Source: a virus. Taken from it: a stretch of DNA of 64,000 nucleotides. Below the pieces are notes generated by a model. The model was given only the letters and a program-made list of their open reading frames with translations. It did no database searches and had not been told where the DNA came from. The stretch is from the IMG/VR virus record IMGVR_UViG_3300025652_000001, positions 32,858 to 96,857 of that record; one strand, 5' to 3'. Every line of letters starts with the position of its first letter. The stretch's first letter is position 1. The position numbers and the translations under genes are program-made. Positions 1-64,000 of this stretch are shown here, in pieces.

Positions 1-26
1 TCCCCTAAATATTCTTCTGTTTTCAT
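1..26 (-). CDS. Partial unknown gene cut by window edge
   Basis: Only the first eight or so codons (MKTEEYLG) are present; the rest lies to the left of the window. A strong ribosome binding site (GGAGG) sits a few bases upstream of the ATG. Nothing can be said about function. It directly follows the SleB-like fragment at 55-288 in transcription order. Confidence 0.5.
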
Positions 27-54
27 AATTCCTCCAGTTATTAATTGACCAGTA

Positions 55-288
55 TCACCTACTAGCTACTTGAAAATAACAATGCTTACCAACAGCACCT
101 TTGAAGGTCAACGTATCAAAGAACTTACTTTCAACATCACATCTTTTACAGAAAGTAGTCTTTGTAAAGCTTTTAAACTTACCTCCCAAAGCCTGTGTAG
201 CTATTCTATACACTTTCTCATAAGCTTGCAAGTCTTTTATCTCTAAATTCTTATTGTTCCAGTAGGAGAATTGACAGACTTTGAACAT
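55..288 (-). pseudogene. C-terminal fragment of a SleB-like cell-wall hydrolase
   Basis: This 77-codon frame matches only the last third of the intact SleB-like protein encoded at 1062-1619. Shared landmarks in order are C-x-FS, an AT-x-AL-x-G segment, KRCD, FF-x-TL and a terminal HCY; I estimate roughly one third identity by eye. The N-terminal half with the conserved WES/NR motifs is missing. The frame stays open a little upstream of its first ATG, inside the 3' end of the HNH/AP2 gene, with no clear ribosome binding site. The simplest reading is the remnant of an older hydrolase gene displaced when the endonuclease gene arrived. A small expressed domain cannot be excluded. Confidence 0.55.
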
Positions 289-1045
289 AGCCTTGTATAT
301 ACTTATAAAAGTCTTCCTCAGTATTAAAAACTGGCTGTTTTATTACGCCATAGTGTAGTAATTCCCCTCCAATCCTAGCTAAATATGCCTCATAGCGGGT
401 TTTGTAAGAACCTAGATGTATAATTTTCTTGTTAATTCTTATGGAAGCAACCCAAGTATTGTACCTAGGTTCCAACCTAACCCCAGTAACCCCTGAAGTG
501 TTATCTTTCCTCTTTCGTTGATTATAATTCTGTTCTGTTTTAGTTGCCCACCTACAGTTATCAGGTGCATAATTTCCGTTAACGTCAATCCTGTCTAAGC
601 TTAACCCCTCAGGAATCTCCCCCATGTCCTCTAGGAAGTTATAGAACCCTTGTACCTTCATACGCCACCTATCGCAGACACGGATACCTCTACCACCGTA
701 GTTATCATACGCATCGTGTTTAGGGTTATAGCACCTATTTAACATCCCATGATAGTTCCTGTAGACCTTATCATTACTTCTGTTATGGGTTTTACTAGAA
801 GACTCCCTAGAACAACCACAACCTTTGATGGAGTTGTACCGCAGCATCGTGTGATTGGTGTAGAATGGTGCCCCGCAAAAACATTCTATCTTATACCAGT
901 GTTTCCTTCTTTTTGTTACGTCCCACGCCCATCCACAATACTCAATAATAATACACCCATTGTACTGTTTACTGATTAAATCAGTGGGGTCTGTCCACAG
1001 TCCGTGTAAGTCTTTACTAAGTTCTAAACTCTTAATGTCCTTCAT
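251..1045 (-). CDS. HNH homing-like endonuclease with AP2 DNA-binding domain
   Basis: A free-standing endonuclease of about 264 residues. The middle holds the phage HNH-like signature MLNRCYNP, then YGGRGI-x-VCDRW, SLDRIDVNGNYAPDNCRWAT and an asparagine-rich tail of the nuclease fold. The C-terminal segment (TSGVTGV, W-x-ASI, LGSYKTRYEAYLAR) is an AP2-type DNA-binding domain. The N-terminal part carries a Cys-x-Cys (FCG, GCGC) region that could bind zinc. The start at 1045 is preferred over an upstream one at 1141 because GAGGG lies just before it and it does not overlap the hydrolase gene. It sits between an intact SleB-like gene and a fragment of a divergent copy, as expected for a mobile gene that recombined at that locus. 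Confidence 0.75.
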   Translation of the reverse strand: MKDIKSLELSKDLHGLWTDPTDLISKQYNGCIIIEYCGWAWDVTKRRKHWYKIECFCGAPFYTNHTMLRYNSIKGCGCSRESSSKTHNRSNDKVYRNYHGMLNRCYNPKHDAYDNYGGRGIRVCDRWRMKVQGFYNFLEDMGEIPEGLSLDRIDVNGNYAPDNCRWATKTEQNYNQRKRKDNTSGVTGVRLEPRYNTWVASIRINKKIIHLGSYKTRYEAYLARIGGELLHYGVIKQPVFNTEEDFYKYIQGYVQSLSILLLEQ

Positions 1046-1061
1046 ATTAAATACCCTCCCC

Positions 1062-1619
1062 TCAACCCTCTGAGTAGTAACAGTGATTCTTATACCTAAA
1101 TTTATAAACAAGAGTATTGAAGAAGTCACTGGGAGTGTCACAACGCTTATAATACTTTACTTTTATTAAGTCCTTGTACTCACCTTGTAAAGCCTTTGTT
1201 GCAACTTCTTTTGCTTCTTCAAACCTTGCCAACTCTCTAGGTTTATCTGACTTACCGTCACAGAACCAACTAAAGCTGCACCCTCTAGTGAGTTTTTGTC
1301 TAACTACTTGGCATACAGTATTAGGAAAATACCTCTTATTACTGTTGACACGGTTTAGGGTGATTTGAGCGGTTAGTGCCATACCCTTAACACCCTCCCC
1401 CTTGCTCTCCCAGTAGACATTCCTTGCCAAACACTCATGTTCAGTCCATGTGTCAGGGTCATCTGTAATCACAGCGACCTTTTGTACCTCAGTAGAAGGC
1501 TCTACAAGCTCTTTCTTAACCTCGGTAATAGGATTGCCTAGGTAACCTGCATAACGTGGCTCTACGGGCTTTATAGGAAGGCTCAACCCTATTAGGATAA
1601 TGAATAATAAAGGTTTCAT
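1062..1619 (-). CDS. SleB-like cell-wall hydrolase
   Basis: A 185-residue protein of the Hydrolase_2 (SleB/CwlJ-like) family, which cleaves peptidoglycan. An N-terminal hydrophobic stretch (residues 3-16) looks like a signal or anchor. The catalytic domain from about residue 60 shows the family pattern CLARNVYWESKGE, G-x-ALTAQITLNRV, FPNTVCQVV and CSFSWFCDG. It may act on the cell wall during entry or release. It is not next to the lysis genes at 58-63 kb and seems to be transcribed with the leftward block. A divergent C-terminal fragment lies beyond the HNH gene downstream. The family assignment is firm; the role in the phage cycle is inferred. Confidence 0.75.
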   Translation of the reverse strand: MKPLLFIILIGLSLPIKPVEPRYAGYLGNPITEVKKELVEPSTEVQKVAVITDDPDTWTEHECLARNVYWESKGEGVKGMALTAQITLNRVNSNKRYFPNTVCQVVRQKLTRGCSFSWFCDGKSDKPRELARFEEAKEVATKALQGEYKDLIKVKYYKRCDTPSDFFNTLVYKFRYKNHCYYSEG

Positions 1620-1628
1620 GGGTATTCC

Positions 1629-1847
1629 TTAGTCATTACAGTTTGTGATTACATTCAGTGGTTCCACTACAGTTAGTTCATAGTAGTCTGTTCCCCACCC
1701 ACTAGTAACATAATCACTAAAATATTCATCATCTTTTAAACTTTCAATATGAGCGTCTACTACAGTTCTTGCCTGCTGTTCATTCCCAGCACAAACAAAG
1801 AAGCTATATTCACCATACCCATTAGGTTTCCATGCGTATAATTTCAT
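1629..1847 (-). CDS. Unknown 72-residue protein
   Basis: No family recognised. The start MKLYAWKPNGYG is chosen because GGGAG lies six bases upstream; a longer in-frame start at 1934 would overlap the preceding gene deeply. The protein is acidic and aromatic-rich, with a run of Tyr and Trp near the C-terminus and no membrane segment. It follows the preceding gene by one base, so the two are probably translated together. Confidence 0.6.
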   Translation of the reverse strand: MKLYAWKPNGYGEYSFFVCAGNEQQARTVVDAHIESLKDDEYFSDYVTSGWGTDYYELTVVEPLNVITNCND

Positions 1848-1848
1848 A

Positions 1849-2043
1849 TCAACTCCCTCCCAACAATTTATCAATTCCAGCTTGTAAAGCTTCCCCTTCA
1901 TTCTCATACTGATCCAGCTTAATACAAACTTCATAAGGACTTCTGTAGGAACTTACATTAGGATCATACTTACAAAGGTATATACATTTACCATACCATG
2001 AAACATTAATTCGATATAACCCTATAAGTTTTTGAGTGTTCAT
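1849..2043 (-). CDS. Unknown 64-residue protein
   Basis: A small Tyr- and Cys-containing protein without recognisable motifs. GGGAGA precedes the ATG at good spacing. It ends one base before the start of the gene at 1629-1847, consistent with one operon. Confidence 0.6.
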   Translation of the reverse strand: MNTQKLIGLYRINVSWYGKCIYLCKYDPNVSSYRSPYEVCIKLDQYENEGEALQAGIDKLLGGS

Positions 2044-2057
2044 ATTAATTCTCCCGA

Positions 2058-2624
2058 TTATTCTACTAAGTCTTCAATAAAATTTCTGAAGTTCTTGTCT
2101 TGTTGGAACCTAGATTTAACTAACTCTTTAATCCATTCTAAACCCAACTCTTCAGAACTCCTACCTTGTGGGTCACTTGCTGTGTGGAACGAGGTTGGTT
2201 CTTTGTACCCAAAAGATAGGCTATCTCCAATCACATTAGGTAAACGTTTAAGGTCAAACCACTTTAACATAGTAGATTCAAGTTGTCTACTTATCTTTTT
2301 ACGAAGAACTCTATGTACTTCATCATAAAGGTCACCATCTCTTTTCATATCCCTAGGTTGTATGTCAAAATGCTGAGGTTGCCCATTTAAGCAATAACAT
2401 ACACGATAAAACTCTAAACCTTCTTTACAGAGTAGGTGAATATTATAGATAAACGTATTGTTCCATACTGTATAATTAGCTAATAAGTTGGTAATAGTCT
2501 TTTCTTGCATCTCATTAAGAATTGCAATACTTTGATCAGTAGGTGCTTTGTGTTCATACACAGTGCTTGTATTAGTATGGTGATGTGAACCACCTCCTGT
2601 AGTGACGTAAGTTCTATCAAACAT
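2058..2624 (-). CDS. Unknown 188-residue protein
   Basis: No family recognised. The N-terminus is His/Thr-rich (GGGSHHHTNTS); the rest is a soluble mixed-charge protein with predicted helices and an RVLRKK basic patch. GGGAG lies upstream of the ATG. It is packed one base after the gene at 2626-2946 and shares its promoter. Confidence 0.65.
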   Translation of the reverse strand: MFDRTYVTTGGGSHHHTNTSTVYEHKAPTDQSIAILNEMQEKTITNLLANYTVWNNTFIYNIHLLCKEGLEFYRVCYCLNGQPQHFDIQPRDMKRDGDLYDEVHRVLRKKISRQLESTMLKWFDLKRLPNVIGDSLSFGYKEPTSFHTASDPQGRSSEELGLEWIKELVKSRFQQDKNFRNFIEDLVE

Positions 2625-2625
2625 A

Positions 2626-2946
2626 TCAATTCTCCCATTTAAGTTTATTAGCTACTTCCCAGATTTGTCGGGTTATATTCTCCATAACATACTGGTTATG
2701 TATTGATTCTAAGAAACCCTCATCTCGTAGAAACTCATAAATCCGAATACGACTATCTTCTAATTTAACTAACTCAGTCTTAGGGACAGCCACATGTGTT
2801 TCTGGATTGTAAGTGTTCATAAAGAATCCTCTTGTTTGTGTTGTTTGGTATCCGGTGGTGGTATCGAACCACTTGACTTCCATCCCACTATTTAATGTCA
2901 TCACTTTAGAAGAATGATGTGGGTACACCGGACTTAATTTATTCAT
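2626..2946 (-). CDS. Unknown 106-residue protein behind a tRNA-like leader
   Basis: The function is not recognised; the middle (GYQTTQTRGFFMNTYNPETH) is unlike anything I can name. The ATG directly abuts the 3' strand of a perfect 16-bp stem (2946-3020), and there is no conventional ribosome binding site outside that stem. Initiation may therefore depend on unfolding of the leader. It is the first gene after the promoter at 3049-3076. Confidence 0.65.
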   Translation of the reverse strand: MNKLSPVYPHHSSKVMTLNSGMEVKWFDTTTGYQTTQTRGFFMNTYNPETHVAVPKTELVKLEDSRIRIYEFLRDEGFLESIHNQYVMENITRQIWEVANKLKWEN

Positions 2947-3020
2947 TTCTAAAGTCTTCTGAAGGGACTCGAACCCTTAAAGGAGCTACCTTTTACTTCC
3001 ATGCCAGAAGACTTTAGAAA
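2946..3020 (-). ncRNA. D-arm-less tRNA-like element in mRNA leader
   Basis: On the minus strand a perfect 16-bp stem is formed by TTTCTAAAGTCTTCTG and its reverse complement. It encloses a perfect TpsiC-like arm (AAGGG-TTCGAGT-CCCTT), a short AAAGG...CCTTT arm and an 11-nt linker where a D-arm would be. A canonical tRNA cannot be drawn, because the D-arm is absent and the presumed anticodon loop is too small or would need an open G-C pair. The element lies about 20 nt after the predicted start of transcription and ends on the A of the next gene's ATG. Confidence 0.6.
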
Positions 3021-3048
3021 TGCCCCTGTCACCAAGGGCTTGTTATTA

Positions 3049-3076
3049 ATACTACACTAATTTATTTATTTGTAAA
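3049..3076 (-). promoter_or_regulatory. Sigma70-like promoter
   Basis: On the minus strand, TTTACA and TAGTAT are separated by 16 bp. It lies between the MazG-like gene and the tRNA-like leader, and would start transcription near 3042. Confidence 0.6.
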
Positions 3077-3084
3077 GGGTTATT

Positions 3085-3453
3085 TTAATATTTCTTACCA
3101 TTTACCCCCAATCTATTCTCTGGCTTGTGATCTTCACGGACTTTATTATACTCCAGCTTCTCTATAATAGCCCCTGCTAGGTCTAAGTTAAAACCTCCAG
3201 CTATATCAAACAGTCGAATCATTGTATCAGCTAATTCAACTTCAAACATTGTCCTATGTGGGAGCTTATCATCCATCAAATTCTTTCTGTGACCCTCCAT
3301 AGCCTCGCTAATCTCACTGTGAACCAGACAAAGTAATTCTCCGACATTACGTACTATGGGTTCTCCTGTAGTTAAATCACACCACCATTTATCATTTAAC
3401 TTACGGATTTCTGAACTAATCTCATTTATAACCATTAACTTACTGCTGTCCAT
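3085..3453 (-). CDS. MazG-like nucleotide pyrophosphohydrolase
   Basis: A 122-residue all-alpha NTP pyrophosphohydrolase of the MazG/dUTPase-like superfamily, which hydrolyses (d)NTPs to NMP and pyrophosphate. The metal-binding pattern is visible as HSEISEAMEGHRK near residues 46-58 and ELADTMIRLFD near residues 74-84. The overall length is typical of single-domain phage members. AGGAGG precedes the ATG. Phage versions are thought to affect nucleotide pools or alarmone levels; which substrate applies here cannot be told. Confidence 0.8.
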   Translation of the reverse strand: MDSSKLMVINEISSEIRKLNDKWWCDLTTGEPIVRNVGELLCLVHSEISEAMEGHRKNLMDDKLPHRTMFEVELADTMIRLFDIAGGFNLDLAGAIIEKLEYNKVREDHKPENRLGVNGKKY

Positions 3454-3465
3454 AAATCCTCCTAA

Positions 3466-3723
3466 TTAATAATCATACATACTATTTAAACCAATACGTT
3501 GTAACAATACATTCAACACAGAATGTGGATTGTATTGTCTCTTTTTCTTCCACCCCTTAGTCGCATGGTACACATACTCACCACGTTCTTGTTCAACTCT
3601 ACGAGTGGCTACAGGAACTTTAGTACCATCTTCAAGTGTACGGTATTCAAACTCCAGTTTCATTGGTGGCATATCACCTTTAAAACCGTTTAGTGGAATG
3701 TGCTTCTTACGTTGCTGTGGCAT
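3466..3723 (-). CDS. Unknown 85-residue basic protein
   Basis: A Lys/Arg-rich soluble protein beginning MPQQRKKHIPLNGFKG, with a good GGAG site. No domain is recognised. It lies 12 bases upstream of the MazG-like gene and is first in the unit started by the promoter at 3769-3797. Confidence 0.6.
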   Translation of the reverse strand: MPQQRKKHIPLNGFKGDMPPMKLEFEYRTLEDGTKVPVATRRVEQERGEYVYHATKGWKKKRQYNPHSVLNVLLQRIGLNSMYDY

Positions 3724-3768
3724 GTTTATTTCTCCTTCATTATTGTGTCATTACGACTTGGTAGGGGT

Positions 3769-3797
3769 ATTATTTCAACTCCTGTGGTTGTTGTCAA
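3769..3797 (-). promoter_or_regulatory. Sigma70-like promoter
   Basis: On the minus strand, TTGACA and AATAAT are separated by 17 bp. It overlaps the end of the upstream gene region and drives the basic-protein and MazG-like genes. Confidence 0.6.
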
Positions 3798-3801
3798 GTG
3801 T

Positions 3802-4629
3802 TTATTTACTTCCCTTCTTAACTTCCTCAATAGCTTTGCCAAGAGCTGCATATTGTTCTTCCATCTCTCGGATTTTCTTCTCTTGTTCTGTTTCTGGTTT
3901 GGGGAATACCTTATCCATGATTCCTATAATTTCAGACTTATGGGAATATAAGTCTATGGTCTTCAAAGTGGAAATGGAATTCAGTAAACTCTCGAATTCG
4001 GGGATAAACATTTTCTTCAATTTTTCATAAGTGGCGCCACTAAGGGAACTGTTACTTTGACCTAGCATAAAGGTGAATAGGAACAACTCCTCCCCAGTAA
4101 GTTTAATATCATACTCTTTATCACGTTCTAACATTTGATTTTCCTCCTCCATTATTTGTTCATAAGTGTAAATTGTTGCGTTTGGTTCTAATTCCTTCCG
4201 ATAACAAGGGCAGAGACTTAGACAATACCACATAACATAGTCGTAATCCTTAAGGTATTCTTGAAAGGTCTTCTCTCTGTAATAGTCACTACTAGCCCCA
4301 CTATTGATAAATCTCTTACAAACTTGATGGTATTGTTCTTCTGTCAACCCTTCAATCTTACAAGCATCACCTTTTCTCAACTTAATTTTATACTGTTTGT
4401 TCATAGTTGTTTCCTCCCCTTCCCATAATTCAATTGTGTACTCAAAACGTCTAACACACCCATGAGATAATACCCTACCACCATGAGGTAACTTTCCATA
4501 AATATCGAACCCATAATCTGTTGGTGAATAATAGGTGTGAGTACATTTATACTCTGTTCCGTCTACACGAACTTTATCGCCCACTTTCAACTTCTTTGTA
4601 TCTTCTGGTTTACTAATCTTTACCCACAT
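3802..4629 (-). CDS. Unknown 275-residue protein with strong internal start
   Basis: No family recognised. The start MWVKISKPED is preceded by GGAGG. Residues 1-75 look like a compact beta-rich module (LKVGDKVRVDG). The remainder is helical and ends in a charged coiled-coil-like tail (EQEKKIREMEEQYAALGKAIEE). At 4404 an in-frame ATG (MNKQYKIKL) has its own GGGGAGG site eight or so bases upstream, so a second, 200-residue product is likely. The arrangement suggests two small genes fused by loss of a stop, or deliberate dual starts. Confidence 0.65.
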   Translation of the reverse strand: MWVKISKPEDTKKLKVGDKVRVDGTEYKCTHTYYSPTDYGFDIYGKLPHGGRVLSHGCVRRFEYTIELWEGEETTMNKQYKIKLRKGDACKIEGLTEEQYHQVCKRFINSGASSDYYREKTFQEYLKDYDYVMWYCLSLCPCYRKELEPNATIYTYEQIMEEENQMLERDKEYDIKLTGEELFLFTFMLGQSNSSLSGATYEKLKKMFIPEFESLLNSISTLKTIDLYSHKSEIIGIMDKVFPKPETEQEKKIREMEEQYAALGKAIEEVKKGSK

Positions 4630-4630
4630 A

Positions 4631-4948
4631 TTAACCTCCAATTATCCAATTTAAAAATGATTTACTCTCTACTTTAACTTCAAGAATATTGTTTAAGCTT
4701 ACATTAATCCAGCCTTTATTACCACCACCTGTAGCTCTCTTCTTATCTACATCCTCACACGTTATGTATTGACCTGTATGAACCACTGGGTTTATACCTA
4801 TCCGAGGGTAATCCGTTATCCCTGATTTACTCCACAACCTCACTCTAGCCACTCTCTGTACACCATCATTCTTAATCCAACGTACTTTACAAATCTTACC
4901 TTTCTGTAAAGATGTCATTAATGTGTGAGCTAGTTGTAGAGAGTTCAT
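4631..4948 (-). CDS. Unknown 105-residue protein
   Basis: The start MNSLQLAHTLM is supported by AGAGGA; a longer frame beginning at 5017 would overlap the preceding gene. The sequence has a KICKVRWIKNDG segment and a central glycine-rich GGGNKG. No domain is recognised. It ends one base before the next gene starts. Confidence 0.6.
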   Translation of the reverse strand: MNSLQLAHTLMTSLQKGKICKVRWIKNDGVQRVARVRLWSKSGITDYPRIGINPVVHTGQYITCEDVDKKRATGGGNKGWINVSLNNILEVKVESKSFLNWIIGG

Positions 4949-4949
4949 A

Positions 4950-5318
4950 TCATTCCTCTTGTGATAGTTTCCAAAGTGAATTTTCAACATCATACAATAC
5001 ATCCTGAATATTACCAAGCTTATTTTTAATTAACTCTTCAGCTTTCTCAAGAACTGCTCTTTCTGATTCAATATAATCCAACTCCTTCTTAACCCGTTCC
5101 TCCACCATATCAGACCATTTATCAAGTAAGTGGTTGAAATCATCAATCCTTAAAGAGAAGCCATTGATTGTAAGAGATACTTCAAGTTTGGAGGGATCGA
5201 ACCCCTCGGAACTGGATAATTCTGAAAGGGATTCACCTCTTGGGGTGCTTAAAAGGTACTTAGTGAACCAACTGTAACCTGCACGATCTCGCTCTTTAAA
5301 ATTGTATATCTCTGACAT
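4950..5318 (-). CDS. Unknown 122-residue coiled-coil protein
   Basis: A soluble, acidic protein. The C-terminal half from about residue 65 is a long charged helix (VEERVKKELDYIESERAVLEK...), probably a coiled coil. The family is not recognised. It is first in the unit behind the promoter at 5353-5381. Confidence 0.6.
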   Translation of the reverse strand: MSEIYNFKERDRAGYSWFTKYLLSTPRGESLSELSSSEGFDPSKLEVSLTINGFSLRIDDFNHLLDKWSDMVEERVKKELDYIESERAVLEKAEELIKNKLGNIQDVLYDVENSLWKLSQEE

Positions 5319-5352
5319 GATAATTATTCCCCTGTGTTGTTAATGTGTGAGA

Positions 5353-5381
5353 ATTATGAAGGATTGTTATGTGGTTGTCAA
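5353..5381 (-). promoter_or_regulatory. Sigma70-like promoter
   Basis: On the minus strand, TTGACA and CATAAT are separated by 17 bp, just downstream of the gene at 5396-5770. Confidence 0.65.
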
Positions 5382-5395
5382 GGGTTTATTTTAAA

Positions 5396-5770
5396 CTATT
5401 CATCATTTTTTATCTCGGTACAGTAACCCTTAAAGTATTTAATTACCTCATATCTTTGAGGTAATGTTTCAGAAGTGTATTGCCCCAAAGAACTGGGTTT
5501 TCTGTAGTAATAATCTTTGGAGCTTTTACCAACTAAATAGTCATCAGTTCTGATAATACTTAAATCTTCCACAGACTTAATACTTGGACTCCTGAAATAA
5601 TTACTTATTAGCTTAGAGGCTTCTCCCAAAGGAACTTTCGAGTCGAATTGAATAGCATTAATTATCTCAGACCACCCATCATGACTCCAGTAATACACCA
5701 AGTAGTATCTATATTCAGGCTGTGACCAGTTGTACAATGATTTACACATTACTTTAATTAAATTATTCAC
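5396..5770 (-). CDS. Unknown 124-residue Tyr-rich protein (GTG start)
   Basis: The frame begins with GTG preceded by GGAGG at about seven bases. The protein is unusually rich in Tyr and Trp (YRYYLVYYWSHDGWSE). No membrane helix or known domain is seen. Confidence 0.6.
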   Translation of the reverse strand: MNNLIKVMCKSLYNWSQPEYRYYLVYYWSHDGWSEIINAIQFDSKVPLGEASKLISNYFRSPSIKSVEDLSIIRTDDYLVGKSSKDYYYRKPSSLGQYTSETLPQRYEVIKYFKGYCTEIKNDE

Positions 5771-5771
5771 A

Positions 5772-6116
5772 TTAATCCTCCAATAATTTGATTATCTGTT
5801 TAAGTTTATCCAAACCTAACTTTTCTAGTTGTGACGAATATGAACACTTCTTAGATATAGTGTTTGCTAGTTTTTGCCCCTCATAGAAATCCTCTAAGCC
5901 CTGCTCTGTTTCGTAGGTAACATACTCAGAATTACATTCACCCTTTAAGATATTCCTCTTATAGCGAAACTTACTCTCATGAAAATAACCCTCGAACTTC
6001 AAGGTCACAAACACCCTCGCCACTTTAAGTATAACAGCTTTCTTAATCTTACAACTACCTCTGGCATTATTACCTGTGGGTTGTAGGTATACAGTCTTAC
6101 CTTCTAGGTGTTTCAT
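5772..6116 (-). CDS. Unknown 114-residue protein
   Basis: The N-terminal motif GKTVYLQPTGNNARG followed by alternating hydrophobic strands (KKAVILKVARVFVTLKF) suggests a small beta-barrel. The C-terminus is helical and lysine-rich. GGAG precedes the ATG. Similar small proteins occur in many phages, but I cannot name a function. Confidence 0.6.
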   Translation of the reverse strand: MKHLEGKTVYLQPTGNNARGSCKIKKAVILKVARVFVTLKFEGYFHESKFRYKRNILKGECNSEYVTYETEQGLEDFYEGQKLANTISKKCSYSSQLEKLGLDKLKQIIKLLED

Positions 6117-6310
6117 AGCAATTTCTCCAAATATTCAATATCAGTTACATACATCTTACCGTTATGTTCTGTCCAAGTAATCTTACAAGAACGGTCATCA
6201 TAACCTTCTGTAGCCCAATCAACAGCATAATAAGTCTTCCCATAGTATTTAGTAAGGAGAGTATCATAGAAGTCTGCAACAAGTATTTTAGATTGATCTA
6301 TGAGGGTCAT
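6113..6310 (-). CDS. Unknown 65-residue protein
   Basis: The ATG at 6310 (MTLIDQSK) has GGAG seven bases upstream and is preferred to a TTG twelve bases earlier. It overlaps the next gene by four bases (ATGA type). No domain is recognised. Confidence 0.55.
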   Translation of the reverse strand: MTLIDQSKILVADFYDTLLTKYYGKTYYAVDWATEGYDDRSCKITWTEHNGKMYVTDIEYLEKLL

Positions 6311-6570
6311 TTCTTTCTCCAATTGTTAGCCCAAAAGGGGATTGAATGTTTCTGTTTAGGTTTCTTTGTTTCTAGTAACACTTCCTGCTCTATTTTAAGG
6401 GTAGACCCTTCAATCAAGTAATCCACTTGACCTCTTGATAATTTCCCAGACCAGAGTGGAGTCACAATCTCATAAACATTACCTGTTGGAACGCCGTGAT
6501 TAACTTCCATATCAAGCATGACCTCAGCAACATCCTGTAATGTACCTGTGGAGTCTATTTCTATAGTCAT
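6307..6570 (-). CDS. Unknown 87-residue protein
   Basis: A soluble protein with a basic C-terminus (KKPKQKHSIPFWANNWRKK). It overlaps the genes on both sides by four bases, indicating translational coupling. The function is unknown. Confidence 0.6.
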   Translation of the reverse strand: MTIEIDSTGTLQDVAEVMLDMEVNHGVPTGNVYEIVTPLWSGKLSRGQVDYLIEGSTLKIEQEVLLETKKPKQKHSIPFWANNWRKK

Positions 6571-6764
6571 TTATTTTCCCCTCGATACTCTTTAAACTCA
6601 TCAGGCCAGTAGGACTTAACCAATATCCCACTTCTTGCTTCATAGATTTTACTCCAGACAACATCAAAAGAGAATTCAACATCATCTTCCCAATCCTCAA
6701 TACAGTCAAAGTCTCTTTGGGTATTATCCCCAAGGCTACTGTGTGTTAGTGATGTGTATTTCAT
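6567..6764 (-). CDS. Unknown 65-residue protein
   Basis: This acidic protein overlaps its neighbours by four bases at each end. An alternative frame over the same DNA (6524-6733) lacks a ribosome binding site and is rejected. The function is unknown. Confidence 0.55.
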   Translation of the reverse strand: MKYTSLTHSSLGDNTQRDFDCIEDWEDDVEFSFDVVWSKIYEARSGILVKSYWPDEFKEYRGENK

Positions 6765-6949
6765 AATAGTACCACCATAGACTTGTAATGAGTAAATGAT
6801 TGTGCCCAGTCACCATAGCTACTATAAATTTCAACTTGGTCTTCTGTTACAAACCTATAATAACATATCCATTTAAAACCATGTAACTCCACAATACCTT
6901 CAGAGAAGTCTGACTGTTCTTGTGATGTTAAATCTTTCCAGTACTTCAT
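6761..6949 (-). CDS. Unknown 62-residue protein
   Basis: A small aromatic-rich protein with a clear GGAG site. It overlaps the following gene by four bases. No motif is recognised. Confidence 0.55.
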   Translation of the reverse strand: MKYWKDLTSQEQSDFSEGIVELHGFKWICYYRFVTEDQVEIYSSYGDWAQSFTHYKSMVVLL

Positions 6950-6970
6950 AATTTAAATCTCCTGTAATAA

Positions 6971-7216
6971 TTAACCTATATTCACAATACTGATTGGGTA
7001 AGAATTCTCAACATAGGGATGTAAGCATACAGCAGTCATTCCTGAGAGTTTAGGTGTATCTCCAAAGTGTTTCTGTAGAGCATGAGCTAATGCTGTGTTT
7101 GGATGACTGTGATAATGTTCACTCAAGAACTCCACAGCTTCTGTTGTATACCACTTACCAGAAGACTTGAAGAAGTCTACACGGCACATGTTGGGGTTGT
7201 CTGAATAATTTGACAT
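6971..7216 (-). CDS. Unknown 81-residue protein behind a structured leader
   Basis: The start MSNYSDNPNM at 7216 has GGAGG upstream; an in-frame start fifteen bases earlier would include that site. His-rich centre (EHYHSHPNTALAHALQKHFG). No family is recognised. The gene sits behind the two-hairpin leader at 7230-7322. Confidence 0.6.
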   Translation of the reverse strand: MSNYSDNPNMCRVDFFKSSGKWYTTEAVEFLSEHYHSHPNTALAHALQKHFGDTPKLSGMTAVCLHPYVENSYPISIVNIG

Positions 7217-7229
7217 AATTATTTCCTCC

Positions 7230-7322
7230 ACATAATTCTATAATACCCCTAGAAGGCTCTCAGAAGCTCTAGGAGACGTTTTAACCTTAAAGAAATAGTA
7301 AGGCTAGGGTTTTGGTTTAAAT
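7230..7322 (-). promoter_or_regulatory. Two-hairpin RNA leader, copy 1
   Basis: The minus-strand RNA has a first hairpin (CCTT...AAGG), then TTAAAACGTC, then a second hairpin closed by CCTAGA/TCTAGG with GCTT and AGC in the loop, then GGGTATTA before the ribosome binding site. The same order recurs at 11275-11390 with different stem sequences. Confidence 0.5.
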
Positions 7323-7325
7323 AGC

Positions 7326-7736
7326 TTACATTGCTTCCAGTGCAGACTCTACATACTTATAAACAGAGTAGTTAATTATGTAATTCATGTTGGTGTGATC
7401 GTAGACAATTGACTTCTGGCTACCTAGATACGTATCTAACTCCCAACCTTCTTCCTTACAATTACGTGACAACCAAGCTGCAACTAACTCTTTTCCTTGA
7501 AACCCTATAGTTTCATCTACTCTAACTGTTCTTGCTTCTACAAGCTTCTCTTTACCTACAAGATTCATTCCATTGACAACACCCTCAATTTCCACGTGGG
7601 ATAACCCTGTAATAACTTCTGCGTATTCCTCCAGCGATAAATCGAGTTTAAGGAAGGTTTGACGTGATGTTTTACATTTAACCGTAATACCTACACGGTT
7701 ATGACTATTTCTTGATATACTTAGATTGAATTTCAT
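7326..7736 (-). CDS. Unknown 136-residue protein
   Basis: The N-terminus alternates hydrophobic and polar residues (beta-rich). The C-terminus contains FQGKELVAAWLSRNCKEEGW and YKYVESALEA. GAGGAG precedes the ATG. The function is unknown. Confidence 0.6.
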   Translation of the reverse strand: MKFNLSISRNSHNRVGITVKCKTSRQTFLKLDLSLEEYAEVITGLSHVEIEGVVNGMNLVGKEKLVEARTVRVDETIGFQGKELVAAWLSRNCKEEGWELDTYLGSQKSIVYDHTNMNYIINYSVYKYVESALEAM

Positions 7737-7747
7737 AGTGTCTCTCC

Positions 7748-7993
7748 TCAGTTGATTTCTTGTAACTTTAACAGAACTTGGTTCATTATGTCAACATATT
7801 TCTTAGCTAATTCTATATCACTAGGAAGACAGGTTGATGTGGCTGTACTCCATTTCCCCATCACTATGTGTACAGAGAATACTTCTGTGTTCCCATACCA
7901 ACCAGATATTCGTGTAGGGTGAGTGGTAGAGTTAATGATAACCTGACTCTGTGAACCCTCAGTAAACTTATTTAGCAGCTTACACTCGTGCAT
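7748..7993 (-). CDS. Unknown 81-residue protein
   Basis: The start MHECKLLNKF is chosen for the GGGAGG site upstream. Soluble, with a Thr/Ser-rich centre. No family is recognised. It follows the small membrane protein gene by one base. Confidence 0.55.
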   Translation of the reverse strand: MHECKLLNKFTEGSQSQVIINSTTHPTRISGWYGNTEVFSVHIVMGKWSTATSTCLPSDIELAKKYVDIMNQVLLKLQEIN

Positions 7994-7994
7994 A

Positions 7995-8186
7995 TTACCT
8001 CCCAATCAAGTCAATGAATAAAGCTTTCAAAACTTCCCGTAAAAACAGTAGTACATACTTTACTAAATATGCGGGCCAAAAGATACAGTAACCTATGTGA
8101 GTATAACTGAAATCATCTTCAAAGAAAATTAAGAGCCAAATACATAGTACAACTGCGACCATGAACCAAATTATAAATAATTCCAT
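7995..8186 (-). CDS. Small membrane protein, 63 residues
   Basis: Two hydrophobic segments (about residues 2-20 and 33-50) flank an acidic EDDFSY loop. GGAG precedes the ATG. The function is unknown; an inner-membrane location is inferred. Confidence 0.6.
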   Translation of the reverse strand: MELFIIWFMVAVVLCIWLLIFFEDDFSYTHIGYCIFWPAYLVKYVLLFLREVLKALFIDLIGR

Positions 8187-8222
8187 TATACTCTCCTAGG
8201 TTGAATTTCATATTATTTCTCC

Positions 8223-8552
8223 TTATTTCTTAAACATTAATGGAACACGCATACTACCAAAACAATCTCTGTGTGACAAGCGAATATGACTAATTAATAC
8301 TTTCTTAGCACGAGTCCAGTAAGGATCATCTTCAAAGAAGTAATCATCTGGACGAAGCTTATCAAACACTTCAGTAAGAGACATAGGGCAGAAACCCTCA
8401 ACAATCTTGATGAAAATAGAGACCAGATGACGATCATCTATTTTACCTTTAGAGTAGTAAAACCTACGATACACAGAGTTGACACGTTTATGTGGATCTT
8501 TAGACTTACAAGCACGAATGAATAAGGTCTGGATGGTGTCTGGTGTGTTCAT
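8223..8552 (-). CDS. Unknown 109-residue protein
   Basis: The ATG at 8552 (MNTPDTIQTLFIRACKSKD) has GGAG upstream; the longer frame beginning at 8684 would run through the preceding gene. Basic, helical; no family is recognised. Confidence 0.6.
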   Translation of the reverse strand: MNTPDTIQTLFIRACKSKDPHKRVNSVYRRFYYSKGKIDDRHLVSIFIKIVEGFCPMSLTEVFDKLRPDDYFFEDDPYWTRAKKVLISHIRLSHRDCFGSMRVPLMFKK

Positions 8553-8553
8553 A

Positions 8554-8739
8554 TTATTTCTCCTGTTCAACATATTCGATGTTGAAGTGGAGCATGGGTA
8601 TCTTACTACCATCCTGTAATATGACTTGAAAACCATCGTAGTTGTTTCCTGTGTATTTAAAAACCTTACCCACATATCGCTCATACCCTAGACGGATACC
8701 AGATGGTGTACGAACAGCAATTAATTTAACATCTCTCAT
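8554..8739 (-). CDS. Unknown 61-residue protein
   Basis: A small probable beta-barrel (GYERYVGKVFKYTG, DGFQVILQDGSKIPM). GGAG lies upstream. It ends one base before the following ATG. The function is unknown. Confidence 0.55.
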   Translation of the reverse strand: MRDVKLIAVRTPSGIRLGYERYVGKVFKYTGNNYDGFQVILQDGSKIPMLHFNIEYVEQEK

Positions 8740-8775
8740 TGTAGCTTCTCCTGTCCTGTTTAAGTTGTTGTTACT

Positions 8776-8985
8776 TTATCCATTAGCGCTCCGTATACTT
8801 CTAAGTTTATCTGCTATGTACATGCGTGCGATATTGTCCTGTAAATCTTTAAGTAAAGCGTGACAATCAGCTTCAGTTGTAATTGTCGATAACAAGTCTT
8901 CACATAAAGCGTGATTACAGTCTTCAAGCTCCCTTATTTTGGAAGTTATAATGTTCATTCTCCCGACTATTTCTTGCTTATCCAT
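8776..8985 (-). CDS. Unknown 69-residue helical protein
   Basis: The frame is wholly helical with regular heptad-like spacing and two Cys residues. It overlaps the preceding gene by eight bases. No family is recognised. Confidence 0.55.
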   Translation of the reverse strand: MDKQEIVGRMNIITSKIRELEDCNHALCEDLLSTITTEADCHALLKDLQDNIARMYIADKLRSIRSANG

Positions 8986-9214
8986 AGAACACCCTCTTAA
9001 TTAGCACCAAGTCTCGTTGAATCTGGTACTTGTACTCATTAGCGTTTAATAGCTCAGAGTACCAAACCTCCGCCTCGTGTTCAGAATCAAAACCATGGAG
9101 GTACAAGCCATTAACACTAACCTCATTGTAATGTGAACCAATAGGTTTAGGTTCTTTTAATAGACCCTCTTCTGTCAACTCTTTCCAACAGTATTTATAT
9201 TTAATTAGGCTCAT
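8978..9214 (-). CDS. Unknown 78-residue protein
   Basis: GGGGAG precedes the ATG. The centre (SVNGLYLHGFDSEHEAEVWYSELLNANEYKYQIQ) looks like a small alpha/beta fold. It lies just downstream of the promoter at 9248-9276. Confidence 0.55.
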   Translation of the reverse strand: MSLIKYKYCWKELTEEGLLKEPKPIGSHYNEVSVNGLYLHGFDSEHEAEVWYSELLNANEYKYQIQRDLVLIKRVFYG

Positions 9215-9247
9215 AGTTAACTCCCCTTGTTTCTTTAAGTTGTAGCC

Positions 9248-9276
9248 ACTTTAACCTCAAAGAACCCACTTGTCAA
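9248..9276 (-). promoter_or_regulatory. Sigma70-like promoter
   Basis: On the minus strand, TTGACA and TAAAGT are separated by 17 bp. The -35 box overlaps the last codons of the gene at 9273-9827. Confidence 0.55.
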
Positions 9277-9827
9277 CTTACTACCTTACCATCATACACA
9301 TCTAGGCACCAGTTGTACATCTCTTCATAGTCAGTGAAGTCTAGTAGCTCATAAATAGTAAAAGCTAATTGTGCTACTTTCTTAAAGGCATAAGAATTAA
9401 TCTCGGAATAGAGTTTCCAATCCTGATAAGACTTCTTCTTATTGAAACCCTTCTTGTCATATATCTTACACCATTCTTGGAATGTGTAGTCATAGTCCAC
9501 CACATCTGCGTCAGTGGACACTAAATTATGCATGGAAAAACCATAACTGGTGGAGTTATCTAATTTAAAACCAATGTCATATGCATCAAACAACATTAGA
9601 AAATGGTGGCACATGCTTTGCATAGGCTGTAACCAAGAATACCCCCAGACCCCTATATACTCACTCGCACCTACTTCAGTGTCCTCTTCCCAGTCTCTAT
9701 CATACACAACTAAGGAACTAAGGGACTGGTAGGTAAGGGACTTATCTACCCGTAACCAAGTGGGTAGAAAATGTAACCTGTTGACATGACTTCCAATGGT
9801 GAAACCTACGCTTTTCACTTCTCTCAT
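9273..9827 (-). CDS. Unknown 184-residue protein
   Basis: An aromatic-rich acidic protein (many Tyr, Trp and Asp), with EDTEVGASEY and YEEMYNWCLDVYDG near the C-terminus. GGAG precedes the ATG. No family is recognised. It is first behind the promoter at 9859-9886. Confidence 0.6.
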   Translation of the reverse strand: MREVKSVGFTIGSHVNRLHFLPTWLRVDKSLTYQSLSSLVVYDRDWEEDTEVGASEYIGVWGYSWLQPMQSMCHHFLMLFDAYDIGFKLDNSTSYGFSMHNLVSTDADVVDYDYTFQEWCKIYDKKGFNKKKSYQDWKLYSEINSYAFKKVAQLAFTIYELLDFTDYEEMYNWCLDVYDGKVVS

Positions 9828-9858
9828 TGTATTCTCCAGAACTGTTTAAGTTGTTGTA

Positions 9859-9886
9859 ATACTACCAGAGTTCTACATACTGTCAA
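9859..9886 (-). promoter_or_regulatory. Sigma70-like promoter, extended -10
   Basis: On the minus strand, TTGACA and TAGTAT are 16 bp apart with TGG before the -10 box. Confidence 0.65.
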
Positions 9887-9972
9887 TCATTATATTAAAT
9901 ATCCCTTATAATTTATTCTTATTAACTATGTTATTAACTGCTATATCTAATATAAATAATCAAATGAGTTCT

Positions 9973-10542
9973 TCATCCTTCCCAAGCCATAAGGGCTTCA
10001 TAAACTCTTTGGTCAATAGCCTCTTTGTAGGACAAAGCAATTTCTTTTACATGTAGTATCTTGGCAACTATGTAGTGCTTATGTGCATTGATGGGATCAA
10101 GGAAATAACCAAGATTGTGTACTTTACCATACTTACTTAAGGACACTTGATAGTTGTTTTGGGGCTTGTGGTAACTAACCCCAATAGGGCAGTTACCACG
10201 CTTTGCTTGATGATCTAAAAACAGGCAATTAATCTCTTTCGGTACAAAACAACAATTGTCTTCAGAATAAACCTTGTTGCCTTTGATTAGTATATCTTTA
10301 TCCAATTGCCAACCCTCATTCCCAAAACCTACTTGATTATTGCACCACTCTGCAAAGAACTGAAAATCCTTAAAGTTATCTGAAACAGTGCAACCTTTGT
10401 AAGTTGGCTTTCTGGTTGGTGTGCTCTTGCCGTAACACCTATTTAACATGCTTTTCCAAAGTCGGTATTCTTTTGTCAGACTACCTTCAGAATAACTTTT
10501 GTATTTCCCTTTAGTGTAATTCCCTATTTGTGATTTAATCAT
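9973..10542 (-). CDS. HNH-like endonuclease with C-terminal AP2-like domain
   Basis: A free-standing endonuclease of 189 residues. The signature is LWKSMLNRCYGKS, PTYKGCTVSDNFKDFQFFAEW, WQLDKDILIKGNKVYSEDNCCFVP and INCLFLDHQAKRGN, a layout common to phage HNH-type homing endonucleases. The C-terminal IGVSYHKPQNNYQVSLSKYG...LGYFLDPINAHKHY resembles an AP2-like DNA-binding module. The start at 10542 is chosen because AGAGG lies upstream and because the longer frame (10626) would run through the closing stem of the structured RNA at 10610-11005. The gene lies directly after that RNA, which may mark its insertion target. Confidence 0.7.
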   Translation of the reverse strand: MIKSQIGNYTKGKYKSYSEGSLTKEYRLWKSMLNRCYGKSTPTRKPTYKGCTVSDNFKDFQFFAEWCNNQVGFGNEGWQLDKDILIKGNKVYSEDNCCFVPKEINCLFLDHQAKRGNCPIGVSYHKPQNNYQVSLSKYGKVHNLGYFLDPINAHKHYIVAKILHVKEIALSYKEAIDQRVYEALMAWEG

Positions 10543-10609
10543 TAAAACCTCTTCTATAATAACTATTTTAAATACTAATATAAACAATTCTTTTGAAATC
10601 AGATAATTT

Positions 10610-11005
10610 GGATAAAAGAATCCCATAGCTTGCCATATACTTTAAACAAAGTACCTAGACAAACCATTGGTTCTTTTATCCGAGACACATTCTCCGTCAA
10701 CCGAGATGAACCCGCTGCATAAAGCAGAACAGCTATCCTGTAGCTGCGACAACCTGAATCCTACTGTAATCAATCAGGTTAGGGATTTACGCCTTACAGG
10801 GCGTTAAACCAGTGTTATCCCCTCACAACCCCACACTTTGAGCCTTGGTATCTTCTTGCTCTTTAGGACTGGTACGGTGAGTGCAGCTATTGCTAGACAT
10901 ATCTCTCCAATCCGATCTACTTTACTCTAAGTAGCAAATATCTCAAGTGTCATTTCTGTTAAATGAGAAGGACAGAGGAATACACTTAATAGAATATTCA
11001 CCCTG
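10610..11005 (-). ncRNA. Candidate large structured RNA (RNA B)
   Basis: About 395 nt without a gene, starting a few bases after a strong promoter. Hairpins with perfect or near-perfect stems follow one another: GGACAG/CTGTCC at the 5' end, TCATTT/AAATGA, CTACTT/AAGTAG, GGATTGG/CCAGTCC, AGTGT/ACACT, ACGCC/GGCGT, AACCTGA/TCAGGTT, CAGCTA/TAGCTG, CTGC/GCAG, TACTTT/AAAGTA. An 11-bp stem (10610-10620 with 10671-10681) closes the 3' end. Base pairing on this scale is unusual for chance AT-rich DNA. I do not recognise a named class. The HNH gene at 9973-10542 is immediately downstream. Confidence 0.6.
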
Positions 11006-11010
11006 TCCCA

Positions 11011-11040
11011 ATAGTATCATGGTTTTAACCCTCTTGTCAA
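11011..11040 (-). promoter_or_regulatory. Promoter of structured RNA B
   Basis: On the minus strand, TTGACA and TACTAT are 18 bp apart with CCATGA immediately before the -10 box. The start of transcription falls at the GGGACAG that opens the first hairpin. The segment resembles the promoter before RNA A at 30969. Confidence 0.7.
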
Positions 11041-11270
11041 GGGTTATTGGTATTTATTTTTACTAAGTCCACCTCTTCATTATAAAAACACCAGCCACCA
11101 AGATCACTAAGTCCATCACCCCTGCCAAAGTTATCTGCTAAACCTACACTGTCCTCCATTAGTTCAATAACTCTGTAAACATTTCCTACTGTAAACAGAT
11201 CCTTAGAGTAGTCGCTATTATTAATAACCACCTTATCACCTAACTTTATACCTTTTTCGTTAATTACCAT
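11037..11270 (-). CDS. Unknown 77-residue protein behind a structured leader
   Basis: Small KOW- or SH3-like pattern (GIKLGDKVVINN, FTVGNVYRVIEL). GGAG precedes the ATG. The last codons overlap the RNA B promoter. The function is unknown; the leader at 11275-11390 suggests post-transcriptional control. Confidence 0.55.
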   Translation of the reverse strand: MVINEKGIKLGDKVVINNSDYSKDLFTVGNVYRVIELMEDSVGLADNFGRGDGLSDLGGWCFYNEEVDLVKINTNNP

Positions 11271-11274
11271 ATTA

Positions 11275-11390
11275 TCTCTCCTAATTTATATTCATTAATA
11301 CCCTTTAGGGTACTACCCTACAAGCTCCTGTAAGCCTCATAGGGACGTTTTAACACCTTTACCTATACAAAGGCATTGGTTTGTGGTTAT
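11275..11390 (-). promoter_or_regulatory. Two-hairpin RNA leader, copy 2
   Basis: On the minus strand: hairpin CCTTT...AAAGG, then GTTAAAACGTC, then a hairpin closed by CCCTA/TAGGG with GGCTT and GAGCTT in its loop, then TACCC...GGGTA and GGGTATTA. The order matches the leader at 7230-7322. Both follow a stop codon in TAAGCT context. Confidence 0.5.
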
Positions 11391-11395
11391 TGAGC

Positions 11396-11677
11396 TTAGA
11401 TGTAGGTTTTAAGAAGCTTTGTATAGTTTCCATAAGCCCTAAGTTCAGGGGAACTAAAAGCACAGTTTACTAGACAATACAACTCACCCTCCCCTAGAAC
11501 CTCTTTAGCGAACTTTATATCTTCTGGGTATTTGGTAATATCCTTCCCCACGGAGTTAGCATAATCCCCTATTGCACAGTCGGAAAAGAATCTATTGTGA
11601 TCAATCTCCCTATCCCTCGGTTGTGCATCACAAAATTCTACGAACTTCTGGAACAACTCTTTGTTTTGTGTAGTCAT
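11396..11677 (-). CDS. Unknown 93-residue protein
   Basis: A soluble acidic protein with three Cys residues. Its start overlaps the preceding stop as TAATG, indicating coupling. No family is recognised. Confidence 0.55.
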   Translation of the reverse strand: MTTQNKELFQKFVEFCDAQPRDREIDHNRFFSDCAIGDYANSVGKDITKYPEDIKFAKEVLGEGELYCLVNCAFSSPELRAYGNYTKLLKTYI

Positions 11678-12156
11678 TATACATTTTCTCCTTTCTTGAG
11701 TAAATACTCTTTAGTTTTAGCAATACAAATATCCAAATAGTCGATAGCATCTTGGAATGTAGGGTTATCTGAATTAAGGTGGACAATTGAGTCCAGTTCT
11801 TCTTTAGTGAATAGGTTAGTCACTCTTGCCTCGTATTTCCGACACCCATAGTCAGATTGATAAACTGAGAAGGCTAGATATGGACATCCAATTACTTTTA
11901 TACACACATCATCAAAATCCTTAGATAATACCTCCGCCAGACCAACAACATCACACTTAAACTTTGTGGGGGATATCTTAACAGCTTGATACCCAAAAAT
12001 ACAACAGATACTATCACAGAAGTGGTGTGTAGGTTCTTCTGTAATCCAAGTGTCCATCTCCAAACGACTATTCTCAGCAACCATAACTTCTTGTAAAGTG
12101 GATTTAAGTTCTTCCAGTTGTTCGATGAAACTCATACCTTTAAATTGTTTAGTCAT
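11677..12156 (-). CDS. Unknown 159-residue protein
   Basis: The start MTKQFKGMSFIEQLEEL at 12156 has GGGAG upstream; a longer frame to 12276 lacks one. The sequence contains several Cys and a helical N-terminus. It overlaps the small membrane protein gene upstream by eight bases. Confidence 0.6.
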   Translation of the reverse strand: MTKQFKGMSFIEQLEELKSTLQEVMVAENSRLEMDTWITEEPTHHFCDSICCIFGYQAVKISPTKFKCDVVGLAEVLSKDFDDVCIKVIGCPYLAFSVYQSDYGCRKYEARVTNLFTKEELDSIVHLNSDNPTFQDAIDYLDICIAKTKEYLLKKGENV

Positions 12157-12331
12157 AATCATTCTCCCAATATTTAGTTCGAATAGTCGATAATTGCTCA
12201 ATAAGAACAGCAGTTGGTGGCAAGGCATTAAGGACAACAACCCCAACCCACCATTCCATACTAAAGGACTCAACACCCATATACTTCAATAAAATAGCAA
12301 CAACTGTGCCTGTAATAACTGAAAACCACAT
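12149..12331 (-). CDS. Small membrane protein, 60 residues
   Basis: Hydrophobic segments at about residues 2-19 and 27-45, followed by a charged tail. GGAG is upstream. The function is unknown. Confidence 0.6.
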   Translation of the reverse strand: MWFSVITGTVVAILLKYMGVESFSMEWWVGVVVLNALPPTAVLIEQLSTIRTKYWENDYD

Positions 12332-12388
12332 GATTTATTTCTCCTAAGTTTAATTTAAATTTCTGAACCAGATTCATGGTACAGGGAC

Positions 12389-12417
12389 ATTCTAACTACA
12401 TTGTTTAAGGTTGTAAA
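12389..12417 (-). promoter_or_regulatory. Sigma70-like promoter
   Basis: On the minus strand, TTTACA and TAGAAT are separated by 17 bp, directly after the gene at 12421-12672. Confidence 0.6.
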
Positions 12418-12420
12418 GGG

Positions 12421-12672
12421 TTATTTAATTAATTTAGTTAGCTCAGTATCTTTATTTAACCACTGAGTCTCCTTAATCCAGACACCCCAAAAAGATTGTT
12501 TAATTTTTTGATAACAGTACTTGTATCCGCTATCCTCGCAGTACCAAATCCCTCTGTCACATTTTATAGTGTAGGGGGCACCATCAACCTCAATCCAGTA
12601 ATCTCCTAAACTACAAACATATACATCTTCTGGTAAAGTCCAACTACCTATTAATTTTCTAAGTAATTTCAT
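12421..12672 (-). CDS. Unknown 83-residue protein
   Basis: Trp- and Tyr-rich, probably a beta-sheet (DYWIEVDGAPYTIKCDRGIW). GGAG precedes the ATG. No family is recognised. Confidence 0.55.
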   Translation of the reverse strand: MKLLRKLIGSWTLPEDVYVCSLGDYWIEVDGAPYTIKCDRGIWYCEDSGYKYCYQKIKQSFWGVWIKETQWLNKDTELTKLIK

Positions 12673-12682
12673 AATTATTCTC

Positions 12683-13192
12683 CTAATTTAGTTCCCAGTG
12701 TTTGATAACAAGATTATTACATAAACTTCTATCGTTGTCAAAGAAAGATTTAATGTAACAGATAATTTTAGGTATCTGTTTACGGTTGAAGGTTCTATTC
12801 CAGCCACGATTAGCTTTAGAAATAGACTCTATGTGGATAAGGTCTAGACTACCTGAAAGTATTCCTTCATGCTGGTAAACTCCAGTTGAATCTAAATAGA
12901 AAGGTTTGCAGTACTTCAATTTTACTTCTAGAATTATATGGTTAAAATCTAAACCATTTCTAGTCCAATTATCCACATTTGTAAAGTCTTCTGGTACTGC
13001 AAATTCTACACGTTTGCGGAAATTTCCATAATAATCTACAACTTTAACCTTAACTTGACAGTTTTCAAACTGGTTCAATGTGGAACCTAGAAGAAATGCA
13101 AACACACCACAACCACCATGATTCAAATACTCCACACTTTCATGTACAGCTTTACAAACCTTTAGAATCTCTTTCTTAGTAATCTTAGCCAT
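12683..13192 (-). CDS. Unknown 169-residue protein
   Basis: The N-terminus VCKAVHESVEYLNHGGCGVFAFLLG, followed by HIILEVKLKYCKPFYLDSTG, gives an order of Cys, His and Asp like a papain- or transglutaminase-like fold. This is only a pattern impression. It is the first leftward gene from the divergent control region at 13.2-13.4 kb. Confidence 0.55.
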   Translation of the reverse strand: MAKITKKEILKVCKAVHESVEYLNHGGCGVFAFLLGSTLNQFENCQVKVKVVDYYGNFRKRVEFAVPEDFTNVDNWTRNGLDFNHIILEVKLKYCKPFYLDSTGVYQHEGILSGSLDLIHIESISKANRGWNRTFNRKQIPKIICYIKSFFDNDRSLCNNLVIKHWELN

Positions 13193-13227
13193 TTTGAAAA
13201 TCCCCTATGTTTGTTGTCGATGTGGAC

Positions 13228-13255
13228 ATTCTATCTAAATCCAACTTAAATGCAA
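13228..13255 (-). promoter_or_regulatory. Sigma70-like promoter, divergent
   Basis: On the minus strand, TTGCAT and TAGAAT are separated by 16 bp. The first AAATTCTAT box lies just upstream of its -35. Confidence 0.5.
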
Positions 13256-13257
13256 GA

Positions 13258-13388
13258 AATTCTATTAGATTTTATAATTCTAAGAACCGGATGTATTATT
13301 CTAAATTTGTACAGAGAAATTCTATGAAATATTCTAGCAGATTGTAGAATTTTATACTAAAATTCTATTGATTTCTGATAAATTCTGT
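13258..13388. repeat. Four AAATTCTAT boxes between divergent promoters
   Basis: AAATTCTAT occurs at 13258, 13318 and 13360, and AAATTCTGT at 13380, mostly followed within a few bases by GATT. The boxes span the gap between the leftward promoter and the rightward one, overlapping the latter. They could be operators or part of an origin. Confidence 0.5.
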
Positions 13389-13396
13389 GAGATTAT
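13368..13396 (+). promoter_or_regulatory. Sigma70-like promoter, extended -10
   Basis: TTGATT and GATTAT are separated by 17 bp with TG-A before the -10. It precedes the rightward gene at 13429. Confidence 0.5.
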
Positions 13397-13428
13397 AGCA
13401 TTTCATACAGAAACTAGAGGAAATTGTT

Positions 13429-13644
13429 ATGGTTAAGTGGGAGTATTTAGAGGTATCTATTGCACAGGGTATTAATGGTGACATTTCACTTATGGGTTGG
13501 TCATTAGAGTATTTGAGTCCTGACAACATTACAGTAAACGGTGTGTTGGATGATATAGGAGCACAAGCTTGGGAACTTGTAGGATTTCAAGGGACTAAGT
13601 ATTTATTCAAACGTCCTATTGAGGGTTGGATTAAGGACTGGTGA
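13429..13644 (+). CDS. DUF4177-like 71-residue protein
   Basis: The only rightward gene in the left 30 kb. The frame opens WEYLEVSIAQG and ends IGAQAWELVGFQGTKYLFKRP. This matches the DUF4177 pattern of an N-terminal WEY strand and a C-terminal GWELV...FKRP. The molecular function of the family is unknown. AGAGGAA lies upstream of the ATG. Its isolated position in a repeat-rich divergent region makes a regulatory role possible. Confidence 0.6.
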   Translation: MVKWEYLEVSIAQGINGDISLMGWSLEYLSPDNITVNGVLDDIGAQAWELVGFQGTKYLFKRPIEGWIKDW

Positions 13645-14005
13645 TGTTTCACACACGGATGTAGACACAAAACGAGAGCCGGATGCGACTTCCTCTACAG
13701 AAAATTAGATCCAGAGGACTTTCTACAATTTGACAACCAGACGATTTTCTACAGATCCAAATTTCCCGAGGTCTAGATGCGGATTTTTCTACACAGAATT
13801 TCCTGTACAGATAATAAAATCCAGACAATGGCGAATATAACAGCCAAAAACTATCAAAATGATAAGTTTAATATACATTTTATGATTACAGGAATGACAG
13901 GCACAGCCCTTGTCTTGTAGTCCGCCACCTTATAGTGCGCGCTTGATACCCCCCTTTCTGGTATGGTTGGTATTGTATAAGACTTCCTTGTCTTGTGTAA
14001 AGGGC
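13645..14005. other. Non-coding region with TCTACA repeats
   Basis: No gene is seen. TCTACA occurs at 13694, 13722, 13748 and 13788 with similar flanks (CCAGA...GGACTT before, AATT or GATCC after), giving four imperfect iteron-like units between about 13680 and 13800. A GC-richer patch follows at about 13900-13960. A role as origin or protein-binding site is a guess. Confidence 0.45.
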
Positions 14006-14224
14006 CTAACTTAATAATTTTAATCTAATTATTTCTAAGGCCAGATCATGCCTACCATAAAAACAATTATCACAAAAACACGTCTCACCTTTCCTTGCCT
14101 CCAATTCACTTTGCTCCCAATCATCAGTGGGTACGTCAAAATAGGGGTTCCGACTGTCATAGTAACATAAATAACTAAATACGGTTTGATCTTCCATTGA
14201 GAATACCTTTTTGTTTACTGGCAT
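14006..14224 (-). CDS. Unknown 72-residue protein with Cys pair
   Basis: Contains CFCDNCFYGRHD, a C-x-C-x2-C arrangement that may bind zinc. A promoter lies just upstream. The ribosome binding site is weak. Confidence 0.5.
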   Translation of the reverse strand: MPVNKKVFSMEDQTVFSYLCYYDSRNPYFDVPTDDWEQSELEARKGETCFCDNCFYGRHDLALEIIRLKLLS

Positions 14225-14239
14225 TATTGCCTAGTCGCA

Positions 14240-14268
14240 ATACTACCAACACACTAGCCAATAGTCAA
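14240..14268 (-). promoter_or_regulatory. Sigma70-like promoter, extended -10
   Basis: On the minus strand, TTGACT and TAGTAT are separated by 17 bp with TGG before the -10. Confidence 0.6.
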
Positions 14269-14474
14269 CCATTAAAACACGGTGATTTTTACTGAATAAT
14301 AGCTACAGTATAAACCAATAGCTTTATAAGGCCTTTTAAGGCGATTACAGGAAGGCTATAGGATAGGGTTGTTATGGTATTGGTAGAAGGGTTTAAATTG
14401 ATTGTAGGACGTTATAGAAGGGATGATTTATTGAGTGAAGGGAGTAGATAGTGGGATTATGAAATTAAAGGCGT
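14269..14474. other. Non-coding stretch, nothing clear
   Basis: No gene is supported. One 25-codon rightward frame near 14375 has a weak AGGG site and is not called. Confidence 0.4.
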
Positions 14475-14499
14475 AAAAAAGCCGCCTCAATGGGCGGCT
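14475..14499 (-). terminator. Rho-independent terminator
   Basis: On the minus strand, AGCCGCC and GGCGGCT pair over a five-base loop, followed by six T. It ends the gene at 14521-14706. Confidence 0.85.
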
Positions 14500-14520
14500 A
14501 GGTTGTTTGGTGTATAAGGT

Positions 14521-14706
14521 TTAAACCTCCTCTAAATATCCGGCATACCCTCTTACTTTCATATCATTCAAATGTTTTGTGGCAGTAGCCTTACAAAACT
14601 CTTGTTTATCTTTATTTAGTAATACTGTCATCTTGTAGTCATCTTTTAGTTGTACATCTTCTGACCATGGGGATGAGCCGACCATTACACGAAAACGCTT
14701 ACTCAT
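14521..14706 (-). CDS. Unknown 61-residue protein
   Basis: A basic soluble protein with AGGTG before the ATG. It stands alone between a terminator downstream and a non-coding gap upstream. No family is recognised. Confidence 0.55.
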   Translation of the reverse strand: MSKRFRVMVGSSPWSEDVQLKDDYKMTVLLNKDKQEFCKATATKHLNDMKVRGYAGYLEEV

Positions 14707-14820
14707 AATTACACCTATAAGATTATTAAGCTAACCCCCTATGTGCTAGCCTGTGTTAATGATTATACAGAATAAAGAAGGTAAGACAAGAGGAAAGGAG
14801 AAAATAATTGCTTTATTTTA

Positions 14821-14850
14821 GATAAAAGAAAAGCTGCATAAAGGCGGCTT
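14821..14850 (-). terminator. Rho-independent terminator
   Basis: On the minus strand, AAGCCGCC pairs with GCAGCTT (one G-U pair), followed by a T-rich tract. It ends the unit at 14918-15782. Confidence 0.65.
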
Positions 14851-14858
14851 ATATGGGT

Positions 14859-14918
14859 TTAATCGAATTTAATAGGCATTTTTAAGAATGCCGCCAGTAG
14901 TCCTAAAATAAAACCCAT
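14859..14918 (-). CDS. Possible 19-residue peptide
   Basis: A hydrophobic peptide (MGFILGLLAAFLKMPIKFD) whose ATG overlaps the preceding stop as TAATG. Too short to be sure; the coupling and hydrophobic content are its only support. Confidence 0.3.
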   Translation of the reverse strand: MGFILGLLAAFLKMPIKFD

Positions 14919-15196
14919 TAGAACGCCTCCCATATATCGTCAACCTTAGTCATTGTGGGTAATTGCTCTAGGTATTCATTGTAGTCTGCAAGGCTCATGC
15001 CAAGGCTAAACCGCCGCCCTGTACCTTTACCACAAATATACCAAAAATCTTTACTATATAAGTGATTGCTTATATACTCTTGTCGATCTTTCGAGCTATT
15101 GAATTTCAAATATGAACCATGGCGACTGTAGCGCCCTGTTTGTTTGTTGGCTGTGCCAGTTGTTGCATTACCTAAGGCCATGAAAATTAAATGCAT
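14918..15196 (-). CDS. Unknown 92-residue protein
   Basis: Gly- and Arg-rich N-terminus (GNATTGTANKQTGRYSRHG), then an acidic helical C-terminus. AGGGG lies upstream. It follows the 47-residue gene almost without a gap. The function is unknown. Confidence 0.55.
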   Translation of the reverse strand: MHLIFMALGNATTGTANKQTGRYSRHGSYLKFNSSKDRQEYISNHLYSKDFWYICGKGTGRRFSLGMSLADYNEYLEQLPTMTKVDDIWEAF

Positions 15197-15198
15197 AA

Positions 15199-15342
15199 TT
15201 AAACCCCTACCATTTGCGAGAGTTGAGCCAATACGCGGTTAGGTTTACCATTGCGGCGGGCAATATCTCCCTTTTTAACCTTCTGTTTTTGGAAGTTTGT
15301 CCAAACTTCCTGCCCACGTTGTTTTCTAATAGTTTTTAACAT
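15199..15342 (-). CDS. Unknown 47-residue basic protein
   Basis: A strongly basic peptide (MLKTIRKQRGQEVW, KKGDIARRNGKPNRV) with a helix that could bind nucleic acid. It is packed between two other genes of the same unit. The function is unknown. Confidence 0.5.
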   Translation of the reverse strand: MLKTIRKQRGQEVWTNFQKQKVKKGDIARRNGKPNRVLAQLSQMVGV

Positions 15343-15389
15343 GATTTAGATACCTTTGGTTAGTTATTGGTTAACGTTTAAATCGTCGC

Positions 15390-15767
15390 TTATGCAGCAA
15401 GCTCTTGATTTTCTTCAAAGTCATTGAAAGCACTATCTAACACACCCTGCACATCCGCATATAAAGCCCAAAAAGCTAAAGCCGTATGAAAGTCATTGAG
15501 ACTACGCTCTTTAATGACTTCGTAAGCAACTAGTCCGTTGTCAATACCGTACTCGGTATTATCTGAGTACTCCAACACAGGTAGATTGTAAGCGTAGTAA
15601 ATCACCCACTGATGACCGTCTATGGTTTCATGCAAGCGACTATCATTGATTAATTCTTCCGCATCATCGCGGTCATTGTCGCACTCACTCATACACTCAG
15701 AAACTAAAGCTTCAGCGATAGCGTTAACTTCTAACCAATATACACTTTTACTGTTTAAATCATTCAT
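15390..15767 (-). CDS. Conserved phage/plasmid protein of unknown function, 125 residues
   Basis: The start MNDLNSKSVYW is chosen because GGAGG lies eight bases upstream; an earlier in-frame ATG contains that site. The segment AEELINDSRLHETIDGHQWVIYYAYNLPVLEYSDN resembles a conserved family seen in plasmids and phages, for which I know no function. The protein is acidic, as some DNA-mimic anti-restriction proteins are, but there is no direct evidence for that role. Confidence 0.6.
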   Translation of the reverse strand: MNDLNSKSVYWLEVNAIAEALVSECMSECDNDRDDAEELINDSRLHETIDGHQWVIYYAYNLPVLEYSDNTEYGIDNGLVAYEVIKERSLNDFHTALAFWALYADVQGVLDSAFNDFEENQELAA

Positions 15768-15832
15768 TCTGTTTGCCTCCAAAGGCTATTTAGTTAAACA
15801 TTAATTTGTTACTACAAAGCTATTCTAATCTA

Positions 15833-16066
15833 TTAAACTGTAACACGCAACACTTTATTTATAATTAAATCACTAATATCTTTTTGTGATCTACCACACC
15901 AAAACTTAAAAGCGTTAACAGTGTTACGTTTGTAATTGACACGGAGGAAGGGTTCACCCTTGCGGTTAGTCACATATACAGGTAAGCCAGTTTTAACCGC
16001 TTCACGCATAGCCTTGAAAAGCTTAATACCCATAGTAATGTGCTGCAAGTGAGATATGTTTAACAT
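15833..16066 (-). CDS. Unknown 77-residue basic protein
   Basis: AGGAAG precedes the ATG. The centre (GLPVYVTNRKGEPFLRVNYKRNTVNAFKFW) looks like a small beta-rich nucleic-acid-binding fold. No family is recognised. Confidence 0.55.
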   Translation of the reverse strand: MLNISHLQHITMGIKLFKAMREAVKTGLPVYVTNRKGEPFLRVNYKRNTVNAFKFWCGRSQKDISDLIINKVLRVTV

Positions 16067-16116
16067 GGTAATGCTTCCTATTTGATTGATTTGTACTACT
16101 TAAGAGACTTTATTCT

Positions 16117-16147
16117 AAAACACTCAACCTAGAAGATCAAGTGTTTT
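16117..16147 (-). terminator. Possible terminator hairpin
   Basis: AAAACACT and AGTGTTTT form a perfect 8-bp stem over a 15-base loop, between two leftward genes. The long loop and short T tract make it uncertain. Confidence 0.4.
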
Positions 16148-16166
16148 ATGGTAAAGAAACTAAACT

Positions 16167-16394
16167 TTATGCGGTAGCAAGATAAAAAGCTTTATCCTTG
16201 TGGTTATGTTCTGTTGTCGTTTGGTACACATCCCCACTAGCTACTTGTACAGCACCCCCAGCGTATTCCCGAACGACTGTTAACGTTACAGGTTTAGCTT
16301 TTTCCTTTTTACCACCATTCCATTTAAAATCTACATAAATAGCTTTAATAGTTGGTTGATTGGCTTCAGTTGAACGAATTGATGAAGTAGTCAT
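16167..16394 (-). CDS. Unknown 75-residue protein
   Basis: GAGGAA precedes the ATG. Thr/Lys-rich with a beta-strand centre (KPVTLTVVREYAGGAVQV). The function is unknown. Confidence 0.55.
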   Translation of the reverse strand: MTTSSIRSTEANQPTIKAIYVDFKWNGGKKEKAKPVTLTVVREYAGGAVQVASGDVYQTTTEHNHKDKAFYLATA

Positions 16395-16521
16395 AATTTA
16401 TTTCCTCTTTGGTTGTTAATAAATCTTTAATTTAAACTAGGCTTTATTACCTAGCTTGTATAAGGCGCTATTCGCTTGCCTTGGTTGTCATTGTAATACC
16501 AGTACCACTATAACGCAAGCC

Positions 16522-16626
16522 TTAATTCAACTTTCTTCCCTGTAAGCCTAAACAAATAACATACAGGCCACCAACAATACACAAACACCAAGCAATCAAT
16601 ACCAAGTCAATAATCAGATTAATCAT
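16522..16626 (-). CDS. Single-span membrane peptide, 34 residues
   Basis: Nearly the whole peptide (MINLIIDLVLIAWCLCIVGG and on) is one hydrophobic segment, ending in GRKLN. Its ATG overlaps the end of the 49-residue membrane protein gene. The two may work as a pair; no function is known. Confidence 0.5.
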   Translation of the reverse strand: MINLIIDLVLIAWCLCIVGGLYVICLGLQGRKLN

Positions 16627-16768
16627 TACCTTTTTCCCCTTGTTTACTATCGCTTACAATCCACACAGACACTTTAGCAGTGAGCCACACAGCAAACACA
16701 GTAAAAGCCACAACATACAGAAATAAACCTAGTATTAAGAGCGGCTTAGCTTGAATTAATTCTAGCAT
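16619..16768 (-). CDS. Single-span membrane protein, 49 residues
   Basis: A hydrophobic stretch at residues 9-36 is followed by a charged, probably cytoplasmic tail (SDSKQGEKGND). GGTAATAT lies upstream. It overlaps the 34-residue membrane peptide by eight bases. Confidence 0.55.
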   Translation of the reverse strand: MLELIQAKPLLILGLFLYVVAFTVFAVWLTAKVSVWIVSDSKQGEKGND

Positions 16769-16772
16769 GATA

Positions 16773-17036
16773 TTACCCTAATAATTTGAATTGGTACCAA
16801 AAATGCGAGCCTTGCCAAACATTATCCCCGCCTCTAAATTCCTTAAATGTATCTCCCCAATCAACCCTCTTGAAGTCAAGGTTTGATTTATTGAGTTTAT
16901 CTTCTATACTAATCCACCATTCTGTTAGATCAACGTTTCGGTAGTAGTACGCCTTCCCTATAGTGTATATACCTTTGTATACCTTGACAGAACCACCTGT
17001 AATTAACTGTATATCACTGGCTTTTAATTTTTTCAT
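16773..17036 (-). CDS. Unknown 87-residue protein
   Basis: AGGTGA precedes the ATG. Trp- and Lys-rich. No family is recognised. It is four bases before the small membrane gene pair. Confidence 0.55.
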   Translation of the reverse strand: MKKLKASDIQLITGGSVKVYKGIYTIGKAYYYRNVDLTEWWISIEDKLNKSNLDFKRVDWGDTFKEFRGGDNVWQGSHFWYQFKLLG

Positions 17037-17047
17037 AAATCACCTAT

Positions 17048-17476
17048 TTAATTAGTTTGATTCTTATCAAATGCTATAGCAGCATTCACTAGTGTTAGAA
17101 TACCCAAGGCGCATAAGGCTAGCCACTGAGTATCTGAGCCTATCATAACGCCTTCTAATAGTATTGTAAAGCCCCATGACTTGTATTTGTTACTAGTCCA
17201 ATTATTTGCCCATGCTGCTAGAGTAGGGGCAGAATACACCAAAGCCGCCAATACTAACAAAATCTTAATAACTATCAGTAGATCAATACTACTAGCATTT
17301 GGCATAATCTCATAATGCATGATCCAATAGCTAGCAATCGGCAGGAAGCCAGCGGCTATGGTAGCTATAAGCTTGAATAGCATAACAAGCCAAGGCGTAC
17401 CAATTTTAACTCGTCTAGCTCTTGGTGATGCTTTACGCTTGGTTGTAGGCTTTGCAGGTTGTTTGATAGCTGTCAT
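17048..17476 (-). CDS. Multi-span membrane protein, 142 residues
   Basis: The start MTAIKQPAKPT has AGGAAG upstream. A basic N-terminal tail (about 30 residues, KRKASPRARRVK) is followed by about four hydrophobic segments. It probably sits in the host inner membrane. The function is unknown; superinfection exclusion is one possibility without direct support. Confidence 0.6.
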   Translation of the reverse strand: MTAIKQPAKPTTKRKASPRARRVKIGTPWLVMLFKLIATIAAGFLPIASYWIMHYEIMPNASSIDLLIVIKILLVLAALVYSAPTLAAWANNWTSNKYKSWGFTILLEGVMIGSDTQWLALCALGILTLVNAAIAFDKNQTN

Positions 17477-17538
17477 TCTGTATCTTCCTGTACGCATTCA
17501 AGCGATTCTAATGTTAAAGGTTAGTTGAATTGTAAAGA

Positions 17539-17670
17539 CTATTCCAGCGTCACCTTGACTATGTTGTTTAAGGTCTCACTAAGCATGATAAGCTGGTTTA
17601 AAATATCTTTACTATACGTAAAGCTACCCTCAGAACCGTCAATATAATAAACGTTAATCAAAGTAAACAT
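17539..17670 (-). CDS. Unknown 43-residue protein
   Basis: The start MFTLINVYYIDG is chosen because AGGTG lies upstream; the longer frame to 17781 overlaps the next gene. A short soluble peptide. Confidence 0.45.
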   Translation of the reverse strand: MFTLINVYYIDGSEGSFTYSKDILNQLIMLSETLNNIVKVTLE

Positions 17671-17716
17671 TATACACCTCGGATAAACTTGTTTAGAAGA
17701 GGCACTAAGCTTCAGC

Positions 17717-17845
17717 TTAGATACCAGCCTTAAGCATACGCTCATTAGTTGAATTGATTGAAGTAGTACCAGCCTGTACAAGAGTGTTACCTACTATTCC
17801 ATACACTCCACCGATTATAACTAGAAAACAGATTAACTTTTTCAT
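17717..17845 (-). CDS. Secreted or anchored peptide, 42 residues
   Basis: The N-terminus MKKLICFLVIIGGVYGIVGN is signal-like, followed by a polar tail. It is the first gene behind the promoter at 17895-17923. The function is unknown. Confidence 0.5.
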   Translation of the reverse strand: MKKLICFLVIIGGVYGIVGNTLVQAGTTSINSTNERMLKAGI

Positions 17846-17894
17846 GATGTTCGCCTTGGTTGTTTAGTTAAGTGTGTTTCGTCTTGATGTGGTC

Positions 17895-17923
17895 ATTATT
17901 ACTCACTATCACCATAGTGTCAA
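17895..17923 (-). promoter_or_regulatory. Sigma70-like promoter
   Basis: On the minus strand, TTGACA and AATAAT are separated by 17 bp, at the edge of the long non-coding region. Confidence 0.65.
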
Positions 17924-18765
17924 CACTTTATTTAATCTTTACACTCCTTTACAATAACCTTCGGTTATGCCTATTACCTAACGTGTATGTACGAATAACA
18001 TAATACACCAATAACTGTCAATACCTTTTAAACGCTCTCTAAAGCTATCCTAGCCACTCTATCTATTACCTATAGCCTAGCATACCCTAGTAGCCTTAAA
18101 TCGCTTGTTAAGCTTTACATTAAGGTGACACTAACATACCTATATCAATAACTATCAATATAGCTGTAATAGTCTGTTAGTCGCTCAACATACCCTAAGT
18201 GAGCTATAGATAGCACTACTAGCAGTTATACCCTTAACAACACTTAACACCAGTAATAGCAAGGTGTATAGGCTTATTGGTTATCTGTTTAATTGATTGA
18301 TTTAAGTGTATTAGGTGGGATTATCATCTAATAATTAGATTGATTGATTGTTATGCTTATAGTGTCAATATACTTATGGTGTTGCTCTTATACCCCTATT
18401 GGTTAAGCACCTAACATACTCTTATTACTATTGTCAACCATAATTATCTAATTTATTATATCATTTTAGCATACCCTCATAAGTATTCTGTTATAAGACA
18501 TATAGCTATAGTCTATGGTATATGATTAGGTAATAAGTTTAATTGGGTAGATATTTGGATATTGTAGGAGTATACTGTAGAGGGGTAAGGGGTTGTGTTA
18601 AGCACTGCTCTTGTATATACGGGGATTCTAACTAATTGATTTATAAGAATTAAAGGTTATTGGACACTATAGATATTTTCAGGTAGAGATATTTTAGATA
18701 GGATATTTAGAGGGTGTTCTTTCTGGAGGGGAATTTGGAAATGTGAGGAAGTCAAATTTTAGGCA
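17924..18765. repeat. 840-bp non-coding AT-rich region with CATACCCT repeats
   Basis: No gene on either strand. The motif AGCATACCCT or a close relative (AACATACCCT, AACATACTCT, AACATACCTA) recurs at about 18079, 18137, 18188, 18409 and 18471. Several TGTCAA words (minus-strand -35-like) and related AATAACTGTCAAT / AATAACTATCAAT words are present. The region is a candidate origin or multi-promoter control segment. Confidence 0.45.
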
Positions 18766-18800
18766 TAAAAAATCCCACCAACCATTACAGTTAGTGGGAT
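18766..18800 (-). terminator. Rho-independent terminator
   Basis: On the minus strand, ATCCCACTAAC and GGTTGGTGGGAT pair with a small loop and are followed by six T. It ends the helicase/HTH unit. Confidence 0.85.
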
Positions 18801-18887
18801 GTGTTAAGTTTATATATATATATAGCACGGCTACAAAAAAAGGTGCCAAAAAAGGGACATTTTAAGAGGGTAGTTGAATTTGTACAA

Positions 18888-19616
18888 CTAACACTCTGAT
18901 GTCCACCGTTTAATGGTACGCTCACTTACTCCCAATACATGGGCAATGTTCTTGATTTTATGGCCCTTCTGTTTAAGGGCAATAGCTTTATTTTTAGTAT
19001 GGTCTTTGGGTAGGTCTACAAACTCTAGTAGTCTTTCTACACCCATCTCAGTATTATCTTGGGATGTACTAACACTGTCCAGTTCGCACCTAAGAGCAAT
19101 AACATCCTGTTCTAAAGAGGTTAACCTGTCATTGACTGTACGCTTACAGGTTATGTCAGTTATCAGTTGATTAGGTGTAGAAGCTTTCTTGTGTAGTCGT
19201 AATTGCAATATTTTGTTATCCCTCATACTTCGTATGATAGGGTGGGAAACATTACTATCTACAATATCACTCACCACATGAGAGTAGATGGGATTACTTC
19301 TAGCTTCCTCTAGGTATTCGTCAGTTACTGAGTGTACCATCTTTACTTCTAGGAAACAAGTCTCTACTGTAGGGGAGTCTGCATCTAAAGCATGTTGGTA
19401 TGCTGTGTTTACTTCCTCTAATTTCATATACTGCTTATCTTTGTAGGTGCCAGAATCTATATCTTTTAGCATCTTCCTGTTATTTGTTACCTCCCTACCA
19501 TCCCTTACAATCTTCTCGTAGCTTGTTCTATCTCCAGTTCTTACAGCCTCCATGTAAGCTACCCCCATTTCTTTTTCGTATTCATCATACTCATCAAAAG
19601 CTTTATCAGAGTCCAT
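18888..19616 (-). CDS. Helix-turn-helix protein, 242 residues
   Basis: The last 40 residues (KNKAIALKQKGHKIKNIAHVLGVSERTIKRW) form a clear helix-turn-helix of the resolvase/Psq type. The N-terminal 150 residues are helical and acidic and not recognised; a short coiled coil (TSLEQDVIALRCELDSV) links the two. The start MDSDKAFDE with AAGGA upstream is preferred over one seven codons earlier. It overlaps the helicase gene by a few codons. A DNA-binding role is likely; the target is unknown. Confidence 0.65.
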   Translation of the reverse strand: MDSDKAFDEYDEYEKEMGVAYMEAVRTGDRTSYEKIVRDGREVTNNRKMLKDIDSGTYKDKQYMKLEEVNTAYQHALDADSPTVETCFLEVKMVHSVTDEYLEEARSNPIYSHVVSDIVDSNVSHPIIRSMRDNKILQLRLHKKASTPNQLITDITCKRTVNDRLTSLEQDVIALRCELDSVSTSQDNTEMGVERLLEFVDLPKDHTKNKAIALKQKGHKIKNIAHVLGVSERTIKRWTSEC

Positions 19617-20838
19617 AAAAATCCTTAACCTGTTCACTTACTATTAAATTGTCTAGTGCCACTTGTTCTTTGCGGAGGAAAGTTAAGTTGTCTAAATCCT
19701 TAACACGACTTACAGCCACGTAGAGTTGTCCAGCAGAGAAGCATCCTTTACCTACATGGACAGCCACATGATCTAATGTAACCCCTTGAGCCTTATGTAT
19801 GCTGATTGCGTAGCCTAATGTTATTGGGTATTGGGTGAAACTACCAACCACTTCTTTGACTATCTTATCACTGACCTTGGTATAATTGTAGGTTTCCCAT
19901 GTAAAACTCTCCACCTCTACTGTAATACCACTGATTAACCTCACTTTAATGCTCTGGTTATCCATAGAGATTACTGTGCCACTATCTCCGTTTACATATT
20001 GACTCCCTAAGTCGTTAGCACATAGTAACACCTTGCAACCCACTTTAAGCTTAAGTATCTGAGGGACAAGGACATCTTTCTCACTAATCTTACCTTGCAG
20101 GTGTGCTACGAATACAGCTTCTTGGTTAGTGTTCTTATTATACCAATGATTGTTTACTTTATGAGCATCGTCATTGTAGCAACACAAATGTAATAGGTCT
20201 TCTGAAAGTTTATATTCTCCTGTACTTGACAATAACTCTGCTAATGCTAACTGATCCCCAGAGCGCATCCTGTTCAAGAGGTTATATTGTTCTATCTTTG
20301 GGTGACGCTGTGGTTCGGTTAGATGGTAGGTTTCAAAGTCCCACACCTTAGAACTAAAGCAGTAAGGGGATGTGTACTTACTGTAGAATAGTTCCCATTC
20401 ATTTCTACTTACAATAGGTTCCAATTGAAAGAAGTCTCCCTCTACAATCATTTGTACTCCCCCAAAGGGTTTCTTGTTACATCTTGCCAACTTCAGTTTA
20501 CGGTCAATAAGCTCAAGAAGGTCTACACGTAACATCCCCACTTCACTTATAATGATACGGTCTACTGTGGATAATACATCCCTTTGTTTCCTACCAATAA
20601 TGTTAAAATCTTTGGCTTCCGGTAATCCCATAGGCAGGCCAAAAGCCCTATGACATGTAGTACCTTTCACATTCATGGCGGCAATACCTGTAGGGGCACA
20701 CACAAGGGTGTTTGGGGTGGTTAAAGCTCGTGTTAGGTAGCTCTTGCCATTGCCGCCACTCCCTGTGATGAATATGTTCTTACCTTTCTGTACAGCATCA
20801 TAAGCTGCTTTCTGTGAACTGCTAAAAGTATATGTCAT
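19606..20838 (-). CDS. Pif1-like SF1B helicase
   Basis: A 410-residue DNA helicase. Walker A GSGGNGKS is at residues 26-33, motif Ia-like VCAPTGIAAMN near 46-56, motif III-like GDFFQLEPI near 134-142, and the C-terminal YAISIHKAQGVTLDHV and LYVAVSRVKDLDNL (motifs V and VI). The family translocates 5'-3' on single-stranded DNA; phage members such as T4 Dda help replication start and fork restart. The usual DE of motif II is SE here (IIISEVGML), so the metal-coordinating Asp is replaced by Ser while the catalytic Glu is kept. It is transcribed between an HNH gene and the HTH gene. Confidence 0.85.
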   Translation of the reverse strand: MTYTFSSSQKAAYDAVQKGKNIFITGSGGNGKSYLTRALTTPNTLVCAPTGIAAMNVKGTTCHRAFGLPMGLPEAKDFNIIGRKQRDVLSTVDRIIISEVGMLRVDLLELIDRKLKLARCNKKPFGGVQMIVEGDFFQLEPIVSRNEWELFYSKYTSPYCFSSKVWDFETYHLTEPQRHPKIEQYNLLNRMRSGDQLALAELLSSTGEYKLSEDLLHLCCYNDDAHKVNNHWYNKNTNQEAVFVAHLQGKISEKDVLVPQILKLKVGCKVLLCANDLGSQYVNGDSGTVISMDNQSIKVRLISGITVEVESFTWETYNYTKVSDKIVKEVVGSFTQYPITLGYAISIHKAQGVTLDHVAVHVGKGCFSAGQLYVAVSRVKDLDNLTFLRKEQVALDNLIVSEQVKDFYGL

Positions 20839-20850
20839 TGTTTATCCTAT

Positions 20851-21210
20851 TTAATTATGTTCCATCTTTATCTCAAAGACCTCTCTTTCCGAATGATACT
20901 TAGGTTCTATGTAGTCAATCCAACGAACAGGCCAACCCCAGTAGTCTATTAGTTTCTTTACTTCATATTGCCTTTCCTCACAATATTCTCTTGCAGCAAG
21001 GTAAACATCTAGTACGGGTAGTTGATTGCCCTTCAACCCATTACATTTCTTACAAGAACCTACCATATTGACTAAGTAACTAATTCCACCCTTGGATACT
21101 GGGAATAGGTGGTCTACGTTAGAACAACTGTTAAGTTTACAGTAGAAACAGGTGTTGTGTACTTGAACTATAGCCCTTCTAACTTGTTGTTCATAACTGT
21201 GGTAGAACAA
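20851..21210 (-). CDS. HNH endonuclease, 119 residues (TTG start)
   Basis: Classic HNH with zinc-binding cysteines: C-x2-C (CFYCKLN), DHLFPVSKGG, N-x2-GSCKKCNGLKGNQ. The TTG start is supported by GGAGG at eight bases and by the absence of any nearby ATG. It could be a homing-type or a genuine DNA-processing nuclease. It precedes the helicase gene by twelve bases. Confidence 0.75.
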   Translation of the reverse strand: MFYHSYEQQVRRAIVQVHNTCFYCKLNSCSNVDHLFPVSKGGISYLVNMVGSCKKCNGLKGNQLPVLDVYLAAREYCEERQYEVKKLIDYWGWPVRWIDYIEPKYHSEREVFEIKMEHN

Positions 21211-21213
21211 TTA

Positions 21214-21375
21214 TTACTCCTCCTTCTCTTTAAGATATTTAACTACTTCTCTGTGTATCTTGTTCACCTCTTTTAGAATGAGACAATCATGATCCACATG
21301 GTACTTCATAGCTTGTATGTACTCTTGTACTATATCTTCTTTAAGCCTCTCTACATCTGTCTGATGGGTGTGCAT
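21214..21375 (-). CDS. Unknown 53-residue helical protein
   Basis: MHTHQTDVERLKEDIV and on: one charged amphipathic helix throughout, ending EKEE. AGGAAG lies upstream. It overlaps the preceding gene by 35 bases. Confidence 0.55.
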   Translation of the reverse strand: MHTHQTDVERLKEDIVQEYIQAMKYHVDHDCLILKEVNKIHREVVKYLKEKEE

Positions 21376-21628
21376 TATACTTCCTATCGAGATTCTTCAC
21401 CTCTCTCACTAATACCTCAACAACTTGTTCAATGGTCAATTCCGCATAGTGGTGAGAATAGCAGTCAAACAGGAAATACTGATCACCTTGTTTTTGTAAC
21501 CACTCACCACTTTGCAGTAAGGTGGCTTCTTTGTATAGGTCTCTACTTGGTGGGTTGATGATTGTAATCTCACCAGCATTCACCTTACGTCTCCACTCTT
21601 TTGCTGAGATTGTAGGTCTTTCAATCAT
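21341..21628 (-). CDS. Unknown 95-residue protein
   Basis: Soluble, mixed charge, with a helical centre (LTIEQVVEVLVREVKNLDRKY). It overlaps the neighbours on both sides, indicating coupling. No family is recognised. Confidence 0.5.
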   Translation of the reverse strand: MIERPTISAKEWRRKVNAGEITIINPPSRDLYKEATLLQSGEWLQKQGDQYFLFDCYSHHYAELTIEQVVEVLVREVKNLDRKYNAHPSDRCREA

Positions 21629-21815
21629 TACGCTGGAACTCCCTTCTTATTGGCCACAAATTATCCCTAATGTTTAGTGCCATTGCTTCCTCTACCATTT
21701 TCACAGCTTCATGAACAGCCTCTTCTTTTGTGTGGCCTTCCCAACAATCGTTAGCATTTACAATATTAACCCACTGGCCATCAAAGAGCCTAATCTCATT
21801 ATCAGTTCCGTTCAT
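21621..21815 (-). CDS. Unknown 64-residue protein
   Basis: GGAGG precedes the ATG. Contains WVNIVNANDCWEGHTKEEAVHEAV, suggesting a small alpha/beta fold. The function is unknown. Confidence 0.55.
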   Translation of the reverse strand: MNGTDNEIRLFDGQWVNIVNANDCWEGHTKEEAVHEAVKMVEEAMALNIRDNLWPIRREFQRND

Positions 21816-22116
21816 CTTGTACCTCCTTAAGTATAAGAGATTCAGATCTCAAGTAAACCCCATACTCTGGCGTTAGTCTCTCGATACCATACTTAAGTCT
21901 ATAGTCTCTTGGTAAGAGTTCTCTTTCTATACCTGATCTAAGTGCTACTATAGTTCGTTCAACGTGTAGATACATCTCTTTCTCAACCTCATCCACTTCT
22001 TCCTGAAGTATATCAGCTGTACGTCTTGTAGCTACAATCTTATAACCATCACTTGGATCAAGGTTTACTGTAATTACTTGGTCATACTTAAAGTTCTTTG
22101 TTCTTCCACTACTCAT
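21802..22116 (-). CDS. Unknown 104-residue protein
   Basis: GGAGG lies upstream, inside the end of the membrane protein gene, with which it overlaps by four bases. The centre is helical and acidic (EEVDEVEKEMYLHVERTIVAL). Confidence 0.55.
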   Translation of the reverse strand: MSSGRTKNFKYDQVITVNLDPSDGYKIVATRRTADILQEEVDEVEKEMYLHVERTIVALRSGIERELLPRDYRLKYGIERLTPEYGVYLRSESLILKEVQDERN

Positions 22117-22292
22117 TTAATCCTCCGAGACTTAATCTCTTCACTTACTATTAGACAGATACCAGCCACAATAACTAAAGGCCAGAGTATTGCTGTGCCT
22201 ATTGCGAATATCTCTTCCCCTTTATCTGCCATAGACAAGAAAAAGTACATCGCCCCAATAACACCCACTATATAAATTGTAAAAGCTAACAT
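22113..22292 (-). CDS. Two-span membrane protein, 59 residues
   Basis: Hydrophobic segments at about residues 2-19 and 28-48 around a charged KGEE turn. It overlaps both neighbours (ATGA at its end, seven bases at its start). The function is unknown. Confidence 0.55.
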   Translation of the reverse strand: MLAFTIYIVGVIGAMYFFLSMADKGEEIFAIGTAILWPLVIVAGICLIVSEEIKSRRIK

Positions 22293-22582
22293 TCTACATC
22301 TCCCAGTATCTTAGTTAAATGATGGTGTACCTCACCAAACACAGCAGAGAACGCTATAGCCCATTCAGCTAAGTCACTCTCGCTATCCATACCCTCTTCT
22401 AGTTGTACTCTAGCCTTCATCCGTAAGCTTTCTTCATAACGCATCTTTACCCACTTCTGGAGTGAGGGAATATCAACCACACCACTGTGCATGAATAAAG
22501 GATGTGCTAGAGCATTCATAAGTTGTTCTATTGTCAGTAACCCAGCTTCTTTGAGTTTTATGTCTAGTTCTTTATTGTTCAC
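22286..22582 (-). CDS. Unknown 98-residue protein (GTG start)
   Basis: GTG at 22582 is preferred because AGGAGG sits six bases upstream; the longer frame to 22645 would run deep into the preceding gene. Helical, Leu- and Met-rich. No family is recognised. Confidence 0.55.
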   Translation of the reverse strand: MNNKELDIKLKEAGLLTIEQLMNALAHPLFMHSGVVDIPSLQKWVKMRYEESLRMKARVQLEEGMDSESDLAEWAIAFSAVFGEVHHHLTKILGDVEC

Positions 22583-22868
22583 CCAACACCTCCTGTATTT
22601 CAACAAACTTACTAATGTCTTGATGACATATACAACACCAATCAAGACTCATGTGTGGTCTATATTGATTCTTCTCTGGAAGTGACCACCAAGCTTCTTG
22701 TAGGTAGTTTCCTTTATCCCAACACTGTCTGCGTTCAGTCTCCCAATAATCATACCCAAAACAAGCTTCCACTTCTAAACAACTAATTACAGATTGCCTT
22801 GCTTCCTCCAGACTACCACCTTCATACAGTGTACCTAAGTTACTAACTACTTTGTAGTTCATTTCCAA
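22572..22868 (-). CDS. Unknown 98-residue protein
   Basis: Contains many Trp, Tyr and Cys residues, including WCCICHQD near the C-terminus, which might coordinate a metal. It overlaps the next gene by eleven bases. Confidence 0.55.
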   Translation of the reverse strand: MEMNYKVVSNLGTLYEGGSLEEARQSVISCLEVEACFGYDYWETERRQCWDKGNYLQEAWWSLPEKNQYRPHMSLDWCCICHQDISKFVEIQEVLGEQ

Positions 22869-23095
22869 CTCTCTCCTAACTCGATAGCATTATTTGCCCA
22901 ACCTCTGTATTCATAATCACAAGCATTAGTGTCCCTGATTAAGGTCAGTGTGTCCAGATATATCTGAGATAATTTTCGATAATGTACATGTTCCTTCCTG
23001 AGTTGTTCATAAGTAGGGGACACGAAGTACTTATTACAGCTATCACCATCTTTGTGAGAATATCTTGTCGGCTCTCCACAGTTACACAAACTCAT
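22859..23095 (-). CDS. Unknown 78-residue protein with N-terminal Cys
   Basis: MSLCNCGEPTRYSHKDGDSCNKYF holds C-x-C and a further Cys with His, a possible single zinc site. GGGAG is upstream. The function is unknown. Confidence 0.55.
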   Translation of the reverse strand: MSLCNCGEPTRYSHKDGDSCNKYFVSPTYEQLRKEHVHYRKLSQIYLDTLTLIRDTNACDYEYRGWANNAIELGESWK

Positions 23096-23487
23096 AATTT
23101 ACTCCCACAATAAACACTAAAATAATCATAACAATTCTCAGTTATGTCTTGCCCAAGGTATCTACCAACAACCTCCATCTCACAAGCGTTAGCTAGAAAC
23201 TTCATTTTCTTACCTACATTGTGTCCAATAGCGAGTTCCTTAATCTTAGGAGTGTTTTCAAACTTAATGAATTCATCTTCACTAATTCTAAACCTTGATT
23301 CCCCAAATAAGAACCCATCCCTCTCGAACACTAAATCTTCTATGTAATACTCGGCTTGGGTGGTGTTACCTACTTTACAGTCTAAAGGAGTTCCATCAAG
23401 TTCAATAGTGACAAACAAATCACCTTGATGGTTTATGTACACTAGGATGTCATAACCTAGATACTCTATTTTATTTCTATGTTCCAT
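23092..23487 (-). CDS. Unknown 131-residue protein
   Basis: Mostly beta-strand pattern at the N-terminus (YDILVYINHQGDLFVTIEL). It overlaps the small membrane gene upstream as TAATG and the next gene by four bases. Confidence 0.55.
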   Translation of the reverse strand: MEHRNKIEYLGYDILVYINHQGDLFVTIELDGTPLDCKVGNTTQAEYYIEDLVFERDGFLFGESRFRISEDEFIKFENTPKIKELAIGHNVGKKMKFLANACEMEVVGRYLGQDITENCYDYFSVYCGSKL

Positions 23488-23600
23488 TACCTACTCTCCA
23501 CTGTACTTTCACTAACCATACCAAGCAGGAATCCAACTACCCACCACCAAACAGGCATGTCAAAAGATAAACCAGTTATTAAACCTAGTATCCAAATCAT
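23487..23600 (-). CDS. Small membrane peptide, 37 residues
   Basis: A Trp-rich hydrophobic peptide (MIWILGLITGLSFDMPVWWW) with a short polar tail. Coupled by overlap to the genes on both sides. Confidence 0.5.
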   Translation of the reverse strand: MIWILGLITGLSFDMPVWWWVVGFLLGMVSESTVESR

Positions 23601-23803
23601 AATCCTACCTCCTGTTTAGGGTATACACAACCAACCTCAATAGACCATGTACCGAGGGGACTCTCACTATACCCCGTGAAATATTGTCCTCCAGCACTTC
23701 TACAAGTCTCTTGTATGTGTTTTACTATTTCACGGTCAGGTGTGTCGTTACTACAACCCGTAAACAAGAAAACACTCAACATTGTTATAATTAACTTAGT
23801 CAT
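23597..23803 (-). CDS. Small lipoprotein, 68 residues
   Basis: MTKLIITMLSVFLFTGC is a lipoprotein signal with lipobox LFTG-C. The mature part has two further Cys. It is probably anchored to a membrane of the host. It overlaps the preceding gene by eight bases. It could be an exclusion lipoprotein; an o-spanin is less likely because one is present at 62399. Confidence 0.65.
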   Translation of the reverse strand: MTKLIITMLSVFLFTGCSNDTPDREIVKHIQETCRSAGGQYFTGYSESPLGTWSIEVGCVYPKQEVGL

Positions 23804-24032
23804 CAGCATACCCACTATGTAAATCTATAAAGAAGAAATACTCATTATATGTATTCTCCACATATTTAGCTATGTTAGGGTACATTTCATTATCTTCATT
23901 ATCCCAACTAAAACTCTCATAAGGCTCCCACCCATCATCTGTAAGAGTTGTGAGTTCTTTAAGTTCTGCTAATATTTCCTTACTTAAATAAAGTTCTTCA
24001 TATGGTTTCCACAAGAATACATAATTTGACAT
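23796..24032 (-). CDS. Unknown 78-residue acidic protein
   Basis: GGAGG precedes the ATG. Strongly acidic and aromatic (WEPYESFSWDNEDNEMYPN). No family is recognised. Confidence 0.55.
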   Translation of the reverse strand: MSNYVFLWKPYEELYLSKEILAELKELTTLTDDGWEPYESFSWDNEDNEMYPNIAKYVENTYNEYFFFIDLHSGYADD

Positions 24033-24287
24033 CTAAACCTCCACAGCTAATATAATACGATCAACACACCCCGTAGGATGTACACCTTTAGGCCAATAAT
24101 CTTTCTGGTAGATTGTTACACCACCATCTGTCCACACTTCACATACAAAAGAGTAACTAGGCTCAAGCTCCTCTAAAGCCTTACAGAGCTTGATACATTG
24201 CTTTAAGGATATTCCACCCTTAAACTCCATCTGTTTATGTCCATTAAACTCTTGTTTGGAGTTTAAGAGTATCTTTGCTAGATTCAT
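24033..24287 (-). CDS. Unknown 84-residue protein
   Basis: GGAGGAAA lies upstream. A helix (GGISLKQCIKLCKALEEL) precedes strands. It abuts the next gene with no gap and overlaps the previous one by four bases. Confidence 0.55.
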   Translation of the reverse strand: MNLAKILLNSKQEFNGHKQMEFKGGISLKQCIKLCKALEELEPSYSFVCEVWTDGGVTIYQKDYWPKGVHPTGCVDRIILAVEV

Positions 24288-24622
24288 TGATTTCCTCCAA
24301 ATAATTTACTAAACCACTTAGGAACCCAAGTACCAACCCTAATCTTTTGATAAATAATCTCTAGTGGTTCAGGTGCAGAAGGTCTGCCACTATAAATCTT
24401 CTTCTCGAACATCTCAGGGTTCTCCTTCTTATTTTTATCCAACCTCTCAAACAACTCTTTCATAGACCTCTCAGAATACAGGTGATAGGGTTCTGCTGTC
24501 TCTTTAGCTAACCACTCGTTGTAAGCCTTCTCAGGGGTTGATGCGTAGGTTGTATAACCTCCATCACACATCCATAATTCACTCGATCTACACTTAGTCA
24601 GTTTTGGTTTACTAAATTTCAT
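24284..24622 (-). CDS. Unknown 112-residue protein
   Basis: The start MKFSKPKLTKCRSSELWMCDGGYTTYAS is preferred over an in-frame GTG three codons earlier. Basic with Pro-rich segments. No family is recognised. Confidence 0.55.
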   Translation of the reverse strand: MKFSKPKLTKCRSSELWMCDGGYTTYASTPEKAYNEWLAKETAEPYHLYSERSMKELFERLDKNKKENPEMFEKKIYSGRPSAPEPLEIIYQKIRVGTWVPKWFSKLFGGNQ

Positions 24623-24624
24623 AA

Positions 24625-25251
24625 TCACCACACCCCTATTTCAAGTTTTGCTACGTAACCGCACTTCTTCCAACCCTCACTTTTGAAATCATGTAGCACC
24701 CCATAAAAATCTTTAGTCAACTCCCAGTGTAGTTTGAATACACCCCACTTGACTGGGAGAAGATTATTATCCATCTTAACCTGTTCAGCAACAGCTTTCA
24801 ATACATTTACATCATTATGATCAATATCTTTATCGTAGATAGCTCCTAAAGGTATTGCCCTCTTCCACATAATACCACTACCAACATTACGAACCAATAT
24901 CCAATACATTGAACATACTGTTGTACCAAAGTATTTATAAACCCAAGCAGCTTGTTTTTCATACATTCCCGCTGGTAATTTTTCGTCTGGAGTTGAGGCC
25001 CATAACAACCAAGAAGGTAAATCATAACGTTCGATAGCTTCTTGGTTAAAGTGGGCAGGAAACTTACCTATCGGGGACATCAATCCCCTGAATAGTAAAG
25101 GGACTACTGGTACTAAAATTAATAGTGCTAGGTTTTCATACATTATACCACAAACCAAAAACAATAAGGGAGACATAAATATTAGAGCGGCTGGTATCCT
25201 CCACAATGTTTTAAGTATAAGTAGTAGTTTATCTGTTTTACTAATTTTCAT
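24625..25251 (-). CDS. Membrane protein, 208 residues
   Basis: The start MKISKTDKLLLIL has GGGAGAG upstream. Two hydrophobic segments lie at about residues 15-55 (LIFMSPLLFLVCGI, LALLILVPVVPLLF); the rest is soluble and contains WLLWASTPDEKLPAG and KWGVFKLHWELTKDF. The function is unknown. It overlaps the preceding gene by eleven bases. Confidence 0.6.
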   Translation of the reverse strand: MKISKTDKLLLILKTLWRIPAALIFMSPLLFLVCGIMYENLALLILVPVVPLLFRGLMSPIGKFPAHFNQEAIERYDLPSWLLWASTPDEKLPAGMYEKQAAWVYKYFGTTVCSMYWILVRNVGSGIMWKRAIPLGAIYDKDIDHNDVNVLKAVAEQVKMDNNLLPVKWGVFKLHWELTKDFYGVLHDFKSEGWKKCGYVAKLEIGVW

Positions 25252-25480
25252 ATCTAACTCTCCCACGATTGCTGCAAAAAATATTATAAGAAATGAGTAA
25301 GTCATTATCTGAACTCTTTCTACTACTCCACTTGTCTATAGCTTTAGTAAACTCATAGATTGCTTGCAAATCACTAGCAATATCAGATAAAGCTACTTTA
25401 ACTCTGGGGTTGTCTGTATCTCCCAGCAAAGCCTCTATATCTTCTTGCAAATAGAGAGGGGAAGCAAATAAATTTATCAA
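25241..25480 (-). CDS. Unknown 79-residue protein (TTG start)
   Basis: TTG is preceded by AGGAGG at about five bases. Helical and acidic. The start overlaps the stop of the 39-residue gene. Confidence 0.5.
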   Translation of the reverse strand: MINLFASPLYLQEDIEALLGDTDNPRVKVALSDIASDLQAIYEFTKAIDKWSSRKSSDNDLLISYNIFCSNRGRVRYEN

Positions 25481-25596
25481 GGCACCTCCTTAGTGAACAT
25501 ATACCCACATTTAGTTAATTTACTATAATACCCAACAACCCTATTCATTGTCTTCTCGAAAGACATGACAAGAATATCCTCATCATTGTCCCTCAT
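25477..25596 (-). CDS. Unknown 39-residue peptide
   Basis: MRDNDEDILVMSFEKTMNRV and on. Supported mainly by its tight packing with neighbours; the ribosome binding site is weak. Confidence 0.4.
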   Translation of the reverse strand: MRDNDEDILVMSFEKTMNRVVGYYSKLTKCGYMFTKEVP

Positions 25597-25672
25597 CTCT
25601 GTTGTTGAATAAATCCCAATGTTGTTTTAAAGCATCTAACCATTCTTTTGGTGAGGTTGTGTTAATTCTCAC
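25583..25672 (-). CDS. Possible 29-residue peptide (GTG start)
   Basis: The GTG overlaps the stop of the RNA ligase gene as GTGA. The peptide (RINTTSPKEWLDALKQHWDL) is helical. Short; support is the coupling only. Confidence 0.3.
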   Translation of the reverse strand: MRINTTSPKEWLDALKQHWDLFNNRDEGQ

Positions 25673-26742
25673 TTCTGCTTCTCTAAGTACCTATTTGATA
25701 TTGCCTTAAATTGACAATCCCCGTCAACCTGTTTCCACACGATACCTTCTCTATACTCAGCATTCAATCCAGTGCCATTAGCCAAAGCTAGAATATCCTT
25801 AAGAGGTTCCTGAAGAATCCTTTGTTTCTGATAAACAACTGGACAAATTTGTAAGTCAACAGCTTCAGCCATTTGAGTGAAAGTGTTGTAGTCAACAAAT
25901 TGTTGTTTCTCAATGTCAAAGATATTATAAGCGAATACTTGGTACGTGTCAAACTTTTCAAAGTTACTTTGGATACCTGCACCAACTAGTTCACCTTGGA
26001 TTGCATAGTAACCCCCATACATTTTATGAAGCTCCAAAACCTTAGTGAATAATTTTGAGTTATAAGCCCCTTGAAAGAACTTACCTTGCTCTTTAAGAGA
26101 CTCTGGGGTAATTGCACACTCCGGTAGTTTAAGTTCTTGATTTCTTGAACAGAAGAAGAATCGCTTATCCTCATACTTCTCACCAAGAACAAACCCCACA
26201 GTAATCGAACTCCCATCCATCTTAAGTGTACCAACAAACTCAGTTTCATAGTTAGTCTGTGATAACTTACCATAGAGGTTCTGAATACGTTCCTGATCAC
26301 TTTTACGAAGGAACCAAGGGAATGTACCTTTCTTATCTCCTTGATAGCCCATACCTTCCCCACGCTCTTGTGGAGCTTCCCATTTAACCACACCAATAAC
26401 TTCAGAGTAATCTGCATCTTCCTGTGGGTCTGCAATCTCAGGGAATTCAGATACTGGCATGATAACACCCTGACTATATACTCCTTTTAACCGGACAGTT
26501 TTAACTCTGTGACCAACCACACCGTCAAATGTACGAGTGCCGAATTTCATAAACGATTCAAATCGACTGTCTGATTCTGGTAAGAAGCTGTCTAGTTCAA
26601 AATAGACAACAGTGTCACCAATAGAATGAATTCTCTTTTGTGCAACAACTTCCCAACCATCTACTTGAACTATTTCTATACGATCTGCTCCGACGATAGG
26701 TTCGATTCCTGTAATCTTACGAATACTAACTAATTTTCTCAT
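25669..26742 (-). CDS. RNA ligase (DraRnl / Rnl5-like)
   Basis: A 357-residue nucleotidyltransferase that joins RNA ends through an enzyme-AMP intermediate. An N-terminal OB-like module (about residues 1-120, including VGHRVKTVRLKGVYSQG) precedes the ligase domain. Motif I is KMDGSS with nucleophile Lys at about 174, motif IV EGIVWK near 333 and motif V FKAISNRY near the C-terminus. The N-terminal module fits the DraRnl/Rnl5 branch rather than T4 Rnl1. Such enzymes seal nicked RNA, for example host or phage tRNAs cut during defence. It overlaps the dCMP deaminase gene by four bases. Confidence 0.8.
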   Translation of the reverse strand: MRKLVSIRKITGIEPIVGADRIEIVQVDGWEVVAQKRIHSIGDTVVYFELDSFLPESDSRFESFMKFGTRTFDGVVGHRVKTVRLKGVYSQGVIMPVSEFPEIADPQEDADYSEVIGVVKWEAPQERGEGMGYQGDKKGTFPWFLRKSDQERIQNLYGKLSQTNYETEFVGTLKMDGSSITVGFVLGEKYEDKRFFFCSRNQELKLPECAITPESLKEQGKFFQGAYNSKLFTKVLELHKMYGGYYAIQGELVGAGIQSNFEKFDTYQVFAYNIFDIEKQQFVDYNTFTQMAEAVDLQICPVVYQKQRILQEPLKDILALANGTGLNAEYREGIVWKQVDGDCQFKAISNRYLEKQK

Positions 26743-27173
26743 ATTTCCTCCTCAATTTGTTCAACGATAATATCGCACTCTTTAGCTACTTGTAAAGGTT
26801 CATCTACACTCCAACGAGACAAATAATCCTCTGTTGGTTTATAAGATACCACTTTTGTCAAGCCAGACTGTGCAATTCTGCTCATACATAAACTACAAGG
26901 GACTCCAGTAACGTAGATTGTAAACCCTTTAATATCTTGTCTAGCGTTTAATATGCAATTTTCTTCACTATGAAGTACATGGCGGTACTTGAACTCTCTA
27001 TTTAACAATCTCTCATCTGAATCATCAAAACCTTTAGCAAATCCATTGAACCCAACACTTACTATTCTCTTTTCGTCATCAACGATAACACTTCCAAACT
27101 TAGATGAAGGGTCTTTACTCCAATTACTGACAAGTCTTGCCATTTCCAAAAATCTTATGTCCCAATTACTCAC
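26739..27173 (-). CDS. Deoxycytidylate (dCMP) deaminase-like protein
   Basis: A 144-residue zinc deaminase (ComEB/dCMP deaminase type), converting dCMP to dUMP for dTTP synthesis. The zinc site is HSEEN (His68, Glu70) with PCSLC (Cys93, Cys96); most relatives have HAE, so Ala is replaced by Ser. N-terminal DPSSKFGSVIVD and GFNGFAKG are typical. GTG start with AGGAGG upstream. Together with the MazG-like enzyme it points to reshaping of nucleotide pools. Confidence 0.85.
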   Translation of the reverse strand: MSNWDIRFLEMARLVSNWSKDPSSKFGSVIVDDEKRIVSVGFNGFAKGFDDSDERLLNREFKYRHVLHSEENCILNARQDIKGFTIYVTGVPCSLCMSRIAQSGLTKVVSYKPTEDYLSRWSVDEPLQVAKECDIIVEQIEEEI

Positions 27174-27181
27174 TTAACCTC

Positions 27182-27460
27182 CTAATTACTTATTGGTCTG
27201 GAGCCTTGCCTACTGCGGCTGTTAATTCTCCCGACAGCAGTAGCCTCATTACCTGATTTAATCATCTTTGTTGTCTTAATTACATACTTACCTTTGCCAT
27301 ATTCTTCGTCAGCAGCTTCTTGAGCCTCTTTACGACCACGGCAATGAAAATAATTTCTATTTCCCATGCAATCTACAATGAAGTAGCTTGCGGGGTCTGA
27401 AAACTCGTCCTCTGTGAATACTTCTGGTGTTACAACACTCATTTTCACTTTCTTAGACAT
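27182..27460 (-). CDS. Unknown 92-residue protein
   Basis: ATG at 27460 with AGGGG upstream. Contains YFIVDCMGNRNYFHCRGRKEAQEAADEEYGKGKYVIKT, a compact alpha/beta unit with Cys and His, ending in a basic tail. No family is named. Confidence 0.6.
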   Translation of the reverse strand: MSKKVKMSVVTPEVFTEDEFSDPASYFIVDCMGNRNYFHCRGRKEAQEAADEEYGKGKYVIKTTKMIKSGNEATAVGRINSRSRQGSRPISN

Positions 27461-27470
27461 CAATTTCCCC

Positions 27471-27617
27471 TTAATTCATATTATTTTTAACTGATTCCAC
27501 TACTTCAGCATCCACATCTGCACGATATTCTGGTAAATGATCCCAATAGGAGTCCCAGTCTTCATGCCACTCATTACGATCTTCTTTTTCAATGATAAAA
27601 TTGCCCATACTACTCAT
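27471..27617 (-). CDS. Unknown 48-residue acidic protein
   Basis: The start MSSMGNFIIEKEDRNEW has AGAGGAA upstream. Very acidic and Trp-rich. The longer frame to 27764 runs into the ClpP-like gene and is rejected. Confidence 0.5.
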   Translation of the reverse strand: MSSMGNFIIEKEDRNEWHEDWDSYWDHLPEYRADVDAEVVESVKNNMN

Positions 27618-27646
27618 ACTATTTCCTCTGTTGTTGGTATGGGGAG

Positions 27647-27675
27647 ATAATAAACCTCCCCAAGTTGTCTGTAAA
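27647..27675 (-). promoter_or_regulatory. Sigma70-like promoter with hairpin
   Basis: On the minus strand, TTTACA and TATTAT are separated by 17 bp. A GGGGAG/CTCCCC hairpin (27641-27661) overlaps the -10 region and could instead end the ClpP-like transcript. Confidence 0.5.
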
Positions 27676-27678
27676 GCT

Positions 27679-28401
27679 TTATTTCTTAGTTGCTGGTGTT
27701 TTCTTTGTAGGTTTCTTACTGGCTTCTTCCTTTGCTGCAAGGATAGCTTCCACCCTTTGGTCAATTAAGTCATCTAAGGTGATACTTCCACCATCTTCCT
27801 CCTCATTATCCATCTGCATTGCTGCCCAGCGTTCCAATACCTGTTCACCATTGAACCATAAATCCTTCGGATGTTCAAGAATATCAGCTAACTCTTCTGG
27901 TGTAAGGAATGTGCCGTAAGTTTCAGTCATAAATTTAACAGACTGGTCATGGCTGAACGCTATATCTCTCATTTGGTGGGCAGTGTTGCCATAACTGACT
28001 CCAGACGACCAGTTGTGAACCATGAAGGTTGTTGTGGGTGACACAATCAAGTCGGAGCAACTCAACGCAATGAATGTACCAGCACTACAGACATTAAAAC
28101 CTAGTTGTGCAATAACAATCACACCCCGTTCACGAGCTTCATGTATCGCCGCCACAACCTGCTCTGAGACATCTAATCTGCCACCATTGGTTGATATGAA
28201 TATACGAATAACATCTGTTGGGGGCACAGACAGGAGTAATTCAACCAACTCAGCCACTTGTTCAAAGGATTCAATCTCATAAGTTAGTGGGTAATAGTGT
28301 TCTGTTTGTACAATTGAACGGGAGATTCTGGATTTACCACCAACACCAATCATTTTCAAGAAATCGTCCTCTTCTTCATAATCTAGTTTTTTTTTATTCA
28401 T
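27679..28401 (-). CDS. ClpP-like serine protease
   Basis: A 240-residue protein with the ClpP fold: RIFISTNGGRLDVSEQVVAAI near residues 66-86, nucleophile Ser at about 106 in NVCSAGTF, and His at about 129 in FMVHNWSSG. The C-terminal extension is acidic, then lysine- and threonine-rich (KKPTKKTPATKK). In phages, ClpP-like enzymes may process capsid proteins or act as independent proteases. Here the S49 enzyme at 39031 is the better head-protease candidate, so the role of this one is open. It overlaps the PhoH-like gene by four bases. Confidence 0.8.
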   Translation of the reverse strand: MNKKKLDYEEEDDFLKMIGVGGKSRISRSIVQTEHYYPLTYEIESFEQVAELVELLLSVPPTDVIRIFISTNGGRLDVSEQVVAAIHEARERGVIVIAQLGFNVCSAGTFIALSCSDLIVSPTTTFMVHNWSSGVSYGNTAHQMRDIAFSHDQSVKFMTETYGTFLTPEELADILEHPKDLWFNGEQVLERWAAMQMDNEEEDGGSITLDDLIDQRVEAILAAKEEASKKPTKKTPATKK

Positions 28402-29156
28402 TTATTTTCCTCCTCATTAAAAGCGATGATCCAATTCTTTACAGCATCTGATCTAACAATATCAGATGTCTCATTGAAATCTACAGTTCCTAGTGTTAGG
28501 TAGTCGTATTTCTCAGCCATCTCCATTAGCTTCTTAAGGCCACTTCTTTCTTTAAGTTCAGATTGACTTACATCCCCGCATAGGATCATCTTACAACCCT
28601 TACCTTGTCGTGTGATAACCTTCTTAGCTTCTTCTATAGTGAGATCTTCAGCCTCATCCATTATGAACACACAATTGGATGCTGAGAAACCCTTAATAAC
28701 TTCTAACGGGACAAACTCAATGTCTCCAGCTTTAATCAGAAGCTCAACATTATTCCTGCCTAAACGTTCATGCAAAACACCTAGAATGGGCATGCACCAG
28801 TTTGACATTTTTTCTAAAAGATCTCCACCGAAAGCGCCCAGAGACTTTGTATTTGAGATATTAGGACGAGAGAATATTAGTTTATCAATCTTACCTGTCC
28901 TAAGCCAATCACAAGCCATTGCTGTTGGTAGATAAGTCTTAGACGTTCCCGCATATCCTGTGCTGAGGACTGTCGGGATGTTCCAATCATTTATCATGTC
29001 CATATAAAGCTTTTGTTTAGCGTTCAGAGGTCGAATAGGGGAGGAATTTATCTGATCTTCCCTTTGTTGGACATACTTCTCTTTAACTACTTTTGGGCTA
29101 CCTGAAGCAACTTTAGAGTTTCTTGTTCTTGGTGTATTATTTGAACCTTTAGCCAT
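28398..29156 (-). CDS. PhoH-like ATPase
   Basis: A 252-residue P-loop protein of the PhoH family. The N-terminal tail of about 40 residues is Lys/Ser-rich. Walker A is GYAGTSKT (Ser where Gly is usual), followed by IFSRPNISNTKSLGAFGG, and Walker B is NCVFIMDEAEDLT. GDVSQSELK and SGLKKLMEM complete the fold. PhoH-like proteins are common in phages; an RNA-helicase role has been proposed but the phage function is unsettled. It is co-transcribed with the ClpP-like gene. Confidence 0.85.
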   Translation of the reverse strand: MAKGSNNTPRTRNSKVASGSPKVVKEKYVQQREDQINSSPIRPLNAKQKLYMDMINDWNIPTVLSTGYAGTSKTYLPTAMACDWLRTGKIDKLIFSRPNISNTKSLGAFGGDLLEKMSNWCMPILGVLHERLGRNNVELLIKAGDIEFVPLEVIKGFSASNCVFIMDEAEDLTIEEAKKVITRQGKGCKMILCGDVSQSELKERSGLKKLMEMAEKYDYLTLGTVDFNETSDIVRSDAVKNWIIAFNEEENK

Positions 29157-29184
29157 AGTTACTGCTCCTTACTACGTTTAAGAA

Positions 29185-29201
29185 GGGGTTTGCCAGACCC
29201 C
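29185..29201 (-). terminator. Weak terminator hairpin
   Basis: On the minus strand, GGGGT and ACCCC pair over seven bases and are followed by TTCTT. It lies between the 303-residue protein gene and the PhoH-like gene. Confidence 0.45.
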
Positions 29202-29208
29202 GTTTATA

Positions 29209-30120
29209 TTACTCTTGCTGAGCTTTTAAAATTGAAGCTATCAAAGGTACTTTAGCTCTGTGACTCACCCCATATCGCTCCCCAAGCCCTTTCAGTGTGT
29301 CCATATCGAACGATGTCAACTCTTCCCGAGTATATTTAGCCAAAGTTCGTACATCTACGTTAAAATTGATTGAAGGTTTAATAGGAACCCTTCCAGTTAC
29401 ATAAACCAAGAATTTACCATTTGTAATCACAGCTTTCTTAGGAGTCAATACATAACCTTTCTTGCCAACTGAAATAAGCTGTTTGATGAGGGTAACGACA
29501 TCAAATGCTTTAATCAACACTACTTCACCATCTTCGTGATATTCTGCCTTTTGAGTCTTATTCTCGTATACGGCCATCATGTCTGTTGGTATCAGCATCT
29601 TACACAAGAATGGCACAGCAGTGAATCTTGGATGGAATGTTGGATCAAGATCACCACCAAGATATGCTACTTGAAGAATATCTGCAACCATCTCCTGCAT
29701 ATAGACATGTTTCAAGGTTAATTTAGTGGTTGGTACAGGGTTTCCTTGCCCATTAAACAGGATTTGTTTACTGTTCTCTACGAAGATGCTCTCAGGAGGC
29801 TCTGTAACGCTATCTGAGGCGTTTTCTTCAGGATCTGATACTTCGGTATCCCCTAAAGGTTTTTCTTCCTGTAAGGCTTCTGAGGAGCCTGTATAAGGAG
29901 TTACATCCCCCTCTTCAATTTCCTGAGTAGCTTTTAAGGCATCTTCAATAAATTCTTGACTTAGTTCTGGGTTATCTACAAGAGCCTGCTCTACAACTTC
30001 TGCACCAACATCCACTGTAGGGATGATTTCTTGTTCTTTAAAGAACTCACCAACATCGCTACCAATGTGTTTGTTTGTAGGTGCTTGTGTATCTTCTTTT
30101 TTCTTACGTGGTCTTGCCAT
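29209..30120 (-). CDS. Unknown 303-residue protein with SAP/HeH-like C-terminus
   Basis: The N-terminus is basic (MARPRKKKEDT), then a long acidic low-complexity region to about residue 110, then a folded domain, and finally DMDTLKGLGERYGVSHRAKVPLIASILKAQ, which fits a SAP or HeH-type DNA-binding helix pair. No family is named for the central domain. AAGGAG precedes the ATG. The layout suggests a DNA- or RNA-associated protein. Confidence 0.6.
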   Translation of the reverse strand: MARPRKKKEDTQAPTNKHIGSDVGEFFKEQEIIPTVDVGAEVVEQALVDNPELSQEFIEDALKATQEIEEGDVTPYTGSSEALQEEKPLGDTEVSDPEENASDSVTEPPESIFVENSKQILFNGQGNPVPTTKLTLKHVYMQEMVADILQVAYLGGDLDPTFHPRFTAVPFLCKMLIPTDMMAVYENKTQKAEYHEDGEVVLIKAFDVVTLIKQLISVGKKGYVLTPKKAVITNGKFLVYVTGRVPIKPSINFNVDVRTLAKYTREELTSFDMDTLKGLGERYGVSHRAKVPLIASILKAQQE

Positions 30121-30123
30121 TAA

Positions 30124-30327
30124 TTAATCTCCTTTCTTAACTGCCCAACATTTAAATTCTAAGGTTTTACCCTCAATAATATCATTTATATTATGACTAA
30201 TTGTGTAGTCATTTGGATTCATACCAGCTTCCAACATCTTGTCTTGCAGCTTAATAAGCTCATTTTGCATTTCAAGAGTATGTTGTCTGGCTAACTCCAC
30301 TGCTTGTTGTTCTATGTCGTTATTCAA
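30124..30327 (-). CDS. Unknown 67-residue protein (TTG start)
   Basis: The TTG start (NNDIEQQAVELARQHTLEM) is supported by GGGAGG six bases upstream; an upstream ATG at 30378 would overlap the preceding gene by 58 bases. The N-terminal half is a charged helix, probably a coiled coil. Confidence 0.55.
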   Translation of the reverse strand: MNNDIEQQAVELARQHTLEMQNELIKLQDKMLEAGMNPNDYTISHNINDIIEGKTLEFKCWAVKKGD

Positions 30328-30643
30328 TATCTTCCTCCCAAGGTTTGTTGTAGATACACATGTAATCTTGCAGTTCATGCAACTCTTTTAAGAATCTTAG
30401 TACACTCTTATTCTCTAGGTGATCTGGAGGAACTGCTATATCGAATAGCTTATCCATGTAGGAAGTCACTAGGAGCACACCATATCCTGATAAAGTGTCG
30501 GGTACAAAATTACGGGCATGTCTATAAAGAACAATTTTCCACGTAGTTTGATCCTCCATAGGTATGTCTACTCCAGAATTCTTGAATGACTCCCTTATAA
30601 TAAATGCGACATATTCTTTCAGGTCATTTACATCCTCACTCAT
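30320..30643 (-). CDS. Unknown 107-residue protein
   Basis: Helical, with KEYVAFIIRESFKNSGVDIP at the N-terminus. GGGAG lies upstream. Overlaps both neighbours by a few bases. Confidence 0.55.
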   Translation of the reverse strand: MSEDVNDLKEYVAFIIRESFKNSGVDIPMEDQTTWKIVLYRHARNFVPDTLSGYGVLLVTSYMDKLFDIAVPPDHLENKSVLRFLKELHELQDYMCIYNKPWEEDIE

Positions 30644-30849
30644 AAGTAACTGCTCCCAGCTAAATCTAAAAGCTTCTGGTGGCGCTCTTTAAGTTCTTTG
30701 TAGGCAGCTAGGAGTTTATTGTAATCATCGTAACTGACCCAATCACCATAATCACACCTTTCCATACACGCCCACCCATCGCCAATTTCCCAACCATTTG
30801 CCCTCATCTCTGGATCAGCTCTACAAACACTATCAAAATCTTCTTCCAT
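30640..30849 (-). CDS. Unknown 69-residue protein
   Basis: First gene of the leftward block. MEEDFDSVCRADPEMRANGW then a helix (YDDYNKLLAAYKELKERHQKLLDLAG). GGGG lies upstream of the ATG. An extended -10 word (TGATACTAT, about 30881-30889) may serve as its promoter. Confidence 0.55.
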   Translation of the reverse strand: MEEDFDSVCRADPEMRANGWEIGDGWACMERCDYGDWVSYDDYNKLLAAYKELKERHQKLLDLAGSSYL

Positions 30850-30968
30850 CACTTCCCCCTATTAATTAAAGTGCCTACATATAGTATCATGAATTCCTAA
30901 TAATACACCCCCTCATAGTGTAAAGAAGTGTAAAGATAGAGTATATTTGAATTATTTGTTAAATAGGG

Positions 30969-30997
30969 GTTGACAGAATTGAAAATCCATGAGACTA
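30969..30997 (+). promoter_or_regulatory. Promoter of structured RNA A
   Basis: TTGACA and GACTAT are separated by 17 bp with TG-A before the -10 box. The CCATGA-N-ACTAT part matches the promoter of RNA B. Confidence 0.6.
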
Positions 30998-31002
30998 TAT
31001 AC

Positions 31003-31430
31003 ACCTAGACCTTAATCCGATAACAAGGAACACTGTCTAGCTTTTGACTCTTATGATAAAGAGTATCGTATACACATGGGTAGGCTTCTCCTTAATAACG
31101 GGAAGAGAGACATGGGTGTGTATATTAAACCTACACCATCAGCTAGTCAATTGCTGGTAGGCGGGAAAAGGGCATTCACCGTAAGGTGTGTCAATAGGTT
31201 CCCGATATGACTAGACGCTCCAAGGCGTTATCCTATTGACCGTTACTCCATTTGGTTGTGAGAGTAACCCAACGTACTCTTGTTTTGTACGTTCTTACCA
31301 ACAATGGTAAGCTACCATTCTGATACGGTTTCATGTATTGGTTAAAGTAGAAAGGAGAACCACTACTCATCCTCTTTGGAGGTTGGGTATAGGGCTTCTT
31401 TTCCTTCTACTTTCTTCCTCAATTTCATGT
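31003..31430 (+). ncRNA. Candidate large structured RNA (RNA A)
   Basis: About 430 nt without a gene, packed with stems: CTAGAC/GTCTAG enclosing CCTT/AAGG at the 5' end, ACTCTT/AAGAGT, ATACAC/GTGTAT, CACC-GTAA-GGTG (a GNRA tetraloop), GTCAATAGG/CCTATTGAC (9 bp), GTTACTC/GAGTAAC, AACGTAC/GTACGTT, CTTACCA/TGGTAAG, CCTC/GAGG. A 9-bp stem AAAGTAGAA/TTCTACTTT closes the 3' part. A promoter lies just upstream. No named class is recognised. It could be a free RNA or a very long leader for the gene at 31508. Confidence 0.6.
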
Positions 31431-31507
31431 ATATATTAAATATAATAATAACTAATATTAATAACTAAATACTATTAGTAATAATCCATAACAAACAGGA
31501 GAATATT

Positions 31508-31789
31508 ATGAAAACAATACAACCCAAGAGATTGAGGTACTCTAAAAGATCGGTATCTCTAGCAACTGGGAAGATTTATAGGTTTGATGGTTATGTTTCT
31601 ATTAAAACACTCCACGTAAACAAACATGGTTCTAAGAAGAAACATAAATGTTCACCTAAACCCTTGACACCTTATACTAGTTGGTACAAGATGTTCGGGT
31701 ATAGAGATTTAGATGAACTATATCAGATAATTAAACGTGGTAAATATAGGGAGGAAGTGTTATGCGATACACAGAGCAACATAAAATAA
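31508..31789 (+). CDS. Unknown 93-residue basic protein
   Basis: Strongly basic (KRLRYSKRSVSL, HGSKKKHKCSPK), with an aromatic C-terminal half. GGAG precedes the ATG. First protein gene of the rightward block. Confidence 0.6.
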   Translation: MKTIQPKRLRYSKRSVSLATGKIYRFDGYVSIKTLHVNKHGSKKKHKCSPKPLTPYTSWYKMFGYRDLDELYQIIKRGKYREEVLCDTQSNIK

Positions 31790-31992
31790 CTATGGAGAAG
31801 GGTGATATTGGCTACCTAGTAATTAATGGGGTCATAAAAGAGCTTACATATACAGGTGAATGGGTGTGTGATGACGGAGGGGAAATAATATTCGAATACC
31901 TGCAGGGTGGTAAATATCCAGATAGTTCCTATGAACAACTTATATCATCAAAGGACGATTGTAGAGGTCAGGCAATTGCGAGACTTGGTTAG
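31762..31992 (+). CDS. Unknown 76-residue protein
   Basis: GGGAGG lies upstream inside the previous gene, which it overlaps by 28 bases. Beta-rich (YLVINGVIKELTYTGEW). The function is unknown. Confidence 0.55.
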   Translation: MRYTEQHKITMEKGDIGYLVINGVIKELTYTGEWVCDDGGEIIFEYLQGGKYPDSSYEQLISSKDDCRGQAIARLG

Positions 31993-32034
31993 CATACAGT
32001 AGGAAAATAGACGTGGTGAATATCAGGAGGTTGT

Positions 32035-32340
32035 ATGATAGTAACATTTAAAGATCAGGAAACAGGATTAACAGCTAAAAGTGACTACCCGTTCAGCATT
32101 TATTGGTGGGCTGAGGGTAATGGGTCATGTAATTGCAATAGACAACAACTCTTTGGGATTGAAGGACTCAGCTGTTATGATGAATTTGGCAGGATTAGGT
32201 TTTTAGCTATAGATGTAGAAGACTGCGAAGAACTTACTATTGAGAAGGCATTAAAAGATGAAAATGATGGCCTTGATGAGAAGTACCAACTCAAGACAAA
32301 AGATGACATCATTAAAGCAATTAATGAGGGTATTTACTAA
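32035..32340 (+). CDS. Unknown 101-residue protein
   Basis: AGGAGG precedes the ATG. Trp- and Cys-containing beta-rich N-terminus, acidic helical C-terminus (DVEDCEELTIEKAL). No family is recognised. Confidence 0.55.
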   Translation: MIVTFKDQETGLTAKSDYPFSIYWWAEGNGSCNCNRQQLFGIEGLSCYDEFGRIRFLAIDVEDCEELTIEKALKDENDGLDEKYQLKTKDDIIKAINEGIY

Positions 32341-32429
32341 TGGGCAGTGAAATTAACGTTTATCTTACAGGAGAGGGTATACCGAAGGTATTACGCTTCG
32401 CTAAACTTTGGAAACCAATAGGAGAATAA
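32340..32429 (+). CDS. Possible 29-residue peptide
   Basis: Begins in a TAATG overlap with the preceding gene; MGSEINVYLTGEGIPKVLRF and on. Supported by coupling and by packing against the next ribosome binding site. Confidence 0.4.
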   Translation: MGSEINVYLTGEGIPKVLRFAKLWKPIGE

Positions 32430-32430
32430 A

Positions 32431-32673
32431 ATGACATACATATACATCTACTTCATAGTTAGTGCTACAATCACTCTAGGAACCGCTTGGGGCTTGATTA
32501 ACCACTTTGGTAGCCTAGACTATGTAGCAGAGCAGATAAAGCTCCTAAGCGAGTCTGAGAAGGTTACAGAGGCATCTACGAGTAGTATTATACAAGCTTC
32601 CTTCATTATGGGGTTCTTGTTCAGTCCATTTATAGTGGTGGCGTTACTATTGTTTGGAGGGTTTAGAGAGTGA
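32431..32673 (+). CDS. Two-span membrane protein, 80 residues
   Basis: Hydrophobic segments at about residues 3-23 and 53-75. GGAG precedes the ATG. Overlaps the next gene by four bases. The function is unknown. Confidence 0.6.
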   Translation: MTYIYIYFIVSATITLGTAWGLINHFGSLDYVAEQIKLLSESEKVTEASTSSIIQASFIMGFLFSPFIVVALLLFGGFRE

Positions 32674-33077
32674 GTGATAGAGAGATTATCTTGAACAGGG
32701 TAGGTTGTCGTCTATGCGGGGATATAATAACTTCTCACCACAGACATGACTATGTTACTTGTAAATGTGGGGCTATTTTCACAGATGGGGGTCGCAATTA
32801 TGCTCGTAGAGGTGGTAGATTAACTGATTATATAGACATGACCATAATGAGTGACCAACCTTTTGAGGTGCTTCGTGAGAGCTTGTATCGTGGTAGTAGG
32901 GGGAAGTCTGGTACAGAGTCTTTACATTGGGTAGTATTGTCTTCTGTGAGTAACACATACCTAGATTCTATTATTGCTTACCAAGAGGATATGGGAGATA
33001 CAAACAGTATTGACTACATCTTACAGTTAAAAGAGAAGAAGTATAGAGAGGATAACAATATAACCATTAGTGATTAG
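32670..33077 (+). CDS. Zinc-ribbon-like protein, 135 residues (GTG start)
   Basis: Residues 13-34 hold C-x2-C and C-x-C pairs (GCRLCGD, VTCKCGAIFTDGG) like a small zinc ribbon. The remainder is helical. GTG start with GGAGGG eight bases upstream. Similar small zinc-ribbon proteins occur in many phages without known role. Confidence 0.6.
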   Translation: MSDREIILNRVGCRLCGDIITSHHRHDYVTCKCGAIFTDGGRNYARRGGRLTDYIDMTIMSDQPFEVLRESLYRGSRGKSGTESLHWVVLSSVSNTYLDSIIAYQEDMGDTNSIDYILQLKEKKYREDNNITISD

Positions 33078-33105
33078 TGTTATAACTAAATAATCTAATA
33101 GGCTA

Positions 33106-33134
33106 TTGACTTTTAAATTTAAAACCTGTAGAAT
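33106..33134 (+). promoter_or_regulatory. Sigma70-like promoter
   Basis: TTGACT and TAGAAT are separated by 17 bp, just after the zinc-ribbon gene. Confidence 0.6.
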
Positions 33135-33157
33135 GGTATTATGAACTGGAGAATTTA

Positions 33158-33301
33158 ATGAAAGAGAAGATTAAGACAGGGTTGGTTATTTTAGTAGTTG
33201 CTTCCATAGTATTTGTTGTAGACTACTCGAGAGTGTCATTATGTAAGGGTATTGCGGTTCCCTACAAGTGTCAGAATTATATTGAATATTATTTTGGGTA
33301 G
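33158..33301 (+). CDS. Small membrane protein, 47 residues
   Basis: MKEKIKTGLVILVVASIVFVVD forms one N-terminal membrane span, followed by a short domain with two Cys (LCKGIAVPYKCQNY). GGAG is upstream. It may be exported to the periplasm. The function is unknown. Confidence 0.55.
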   Translation: MKEKIKTGLVILVVASIVFVVDYSRVSLCKGIAVPYKCQNYIEYYFG

Positions 33302-33310
33302 GAGGTTCTT

Positions 33311-33514
33311 ATGAACGTTAAAGAGTTGATTGAGGCGTTGTCTGTATTTCCTTTAGACATGGAGGTCATACAAGATGTGCATAGTGACTACGGAGTGGTT
33401 GATCTTTTAGCAGAGGTTAAAGCTGTAGATAAGAATGGCTGGTTAATGCGTTCTCATCCCACAATGTCTAAAGAGAATAATCTTCAAGAGAAGACATACC
33501 TTCACTTAGGGTAA
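33311..33514 (+). CDS. Unknown 67-residue protein
   Basis: AGGAGG precedes the ATG. MNVKELIEALSVFPLDMEVIQD resembles the N-terminus of small phage proteins of unknown role. Soluble alpha/beta. Confidence 0.55.
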   Translation: MNVKELIEALSVFPLDMEVIQDVHSDYGVVDLLAEVKAVDKNGWLMRSHPTMSKENNLQEKTYLHLG

Positions 33515-33588
33515 TAAACCACCTACTAAATAACAAAATACCCCCTTTAAGGGTATTAAACTAACTAATAACAATAGAGAATAATAAG

Positions 33589-33795
33589 ATGAGTACAAGA
33601 TGTCGGTGTTGTGATGCACCGTTAACAGCAACTGATTTGAAGCTTACACAGGAGGACGGTACACCTGAAGACCTGTGTAGTATTTGTAGGGGTTCCATTC
33701 GTTACTATGATCAAGAAGATGATAGTTGGGATCATGAATATCAGTTTGAAGACCTTACAGAAGGGTTGAATACACCAAATAGTAGTGATTATTGA
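33589..33795 (+). CDS. Zinc-finger-like protein, 68 residues
   Basis: Two Cys pairs (RCRCCDAP and LCSICRG) 25-30 residues apart suggest a zinc ribbon; the C-terminal half is acidic. A short hairpin (33537-33557, AATACCC/GGGTATT) lies upstream. The function is unknown. Confidence 0.6.
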   Translation: MSTRCRCCDAPLTATDLKLTQEDGTPEDLCSICRGSIRYYDQEDDSWDHEYQFEDLTEGLNTPNSSDY

Positions 33796-33814
33796 AAATA
33801 AATTGAAATAAAGC

Positions 33815-33843
33815 TTGCAAAATTTAGGAAAGTATGGTATTAT
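33815..33843 (+). promoter_or_regulatory. Promoter of tRNA-containing RNA C
   Basis: TTGCAA and TATTAT are separated by 17 bp with TGG before the -10 box. Transcription should start near 33850. Confidence 0.7.
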
Positions 33844-33849
33844 TGTATA

Positions 33850-34133
33850 TAAGCTATAAAATTTAAAGAAGTCGCTCTGTGTGAGGTAGCCTGATTTAAT
33901 CACAGGTTTAAGTTAAGGGGCTAGACTCCGGTACAGCAGAGCAGGTTGTCGTTTGTAATGACTTGATAAGTCTACGGTTCCCTAGTTCAGTAATAACTCA
34001 CATAAAAGCTGAACAACCTAATTCGAGATATTCGCACCTTGTCTAAGGACGGGTGGAAAGACACAAGGAACTCATAATCCTCTCCTCTCCAGAGTTTGCC
34101 TTCTGGTGTGTCGTAGACAGGCTAAAGAATTAA
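33850..34133 (+). ncRNA. Structured 5' part of RNA C, upstream of tRNA-Trp
   Basis: About 285 nt with long-range stems: GCTCTG/CAGAGC, GGTTGT/ACAACC enclosing GACTT/AAGTC and GTTCAG/CTGAAC, CCTTGTC/GACACAAGG, AACTC/GAGTT, GCCT/AGGC with TGTC/GACA inside. No reading frame with a ribosome binding site. The tRNA follows directly, so this is either a very large tRNA leader or one part of a tRNA-bearing structured RNA. Confidence 0.6.
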
Positions 34134-34209
34134 CAGTTACTAGCTCAATTGGTAGAGCACTGGTCTCCAAAACCAGCGGTTTGAGGTTCGACTCCTTAGT
34201 AGCTGGCCA
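34134..34209 (+). tRNA. tRNA-Trp (CCA anticodon)
   Basis: A complete cloverleaf of 76 nt. Acceptor CAGTTAC pairs with GTAGCTG, the D-stem is GCTC/GAGC, the anticodon stem CTGGT/ACCAG carries loop CTCCAAA (anticodon CCA), and the T-arm has loop TTCGACT. Discriminator G is followed by an encoded CCA end. Confidence 0.95.
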
Positions 34210-34311
34210 AACACCTGTTAGGTGGTGCCATACTTTTGGCACAGGATGGTTCTTGAATGAACTCGTAAGGTTAGCAATTTCCTACGTTAGTGGAAAGCCC
34301 TGTTTAATCAT
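34210..34311 (+). ncRNA. Structured 3' part of RNA C, downstream of tRNA-Trp
   Basis: CACCT/AGGTG, GTGCCA/TGGCAC, GGTTC/GAACT, TTTCC/GGAAA and an enclosing ACAGG/CCTGT stem fill the 100 nt between tRNA and terminator. No gene is present. Confidence 0.55.
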
Positions 34312-34359
34312 ACCCCTCACGCCTATCAACGATGCGCAACCTTGAGGGGTTATTTATTT
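34312..34359 (+). terminator. Terminator after RNA C
   Basis: ACCCCTCA and TGAGGGGT form a perfect 8-bp stem (34312-34319 with 34343-34350) over a 23-base loop, followed by TATTTATTT. Confidence 0.65.
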
Positions 34360-34381
34360 CTAAGAATAATAAGAGGCAAAC

Positions 34382-34996
34382 ATGCCATCGCCAAGATTAA
34401 CTAAAGCCCAAGCTGAGAAGCAACAGAAGGCTCTAGCAGAACATAATGCAAGCCCTAATAAGAACACTGGTGCTGGTGTCCCTCGTATGTCTAAAGGTAT
34501 GGGAACAGTAGCTAGGAAGATTGCAGACCTCACAGAACCAGCCTCAGAGATTATTAAGAAAGCTTTGATTGGTGGTTTGGTTCCAGAGATGGAAGTGTGG
34601 GAAGGAACCCCAGAAGAGAAGCAAGGGATATTACATAAGAGTAAATCAGCTAAGTTTGAGATAGTGGAAGTAGAACCTGAGAAGTTAGATTCTAATGGTA
34701 AGGTTATCTCAGAACAACTTCTGGTTGAAGTATTGATTAGATATGTACCTGTTTCTAAAACTCGTGTGGAGATTGCTAAATGGGTTGTTAGTCAAGATAT
34801 TGCTTTGAAGAAAGCTATTGAAGAAAGTAAGCAACGTAAGATAGCCTTGGCGGTTAGTCAGAAGAAAGCTGAAGAGATTGGAGCTGTTGCTAAGAACGAT
34901 CCTGTGCAAGCAGCTAAAGAGGCTGCTGCGAAGGGTGAGCATGTGAGACCTGCCTTCTCTATGGAAATAGAAGAAGATGAGTACGAAGACGAATAA
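34382..34996 (+). CDS. Putative small terminase subunit
   Basis: A 204-residue protein directly before the large terminase gene, the usual place for the small subunit that recognises DNA for packaging. The N-terminus is basic (RLTKAQAEKQQKALAEH); the centre contains PEMEVWEGTPEEK; the C-terminal third is helical and ends in an acidic tail (MEIEEDEYEDE). No clear helix-turn-helix is visible. The assignment rests on position and size. Confidence 0.5.
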   Translation: MPSPRLTKAQAEKQQKALAEHNASPNKNTGAGVPRMSKGMGTVARKIADLTEPASEIIKKALIGGLVPEMEVWEGTPEEKQGILHKSKSAKFEIVEVEPEKLDSNGKVISEQLLVEVLIRYVPVSKTRVEIAKWVVSQDIALKKAIEESKQRKIALAVSQKKAEEIGAVAKNDPVQAAKEAAAKGEHVRPAFSMEIEEDEYEDE

Positions 34997-35119
34997 TTCA
35001 CCTAACGGTGATAGAGGAGAGGGAGGGTACTTTGATCTTCCATTTTTAACAGCATGGTAGAGTGGCTGTTACTAGATTTAATTAGTGGGTTGGTATAGTG
35101 CCAACTAAAAGAGGTTTTA
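34997..35119 (+). other. Spacer with three hairpins before terminase
   Basis: CACC/GGTG, AACAGC/GCTGTT and GTTGG/CCAAC hairpins occur in 120 nt. They could be packaging or RNA-processing signals; no gene is seen. Confidence 0.35.
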
Positions 35120-36520
35120 ATGAGTACAGAGAAAGAAGAGAAGGGTGCTTTAATATCACCTAAATCTCCCTTCCAGAAAAAATACTTAAAGTCCGATGCC
35201 CAGATAATGCTTGTGGGCGGCGCAGCTGGAAGTTCTAAGAGTTATGTTGGGTTAATGAGGCATTTACGTTTTGCTCATGATCCTAATTACAGAGGGTACT
35301 GTATCCGAAAAAACTCTACCGCGATTATGAAGTCTGGTGGTTTGTTTTGGGAAGCAGTTGCCCTATATAGAATATATGATCCTAAAATAAAAGTTAAAAT
35401 GAAAGATCAGAAGATTGTATTTTCTTCCGGTGCTGAGGTTAGTTTTTCTCACTACGAGAACAGTAACGCCGCCCAATTATATCAAGGAATACAAATTTCA
35501 AATTGTTTTTATGATGAAGTTACTCACAGTGAAGAAGATCATATTTGGTGGCTTTGGTCACGGCTAAGATCTACTGCAAATAATGTACACAGTTTATGGC
35601 TCTCTTGCAACCCTGACGTAACAAGTTGGGTACTTAAATATGCAATGTGGTACCTGTACCCAGAAGGCCATGAGTTAGCGGGAAGACCTAATCCAGAAAG
35701 AAACGGGGTCATCCGTTATCTTCTGAGGATTAATGGTGAGGTTGTTTGGGGGGACACAGCAGAAGAACTACTAGATAAATATGCAAACCCAGAATTACCT
35801 CACGACCACCCAGACCAAATAAAACCAATATCCTTTCAAGGGTTGTTTGGCACTATTGACGACAATCCATCTCTTAAGAAAAGCAACCCAAGCTATAAAT
35901 CAAACCTCGAAATGCTCCCCCATGTGGAAAAAGAGCGACTTTTATTTGGGAATTGGTTTGCCAGACCAATGAATTCTAGTTATTGGGAACGAAGTTACTG
36001 TGAAGAAATCCTAGCACCTCCCCCAATGTCAGATTTTGACAAAGTAGTGAGAGCTTATGACTTTGCGGGGGAAATACCTAACGCAGCGAATGCAGGAAGG
36101 TGTGACTATTTCGCCTCAGTTAAGATGGGTAGGAAAAAGAAATCTGGGGAGTATGTAATACTTGATGTAGTCCGAACCCATTTGAAATTTGGTGAATGGG
36201 AACAGTTCATTGTCGATCAAGCAATTAAAGATGGTAGTAGGGTAGATATAATACTGCCAGAAGATCCTAACGCAGCCTCTAAGGGTGCTTGTAGGGAACT
36301 TGTCAATAAGGTCATTAAAGCAGGGTTCAGATGTTATCCTAAGAAAGCTCTTGCTAATAAGCTAGACAGGTTTAGATTGTTTGCTGCTGCATCTTATAAC
36401 GGTTATGTTTCTGTTGTAAAAGGTTGTGCAACTGATTTATGGGATAAAGTGTACGGAGATAATACATTCTTCTACAAAGAGTTAGAAGCTTTTGATGGTG
36501 GCCGTAAAGGGCATGACGAT
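35120..36520 (+). CDS. terL: Large terminase subunit, exon 1
   Basis: First 467 codons of the DNA-packaging ATPase/nuclease. Walker A is GGAAGSSKS at residues 33-41, Walker B NCFYDEV near 128-134, and the coupling-type LWLSCNP follows. The nuclease half shows AYDFAGE and ILPEDPNAASKG, ending at the conserved GHDD. The open frame reaches a stop only three bases after the exon because of the intron; joining to 37369-37494 restores the family C-terminus and gives 508 residues. AGAGG precedes the ATG. Confidence 0.9.
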
Positions 36521-37368
36521 TAAAATACAGGTCGTCAATAAACTTATTAAATTCGGTGGACACCCTCTACAAATGTAAAGGGCAATACCGAGCGAAGCTC
36601 AGAAATGAGAACGTGTAACGACTATCGAAACCACACCTTGAGGTGGAAGGGAGTAGAGTAGGCTGCAAGTGCAGTCGAAAAAGTAAGGCTTCTTAGGAAG
36701 CGTGATATAGTCTAATCTGCATAGCAATATGCAGCAACTTAAAACTTAGAGGAATCTCTTAATGTGTGACGATTTAATTAAACAAATAGATGACAGTTGG
36801 AAAACTTCAACAGAGTTATTCACTAATAACAGTGGGCATTCTGGGAAGATTATTGCAGTCAAAGGTAAAACTTCCATAGTGCAGTTCGATGATACTGGTT
36901 ATACACGTAAAGCTAATATAGATAATGTACGTGCAGGGAAGGTTAAAGATTTCTATGCTAAGAATAAACATGGCATAGGCTTTCTTGGAGAAATACCCAA
37001 TAAACCTTCCTACTATAAACAAGCTTTGCAGCTGTGGTCTAATATGTTTAAACGCTGCTACTCTCAGAAAGATCCTAGAGGGTATGCGTGGAAAGGTACG
37101 ACAGTGGATGTAAGATGGCACTGTTTCGCTGATTTCCTTAGCGACCTACCTAAACTTGAAAATTTCGACCTTTGGATTAAAGGTCAAATCAGTGGTAAAG
37201 ATAAGTACAATTTAGATAAAGATTTTAAGTTTCCTGATAACAACGTTTATAGTCGAGAAGCTTGCATGTTTGTCACTGATTTCGAGAATAAAAGTGCTGG
37301 TGGTGTTAATCGTCAAACTAAGTATAAGTTGGGCAGAGGGTAACGACCTCTGTTTAATATAAATGATG
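36521..37368 (+). mobile_element. Group I intron in the large terminase gene
   Basis: The 5' exon end GACGAT pairs with GGTCGTC a few bases inside the intron, with the U-G pair at the splice site expected for P1. The core words AACGACTATCGAAA and GATATAGTCT (P7/P3 region) follow. The last base is G. Splicing joins GHDD to CDCCSDCFNYLI. The 848-nt intron carries an endonuclease gene after the core. Confidence 0.9.
36762..37343 (+). CDS. Intron-encoded HNH-like homing endonuclease
   Basis: A 193-residue protein within the terminase intron. The N-terminal third has the beta-rich module IIAVKGKTSIVQFDDTGY common to this phage endonuclease family. The nuclease part is LWSNMFKRCYSQKD, VDVRWHCFADFLSDL, NLDKDFKFPDNNVYSREACMFV. 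The layout parallels the free-standing enzyme at 9973-10542. It presumably cuts intron-less terminase genes to spread the intron. Confidence 0.75.
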   Translation: MCDDLIKQIDDSWKTSTELFTNNSGHSGKIIAVKGKTSIVQFDDTGYTRKANIDNVRAGKVKDFYAKNKHGIGFLGEIPNKPSYYKQALQLWSNMFKRCYSQKDPRGYAWKGTTVDVRWHCFADFLSDLPKLENFDLWIKGQISGKDKYNLDKDFKFPDNNVYSREACMFVTDFENKSAGGVNRQTKYKLGRG

Positions 37369-37494
37369 TGTGATTGTTGTTCCGATTGTTTCAACTACCT
37401 AATCTCCAAAATAAAAATAAGCAGTGGGTTCGTAGCCGGAGTTTCCGCAGGTAGAGTTACCAACTCTAATCCATTAATTCAAATAGCTCAATAG
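37369..37494 (+). CDS. terL: Large terminase subunit, exon 2
   Basis: Last 41 codons of the terminase after intron removal, beginning CDCCSDCFNYLISKIK and ending at TAG, eight bases before the portal gene. The D-x-x-SD segment after HDD is typical of terminase nuclease C-termini. There is no separate start codon or ribosome binding site. Confidence 0.85.
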   Translation, partial: CDCCSDCFNYLISKIKISSGFVAGVSAGRVTNSNPLIQIAQ

Positions 37495-37502
37495 GAGCAA
37501 GT

Positions 37503-39020
37503 ATGGCACAAGATGAAGAGTTGGCACCTATTGCAATCGCTGACCCTGATATAACATCAAGTATAAGTGTTCGAGAGCTAGGTTACAATGGTTTAAGTGT
37601 TTTATCTGGACAAATTTTAGAAGAATGCAACCCAGAGTTAGTGTGGCCTCGTTGTATATGGACATACAAGAAGATGCTCCATGATAGTACAATAGCTACA
37701 GCCGTTAATATGTTCAATGCTGCTCTTGCAGATGTCCCTTGGTACATTAAAGCACCTAAAGGATATGAAGAAGATTTAGCTGGTCAAGTTAGGTACTTAG
37801 AAACACTTCGACACGATATGGAACACTCTTGGTTAGCCTTCATTAAACAAGCTCTTAGTTATGTTTGGTATGGCTACGCCCCCTTCGAGATTGTTGGAGG
37901 TAAGCGACTAAAAGCTAAGGGTAGTAAGTATAATGATGGTTACTTCAGGCTCCGTAAACTCTCACTAAGAACACAAGATTCAATCTCGGGTTGGGATTAT
38001 AAGAATAAAGGCCGTGACCTTAATGGTATGTGGCAGTTAGTTAATAAACCTCAGAGTAAGCAAGGTAACTTCTTAAGACCTTACCAACCTGCTGAGCCAG
38101 TTAAATCTGATGGGATTAAAACAGAACAATTTATTCCATTAGGTAAACTACTTCTTTTTAGAAACAATCCTCTAAAAGACTCTCCTATCGGCATTAGCCC
38201 ATTCAATTCTATTTACAAGAGCTTTAAGTATAAGCTTGCGTATGAGGAGAACATGGCACATGGTGTTGTTAGCGATGTGCATGGCCTTAAAACCTTGTAC
38301 TTACCTATCCAGTACATGTTGGAAGATGCTACACCAGAGGATGCTGCTGTGTATGAAATGTATAAGAAGATTATGCGTAACATACATGTGGGTCAAGAGA
38401 GTGGCATTATCCTACCAATGGTTAGGGATGAGCTTAAAGGAGATAAGCAGTTTGAATTTGAGATTGTTAACTCCACAGGTCAGAAGTCCTACGATGTTCT
38501 ACAGATCATTGACAGCTACAAGAATGAAATATTAACAGCCTTATATGCAGACTTCCTAATATTAGGTCAATCAGGTGGTGGTAGTTTTGCACTATCTGAA
38601 TCTAAGATGTCAGTTGTACAGATTGTTATCCGTTCTATCCTGAATGAAATCAAAGATGTTCTTAACCATAAATTAGTCCCTTTAATCTTTAAAGAGAATA
38701 AATGGGATACAGACATCATGCCTACATTTGAATTTGGTGAAGTTACTGAAACAACTATCTCTGAATTTGCTAAAGCATTCCAACAAGTATCTGCTACTAA
38801 AGGTATTCCCAAGACTGTTGCTGTTATCAATGAAACTCTTGAGAAACTTGGTTTCACTTACCGTGTACCAGAAGACACTGAACAAGAAGATTTATATGAT
38901 CTTCTGGATGGTGGTGACTCCAAAGTTGGTGCGGGTATGGAGGAAGGAAATGGATCAGGTACGGGGAAAGCTACTGGATCTTCAGGTGATGGTGGTACAA
39001 GTAATTCACAAAATAACTAG
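37503..39020 (+). CDS. Portal protein (DUF935 / Mu gp29-like)
   Basis: A 505-residue portal that forms the dodecameric ring through which DNA is packaged and ejected. The pattern of the DUF935 family is visible: CIWTYKKMLHDSTIATAVNMF near residue 55, WLAFIKQALSYVWYGYAPFEIV near 115 and ADFLILGQSGGGSFALSESK near 350. The C-terminus is a Gly/Ser-rich tail. AGGAG precedes the ATG. Placed between terminase and head protease as usual. Confidence 0.85.
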   Translation: MAQDEELAPIAIADPDITSSISVRELGYNGLSVLSGQILEECNPELVWPRCIWTYKKMLHDSTIATAVNMFNAALADVPWYIKAPKGYEEDLAGQVRYLETLRHDMEHSWLAFIKQALSYVWYGYAPFEIVGGKRLKAKGSKYNDGYFRLRKLSLRTQDSISGWDYKNKGRDLNGMWQLVNKPQSKQGNFLRPYQPAEPVKSDGIKTEQFIPLGKLLLFRNNPLKDSPIGISPFNSIYKSFKYKLAYEENMAHGVVSDVHGLKTLYLPIQYMLEDATPEDAAVYEMYKKIMRNIHVGQESGIILPMVRDELKGDKQFEFEIVNSTGQKSYDVLQIIDSYKNEILTALYADFLILGQSGGGSFALSESKMSVVQIVIRSILNEIKDVLNHKLVPLIFKENKWDTDIMPTFEFGEVTETTISEFAKAFQQVSATKGIPKTVAVINETLEKLGFTYRVPEDTEQEDLYDLLDGGDSKVGAGMEEGNGSGTGKATGSSGDGGTSNSQNN

Positions 39021-39030
39021 AGAATAATAA

Positions 39031-40368
39031 ATGAGTCACGAACTACTCAGACTTACCACTAAGTTATGTAACACCCCCTTGATGGTGGATGAAGCGTATT
39101 TAGATAAGGTAATGCAGATCCTAGAAGATAGGAATCTGATGAAGTCAAACTTGGCAGTGGTTGATAAGATTGCTCCAAGAAAAAGACAACTCCAATATTT
39201 TGCTGATAATCAGGTAGGTGTTGTAGATATTCATGGCGGGATTACAGATATTCCTTATCAAGCCATGTGTGAAGAAGAGGGTGTTAGCCACCAATCTATT
39301 CGAGAAGAAGTTGCACAGCTAATTAAAGCTGGAGCTAAGACTATCGTTCTTGATCAAGATAGCGGAGGCGGATTAGCGCATATGTCGTTCGAATCAGCAA
39401 ACTATATTCGTAATTTAGCTGACGAGAATGACGTTAAGTTGATCTCTTATATTTCAGGATCTTCTTTTTCAGCATCTTATGTTTATACAGCAGTAGCACA
39501 TGAAGTTATTTCTAACCCTTCTGCTGAAGCGGGAAGTATTGGTGTTAGGGTGCAGCTTCGTAATGCTAGTGGTTATATGAAGAATTTGGGAATTGAGGAC
39601 GTCTACATTACAGCAGGCGAAGGCAAAGTACCATTTGACTCTGAAGGTAAATTCACCGATGAGTTCTTAGCAGAGGTCAAGGACGGTGTTCTTGAAATCT
39701 ACGACCAATTTACAGATCACGTTGCTATGTGGAGAGGGCTTAATAAAGGAGCTGTTGAAGCATTGGGAGCTAAAACTTTTAGCACTAAGAAAGCTTTGAG
39801 TAACGGTCTTGTAGATAAAGTAATGACCCTTGAAGAGTTTAAATCTTACTTGGAGAAAACAACCAGCGGAGAAGAGATGTCGAATCCAATATCCAAACTA
39901 TTAAGTCAAAATAAGAAGGACACAGAAATGTCTAAAGAAGATATGGCTCTATTATCTACTTTGCAATTGCAGGTAGAAGAGTTCCAATTGACCAACCAAT
40001 CATTGGTAAGCAAAACTACATCCCTCGAAGCAGAACTCAACACTGCCCTCGAAGCTTTGAAAGAAGTTGCTAAGGAAAAAGCAGAAGCTAAGACTGCAAA
40101 CCGCAAAGCTACTCTTGCAGCTATTGTTGGTGATGTCCAAGCAGAAGCCAAGGCAGTTAAGATGGCTGACCTATCAGATGAAGCTTTCGCTGATATGGTT
40201 GAGATGTTGCAATCAATGAGTACAGAAGCAGACAAGTCTGTTCTGAATACTGAATTGGGTGATGAAGGTCAAGAAGTTGTAGCTGATCCAGTGGACGCTG
40301 TTACTGCTTACCGTGAAAAAACTAAAGCTCGTTACGAACAAAAATACAATAAAAAAGGTGCTAAATAA
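39031..40368 (+). CDS. Head maturation protease fused to scaffold (S49/SppA-like)
   Basis: A 445-residue fusion. Residues 60-280 form an S49 peptidase domain like lambda C: VDIHGGI, DQDSGGGLA, then SGSSFSASYVYTA with nucleophile Ser near 147, PSAEAGSIGV, and the general-base Lys near 199 in TAGEGK. Residues 290-445 are a charged coiled-coil scaffold (EVAKEKAEAKTANRK). Two in-frame ATGs at 39877 and 39928 with good ribosome binding sites would yield the scaffold alone. The protease would cut scaffold and itself during head assembly. Confidence 0.85.
   Translation: MSHELLRLTTKLCNTPLMVDEAYLDKVMQILEDRNLMKSNLAVVDKIAPRKRQLQYFADNQVGVVDIHGGITDIPYQAMCEEEGVSHQSIREEVAQLIKAGAKTIVLDQDSGGGLAHMSFESANYIRNLADENDVKLISYISGSSFSASYVYTAVAHEVISNPSAEAGSIGVRVQLRNASGYMKNLGIEDVYITAGEGKVPFDSEGKFTDEFLAEVKDGVLEIYDQFTDHVAMWRGLNKGAVEALGAKTFSTKKALSNGLVDKVMTLEEFKSYLEKTTSGEEMSNPISKLLSQNKKDTEMSKEDMALLSTLQLQVEEFQLTNQSLVSKTTSLEAELNTALEALKEVAKEKAEAKTANRKATLAAIVGDVQAEAKAVKMADLSDEAFADMVEMLQSMSTEADKSVLNTELGDEGQEVVADPVDAVTAYREKTKARYEQKYNKKGAK
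39877..40368 (+). CDS. Nested scaffold protein (internal in-frame start)
   Basis: The in-frame ATG at 39877 has GGAG six bases upstream and would give a 163-residue protein consisting of the coiled-coil scaffold. A second ATG at 39928 has AAGGA at seven bases. This parallels the lambda C/Nu3 arrangement. Expression is inferred from sequence only. Confidence 0.55.
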   Translation: MSNPISKLLSQNKKDTEMSKEDMALLSTLQLQVEEFQLTNQSLVSKTTSLEAELNTALEALKEVAKEKAEAKTANRKATLAAIVGDVQAEAKAVKMADLSDEAFADMVEMLQSMSTEADKSVLNTELGDEGQEVVADPVDAVTAYREKTKARYEQKYNKKGAK

Positions 40369-40838
40369 TGGCTACACAACCAACTATCGAAAATCTTGAT
40401 GATGTCCGCTACTCAGACTTAGTTCTCTGGGAAGAAGTTACTGGCGGTTACTCTTATGACTCTCGTGATATCGTAAGTGTTACTGCAACTACAGGTGGTA
40501 CTTTCCCACTAGGCTCAGTTATCTTCCGCCCTAAAGCTACTGCTGCTTCTGTTGCATGGGATTTGGTTGATGCTACTGGTGACATTGCTTACACCAACGA
40601 TTACGCTCTTGTAATCGGCGATGATTTTGAACCAACTGAAGAAGTTACTTTTGTAACCGCCACTCCACGTAATGCTATTGCAATCTCTCGCCGTGCCCGT
40701 ATCAAAGCATCTAAATTGCTTGAGAGTTTGACTGCTCATTATGCTGGTGTTACTGCTACTAACTTTGCTGACCTTCGCCGTGCTTTAGCTTCACAAGGTG
40801 TCCTTGTTGTTGATTCACTTACCGCTATCCCAGCTTAA
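40368..40838 (+). CDS. Head decoration protein (lambda gpD-like)
   Basis: A 156-residue protein of the HDPD family, which stabilises the expanded capsid. Features are the opening YSDLVLWEE, the beta-rich TATTGGTFPLGSVIFRP, the FVTATPRNAIAISRRARIK strand-turn and a C-terminal helix. It sits directly before the major capsid gene and overlaps the protease stop as TAATG. Confidence 0.8.
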   Translation: MATQPTIENLDDVRYSDLVLWEEVTGGYSYDSRDIVSVTATTGGTFPLGSVIFRPKATAASVAWDLVDATGDIAYTNDYALVIGDDFEPTEEVTFVTATPRNAIAISRRARIKASKLLESLTAHYAGVTATNFADLRRALASQGVLVVDSLTAIPA

Positions 40839-40861
40839 TAATTTAAAGAGATAATAAGAAT

Positions 40862-41908
40862 ATGACTCGTGTAGTAAGCCCACAAAACATTAACGAATGG
40901 ACTAACCTTTCTACTGGTATTGAATTGTTACCAGTTCGTCGTTCACTCGCTGCAAACCTTGGTTTGTTCCAACCAGAATTCATGGAAGGTAAAACCTTCT
41001 TGTTGCCTGTTACCTCTGTAAATGATTACAAGATGGTAGATATTCCTTGGGGTACTCGTGTTAAGAATACTCAACGTGACAACAAAGCTCGTTTGCCAAT
41101 GACCATCCCTCACTTTGCAATTGATGACTCTGTTGCCCCTGGCGATATTCAAGGTAAAATTGCTTTTGATGACTTCCTTTTGCAAAGCCGTTCAGAGACT
41201 GTAGAGTCTTTCATGGACAAGAAAAAAGAGAAAGCTCGTCAAACTGTTATGAATACTCATAACGATGCTTTCATGCACTTGATCAAGACTGGTACTGCTT
41301 ATTCACCTAGTGGTACTGTGATCAACAACTACTTCACCGCTTTCGGTGTTACTCAAAGTGTGTTGAACTTAGACTTGACTCCTACTGAGAACCCTAAGAC
41401 TTCTATCCAAGCAATTATCGACAACATCACTGACAACTTCGAAGGTGGTTTCGTACCAACTCGTCGTTTGGCTTTGTGTGGTCGTAACTTGTTTGATGCT
41501 TTGGCTTCACATCCTTTCGTACTTAACAGCGCTGCCATCTACAAAGAAGACACCATGTCTGTAGAGATGTTGACTGGTATTCTTGGTACTCAAGGTTTTG
41601 ACTTGAATGCACGTTATCAAGCTTTCAGCTTCGGTGGTGTTGTTTGGGTACGTTGTGATTCAGAAGAAGAAATGCCTGTTGGTGAAGCTCGTGTATTCCC
41701 TACCGACTTGCCAGACTTGTTCAAAATCTTCTTTGCTCCTTCTGATTTGACTTTTGATACTATCAACAGCCCAGCTCAAGCTGAGTACTACTTTGAATTG
41801 GCTCGTGCTAACCGTACCGGAGTTGACTTCTCTTATGAGTCTAACTTCTTGGTTGGTACTCTGTGGCCTAAAGCTATCGTTAAAGTTGTTGCTGTTTACG
41901 GCGTATAA
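40862..41908 (+). CDS. Major capsid protein (lambda gpE family)
   Basis: A 348-residue capsid protein. Family landmarks are WTNLSTGIELLPVRRSLAANLGLFQPEF, VPWGTRV-type IPWGTRVKNTQRDNKAR, AIDDSVAPGDIQG, a central RRLALCGRNLFDAL and the C-terminal RANRTGVDFSYESNFLVGTLWPKAIVKV. The codon use is biased toward few codons, as expected for a very highly expressed gene. A GC-rich hairpin follows it. Confidence 0.9.
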   Translation: MTRVVSPQNINEWTNLSTGIELLPVRRSLAANLGLFQPEFMEGKTFLLPVTSVNDYKMVDIPWGTRVKNTQRDNKARLPMTIPHFAIDDSVAPGDIQGKIAFDDFLLQSRSETVESFMDKKKEKARQTVMNTHNDAFMHLIKTGTAYSPSGTVINNYFTAFGVTQSVLNLDLTPTENPKTSIQAIIDNITDNFEGGFVPTRRLALCGRNLFDALASHPFVLNSAAIYKEDTMSVEMLTGILGTQGFDLNARYQAFSFGGVVWVRCDSEEEMPVGEARVFPTDLPDLFKIFFAPSDLTFDTINSPAQAEYYFELARANRTGVDFSYESNFLVGTLWPKAIVKVVAVYGV

Positions 41909-41914
41909 TAACAA

Positions 41915-41930
41915 GGCGGGGAAACCCGCC
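41915..41930 (+). other. GGCGGG-GAAA-CCCGCC hairpin after capsid gene
   Basis: A perfect 6-bp GC stem with a GNRA loop directly after the major capsid stop. There is no T tract, so it more likely stabilises or attenuates the capsid mRNA than ends it fully. Confidence 0.6.
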
Positions 41931-41948
41931 AATTCTTAGGATAAAATA

Positions 41949-42527
41949 ATGCCAAAGTTTAAAGCCTCAAATGGTGCATTCTACAATTTAAATGAGCTTG
42001 AAAAACTCAATGGTGTAGAAGGTACTGCAAGTGGTACAGGGGTTTCAGCTATTCAGGGTGTTGGTCTTACCCAAGTAGTTACATTCCCTATCTCAGCCCT
42101 TAACGTTGTTATGACTGATGCTACCACTGCTGGTAGTCATGGCGCACAAAAGATTTTTACCTTTCCAGAAGGTAATGTAATGGTACTTGGTGCTGTTACT
42201 GATTTAACTATTGCTCGTGTTGGTACTGGTTTAACCACCACCTCTGCTGTTGTTGGTTCTTTAGGTAGTGTCACTGTCTCTACGGCAGATGCAACACTAA
42301 CTTCTACTGAAGCTAACATTGTTCCTTCTACAGCTTCTACTTTAGCTGCTGGTGCTGGTGTTACCAAAGGTGCCTCAACCGCAGTTGCTTCGTTGAATGG
42401 TACAACTACCCCTGCTGCTGTATTCCTTAACTTTGCAACCCCTGATGCTGGCTCTACTGCCACTGATGCGTTGACTGTTAACGGAACTATTACAATCACT
42501 TATGTAATGTTAGGTGACTCTGCTTAA
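41949..42527 (+). CDS. Unknown virion-associated protein, 192 residues
   Basis: Rich in Ala, Thr, Val and Gly with few charged residues after residue 60, like phage beta-rich surface proteins. It begins MPKFKASNGAFYNLNEL. Lying between capsid and neck genes, it may be a head fibre or extra decoration protein. No family is firmly recognised. Confidence 0.55.
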   Translation: MPKFKASNGAFYNLNELEKLNGVEGTASGTGVSAIQGVGLTQVVTFPISALNVVMTDATTAGSHGAQKIFTFPEGNVMVLGAVTDLTIARVGTGLTTTSAVVGSLGSVTVSTADATLTSTEANIVPSTASTLAAGAGVTKGASTAVASLNGTTTPAAVFLNFATPDAGSTATDALTVNGTITITYVMLGDSA

Positions 42528-42531
42528 TACT

Positions 42532-42556
42532 GAGGGCGTAATTGCCCTCTTCTTTG
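42532..42556 (+). terminator. Terminator-like hairpin
   Basis: GAGGGC and GCCCTC form a perfect stem over six bases, followed by TTCTTT. It ends the capsid operon or attenuates it before the neck genes. Confidence 0.6.
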
Positions 42557-42566
42557 AGGACATATT

Positions 42567-42989
42567 ATGGCTCTTACAGATGTAGATAAAGTTAGAATTC
42601 TGATTGGCCTTACTGAGCAATCCCCTTTCTACGAAATACTTACAGATGAAGAAGTTGAATGGTTTCTTGAACTAGCTGATGGCGACATCATTGCAGCCTC
42701 AATAGAAGCTGGCTACGCAGTTGTTAGATTTCTCTCACAAATAAATACGAAAGAAAAGTTTGGTGAAGTTGAAGCTTGGAATGAAGTTTCTAAACAATAT
42801 AGAGAGGCATTCCTTATATGGGCTGATGATAAGAAAACTCTAATGCTCTTACCTAAAGGCGTAATGCCTTACGCTGCCGGAGTATCTAAAGCTGATCTTA
42901 ATGCAAGTATGGCTGATTGTGATAACCCCAATGTAACCAATTGGCTTTACATGAATGCTGTTGAGGTGCCTTGTTGTGTTGTTATCTAA
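42567..42989 (+). CDS. Head-tail adaptor (neck) protein
   Basis: A 140-residue protein opening MALTDVDKVRILIGL, followed by ILTDEEVEWFLELADGDIIAASIEAGYAVV. This is the helical pattern of gp15/gp6-type connector proteins that dock on the portal. The C-terminal third has several Cys. Identification rests on pattern and position. Confidence 0.6.
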   Translation: MALTDVDKVRILIGLTEQSPFYEILTDEEVEWFLELADGDIIAASIEAGYAVVRFLSQINTKEKFGEVEAWNEVSKQYREAFLIWADDKKTLMLLPKGVMPYAAGVSKADLNASMADCDNPNVTNWLYMNAVEVPCCVVI

Positions 42990-42990
42990 G

Positions 42991-43371
42991 ATGCGGTTTG
43001 ATCTACTTAAACCTAAACCTTTAGTAATAAAGCGTAGAGGTGCTGGTAGTTATGTAAATCATAAGTGGGTTGAAGGTACTGCTACAGATATTGACACTCT
43101 TACATTATTTTATCCTATCGCTAAGAACTCAACTAAACAATTCCTCCCCGAAGCTCTTAGAGCTAAGAAATGGATGCACTTATTCTGCAACACAGAACTT
43201 AAAGACTTCCAAGATGGTGAAATTAAACAACAAGCGGATGAGTTTGTGTTTGATAGTGAGACATACAGAATCATGAAACTTGGTGCTTGGAAAGATGTTA
43301 GTGGTTATACAGGATATGAAGCTTACGCTTGTAAGGTTGACTCAGAAGTATTAGCAGTTAGTGGAGGTTGA
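42991..43371 (+). CDS. Neck / head completion protein
   Basis: The start MRFDLLKPKPLVIKRRGAG at 42991 follows the previous stop by one base; an earlier in-frame start at 42955 would overlap. The 126-residue beta-rich protein has the length and position of stopper-type neck proteins. The family is not certain. Confidence 0.55.
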   Translation: MRFDLLKPKPLVIKRRGAGSYVNHKWVEGTATDIDTLTLFYPIAKNSTKQFLPEALRAKKWMHLFCNTELKDFQDGEIKQQADEFVFDSETYRIMKLGAWKDVSGYTGYEAYACKVDSEVLAVSGG

Positions 43372-43835
43372 GTATGAAAATAACAACTTCCTTGAAGATG
43401 GATTTACGGGGTATGGAAAAGCTTCGTAGACAGTTAAGGATGACACAGGTTGATGTGGGTTGGTTAGAAGGTGTCAATCACTGGAACAGCAATCCAAACA
43501 ACCCAATCACAGTACCTGCTCTTGCTGCTCACCTTCACTACAACTCTCCTTGGGCTGGTCAAGTCCTTCTTAACCCTTATGACTCAACTAGGGTTAGCCA
43601 GATAGTTTCAGGTAATCTCAGAAAGAGTTTTGGTGTAATGGATTTTAAGATGGTCGCAAACGCCATAGGAAGCGATCTGAGAGACTTTATTGAAGTATCT
43701 ATAAAGAACGTAAGCTCACCTGAGAATGACAAGGCTTGGGCTGATATTAAGACTTTCAACGACCCTCTGGTGTATGGTAGTTATATTGGTAATACACCTA
43801 ACTTAATTAGTGAACTTGGTTGGGAGGTTAGATGA
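43368..43835 (+). CDS. Tail completion / neck protein
   Basis: A 155-residue protein, or 153 if it begins at the second ATG. It contains VDVGWLEGVNHWNSNPNNPITVPALAAHLHYNSPW, typical of HK97 gp10-like tail-completion proteins. It overlaps both neighbours by four bases. The assignment is moderate. Confidence 0.55.
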   Translation: MSMKITTSLKMDLRGMEKLRRQLRMTQVDVGWLEGVNHWNSNPNNPITVPALAAHLHYNSPWAGQVLLNPYDSTRVSQIVSGNLRKSFGVMDFKMVANAIGSDLRDFIEVSIKNVSSPENDKAWADIKTFNDPLVYGSYIGNTPNLISELGWEVR

Positions 43836-44365
43836 TAGACATCTCCGCATTACAAGAAGAAGTTGGTGATATTCTAGAAACCCTTTCAGGTGTCCCTTGT
43901 ATTGTTGAAGAACAAGAAGGGTATAAGCCAGCAGATAATTTTATAGCTTATAGCTTCAAAGGTTGGGAGCAGATAGGTAACGATGCCTCTGAATACCTAA
44001 TAGATGGCAATACTGCGTTAACAACATACACCCTTTGGCAGTGCGCTTTAGAAGTTATTGCTGTAGGGGTAGATAGTAATCTCACTCTTGTCAATTTAAC
44101 TCACCAATTAATAAAAGACTCCACAAAAGAATTATTCAAAGGTGTTGGACTAACTTATCAAGGTAAGAGTTCGGTGAAACCTTTCCCCAAAATACTGACA
44201 ACGGGGTGGGAACAACGGTACATGATGACTGTAGATTTCTGTCTGGTGGTCAGTGACACCGATTCTGTAGATTACGTAGAGTTCTTAGAAATAACACATA
44301 CAGTAAAAAACTTTAATGGTGACACCGTTATCGAAGAAGAGTTCACTGTAGATATAATCCCATAA
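43832..44365 (+). CDS. Tail terminator-like protein
   Basis: A 177-residue protein just before the sheath. The pattern (MIDISALQEEVGDILETL, FIAYSFKGWEQIGND, ILTTGWEQRYMMTVDFCLVV) matches the minor tail/terminator-type proteins placed here in related myoviruses. It would cap the tail tube at the head end. Position is the main argument. Confidence 0.55.
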   Translation: MIDISALQEEVGDILETLSGVPCIVEEQEGYKPADNFIAYSFKGWEQIGNDASEYLIDGNTALTTYTLWQCALEVIAVGVDSNLTLVNLTHQLIKDSTKELFKGVGLTYQGKSSVKPFPKILTTGWEQRYMMTVDFCLVVSDTDSVDYVEFLEITHTVKNFNGDTVIEEEFTVDIIP

Positions 44366-44386
44366 CAAATAATAAGGTATTTATAG

Positions 44387-45682
44387 ATGGCAGCGCCAAT
44401 TGATGATATTGTCAATGTTATTATCGACCGCCAAACTACAGCTATCACAGTTGCAGGTTTCGGTCTCCCAATGTTCCTTGGTCTTCATAAAGGCTTTACT
44501 GAACGTTACCGTGAATACGGCTCTACTTCTGAAGTAGCTGCTGACTTCTCCACTCTGTCCGATGAATACAAAGCTGCACAGGCTTACTTCGGCCAAGAGA
44601 TTTCAATTAATCGTATTGCAATTGGTCGTCAGAATTCTACCATTGTAACTTACACTCCAGTAGTTGCTGATAGCACTTCTTACACAGTTACTCTGAATGG
44701 AACTTTGTTCTCATTTGTTTCTGGTGTAAGTGCTACAGCTTCAACTATCGTAACTGGTCTTATTGCAGTCATTAATGGTGGTAGTGAGCCTGTAACAGCT
44801 TCTGGTACAACAACTTTAATCTTGACTGCTGATGTTGGTGGTGTTGCTTTCTCTACGAAGGCCAGTATTAACCTTGCTCCAGTTTACACCACCACGGAAT
44901 CCCTGACTGATGCTTTGACAGCAGTTCAATTGGAATCAGATGATTGGTACGGCATTAACTGTTATTCCCATGTTAAAGCTGATCAACTTGAAGTTGCTGC
45001 ATTCTCTGAGTCAAACAACAAGTTGTACGGTACATCTTCTACAGATGCTAATATCGTCAATCAAACTTTGTTAGCAGATACCACTTCTATTGCTAAAGCA
45101 TTATATGACATTGGCTACAACCGCACCTTCCCGTTCTACTCTGCCGATGCTGCTAAGTTCCCTGAATGCGCAATGTTTGGTGGTGAACTTGCAAGAGCCG
45201 CTGGAGCCGCTACGTGGAAGTTTAAACAACTTGGCACTATCCCCGTAAGTACACTTACAAAAAATCAACGTAGTAATGCTACGGATAAGAAATGCAATAC
45301 CTACATCCGTAGAGGTGGCGTACTAATGGTCGAAGAAGGTACTGTATCTTCTGGCGAGTTTATTGATGTCATTCGTGATTCAGATTACTTTAAATCACAA
45401 CTCCAAGTAGTTACTTTTAGTCGCTTGGTTAACCTTCCTAAAATACGCTTCACTAATCCTGATTTAGCTATCATCGAGAATGAGCTTCGTGCTGAAACTC
45501 AACGTGCTATTGATAGTGGTATTTTAGCGGATGTCCCTGCCCCCATTATTATTGTCCCTCGTGCAGAGAATATCCCAACCAACAGTAAAGCTCAACGTAT
45601 CCTTCCAGATATTACAATCACAGCAACCTTAGCGGGTGCAGTGCATTTTGTTGATCCAATCACTGTAACCTTAACTCTTTAA
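44387..45682 (+). CDS. Tail sheath protein (DUF3383)
   Basis: A 431-residue contractile sheath. DUF3383 features are IDDIVNVIIDRQTTAITVAGFG at the start, YGSTSEVAADF, a central WYGINCYSH and the C-terminal LPDITITATLAGAVHFV. An Ig-like insertion at about residues 85-160 (TSYTVTLNGTLFSFVSG...) probably decorates the outside. Strong codon bias as in the capsid gene. Confidence 0.9.
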   Translation: MAAPIDDIVNVIIDRQTTAITVAGFGLPMFLGLHKGFTERYREYGSTSEVAADFSTLSDEYKAAQAYFGQEISINRIAIGRQNSTIVTYTPVVADSTSYTVTLNGTLFSFVSGVSATASTIVTGLIAVINGGSEPVTASGTTTLILTADVGGVAFSTKASINLAPVYTTTESLTDALTAVQLESDDWYGINCYSHVKADQLEVAAFSESNNKLYGTSSTDANIVNQTLLADTTSIAKALYDIGYNRTFPFYSADAAKFPECAMFGGELARAAGAATWKFKQLGTIPVSTLTKNQRSNATDKKCNTYIRRGGVLMVEEGTVSSGEFIDVIRDSDYFKSQLQVVTFSRLVNLPKIRFTNPDLAIIENELRAETQRAIDSGILADVPAPIIIVPRAENIPTNSKAQRILPDITITATLAGAVHFVDPITVTLTL

Positions 45683-45699
45683 TTAGGAGAATATAAAAG

Positions 45700-46122
45700 A
45701 TGGCAATTAAGACTTATTCTTCTGAAGATGTAGCAGTTATTGTTGCAGGAAGAAATGTAAGCAATCGTTCAGATGACTTCTGTACTGTTGCTATGGAAGA
45801 AGACGCATTCATGCACAGTGTAGGGTCTGACGGTGAAGGCAGTCGTTCATTGAACCCTAATCGTTCAGGAACCATTACTATCACTCTGAAACAAACTTCA
45901 GATGATAATTTGTTCATGTCTGCACTCCACACAACTGACCTAAATACTAAGCTGGGGACTTTCCCGATCTTGGTTAAGGACACTAACGGTAACTCCTTGT
46001 ATGAGGGTACTGAAGCTTGGATTGTAAAATCAGCAGATGCTGGCTTCAATAAAGAAGTTGGTGATCGTGAGTGGACAGTTAAGTGTAATAAATTAATAAT
46101 GGTAAATGCTGGTAGCTTCTAA
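45700..46122 (+). CDS. Tail tube protein (DUF3277)
   Basis: A 140-residue tube protein directly after the sheath, the fixed order in this lineage. TYSSEDVAVIVAGRNVS and SGTITITLKQTSDDN, ending WTVKCNKLIMVNAGSF, fit DUF3277. GGAG precedes the ATG; a terminator follows. Confidence 0.9.
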   Translation: MAIKTYSSEDVAVIVAGRNVSNRSDDFCTVAMEEDAFMHSVGSDGEGSRSLNPNRSGTITITLKQTSDDNLFMSALHTTDLNTKLGTFPILVKDTNGNSLYEGTEAWIVKSADAGFNKEVGDREWTVKCNKLIMVNAGSF

Positions 46123-46133
46123 CAGTATTATTT

Positions 46134-46163
46134 AAAGGAGCTTTAATCGGCTCCTTTTTATTT
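46134..46163 (+). terminator. Rho-independent terminator
   Basis: AAAGGAGC pairs with GCTCCTTT over an eight-base loop and is followed by TTATTT. It separates highly expressed sheath/tube from the chaperone gene. Confidence 0.8.
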
Positions 46164-46190
46164 CTCTAAAATTTAACAGATAGGTTTTAA

Positions 46191-46568
46191 ATGAATAATT
46201 TAGAAACTCGTACTACAGAAATTGATGGTGAAACTTGGTCATGTAATCCTTTTATGGGGACTACTGGTGTAGGTTATCTGAAACGTCTCTTCAAAGTATT
46301 TGGTCAATCTTTTAGTGTGTTAGTATCACAAGAAGATGGTGAAGTTGGAATGGGTCGTGCTATTGATTTACTGGTAGAGAACTTGGACAAAGATGACGTA
46401 GTTGATCTAGTCAAGAAACTTTGTTCTGGTGTAATGAAAGATGGTAAAGCAATTAACTTTGATACAGAGTTTGCTGCTCGTTATGATGTGTTAATAAAAG
46501 TAGTTACCTTTGTAGTAAAAGAGAACTTCGGAAGTTTTTTTCAAAACAGCGGTATCGTAAACGTATAA
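46191..46568 (+). CDS. Tail assembly chaperone, short form
   Basis: A 125-residue protein between tube and tape measure, the place of the gpG-type chaperone that coats the tape measure during tail assembly. Opening MNNLETRTTEIDGETWSCNPF, helical core. Near the end, seven T (46535-46541) sit exactly in the T-TTT-TTT phase needed for -1 slippage, which gives the long form. Confidence 0.8.
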   Translation: MNNLETRTTEIDGETWSCNPFMGTTGVGYLKRLFKVFGQSFSVLVSQEDGEVGMGRAIDLLVENLDKDDVVDLVKKLCSGVMKDGKAINFDTEFAARYDVLIKVVTFVVKENFGSFFQNSGIVNV

Positions 46569-46780
46569 CGGATACCGCACCAACTAGGGTTGGATTACAG
46601 ATACAAAAAGAATCAACTTTAGACATGTGGGACTCCTTTCTGTGGAGACCTGTTATGAGAGAGAAAGCAAGACTTTGGGAAGTAAAAGAACATTGGACTT
46701 TAGATGACCTTGTTACTTACCATGAAATGCAAGATATAGAGGATGCCTACACAGAAGAGGCAAACAAACCAACAGAGTAA
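46541..46780 (+). CDS. Tail assembly chaperone, frameshift extension
   Basis: After -1 slippage on the seven T, translation continues SKQRYRKRITDTAPTR, then LDMWDSFLWRPVMREKARLWEV, and stops at 46780, just before the tape measure. The extension adds 79 residues for a total near 196. It has no start codon or ribosome binding site of its own. Confidence 0.8.
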   Translation, partial: SKQRYRKRITDTAPTRVGLQIQKESTLDMWDSFLWRPVMREKARLWEVKEHWTLDDLVTYHEMQDIEDAYTEEANKPTE

Positions 46781-46797
46781 TTAGGTGGGACGAATAA

Positions 46798-47899
46798 ATG
46801 TCTGGAAACCAATTAGCTAAGTTTTTTGCCACAGTCGGTTTTAAAGTTGACACTTCAGAATTTGATAGGGCAGTTAAGAAGGTTAAGAAAGATGTTGCTG
46901 GAATCTCTAAGAGTGTTCAAAGTAGTACAGTAGCTAAACAAGCTAGAAGTATGCGACAGAACCTGAGATTTGAGGAACAGAAAGCTCAGTATAGAAAACA
47001 AGAAGAAGCTGCAATGCTTAAACAAGCAGCTTTCCTTAATAAAGAAGATACTTACAAAAAGAAAGGTATTGCTTTAGGGGAAAAGGCTAGACAGTTTGCA
47101 GAAAAAGCTAAAGCTTCTGAGCACATGCAGTCAATAAAGCGGGAATTAGCTCTCAGGAAAGCTCATGCTGACGCCATAAGGCACAATGCCAAATTATCCC
47201 AAGCTAAAATGAAAGCTTCTGCAATGGCTGAGAAGTTTAGAAATTCAGAGTCTGTTAAGGCACTTAGAAATATACAAGCTAAACGGCAACAAGCTGTAAG
47301 AGGTGAGATTGGTAGTGCTAAAGAATTAGCTGCTATGAACACTTACTACCGTAAGCAAGAACAAGCTTATGACAAGCTCCACCAACAAGCCCTAAGAGAG
47401 AATATCAAGCTAGAGCAACGTAGGACTAAAGAAGCTAGTAGACGGACAGCACTTCAACAACGTGGTGCTAGAAGGAGCTTAGATTCAATGACTACTGGAG
47501 CTGTCGGAGGAATGACAGCAAGAGGCGCCGTTGGGGGTTTAGCTGCTGGAGCTTTTGCACAACAGAGTTTCAGAACAGCACAGTTCTCCACTGCAAGGGA
47601 ACCTCAGTTTGAATTCTTAACAGGAAGTAAAGAAAAAGCTAAAGAACAAATTCAGTTCATTGATAAAGAGGTTGATAGATTATCGTTAAACCTTGGACAA
47701 GCCAATGAACAATATAAGAATCTGTTAGCCGCAGGTGGTGATGCACTTGGTATAGGACAAACTCAGAAACTGTTTACATCGTTTGCTGAGTTATCAACAA
47801 TGCTTGGGACTTCTGTAGATCAACAGAATCGCGGATTACGCGCTTTTAGTCAAATGGCTAGTAAGTCTCAGGTTATGGCAGAAGAATTAAAAGGTCAGT
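46798..47899 (+). CDS. Tape measure protein, exon 1
   Basis: First 367 codons plus one base of the tape measure, which sets tail length. It is Ala-, Lys- and Gln-rich and almost wholly helical to residue 230 (coiled coil), then a GAVGGMTARGAVGGLAAGAF glycine hinge, then the conserved FEFLTGSKEKAKEQIQFI region. Exon 1 ends GGT CAG T; the stop seen at 47899-47901 arises only because the intron starts there. Joined to exon 2 the protein has 737 residues. Confidence 0.85.
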
Positions 47900-48950
47900 A
47901 AAATGTTAGCTGACGTTAAACCTATTTAATTGCGGGAAAATCTTGTTAGGTGTTGACTACTGCTTTATGTTAGTGATAACATATATGCACCAAGAATAAT
48001 GTCTTGGGTATAGTAAAAACGTCAACAATAGAGATGATCCGCAGTGAACACACTACAATATCTCCAGAATACAGTAAGGAGTTTTAAATGAAAAATATTC
48101 CGTTTGCAAACAGTTATTATGTAACAGAAGATGGTGATGTCTACTCTGATAAGAGTGGTAAACTAAAATTATTGAAATCCCATGTCGACAGTTCTACATA
48201 TAGACGTATTAAATTAGTTACCAACACAGGAACCCCTAGAAAATATCTTGTCCACAGATTGGTGGCAATTTGTTATATAGATAACCCCCATAATCTACCA
48301 GAGGTTAACCACAAGGACGGGAATAAGCTTCACAACCATAAAGGTAATTTGGAGTGGGTTACGAGAGAAGAAAACCAAAAACATGCGTTTTCCACAGGAC
48401 TTAATACAAATGTTGGAGGTAGCAACGGTAGGTGTCTCTTGAGCGAAAGTCAAGTATTACTTATCCACCAGAAACTTCTTGACGGCTATCTTGTAGTTGA
48501 TTTGGCGAGAGAGTTCAACGTAACTAACGCGACTATAAAAAATATAAAGAGTAAGAAAAACTGGGGTTATATTTTGAAAGACCTCCCAGAAATACCTAAG
48601 AATCATAAAAGTAGCAACATCTCAAAGTCCACGGCACATTGGGTGTGTGATATGTTGTCTTCCGGTCACAGTGTAAAAAATATTCTCTCGCTATCTACGA
48701 ATGCTAGATTAACTGAGGATATAGTTAGGGATATTAAAAGAAGAAGAACTTTCAAAGATGTGTCTTCTAATTTCATTTGGTAGTGTATTACTCAACGACT
48801 AATGCTGATGAGTGTAAGCATGTAGGGTCAAGTGACTCGAAACAGTAGGCTCTAGTAAACTAGAGAAGATATAGTCTCAACTTCTATGGAGACATAGAGA
48901 AGTTCATAAGAGAACTGGTAGTGATTAACGACCACTATTGAAGATATTTG
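47900..48950 (+). mobile_element. Group I intron in the tape measure gene
   Basis: The exon end GTCAGT pairs with GCTGAC inside the intron with a terminal U-G, giving P1. The core words CAACGACTAATGC and AGATATAGTCT lie after the endonuclease gene. The last base is G at 48950. Splicing makes codon T+TA (Leu) and the reading EELKGQ-L-AENLPGAVKMF. The endonuclease gene lies before the P7 words, unlike in the terminase intron. Confidence 0.88.
48088..48783 (+). CDS. Intron-encoded NUMOD4-HNH homing endonuclease
   Basis: A 231-residue enzyme of the I-HmuI-like type. A NUMOD4-like N-terminus (NSYYVTEDGDVYSDKSGK) is followed by HNH (YLVHRLVAICYIDNP, EVNHKDGNKLHNHKGNLEWVT, ENQKHAF). From residue 105 come repeated helix-turn-helix DNA-binding modules (LSESQVLLIHQKLLDGY, DLAREFNVTNATIKNIKSKKNW). 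AAGGAG precedes the ATG. It is unrelated in layout to the terminase-intron enzyme. Confidence 0.85.
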   Translation: MKNIPFANSYYVTEDGDVYSDKSGKLKLLKSHVDSSTYRRIKLVTNTGTPRKYLVHRLVAICYIDNPHNLPEVNHKDGNKLHNHKGNLEWVTREENQKHAFSTGLNTNVGGSNGRCLLSESQVLLIHQKLLDGYLVVDLAREFNVTNATIKNIKSKKNWGYILKDLPEIPKNHKSSNISKSTAHWVCDMLSSGHSVKNILSLSTNARLTEDIVRDIKRRRTFKDVSSNFIW

Positions 48951-50062
48951 TAGCAGAAAACCTCCCTGGTGCAGTAAAAATGTTCGCCGATGCTTTAACA
49001 GGCGGTGACACTACCAAACTCTTTAAATTAATGGAGGATGGGGAGATTGGGCTAAAGGAATTACAGAAAGTCATTGATCACATGGCGAGTATTGTAGATC
49101 CAGAATTAGTAAATAAAATGGCTAATACCCCAGCCAAGAAATTTGAGAAAATGAGAACTGCTTGGGTTCGTATGTTGGAAGCAACTAACGATGCAGGTAT
49201 CCTCAACTTAATGGTTAAAACCTTTGGGGAGATGACTGATGTTCTTGAAGACTTAGCTAAGTGGGTAAGGTTAAATAAAGAAGGTTTCAAAACTCTTGGT
49301 AATGTTATTGGTCAAACTTGGTTGACAATAAAAACAGCTATCCAAATACTTCTACCTTATTGGAAGGAGCTTTTATCCCTCTTAATAGTGTCTAAGGTAT
49401 ACGCCTTCGCAACAGCCCTGCAAGTATTAGGTAAATCAATTACAGGAGTTCTAGCAAGACTCTTCTTAGTACCTTTGTTAGTAGCTGCTGCTGTGGTCGC
49501 TTTCCTTGATCTCAATGATGCAGTTAATGGTAAGAATAGCTTCTTTAAAGACTGGGCTAAAGATGACAAGTGGTATAGTGGGTTTGCTAAGTTTGTTTTA
49601 CTTTTAGCAGATGCTGCTAAGTACACTAGGGAGTTACTGACTTCAGGTGCCATAGAACTCTACGGTAACATTACAGGTAATCAAGCACTTGTAGAGTCCG
49701 CCAAAGCTTCAAGACTACAGGCTACAAACCGTAGTGAGGCGTTGCAAGGTGAGTTACTGGCAGAGAACTCTGATACAGGTAAGGTTTTATGGAAAGCCTT
49801 CTCATCATCCTTCTCACCAATAACAGCCTTCAAGCATGGGATGGATGAAGTCAGCGCAGCAAGAGATAGGATGAATTCAGCGGCACCACCTTCTACCGTG
49901 CAGCCTACCATGGGACAAGGTATATACTTCCCAGAGAAGTCTTCACAACCTTCACAATCATCTCAGGTAAATCATATCACCGTAAACGCTCCAACAAGAG
50001 AGGGTGGTGAAATTGCTAGGATAGTGGCTCAATCACTTCCTAACTATATAAGGGATAAATAA
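48951..50062 (+). CDS. Tape measure protein, exon 2
   Basis: Last 370 codons of the tape measure: LAENLPGAVKMFADALTGGDTTKLFKLMEDGEIG, a hydrophobic stretch (ALLIVSKVYAFA...LFLVPLLVAAAVVAFL) that may insert in the membrane at injection, and the typical C-terminal VNHITVNAPTREGGEIARIV. An apparent TTG-started frame from 48938 is intron sequence for its first codons. Confidence 0.85.
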
Positions 50063-50787
50063 TGGCACTATTAGATTTAATATTAAAAAATGGTGGTGCC
50101 ATCGGTGCAAGAATCCTTGGCTACCAACAGCAGGCTAAAAGGGACGAAGTTTATATGTCTCAGCCTGCCCATAAACCCAAACGCACAAGAGTCATAACTT
50201 CTACAGGAAAGGTGCTGGTGTTTGATACAACCACTGACATTAATCCTGTGTTCCCTTCCACTGTAACTTCATTCCCTGTTGAAGATGGTGCCAATAAATC
50301 AGACCACGTTATTAATGGCAATGCTACATTCTCTATCACTGCAATGGTGAGTGATTATTCTCACACTATGAATAGTGAGAAGGGACTAATGACTCAGGAT
50401 GAGTTTTACAAAGAGTTATTGGATGTACGGAAACAGAAGAAAGAAGTTAGCTTAATAACTCCTGTAGACACTTACACAGATTTAATAATGACAAGTGTAG
50501 GTTTCCCTAGACGCTCTGGTGATGGTGTTAGTTTATTTATTGACCTTAACTTTGAACAGATAAGAACTGCTAAAAGTGAGACAACTACAGTTTTTGTTTC
50601 TCCGAGTAATCCAACAACCAATAGTAAACAATCTGGGGATACAGCAATTAACTCGGCCTCTACTAAGAAGGGTGGTAAGAAATTTGTGCCCTTCTCTGAG
50701 AGTAAGGAATCTGACGTTATTGACATAAGTACCCAAGCCAGATTGAAAGGTTACTTTGTGGAGGCTAAGAAATTTGACAACTTATAA
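50062..50787 (+). CDS. Baseplate Dit-like protein
   Basis: A 241-residue protein in the slot after the tape measure. The N-terminal half (SQPAHKPKRTRVITSTGKVLVFDT, SDHVINGNATFSITAMVSDY) fits the Dit-like phage tail proteins; the C-terminal third is Ser/Thr/Lys-rich. It overlaps the tape measure stop as TAATG. The assignment is from pattern and position. Confidence 0.6.
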   Translation: MALLDLILKNGGAIGARILGYQQQAKRDEVYMSQPAHKPKRTRVITSTGKVLVFDTTTDINPVFPSTVTSFPVEDGANKSDHVINGNATFSITAMVSDYSHTMNSEKGLMTQDEFYKELLDVRKQKKEVSLITPVDTYTDLIMTSVGFPRRSGDGVSLFIDLNFEQIRTAKSETTTVFVSPSNPTTNSKQSGDTAINSASTKKGGKKFVPFSESKESDVIDISTQARLKGYFVEAKKFDNL

Positions 50788-51109
50788 TTATCTACTCCTC
50801 CCAACAAGTACAGAAGTTGACTACCAGTATGATGTGACGTTACTAGATACAGATTACACATTCAAGTTTAAGTTCCTTACCAGAGATCCTAGATCATGGT
50901 ATCTAAGTATCTTAAATCCTCTTGGTGAAATACTTCTGTCCAACCTCAGACTAACCCCTCATGTAGATTTACTTAGTCAGTATGTTTCTGATGTTCTTCC
51001 TAATGGGGTGTTAGTTCTCTTTTCTAAATCAGAGGAATTTGAAACTCCTGAAGAAGTAACTTTGGACAACCTCTTTACTAATTTCGATTTACTATTCATC
51101 ACAGAGTAA
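50774..51109 (+). CDS. Baseplate plug-like protein (TTG start)
   Basis: TTG at 50774 has GGAGG nine bases upstream inside the previous gene; a TTG six codons earlier has none. The 111-residue sequence (YLLLPTSTEVDYQYDVTLLDTDYTFKFKFLTRDPRSWYLSI) matches small baseplate plug proteins of this lineage. It would seal the tube at the hub. Confidence 0.6.
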   Translation: MTTYNYLLLPTSTEVDYQYDVTLLDTDYTFKFKFLTRDPRSWYLSILNPLGEILLSNLRLTPHVDLLSQYVSDVLPNGVLVLFSKSEEFETPEEVTLDNLFTNFDLLFITE

Positions 51110-51112
51110 CCT

Positions 51113-52000
51113 ATGGCAGATAAATTTGGAAGGAAGTATCGCCTCACTATTGGGGGCACTAATGATATTGGAGCTTCCAGTAATTTGAGGAAGTCTGCTG
51201 TCCTTACTGAACTCCATATTGAGTTTGATATTAAAGTTACAAAGAAATCTAAGCTCAATACTCTTGAGCTTAAAATATATAATCTCAAACAAGAGACTAT
51301 TACACTATTTGAAGTTAAGGATGTCTTGGTTACTCTTGAAGTTGCTTATGCCGATGAACCCTTTGTAGTAATCTTCAGAGGGGATAAAACCTCAATGAAG
51401 ACTGTATCAGATCCTCCAGACATTATCACAACAGTAGTTGCAGCAGAAGGATACTCCACCACAAGAGAAAGTAGGATACAAAAGCCGACACCTGAAGGTA
51501 GTACAGTTGAATCTATAATAAGAACAATAGTAAAAGATTCAATGCCTGCAATTAAAAGTGTAAATATAAACGGGGATGCTACTAAGAAAGTCTACAAGAA
51601 AGGTTACTCTCTTAATGGTAATTCTAAAGCTCAGATAGATGATATATGTAAAGCAAATAATCTTGACTGGACTATTGAAAAGAATGAGACAATTTATGTA
51701 TTCCCTAAGAAGGGAGATATAAAAGTTGAAGCCATCGTAATCAGTCCTGATAATGGGTTGTTAGCTAAACCTGAAAAGACTTCACAAGACGTAAGAAACC
51801 TCAAGGACGATTTAGACATCCCCCCAGACTCAGGTATTAGATTTCAATGCCTGCTTAATCCTTTAATTAAGGCTGGTCAAATAGTTCAGATACAAGGAAC
51901 GTTCAATTCTGATGGCAACTACAGAGTAGATTCAGTTTCACATAAAGGTGGGTATGAGTCACAAGATTGGACAACAACAATAGAAGCGAGTAACTACTGA
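51113..52000 (+). CDS. Baseplate hub protein
   Basis: A 295-residue hub of the gp27/gpD type. Beta-rich N-terminus (KLNTLELKIYNLKQETITLF), a central SKAQIDDICKANNLDWTIEKNETIYVFPK and the C-terminal GQIVQIQGTFNSDGNYRVDSVSHKG give the usual two-barrel layout. It connects tube and spike. Confidence 0.7.
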   Translation: MADKFGRKYRLTIGGTNDIGASSNLRKSAVLTELHIEFDIKVTKKSKLNTLELKIYNLKQETITLFEVKDVLVTLEVAYADEPFVVIFRGDKTSMKTVSDPPDIITTVVAAEGYSTTRESRIQKPTPEGSTVESIIRTIVKDSMPAIKSVNINGDATKKVYKKGYSLNGNSKAQIDDICKANNLDWTIEKNETIYVFPKKGDIKVEAIVISPDNGLLAKPEKTSQDVRNLKDDLDIPPDSGIRFQCLLNPLIKAGQIVQIQGTFNSDGNYRVDSVSHKGGYESQDWTTTIEASNY

Positions 52001-52761
52001 TGGAAGAAGATAACAACGGAGCAGAAGCTCTATCTGAATTTACAGAAGCTGTTGTTGAACACTTCCTATGGAATTTACACACTTGTATTCCTGCAAGAAT
52101 AATCGAGATAACTGACTATCAGAAACAGAAAGCTACAGTACAACCTTTGATTAAAGAGCGTAATCGTGATGCTAAGGGTAATGCAGCAGGTCTACAAGAC
52201 ATGGCCTTCATTCAAGGGGTTCCTATCGTCTTCCCTTCTGCAAATACAGGTACTATTACGTTCCCTATTAAGAAGGGGGATATTGTTCTTCTTATATTCA
52301 GTGAACGTAGTGTTGACAATTTTGTTTTTAGTGATGGGGTTTCTCCTGTTGATCCTGATGACTTTAGGAAGCATAACTACACAGACGCTATCGCAATTGC
52401 AGGACTCAGTACCTTCTCAAAGGCTCTAGGAATCCACCCAGAGAACACTGTGTTAAGGATGAATGCCAATACAGGTAAGGAGGTTAAAATCTCCTTAACG
52501 CCTTCTGGCGACCTTCTGGTTGATTCCCCTACGCAAGTTATTGTGAATGCCACTAACAAGGTTGAAGTCAATACTAAAGTGGCTAATGTGAATGCTTCTG
52601 AATCGGTAACGATTGATAGTCCTCAGACAACTTGCACAGGGGAGTTAAGGGTGGATGGTGGGATATCTGTAGGTAATGATGTGATTACTGATGCTGGCTC
52701 AAGTGCTAACACTCACAAACATATTGGAAATCTTAGCAAACCGACGAGTACATTCATATGA
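52000..52761 (+). CDS. Baseplate spike protein (Gp138/gpV-like)
   Basis: A 253-residue spike. The N-terminal OB-like domain is of the Gp138 type (CIPARIIEITDYQKQKATVQPLIKE, GVPIVFPSANTG, PIKKGDIVLLIFSERS). It then forms a repetitive beta-helix (VIVNATNKVEVNTKVANVNASESVTID). The tip has THKHIG, a His-x-His type metal site. The overlap ATGG/TGA with the hub gene shows coupling. Confidence 0.8.
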   Translation: MEEDNNGAEALSEFTEAVVEHFLWNLHTCIPARIIEITDYQKQKATVQPLIKERNRDAKGNAAGLQDMAFIQGVPIVFPSANTGTITFPIKKGDIVLLIFSERSVDNFVFSDGVSPVDPDDFRKHNYTDAIAIAGLSTFSKALGIHPENTVLRMNANTGKEVKISLTPSGDLLVDSPTQVIVNATNKVEVNTKVANVNASESVTIDSPQTTCTGELRVDGGISVGNDVITDAGSSANTHKHIGNLSKPTSTFI

Positions 52762-53225
52762 GCCTAAATGCTTTGTCTTGTGCTTCAGCTATAAACTCAG
52801 CCAATGATTCAGCAATATCCACATGGCCTTCTTCAAGTTTTGCAGCGGACTTTGCTAACGCATATAAGACCTACACCCAAGGGGGGGACGTAGTAGGCAC
52901 CGCATCTGGATCAGAGAATGCTTCAATCTTACAATCATTTCTATCAACAGGTGATTTTGTAACTGATGCCGACTTCGGACAAGCGTTAGCTGATTATTGG
53001 TCTACTTGTAAATTAATACCTTCTGGTGGTTCTGTCTCTGCTAGTAATGATGCTTCTTCTAAAGTGGGGGCCTTTACTGCTGCTGTTACAGCAAGTTACT
53101 CAACTACGGAATCTACACCTTACTATTTAAACTTCATAACCAACATTGAAACAGTCGCTAAAACAATTATTTGGACGGTTGTTTATCCAAACCCAACACC
53201 ACCATCATTTGAGACGATAAGTTAA
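52758..53225 (+). CDS. Unknown baseplate-region protein, 155 residues
   Basis: Ser/Ala/Thr-rich; MSLNALSCASAINSANDSAIS and on. It overlaps both neighbours, so it belongs to the baseplate operon. No family is recognised. Confidence 0.55.
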   Translation: MSLNALSCASAINSANDSAISTWPSSSFAADFANAYKTYTQGGDVVGTASGSENASILQSFLSTGDFVTDADFGQALADYWSTCKLIPSGGSVSASNDASSKVGAFTAAVTASYSTTESTPYYLNFITNIETVAKTIIWTVVYPNPTPPSFETIS

Positions 53226-53581
53226 TGTTGCAATTAGATGAAAACACACATGACCTCTTTGTTGAGAATTTCCAATTTAAAGAGATTACAACAAAGACAC
53301 AAGATTTAGGGCAGAGATTAAAAATCAAATTACTCTTTTATAAAGGTGAATGGTTTTTAGATGAAGAGTATGGAATCCCCTACTTTCAGGAAGTCTTTGT
53401 TAAAGGAACAACAAGAGAAGATTTAGACAATATCTTCAAACTAGCTATTGCAAGTGAACCTGATGTAGATGAGTTGTTAACTTACACTTCAGAGTTCACA
53501 CCCTCTACTCGGGTATTTAAAGTAGACGCTAAAATAAAAACAACTGAAGGGGTTGTGTACTCACTGTCCCTCAACTTATAA
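53225..53581 (+). CDS. Baseplate wedge protein (gp25/gpW-like)
   Basis: A 118-residue protein with the gp25-like pattern QDLGQRLKIKLLFYKGEWFLDEEYGIPYFQEVF and the C-terminal VDAKIKTTEGVVYSLSL. It nucleates sheath assembly on the baseplate. Positioned before the Mu gp47-like gene as in P2, Mu and T4 relatives. Confidence 0.85.
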   Translation: MLQLDENTHDLFVENFQFKEITTKTQDLGQRLKIKLLFYKGEWFLDEEYGIPYFQEVFVKGTTREDLDNIFKLAIASEPDVDELLTYTSEFTPSTRVFKVDAKIKTTEGVVYSLSLNL

Positions 53582-53590
53582 GAGATTAAA

Positions 53591-55030
53591 ATGGCAGGAT
53601 TAACAAGCGAAGGTTTGGTGATAAAAACCCTACCAGAAATCATTAATAGTCTAACTACAAAACTACAAGATAGGTATGGAACACCCTTTTCTGTAGGTAC
53701 TAACACCCCCTCTGGTGTTTTGGTCGGTATTTTTTCAGATGAGTTATCAGATGCTTGGATGGGGGTTCAAGGCACATACGATGCAGCTTTCCCTAAAACT
53801 TCTTATGACATTAACTTAGACAATGTTGCAGACATTGTAAATGTACGAAGAATTGCAGCATCTAACTCTACAGCAGTATTACAAGTAACTGGAGCGGTGG
53901 GCAGTGTATTAGTTGAAGATTCTGTAGTCACCGTTACTGGCACTAACGAAAGGTTCTTAGTAAGTTCAGATTTGACTTTACAGAATACTCAATTCAGTGA
54001 CATTACTTTAGAAGTCACTGCTGTAGTAGATACCACAGATTATGAAGTTACTATCGGAGGCACTCTTGTTTCCATTACTTCAGATGGTTCAGCTACAGCA
54101 GCGGAGATTGTAGCCTCACTAAAGGCCGCTATTGATTTAGAAGGCTTAGGGGTTACTACGACCCTCCCCACAACCGAAACGTTCCGTATCAACGTTACAG
54201 AGCCTTCTAGCGTACTTCCTATTATTGTTGGGGCCAGACTTGGTGTTACTTCTGTGTCAGGCTTAGTTACTGTTGTAGCTGAGAATACTGGGGAAGTTAA
54301 AGCTCCTGCTGGAACACTTATAACTTTACTCATCCCAGCTATTGGTGTTACTTCTGTAACTAACCTAGAAGATGGTGTAGAGGGTAGGGAAAGAGAGACT
54401 GATGAAGAACTGAGAGTTCGTAGGTATGAGTCAGTACAGATTATTGGAGCGGCTACAGAACAGGCCATCACAGCTAATGTTAAAAACCTTGCAGGTGTAA
54501 CAGCAGCTTTCATTATAGCTAACAGAAGTTTTGAAGTAGACGTAGATGGAAGACCACCTAAATCCTTTGAAGTTATTGTGGAAGGTGGTGATGAACAAGA
54601 GGTTGCAGAGACAATCTGGAGATACCACCCAGCAGGTATTGAAACTGTAGGTGATATTGCAAGAACTATCGTTGATGATAATGGTTTATCTCAAGTCGTA
54701 AACTTCTCCCGTCCGATAGACATCTACATTAAGATGGAAATTGATTACACTAAATATGATGAAGAATCCTTTGCATCAAGTGGTGAAGATGGTATTAAAC
54801 AAGCTGCACTTCTTTATGGAGATACGCTGAATATTGGTGTAGACGTAATCCCACAAAGATTCTTTGGCACAATCTTTAGTAGTGTTGGTGGTGTTGGGTC
54901 TCTTGTAATTAGAATTTCATCTTCAACTGATTTAATTACTTGGACACCATTTGCAACAACTCCTATTGAAGTTGGTCGTAAAGAACGTTCTGTGTTTGAC
55001 ATTACACGAATAGTTGTAAACGAGGTTTAA
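53591..55030 (+). CDS. Baseplate protein J-like (Mu gp47)
   Basis: A 479-residue wedge protein. Landmarks are GLVIKTLPEIINSLTTKLQDRYG, GVLVGIFSDELSDAWMGVQGTYDAAFP, the insertion of small beta repeats at about residues 85-260, RERETDEELRVRRYES and a C-terminal YGDTLNIGVDVIPQRFFGTIF. This is the Baseplate_J family. Confidence 0.85.
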   Translation: MAGLTSEGLVIKTLPEIINSLTTKLQDRYGTPFSVGTNTPSGVLVGIFSDELSDAWMGVQGTYDAAFPKTSYDINLDNVADIVNVRRIAASNSTAVLQVTGAVGSVLVEDSVVTVTGTNERFLVSSDLTLQNTQFSDITLEVTAVVDTTDYEVTIGGTLVSITSDGSATAAEIVASLKAAIDLEGLGVTTTLPTTETFRINVTEPSSVLPIIVGARLGVTSVSGLVTVVAENTGEVKAPAGTLITLLIPAIGVTSVTNLEDGVEGRERETDEELRVRRYESVQIIGAATEQAITANVKNLAGVTAAFIIANRSFEVDVDGRPPKSFEVIVEGGDEQEVAETIWRYHPAGIETVGDIARTIVDDNGLSQVVNFSRPIDIYIKMEIDYTKYDEESFASSGEDGIKQAALLYGDTLNIGVDVIPQRFFGTIFSSVGGVGSLVIRISSSTDLITWTPFATTPIEVGRKERSVFDITRIVVNEV

Positions 55031-55031
55031 C

Positions 55032-55595
55032 ATGGTAGATCATGTTACGAGGGGTCTTAGTAGGCTCCCTGAGCAATTTAAAGAATCTGAGAACTACAAA
55101 CACTTAATCCAAATCTTCTTAGAAGAGATTCAAGAAATTGAAGATACTCTACAAGAAATAAAATCGCAAAGAAGTATTGATAATGCTGTTGGTGTTCAAT
55201 TAGATGGTATTGGTGAGATACTGGGTAAACGCAGAGAAGGTCTTAATGACACTGACTACAGGTTAGTATTAAAAGTACAACAGATTCTCAATGCTGGTGA
55301 AGGTCAATTCTCTACTGTATTAGACTTATGGAGAATTCTTCTTGGTAGTGACACTGCAACAATGAAAGAAGAATTCCCTGCTGGGGTTGCTCTCTTTTCT
55401 GATGTAGGTGCTCCCACCATAGCAGTAATCAACACATTAACAAAAGCTCTCCCTGTCACAGTCACAGCATCCATTACTGCCTCTTTTGATGCAGACCCTG
55501 TATTCTCTTTTGAGGGTGGTATAGGGTTGGGTTTTGGTTCTACAGGGGATTCATCTGGTGGTAAGTTTATCAGCAGATATACAAGCACAATTTAA
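55032..55595 (+). CDS. Baseplate protein (DUF2612, gpI-like)
   Basis: A 187-residue protein: RLPEQFKESENYKHLIQIFLEEIQEIEDTL, GVQLDGIGEILGKRREGL and a C-terminal GLGFGSTGDSSGGKF. This matches DUF2612, which takes the place of gpI/gp48 next to the J-like protein and connects to the fibres. Confidence 0.8.
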   Translation: MVDHVTRGLSRLPEQFKESENYKHLIQIFLEEIQEIEDTLQEIKSQRSIDNAVGVQLDGIGEILGKRREGLNDTDYRLVLKVQQILNAGEGQFSTVLDLWRILLGSDTATMKEEFPAGVALFSDVGAPTIAVINTLTKALPVTVTASITASFDADPVFSFEGGIGLGFGSTGDSSGGKFISRYTSTI

Positions 55596-55608
55596 TTAGG
55601 AATTTAAA

Positions 55609-55905
55609 ATGCCTTTTACAAAACCGGTAATCCTCCCTGAGTTTGCTTTACTAGATGCTGGCAATGGGCTTTTGGGGGCAAACAATGTACAGACTCCCGA
55701 CACGTACCATAAAGAATATGGTTGGGATTATGGGGAAGCACCTCCAAGAGAATTCTTTAACTGGTTACATAGATTACAGTATCAATGGACAGCTTGGCAC
55801 GACCAAGAGATGGATACTTTAAAGAGCAATGCAGTGGCATTGGCAGACATAAACAAATCAAAGTATATCTCAGATGCAGATAATTATTTCAGGAGTCAAC
55901 GTTAA
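55609..55905 (+). CDS. Fibre-proximal or adaptor protein, 98 residues
   Basis: MPFTKPVILPEFALLDAGNG opens a segment typical of N-terminal tail fibre pieces (PREFFNWLHRLQYQWTAWHDQEMD). It may link fibres to the baseplate. It overlaps the next gene. Confidence 0.55.
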   Translation: MPFTKPVILPEFALLDAGNGLLGANNVQTPDTYHKEYGWDYGEAPPREFFNWLHRLQYQWTAWHDQEMDTLKSNAVALADINKSKYISDADNYFRSQR

Positions 55906-56546
55906 TGGCAGCAGGTAGATTGGGTACACATAAATCCACTGGTGCTGGAACTGCTGTAGTGTACACAGTACCCTCTGGGAAGACCTCTGAGGTGTCTGTG
56001 ATAGTAACCAATGCAACGGTAGGGGTAAACAATGTAACGCTATTCAGGAGTCCTACAGGGACTCCTAGTGCAACCCACACCATTCAACTGGACAGTATTC
56101 CCCTTGCAATGGGTTATGAAAGGAGTGCCTTAGTTCTCTCAGCAGGGGAGCGCATATGTTACACCACAGACAAGGCAGGCACTCATGTTGTTGTTATGGG
56201 TGTCGAATATGACTCGAAGTCTAACGAGATTAAGCAACAGGAGTTAATCACTACTAATACAGAAACTGTTGTATATTCGAATACAGCAGTAATGGACAGT
56301 AGCGTGAATATCAGTGTGAGTTTGAAAGATGGAAGTTTAGTCAGTGATTTAGCGACATGTGATCTCTATATAAGTGCAACAGATGCTGCAAGTGGTGTAA
56401 AAGTACACAACTTCTCCATCACCGCTTCAGGGGTGACTGGTTTTGAGAAAGAAGCCCTTTTCATCTCAGCTACAGATAAATTAATTTTAGTAACCTCATC
56501 ACTTACTGGTGCAGTTGCGACAACAGTTCAGGGGTATAAAAGATAA
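55905..56546 (+). CDS. Putative tail fibre protein, 213 residues
   Basis: A Ser/Thr/Val/Gly-rich beta-sandwich-like protein (AGTAVVYTVPSGKTSEVSVIVTNATVG). Position among fibre genes suggests a virion surface role. Overlaps neighbours. Confidence 0.5.
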   Translation: MAAGRLGTHKSTGAGTAVVYTVPSGKTSEVSVIVTNATVGVNNVTLFRSPTGTPSATHTIQLDSIPLAMGYERSALVLSAGERICYTTDKAGTHVVVMGVEYDSKSNEIKQQELITTNTETVVYSNTAVMDSSVNISVSLKDGSLVSDLATCDLYISATDAASGVKVHNFSITASGVTGFEKEALFISATDKLILVTSSLTGAVATTVQGYKR

Positions 56547-57457
56547 TGAGTGTTTCATACTTTAATAGCACAGGCATTTCCTCTAACAACTATCTGTTGT
56601 ATAGGATGAAGCCTGTACCTATAACCACTCAGCTGTATGGACAAAACAATTCTATTAGCTCTTTCAAAACCCCTGTTTATAGGGCAGGGGCTTCTGATAG
56701 ATCTTTCGCCACCGCAGCGGATACAGGGGTCACATTATACACGACAAGTGCGTTAGGTATAGCTTCAGTTACTGCAGCTGTAACTTACACAACCTACCTC
56801 ACATCCGCTGTGGCTGTGGCTTTCCACTTCAGTTCTGCCGACTCATGTTTGTATGTCCTCATTAACGCAGGTAGCAGTTATAGGCTTATTAAGATAAGTG
56901 ACACTACAGGGGCAGTCACTACCATAGGTGCCAGCTTCACACCCACAACACTCTTGAACTGGCCCACTAGTGGGATAAATATGGGTACGATGGAGGTTAA
57001 TACTACATCTGGTGATATCCAGATTAACTACAATGGCTTCACCCACTCCCTTAATAAAACCTCGGGGGCTATTGTCACACAAGATGTCCCTGTAACACTA
57101 GGTGCGTATGTAGCTAAGGGTGTTATTTACACAACTCAAGATGGTACTGTTGGCATAACTGCTCAGTACACATCCGCTTTAGACTCCTCATTCTCCTGCC
57201 CCGCACTGGTAAGTACTACCTACGGACACATCTCAGGTTTTAGTATACCAGTTCATCTAGGGAGTAATATTGGGTCTGGTGCGAGTACCACAACTTCTGC
57301 ACTACTACATGCTTATAATATTATACTCCTAGATAATGACAAAGTTTATATATCCACCCTCAGAGAGACTTGTACTATGGGGTGTAAGCTTTACCTCCGA
57401 TCTGACTTTGATAAGTATATAAAGTCCCTTGCTAACATCGGAACTGGGGTTGTCTAA
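56546..57457 (+). CDS. Putative tail fibre / propeller-like protein, 303 residues
   Basis: The sequence has repeated strand-turn units (SSADSCLYVLINAGSSYRLIKISDTTGAVTTIG), suggestive of a beta-propeller. Probably part of the adsorption apparatus. No family is certain. Confidence 0.5.
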   Translation: MSVSYFNSTGISSNNYLLYRMKPVPITTQLYGQNNSISSFKTPVYRAGASDRSFATAADTGVTLYTTSALGIASVTAAVTYTTYLTSAVAVAFHFSSADSCLYVLINAGSSYRLIKISDTTGAVTTIGASFTPTTLLNWPTSGINMGTMEVNTTSGDIQINYNGFTHSLNKTSGAIVTQDVPVTLGAYVAKGVIYTTQDGTVGITAQYTSALDSSFSCPALVSTTYGHISGFSIPVHLGSNIGSGASTTTSALLHAYNIILLDNDKVYISTLRETCTMGCKLYLRSDFDKYIKSLANIGTGVV

Positions 57458-58053
57458 TGAAGATAGTCCAAGTTTATGATTTTACAGTTGGTTCAATCTT
57501 CAACTTAAATGTAATACCCCCTGAGTTTCAGGGGCAGATGGGGACAGTTTACCATGACCTTACAGGGCACCCTCTTGAGTTACAAATAACGAACGGGTGG
57601 CGCTACATAGGTGGGGAGTTCTTACCCCCTGTTGATATATCCCCAACCTTCGGAAGAATAATAACTCGACTAGCTTATCGTAACCGTTTCAATGCTGCTG
57701 AGAAGAGAGCCTTAAAGAAAGCTTCTTTAGGATTAAACCTAAACCTAACAGAAGATCAGTGGTTGACGGTGGCCGTAGCTCAAGATGATATTATGTCTGC
57801 TGGTTATGTCCACTTAGACAGACCTGAAACTATATCTGGTACACAAGCTTTAGAAGCTCTTGGGTTGATTGGTGCTGGTAGGTCTGTAGAAGTATTATCC
57901 CCTCCTGTATGGTCTTTAGAACTTCTTGCTGAGTCAAGGGTCATCTTTGGACTACCTGCTGTACCAACAGATACTGAAATGCTTGCCAATGGTGGTAAAG
58001 GTTATTCAACAGTAGGCCAGTTCATGGCAGACCATCCAAACTATGGAAACTAA
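57457..58053 (+). CDS. Fibre-associated protein, 198 residues
   Basis: Begins MKIVQVYDFTVGSIFNLNVIPPEFQGQMG and has a helical centre (AAEKRALKKASLGLNLNLTEDQW). It could be a fibre assembly factor or a connector. No family is recognised. Confidence 0.45.
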   Translation: MKIVQVYDFTVGSIFNLNVIPPEFQGQMGTVYHDLTGHPLELQITNGWRYIGGEFLPPVDISPTFGRIITRLAYRNRFNAAEKRALKKASLGLNLNLTEDQWLTVAVAQDDIMSAGYVHLDRPETISGTQALEALGLIGAGRSVEVLSPPVWSLELLAESRVIFGLPAVPTDTEMLANGGKGYSTVGQFMADHPNYGN

Positions 58054-58290
58054 ATGAAAACTAAAACAAAACAGATTGTGGAAGCAGTGGAACAACTTGA
58101 ATTGATTGAGGAAGTTAAAACACTTTGTGTTGAGACTATTCTTAAAGCACAACTCAATATCCACTTAGATAAAGAAACATTCAAAAATGTCCTCACTTAC
58201 TGTAAGTCAGACATGGACAAAGTTAACAAAGTTATCCATTACGCAAACATTGCAGGATTAGAAGCTGTTAAACAGGTAATCAAAGGCTAA
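58054..58290 (+). CDS. Unknown 78-residue helical protein
   Basis: A Lys/Glu-rich helical protein starting right after the previous stop. No motif is recognised. Confidence 0.5.
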   Translation: MKTKTKQIVEAVEQLELIEEVKTLCVETILKAQLNIHLDKETFKNVLTYCKSDMDKVNKVIHYANIAGLEAVKQVIKG

Positions 58291-58292
58291 AA

Positions 58293-58724
58293 ATGCAAAC
58301 TGCTAAAGTTATCTTTGGATCAAACAACCTACCTTTCTCACTCCTGATAAAACTTTTCACCCTTTCTAGCTGGTGTCACTGTGCAATCATTGATGGTGAT
58401 TATGTGATAGACACAACTTTATTGTCAGGGGTGCGGAGAATAACTTTAGATGAATGGAAATCCCACTACATTAAACACGAAGTGGTGGAGTTCCCTATTT
58501 CTGATTTAGAAAACTCCTTAGCTTGGGCTAGAGATCAGATAGGTAAGAAGTATGACATGCTGGGGATACTCTCTCTAGCATTACATAAGAAATACGAAGA
58601 TGTTGACAAATGGTTCTGTAGTGAATTAGTTGCACAGTATCTAGGAATTAAATATAAGGTTTGGAGGTTATCACCTCAGTTCCTTAAACAACTTTCAAAT
58701 GTTCTGAAAGGATGGATTACATGA
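58293..58724 (+). CDS. YiiX/NlpC-like putative cysteine hydrolase
   Basis: A 143-residue protein of the permuted NlpC/P60-like type. SWCHCAIIDGDYVIDTT supplies the His, and KWFCSELVAQYLG the catalytic Cys. Known relatives are thiol hydrolases acting on peptidoglycan or lipids. It lies directly before the endolysin and may aid lysis or entry. Confidence 0.65.
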   Translation: MQTAKVIFGSNNLPFSLLIKLFTLSSWCHCAIIDGDYVIDTTLLSGVRRITLDEWKSHYIKHEVVEFPISDLENSLAWARDQIGKKYDMLGILSLALHKKYEDVDKWFCSELVAQYLGIKYKVWRLSPQFLKQLSNVLKGWIT

Positions 58725-59233
58725 GAGTACCAACTAAATCATTAACCTTTGCTGCTGCATCCCTCATAGCGTTCCTTACGTTGTGGGAGAGTGGTGGTGA
58801 GGTTATTACTACAGTATATGCTGATAAGCTTGCTGGTGGATTACCAACAGTTTGTAACGGTATCACTAAGTACTCCTATAAAGAGAGGCCAATTATTGTT
58901 GGTGAAGTGTGGACTAAAGAAGAATGTTACAAAGCTGAATCTTTTGTAATTAATAATACACAAACTAAGTTGGCTAAATGTATGCCCTACTCCACACAAG
59001 AAGCTTTTGATGCTTTAACCAGCTTATCCCATAACATGGGAGTTGAAAGAGTTTGTAGTCAATCGAGAGCAGTTAGATTAATTAATGCTGGAAATATGGT
59101 TGAAGGTTGTAGAGCAATTGCTTGGGGCGTAGACGGTAAACCTGTGTGGGCTTCTGCTGAAGGGAAGTTCTATTGGGGCTTACACAGACGTAGGTTGAAT
59201 GAAATGAAATTATGTATGAGAGGGAATGAGTGA
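58721..59233 (+). CDS. GH24 endolysin with N-terminal membrane anchor (SAR-type)
   Basis: A 170-residue muramidase. Residues 7-20 (LTFAAASLIAFLTL) form a weakly hydrophobic signal-anchor-release-like segment. The active site is WESGGEVITTVYADKLAGGLPTVCNGITK with the Glu-Asp-Thr set of T4/P22-type lysozymes. C-terminal SLSHNMGVERVC, WASAEGKFYWGLHRRRLNE. The start at 58721 has AGGA upstream and is preferred to one three codons earlier. It overlaps the hydrolase gene by four bases. Confidence 0.85.
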   Translation: MRVPTKSLTFAAASLIAFLTLWESGGEVITTVYADKLAGGLPTVCNGITKYSYKERPIIVGEVWTKEECYKAESFVINNTQTKLAKCMPYSTQEAFDALTSLSHNMGVERVCSQSRAVRLINAGNMVEGCRAIAWGVDGKPVWASAEGKFYWGLHRRRLNEMKLCMRGNE

Positions 59234-60342
59234 TGGCTAACTTCTCACTAACACCTTGGTTGCTAAATCCAGCAACGAGTAGATTTGAATCAAATTATGT
59301 TGCCCCACCCATTAATAAAACGATCACAGTAACCGCTACGGGTGGGCAGAATTTTGGTGGTGGCCCTAGTGTTGTTCTGTTCGATCAGTTTATTGGAAAC
59401 AACTTTCAGCCCGCATTTAGAACGCCAGATGTTGGGTATTGGGACAATATAACAACATATGTTGCAGGTATCCCTAAACTTTATTTTGACCCAGCAACTA
59501 ATAGGACTTGGTTGTCTGGACGTGACCCTCAGAATTTTGGACAGAATAGCTGGAATATGGCTGGGCTATTTAAGAAGTTCGGCAACACTACACAATTCAG
59601 ATTTTCTCAGCGTACTTATGTGCCTGTTGGTAAGTTGTTTCCGGGCGCTGCCTCTGCTGGTGTTTTCCCTGCTGTATCCTCGTGGAAAATGTCGTGGTTT
59701 GGTAAAACTGCTGCGGGTGATGCCGACCTTGTAGGCACTGGTGCGCCTTATCGAAACGTTTGCATTCCAAGTCACACAGGGAATGGCGCGATTTACGTTG
59801 GTGGAAATACCAATGCACCAATTTGGTGGGACGGCTCGCAAAATAGGACAATCACATCGGGGTTTTCATTAACAGCGCCAACAATGTATTCATATTATCA
59901 AGATGGGGCTGGCACTTATGATCAGTTCGACCGCACGGCTGAAATTCTATACGCAAACGATAATTCTGGGGGCGTAACAGTTCGTACAACTACCGACCCC
60001 TTTCATGGTGATGGTGGTGACGGGGCTTTCACAACAAGAGACTATGACGGTGTTAGAATCCCAGGTTGGTTTGGAAATCAAGCGACATGGGTTGACGTTG
60101 TTCCGCTCTACAACGATGTGTATATCGCAACAGGTGTAAACTCTCGTGCAGCGGTTTATGTGTCTAACTCGCCCACTGTTAGCGGCCCCTCAAATATGCA
60201 CATACTCTACCCTGAAATATGGAATACAGGAACGGTACAGGCAGTGCTAAAAGACCATAACGATTTCGGGGCTAGCACTTACATTCACATCGAGCTTGCT
60301 GATGGCACTTGGCTTGAAAACGTAGCATTCACGAGGTCGTAA
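59233..60342 (+). CDS. Putative receptor-binding/tail fibre protein, 369 residues
   Basis: Start ATG at 59233, overlapping the endolysin stop as TGATG. Gly/Asn/Trp-rich beta protein (GGQNFGGGPSVVLFDQFIGN, GAIYVGGNTNAPIWWDGS). Codon choice is visibly different from the surrounding genes (more GC-ending codons, e.g. GGCGCG, GGGGGCG), which suggests recent acquisition together with the next gene. No family is recognised. Confidence 0.5.
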   Translation: MANFSLTPWLLNPATSRFESNYVAPPINKTITVTATGGQNFGGGPSVVLFDQFIGNNFQPAFRTPDVGYWDNITTYVAGIPKLYFDPATNRTWLSGRDPQNFGQNSWNMAGLFKKFGNTTQFRFSQRTYVPVGKLFPGAASAGVFPAVSSWKMSWFGKTAAGDADLVGTGAPYRNVCIPSHTGNGAIYVGGNTNAPIWWDGSQNRTITSGFSLTAPTMYSYYQDGAGTYDQFDRTAEILYANDNSGGVTVRTTTDPFHGDGGDGAFTTRDYDGVRIPGWFGNQATWVDVVPLYNDVYIATGVNSRAAVYVSNSPTVSGPSNMHILYPEIWNTGTVQAVLKDHNDFGASTYIHIELADGTWLENVAFTRS

Positions 60343-60343
60343 A

Positions 60344-61558
60344 ATGTCAGATATTTTAACAGATAGTACGATTCTCATAGCTGATGGAGCGGGCAATGCT
60401 ACTGTGGTTATTCCGGCAATCCCAGCTGGGCCAAATCGTAATTTAATAATTACTGTCCAAATGTACAACGGTGCGACAAACTCACGCACTCCCACTAGCG
60501 TTGGGGCAAACGGTGAGTTTGCAGCATACATTACTGGAGATCCCGTAGGTGTTGATATCCCCCGCGTAGCTTTAGCCTCTTATGTTTTTTTCGAACATCA
60601 GATTCCAAACATTGAAGGACAGATACTGTCCACGTCAGGACAAGGGGGGACATTAAAATCGGTTGAATATTGCGTTCTTCAAAACCGCTCCCAACAGCTG
60701 CCAATCAATAAAAATTATGGTACTCAGGCAAGCGGAACCATCACATTACCGCTAACTCGTGAAGCAAACTCAATCACAGTTGCTCGCGGTGCCTGTTCAT
60801 CATCTAGCACAAACCTCACATTCACAAACCCATCCCGTGTAGGATCTGTAGGCACAACTCGGCTAATCTCATACGCAAACGTTGTTGACACGGCGAGAAC
60901 TGCTAACTTCACATCATCGACAAGTGGCAGCTATACCCACGCACACGTATTTAATGTTAAAGAAGTAAGTTTACAGACTATCGTTAGTGTTAACAGTGGG
61001 GCAGGAATTAATGCGGGGTCTACAGGTAACACAGCAGTATTAACCGGATTTGGCGGAACCCCAACAAGCGGGACATTTGCAGCAAAACCTTTAACTAACT
61101 TAGGCGGCACTGCAACAAATCCGACGTTTGATTTTGGCGGTTTTGTAGACGGTCAAACATTCCCGCTAATCGGATCTAGCCAGAATATTATATTCAACTA
61201 TTTATCTGAGACTGCAGTTTTATCAGTTGTTGTTAATTCAGCGGCGGGCATGACACCAACTACTGTTAACACGCCTGATTTATATGACCCCAAAAAACTT
61301 GGGTTTCATTTAGCAGCGGCTGGGTACACTCCGGTAAATGGTGATTTAATAATTGGAACTGATGCAGATGCGACATGGTTGCCGGACACTGGCGGATCTG
61401 CACCATCAGTTCCGATTACGACTACGGTTTGGCACTGGGTATTGGCTACAGGAATAATGCATAGCCACTCGGTAACAATAACCGCCGAAGGTGTCACATC
61501 CTCTACACCAAAATCTTATTTTATTGGGTTAGGGATTGGTATAGGTTTTGGGATTTAG
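60344..61558 (+). CDS. Putative tail fibre protein, 404 residues
   Basis: A beta-rich protein with low charge and glycine-rich repeats (GNTAVLTGFGGTPTSGTFAAKPLTNLGGT). A TYTHAHVF-type His-x-His and an IMHSHSVTI segment may bind metal as in trimeric fibre tips. It starts two bases after the previous gene and has the same foreign-looking base use. Confidence 0.5.
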   Translation: MSDILTDSTILIADGAGNATVVIPAIPAGPNRNLIITVQMYNGATNSRTPTSVGANGEFAAYITGDPVGVDIPRVALASYVFFEHQIPNIEGQILSTSGQGGTLKSVEYCVLQNRSQQLPINKNYGTQASGTITLPLTREANSITVARGACSSSSTNLTFTNPSRVGSVGTTRLISYANVVDTARTANFTSSTSGSYTHAHVFNVKEVSLQTIVSVNSGAGINAGSTGNTAVLTGFGGTPTSGTFAAKPLTNLGGTATNPTFDFGGFVDGQTFPLIGSSQNIIFNYLSETAVLSVVVNSAAGMTPTTVNTPDLYDPKKLGFHLAAAGYTPVNGDLIIGTDADATWLPDTGGSAPSVPITTTVWHWVLATGIMHSHSVTITAEGVTSSTPKSYFIGLGIGIGFGI

Positions 61559-61592
61559 TTTTAAAATTCAACTTTAAATAAAGGTATAAAGA

Positions 61593-61841
61593 ATGTCTAG
61601 TATTATTGGTAGTTCAATAGCAAGGGGTGCAGCCACTATAACCCCTAACAGTGGAGCAAACCTCCCACTGAAAGCCTACGGTGTCTATGCAGGTGGTGCA
61701 GGGGCACTACATTATGTAGGTGATGACGGAGTGGAGGATACTGTAACATTGGTAGCAGGACAAACATGGCCTGTGGCTGTTGTTAAAGTGTTCGCAGACA
61801 GTACAGCAACAGACCTCAAAGGGTTTAGGTTGTATATCTAA
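61593..61841 (+). CDS. Small structural-like protein, 82 residues
   Basis: MSSIIGSSIARGAATITPNSG and a beta-rich centre (YVGDDGVEDTVTLVAGQTWPVAV) resemble small spike or fibre-attached proteins found in many phages. The function is unknown. Confidence 0.5.
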   Translation: MSSIIGSSIARGAATITPNSGANLPLKAYGVYAGGAGALHYVGDDGVEDTVTLVAGQTWPVAVVKVFADSTATDLKGFRLYI

Positions 61842-62072
61842 ATGAAAATCAACAAAGATTGGAAGACTGTATTTAAACGTTATAGTTTCATCACTCATCT
61901 GTTGATTGCTATCTCATCTGTAGGGTTGCTAGCAATGGCTCCCTACATTGATTATATTCCTATGTGGGCTGGGTTGTCTCTTATGGCAACCTTCGCCCTT
62001 ATGGGGATTGCAGGTAGTTTTATCAAACAAGAAGTGGTCGAGGATAAGCAGAATGATTGTAAATTGGATTAA
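61842..62072 (+). CDS. Holin candidate, 76 residues
   Basis: Two hydrophobic segments (about residues 16-33 and 40-60) separated by a short turn, with a charged C-terminus (KQEVVEDKQND). Size and position just before the spanins fit a class II holin. It overlaps the spanin gene by 20 bases. Confidence 0.6.
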   Translation: MKINKDWKTVFKRYSFITHLLIAISSVGLLAMAPYIDYIPMWAGLSLMATFALMGIAGSFIKQEVVEDKQNDCKLD

Positions 62073-62478
62073 GTCAAAACTTATAGTCATCTTATCCACT
62101 CTGCTTGTCTGTAGTGTCCTAGGAGGCTCTCTAGTAACATACCTATACATTGACTCTAAAGAAGATCTAGCATCGCTCACAGAGCAGCACAAGGGCTTAC
62201 AGAGGGATTATGGGGATCTAGTCGAGAGCAAAGATAAACTCACTGAGAGCTGTGAGGTAACTAAGAAGAGTTTAAGAGATGTTTTGGTTAAGTTGGGTAA
62301 TATAGAGACTCACACCACAACCTCTATAACCGGAATAGAAACTTACAGACCTAAATGTGTACAACCTAAGATTACCTCTGTAGAAGAGGGGGTGTTGAAT
62401 GAAATTGAATACGTTGATATTGATGCCCCTCTTGATCCTAAGTTTATCAGGTTGTCAGAGAGTGGTTTATCAAACTAA
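62053..62478 (+). CDS. Inner-membrane spanin (Rz-like)
   Basis: A 141-residue protein: N-terminal membrane anchor (residues 8-29, KLIVILSTLLVCSVLGGSLVTYL) then a periplasmic coiled coil (EDLASLTEQHKGLQRDYGDLVESKDKL). The o-spanin gene lies inside its 3' end in another frame, the classic Rz/Rz1 layout. Start ATG at 62053 with AGGA upstream. It fuses inner and outer membranes at lysis. Confidence 0.85.
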   Translation: MIVNWIKSKLIVILSTLLVCSVLGGSLVTYLYIDSKEDLASLTEQHKGLQRDYGDLVESKDKLTESCEVTKKSLRDVLVKLGNIETHTTTSITGIETYRPKCVQPKITSVEEGVLNEIEYVDIDAPLDPKFIRLSESGLSN

Positions 62479-62683
62479 AGAGGTTGCGGTGTTACCAGAC
62501 CAAGGTATGTTGATTCACCCTTGTAAGAAGACACTGGGGTTCACTACAGTAAGAGAATTAGCCATCAACAACAGAAAGAACTTAGGTTGTATTGAAAGAT
62601 ACCAAGTTGTAGTTGATGAGTTAATTACATGGAAAGAAGAACAATTAAAAATATACAATCCACAAACTAACAAAGAGAAATAA
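62399..62683 (+). CDS. Outer-membrane spanin lipoprotein (Rz1-like)
   Basis: MKLNTLILMPLLILSLSGC is a lipoprotein signal with lipobox LSLSG-C. It begins inside the i-spanin gene in a different frame, with GAGGGGG upstream. At 94 residues it is longer than lambda Rz1 and lacks the proline-rich core. Partner of the i-spanin. Confidence 0.85.
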   Translation: MKLNTLILMPLLILSLSGCQRVVYQTKEVAVLPDQGMLIHPCKKTLGFTTVRELAINNRKNLGCIERYQVVVDELITWKEEQLKIYNPQTNKEK

Positions 62684-62685
62684 GT

Positions 62686-62868
62686 ATGCCAGCAGTAATT
62701 GTGAAAAGAGGTGGTTCATCTTCAAGCGGTAGTTCAAGCTCAGCAGGTTCCTCAAGACTTGTAATGAGTGAGGATAAGAAAGTAGTTCCTGTTGTTATTG
62801 TAGTAGAAGATGATTCTATTGCAGTGTACACAGAGCAAGAAGCAGTTGATATTCTAGCGAAGGGATAA
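62686..62868 (+). CDS. Unknown 60-residue Ser/Gly-rich protein
   Basis: MPAVIVKRGGSSSSGSSSSA forms a flexible linker before an acidic, Val-rich C-terminus. Starts one base after the spanin stop. The function is unknown. Confidence 0.5.
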   Translation: MPAVIVKRGGSSSSGSSSSAGSSRLVMSEDKKVVPVVIVVEDDSIAVYTEQEAVDILAKG

Positions 62869-62872
62869 CGTT

Positions 62873-63337
62873 GTGGGTAATGAGATATTTTTAATCATCC
62901 TTACCCTTGCAGCTACGCTCACGGTAAAACGTGAGCAATTCCCTGCATTGATTTATATGGTGTTCGCCTTTCTTGTTTATTTTACCTCCCTTCTCATGGA
63001 TAACACTTTACACATTTTGAAAATGGCGGCTATCTCTGAGATGTTCTTAGTTGGTATGTTGTTTTGCATGAGAGGCTGCTTAAACTCAGTATTAGTCAAA
63101 TGGCTCATCCCCATCGCTACAATAATGATTCCAGTACATTTCTTGGGTTGGAGTTTAGAATACAACAATCAATCTTTAGATACCTATAACACAATAGTTT
63201 ATTTGTACTGGGGTGTAATTATGCTTTTATTTTTATTGGCGGGACGTATGAATGGAAATCGTGTTAGGAATACTCGTTTTCTCAGGGACGTTGACAGTGA
63301 GTTTAATCTTGTGGGCAAGGTATATAAGAAATGGTAA
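62873..63337 (+). CDS. Multi-span membrane protein, 154 residues (GTG start)
   Basis: About four membrane segments (LIILTLAATLTV, LIYMVFAFLVYFTSLL, MFLVGMLFCM, WLIPIATIMIPVHFLGW, YLYWGVIMLLFLLAG). It may be an additional holin or antiholin from its lysis-module location. It overlaps the next gene by seven bases. Confidence 0.5.
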   Translation: MGNEIFLIILTLAATLTVKREQFPALIYMVFAFLVYFTSLLMDNTLHILKMAAISEMFLVGMLFCMRGCLNSVLVKWLIPIATIMIPVHFLGWSLEYNNQSLDTYNTIVYLYWGVIMLLFLLAGRMNGNRVRNTRFLRDVDSEFNLVGKVYKKW

Positions 63338-63681
63338 AACTGCTAACAGAAACAGTACTGGGATATAAGGCAGCTTTTCTTAACTATAAGGCAGGTATTA
63401 CAACTGCATTCAGTGGGGTTCTTGTGTGGGTTATTGATTTTCTTTCTTGGTTTAATTCAAACCTAACCCACTTCGCTGCTTACGCATCTTTCATCCTAGT
63501 TCTTACAATGATTATTGCTCACTTTGCCTCTACCACCAGAGAGAACAGAAAAGCCAAAGAAGATACTCGGATGAAAGAACTAGAGTTGGAATTAAAGAAT
63601 ATAGAGATGGAAGGTGAGAAGTTAAAGAATGAGTTGTTAAGGATAGAACTTAAAGCAAGACAACACCAATCTGAGGATTAA
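63331..63681 (+). CDS. Holin-like membrane protein with coiled-coil tail, 116 residues
   Basis: Two hydrophobic segments (about residues 20-38 and 46-66) and then a long charged helix (RKAKEDTRMKELELELKNIEMEGEKLKNELL). The layout fits a holin or a tail-associated membrane protein. Position favours lysis. Confidence 0.55.
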   Translation: MVKLLTETVLGYKAAFLNYKAGITTAFSGVLVWVIDFLSWFNSNLTHFAAYASFILVLTMIIAHFASTTRENRKAKEDTRMKELELELKNIEMEGEKLKNELLRIELKARQHQSED

Positions 63682-63684
63682 ATC

Positions 63685-64000
63685 ATGTCAAGGATATTTA
63701 CTCCAAACGGTTGGAAATGGAATGTTGAACAGCTCCATAAAACGTTATTGGGGTTAGAGGGAGATATTGAAGCTCTTAGTGACTTAAATTTAATAAATAC
63801 CCTAAGTGACCTACCCACTCCCGTAGGTAATGTTATAACACTCACAGGGGGAAATTGGTTTATACTAAACCACATAGACTTAGAGGGTAATAGAGTATTA
63901 CTTGAAGGTATCAATGCCCTGATAGGCTTCAGCTCTGAAACAAGCTCAATAACGTCTACTGGATTACCCAACGGGCAAGTTATGATCTCTGGTACAGACA
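63685..64000 (+). CDS. Partial tail-spike/fibre-like gene cut by window edge
   Basis: The frame opens MSRIFTPNGWKWNVEQLHKTLLGLEGDIEAL and continues open to the end. Residues 60-100 (GGNWFILNHIDLEGNRVLLEGINALIGFSSETSSI) look like rungs of a beta-helix. Probably a virion or adsorption protein; the bulk is outside the window. Confidence 0.55.
   Translation, partial: MSRIFTPNGWKWNVEQLHKTLLGLEGDIEALSDLNLINTLSDLPTPVGNVITLTGGNWFILNHIDLEGNRVLLEGINALIGFSSETSSITSTGLPNGQVMISGTD

Follow-up and report, generated by a model that had tools for sequence, protein, structure and literature searches.

The window, by which we mean the whole 64,000-nt stretch of viral DNA analyzed here, carries an orphan abiF RNA at the 3' end of a tRNA-Trp unit, and the best explanation for this element, to which we assign a probability of about 0.64, is that it is a trans-acting decoy antitoxin, made with the phage tRNA, that blocks the AbiF of the host. 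The RNA is probably a decoy directed at host defense because many unrelated phages that have no toxin carry it, often against a tRNA gene. The initial annotation had placed the tRNA within a structured RNA of about 500 nt, and a second structured non-coding RNA does exist beside the tRNA, but it lies in another part of the unit and is of another kind than was supposed: the RNA that finds support is the abiF motif, 37 nt long, at the unit's 3' end (Table 1).

Table 1. Features of the tRNA-Trp unit, in positions of the window
Feature	Position	Strand	Basis
Possible sigma70-type promoter, TTGCAA-17-TATTAT with TG-N before the -10	33815..33843	+	Consensus scan
Leader of the presumed transcript, 284 nt	33850..34133	+	Homologue and folding searches
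tRNA-Trp, anticodon CCA, 3' CCA encoded	34134..34209	+	ARAGORN; Rfam RF00005, 61.7 bits
Spacer from the tRNA to the abiF RNA, about 100 nt, small predicted hairpins	34210..34312	+	Fold prediction
Orphan abiF RNA, antitoxin-type hairpin with T-rich tail	34313..34350	+	Rfam RF03085, 41.9 bits; own viral model, 46.2 bits

A scan of the full window with Rfam returned exactly two matches, the tRNA and the abiF RNA (RF03085). The latter is a full-length match (1–37) that exceeds the gathering score of 37, with E = 2.9e-4 for 64 kb and 4227 families and E = 2.7e-6 on a 611-nt stretch alone, and a covariance model that we derived from 30 viral relatives, the window left out, recovers the same hairpin. 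The abiF RNA folds as a 37-nt hairpin with an outer 6-bp stem, an inner 3-bp stem and a conserved loop around CCUNUCAACGAU. The conserved loop and its flank, UCAACGAUGC-CAA, are identical in the window RNA, which keeps the stem pairs, with an inner pair that is C-G where the Rfam consensus has A-U, and in which the single motif has one extra base inserted ahead of the 3' arm. The exact loop of the window, GCCTATCAACGATGCGCAA, was found in no other IMG/VR contig. This hairpin had at first been read as the terminator of the unit; it is not a plain short-loop hairpin, and a terminator scan reported no terminator at its position, but it is GC-rich and TTATTTATTT comes directly after it, so that the abiF RNA may double as a terminator by virtue of this T-rich tail.

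No Abi_2 gene (PF07751) was found in the 96.9-kb virus record from which the window comes, and with no such gene adjacent the RNA is therefore an orphan of the antitoxin type and not part of a type III toxin-antitoxin system. The same holds for its relatives. When IMG/VR was scanned for the core GCCTNTCAACGATGCNCAA, at least 120 contigs were found, and in the first 80 records, which were examined for the toxin, there was no Abi_2 and, at their loci, no match to an AbiF profile built in this analysis, although most of the viral records are fragments and the absence therefore weighs less in them than in the named phages. Among INPHARED phages, 74 records gave a match to the abiF consensus, some of these being weak chance matches (one, for example, lies inside an integrase gene). 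Sixteen named-phage records were fetched; all 16 match the viral model, at 26–66 bits, and Abi_2 was found in none. These are phages of Mycobacterium (Thibault, LittleE, Bromden, Lolly9 and Aziz), Arthrobacter, Synechococcus, Acinetobacter, Aeromonas, Roseobacter and Salicola, together with one faecal phage. As for the phage of the window itself, the nearest named terminases are at most 55% identical to its own and come from Pseudomonas phages, and its IMG/VR relatives are 63–68% identical; no abiF element was found in the loci examined from terminase relatives (L122–L134). An HNH endonuclease-like ORF (phrog_2081, E = 1.8e-39) lies at 36762–37343 of the window, between the terminase and a large ORF at 37503.

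The stems of the hairpin covary among its viral relatives. Standard pairs fill 94.8% of the pair cells in 30 viral sequences, compared with 77.4% in shuffled ones, and seven of the nine pairs, spread across the outer and inner stems, have changed on both sides. Double-change cells number 48, as against 12.8 ± 4.0 in the shuffled sets and 0–7 when the partner was slid. The window sequence was excluded from the alignment of viral relatives on which these counts are based, and the invariance of the loop is partly owed to the search pattern, outside of which lie the outer stem and the outermost inner pair.

The position of the element in phage genomes is regular. A tRNA gene on the same strand lies within 60 nt of the hairpin in 47 of 76 viral loci with the stem, when 8.5 would be expected from random placement within the same loci; the corresponding count around the motif in bacterial loci is 0 of 66. 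Held-out viral loci behaved in the same manner (tRNA adjacent in 23 of 37, 2.8 expected; downstream spacing 4–9 nt). Where the tRNA is downstream in the first set of 76 loci, it begins 3–9 nt past the hairpin in 40 of 41 cases. A tRNA-Arg accounts for 28 of these 41, and the tRNA-Arg cases probably belong to one clade and are not independent. Among named phages, the hairpin precedes a tRNA by 3–6 nt in S-SRM01, S-CREM1, S-SZBM1, Bromden, Lolly9 and Aziz, and follows one by about 10 nt in Mimi. In a smaller class the hairpin comes after the tRNA, and some members of this class (L007, L042) have a T-rich tail; the window hairpin falls in it, though at a distance of about 100 nt from its tRNA (Table 1). 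The link to tRNAs is not universal, since T7-like Aeromonas and Roseobacter phages carry the hairpin among structural genes; in four such loci (L257, L263, L266 and L269) it stands beside a scaffold/capsid assembly gene, away from tRNAs. Two further observations concern the surroundings of the motif. In five loci (L002, L010, L051, L072 and L080) the motif is closely followed by a recurrent sequence resembling GGGAAGCTAAGACAGCGCTAGG, at the place expected for a tRNA, and ARAGORN finds none there. One viral contig with the motif in a tRNA array also has an ARAGORN-predicted tmRNA (L065:2864-3193, tag GGNSPLQNII).

This arrangement bears on an alternative in which the phage uses the hairpin in the metabolism of its own RNA, either as a terminator or as a stable element for processing or protecting tRNA transcripts, and in which selection keeps the hairpin for its fold rather than for binding to AbiF. 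Both the spacing of 3–9 nt to tRNA 5' ends and the T-rich tail, in the window and in the class 3' of tRNAs, would suit such a role. However, most of the tRNA-adjacent copies are 5' of the tRNA, so that a terminator there would stop transcription before the tRNA is reached, the T7-like phages carry the hairpin away from tRNAs, and the 11-nt loop and inner stem, which are shared with the bacterial antitoxin RNAs that precede abiF, go far beyond what a terminator or spacer needs. We consider this alternative unlikely.

The abiF RNA is enriched in phages relative to plasmids and E. coli. Matches were obtained in 74 phage records in 2.3 Gb versus 10 plasmid records in 7.3 Gb, with motif coverage of at least 80% in 52 of the 74 and 3 of the 10, respectively, and 28 Gb of E. 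coli genomes contained no match to the RNA.

The proposal that such an RNA acts on AbiF draws on what is established for bacterial members of the family. RCd22, an abiF-motif RNA of C. difficile, binds AbiF directly and neutralizes it in cis and in trans; its activity requires the stems, and changes that restore the stems preserve the activity (PMC12373285). In PbAbiFr, C32 and U38 are the inhibitory nucleotides. A cryo-EM structure of PbAbiF with RNA is summarized in PMC12737573, and DNA of the lactococcal phage sk1 is cited, in a reference within that paper, as protecting phage 712 against AbiF. The RNAs of RF03085, including RCd22 and the AbiFr of PbAbiF, are like the window RNA in fold, loop and above-threshold score; they differ in that the bacterial systems have AbiF, whereas the window record and 96 other virus records examined are without an AbiF gene, and RCd22 carries two motifs where the window RNA has one. 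The open-access PMC literature searched mentions phage abiF RNA in the annotation of cyanophage S-CREM1 (PMC9964418) and in a review where the role of the RNA is termed unconfirmed (PMC12197685), and we found in that literature no defined anti-AbiF factor. The S-CREM1 sRNA is likewise phage-borne and directly before a tRNA-Gly, but that report is a single annotation, guessed to be functional, with no toxin link, tRNA pattern or anti-defense role (PMC9964418).

Phages are known to deploy RNAs of comparable logic. The closest proven parallel is pseudo-ToxI of PhiTE (PMC3475682), with which a phage imitates a type III RNA antitoxin and blocks the abortive-infection RNase ToxN; the same logic is proposed here for the window RNA. 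Pseudo-ToxI consists of tandem repeats, whereas the window has a single motif, and the phage abiF RNA would counter another toxin family, has another fold and occurs in many phage groups, its neutralizing role there being putative. Racr RNA anti-CRISPRs are also solitary phage copies of an RNA part of a host defense, although they mimic a CRISPR repeat and the window RNA an antitoxin (PMC10651486). The tRNAs with which phages evade tRNA-cutting defenses are, similarly, RNA genes of tRNA clusters aimed against host nucleases, but they replace the substrate whereas abiF RNA would inhibit the enzyme (PMC11555353).

AbiF is a HEPN ribonuclease whose HEPN domain groups with that of Cas13, of which it is a proposed ancestor (PMC12165695). 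This relationship lends something to the idea that the phage RNA targets a host or phage protein other than AbiF (Cas13, for example, or a different HEPN nuclease) or that it acts as a regulator of a phage gene, and a single phage RNA may have more than one protein target. Against it, AbiF is the sole demonstrated partner of the motif in the literature examined (PMC12373285) and, tRNAs apart, no phage gene constantly adjoins the element; we judge the idea improbable.

Bacterial loci, obtained by searching GTDB genomes with the same motif pattern, provided a control for the absence of the toxin from viruses. A full-length AbiF lies just downstream of the motif in 35 of 80 bacterial loci, and remnants occur at further loci; one of these bacterial AbiF proteins was confirmed as Pfam Abi_2 with E = 7e-51. 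When loci with the stem and at least 1.2 kb of downstream sequence were compared, AbiF or a remnant was present in 31 of 49 bacterial versus 0 of 63 viral loci (p = 2.8e-15), and in held-out loci the counts were 23 of 35 versus 0 of 37. In a search with the Rfam model of 369 genomes from the class of one gammaproteobacterial genome, 24 had matches; 20 loci from this sample were examined, and 13 of them have AbiF next to the motif. Six bacterial loci, mostly of Bacteroidales (L142, L150, L155, L158, L164 and L202), have an intact motif and an AbiF that is truncated or internally deleted. Orphan abiF RNAs thus arise in cells too, because bacterial loci can keep the motif with a broken AbiF, and such loci are the reason to weigh the view that the viral elements are passive leftovers of acquired AbiF toxin-antitoxin loci that have lost the toxin and have no present function. 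Debris of this sort would not be expected to hold a regular position against tRNAs, compensatory changes maintain the stems across viruses, and no toxin remnant was seen at any viral locus examined, held-out loci included, all of which makes this view very improbable.

The remainder of the unit was as first described in some respects and not in others. The tRNA-Trp with its encoded CCA was confirmed, and, as had been stated, no convincing protein gene is present within 33796–34381; a homologue search with a neighboring 204-aa ORF found none. The promoter, which had been called clean, is present as a sigma70-like site, but matches of this type occur at a near-chance level (4 in 1 kb here versus 2.2 ± 1.6 in shuffles). 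Neither the leader, described as about 285 nt of stem-rich sequence, nor the roughly 100 nt of hairpins placed 3' of the tRNA folds beyond chance: z = -1.18 for 33850–34133, with 22 of 200 shuffles equally stable, and z = -1.51 for 34207–34355, with 15 of 200. Homologous phage loci, by which the leader was to be checked, were sought with blastn among 50,697 phage records, and none was found for the leader; three 19–20-mers from it had no exact matches in IMG/VR, and blastn with the whole unit gave tRNAs only among the matches listed. The proposed check with Rfam covariance models (33780–34390, E up to 10) recovered only the tRNA, the abiF RNA and two sub-threshold chance matches. Within the leader, positions 33943–34019 form a tRNA-sized 77-nt segment whose ends pair perfectly over 7 bp (AGGTTGT/ACAACCT). 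ARAGORN calls no tRNA at this segment or elsewhere in the leader, relaxed settings included, and a reading of the leader as degenerate tRNAs was rejected on that ground. Despite the long non-coding leader and the nested stems of its predicted fold, the suggestion that 33850–34350 is one large ornate RNA embedding the tRNA, whether GOLLD- or ROOL-like or of a new class, is therefore unsupported, the leader being without homologue and without excess folding and Rfam giving no match to GOLLD, ROOL or any other large RNA, and we attach hardly any weight to it.

In the decoy-antitoxin reading that we prefer, the phage would make the abiF RNA without the toxin, probably in one transcript with the tRNA, from which tRNA processing or termination would release it. 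The freed RNA would then bind AbiF dimers of the host in trans, and the bound RNase would stay inactive during infection, so that the RNA would serve as a decoy against abortive infection and protect the phage; the accompanying tRNAs may in addition stand in for those that such nucleases destroy. The tRNA array might be a sensible home for an RNA of this kind because phage tRNAs counter tRNA-cutting defenses (PMC11555353) and Cas13a cleaves tRNA anticodons (PMC11042736). We extend the proposal tentatively, at slightly under even odds, to orphan abiF RNAs at large: in many unrelated phage groups, and often in tRNA arrays, they may constitute a general counter-defense against AbiF, with the array as a delivery cassette from which processing frees the decoy and whose tRNAs replace those that are cut.

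AbiF is a defense ribonuclease restrained by RNA and is thought to lie at the root of Cas13. Should it prove true that phages encode this very antitoxin RNA, their escape from AbiF could be put to a direct test. The RNA would then indicate that phages infecting actinobacteria, cyanobacteria and proteobacteria are under real pressure from AbiF, and RNA inhibitors overlooked by annotation pipelines could be sought in tRNA arrays.
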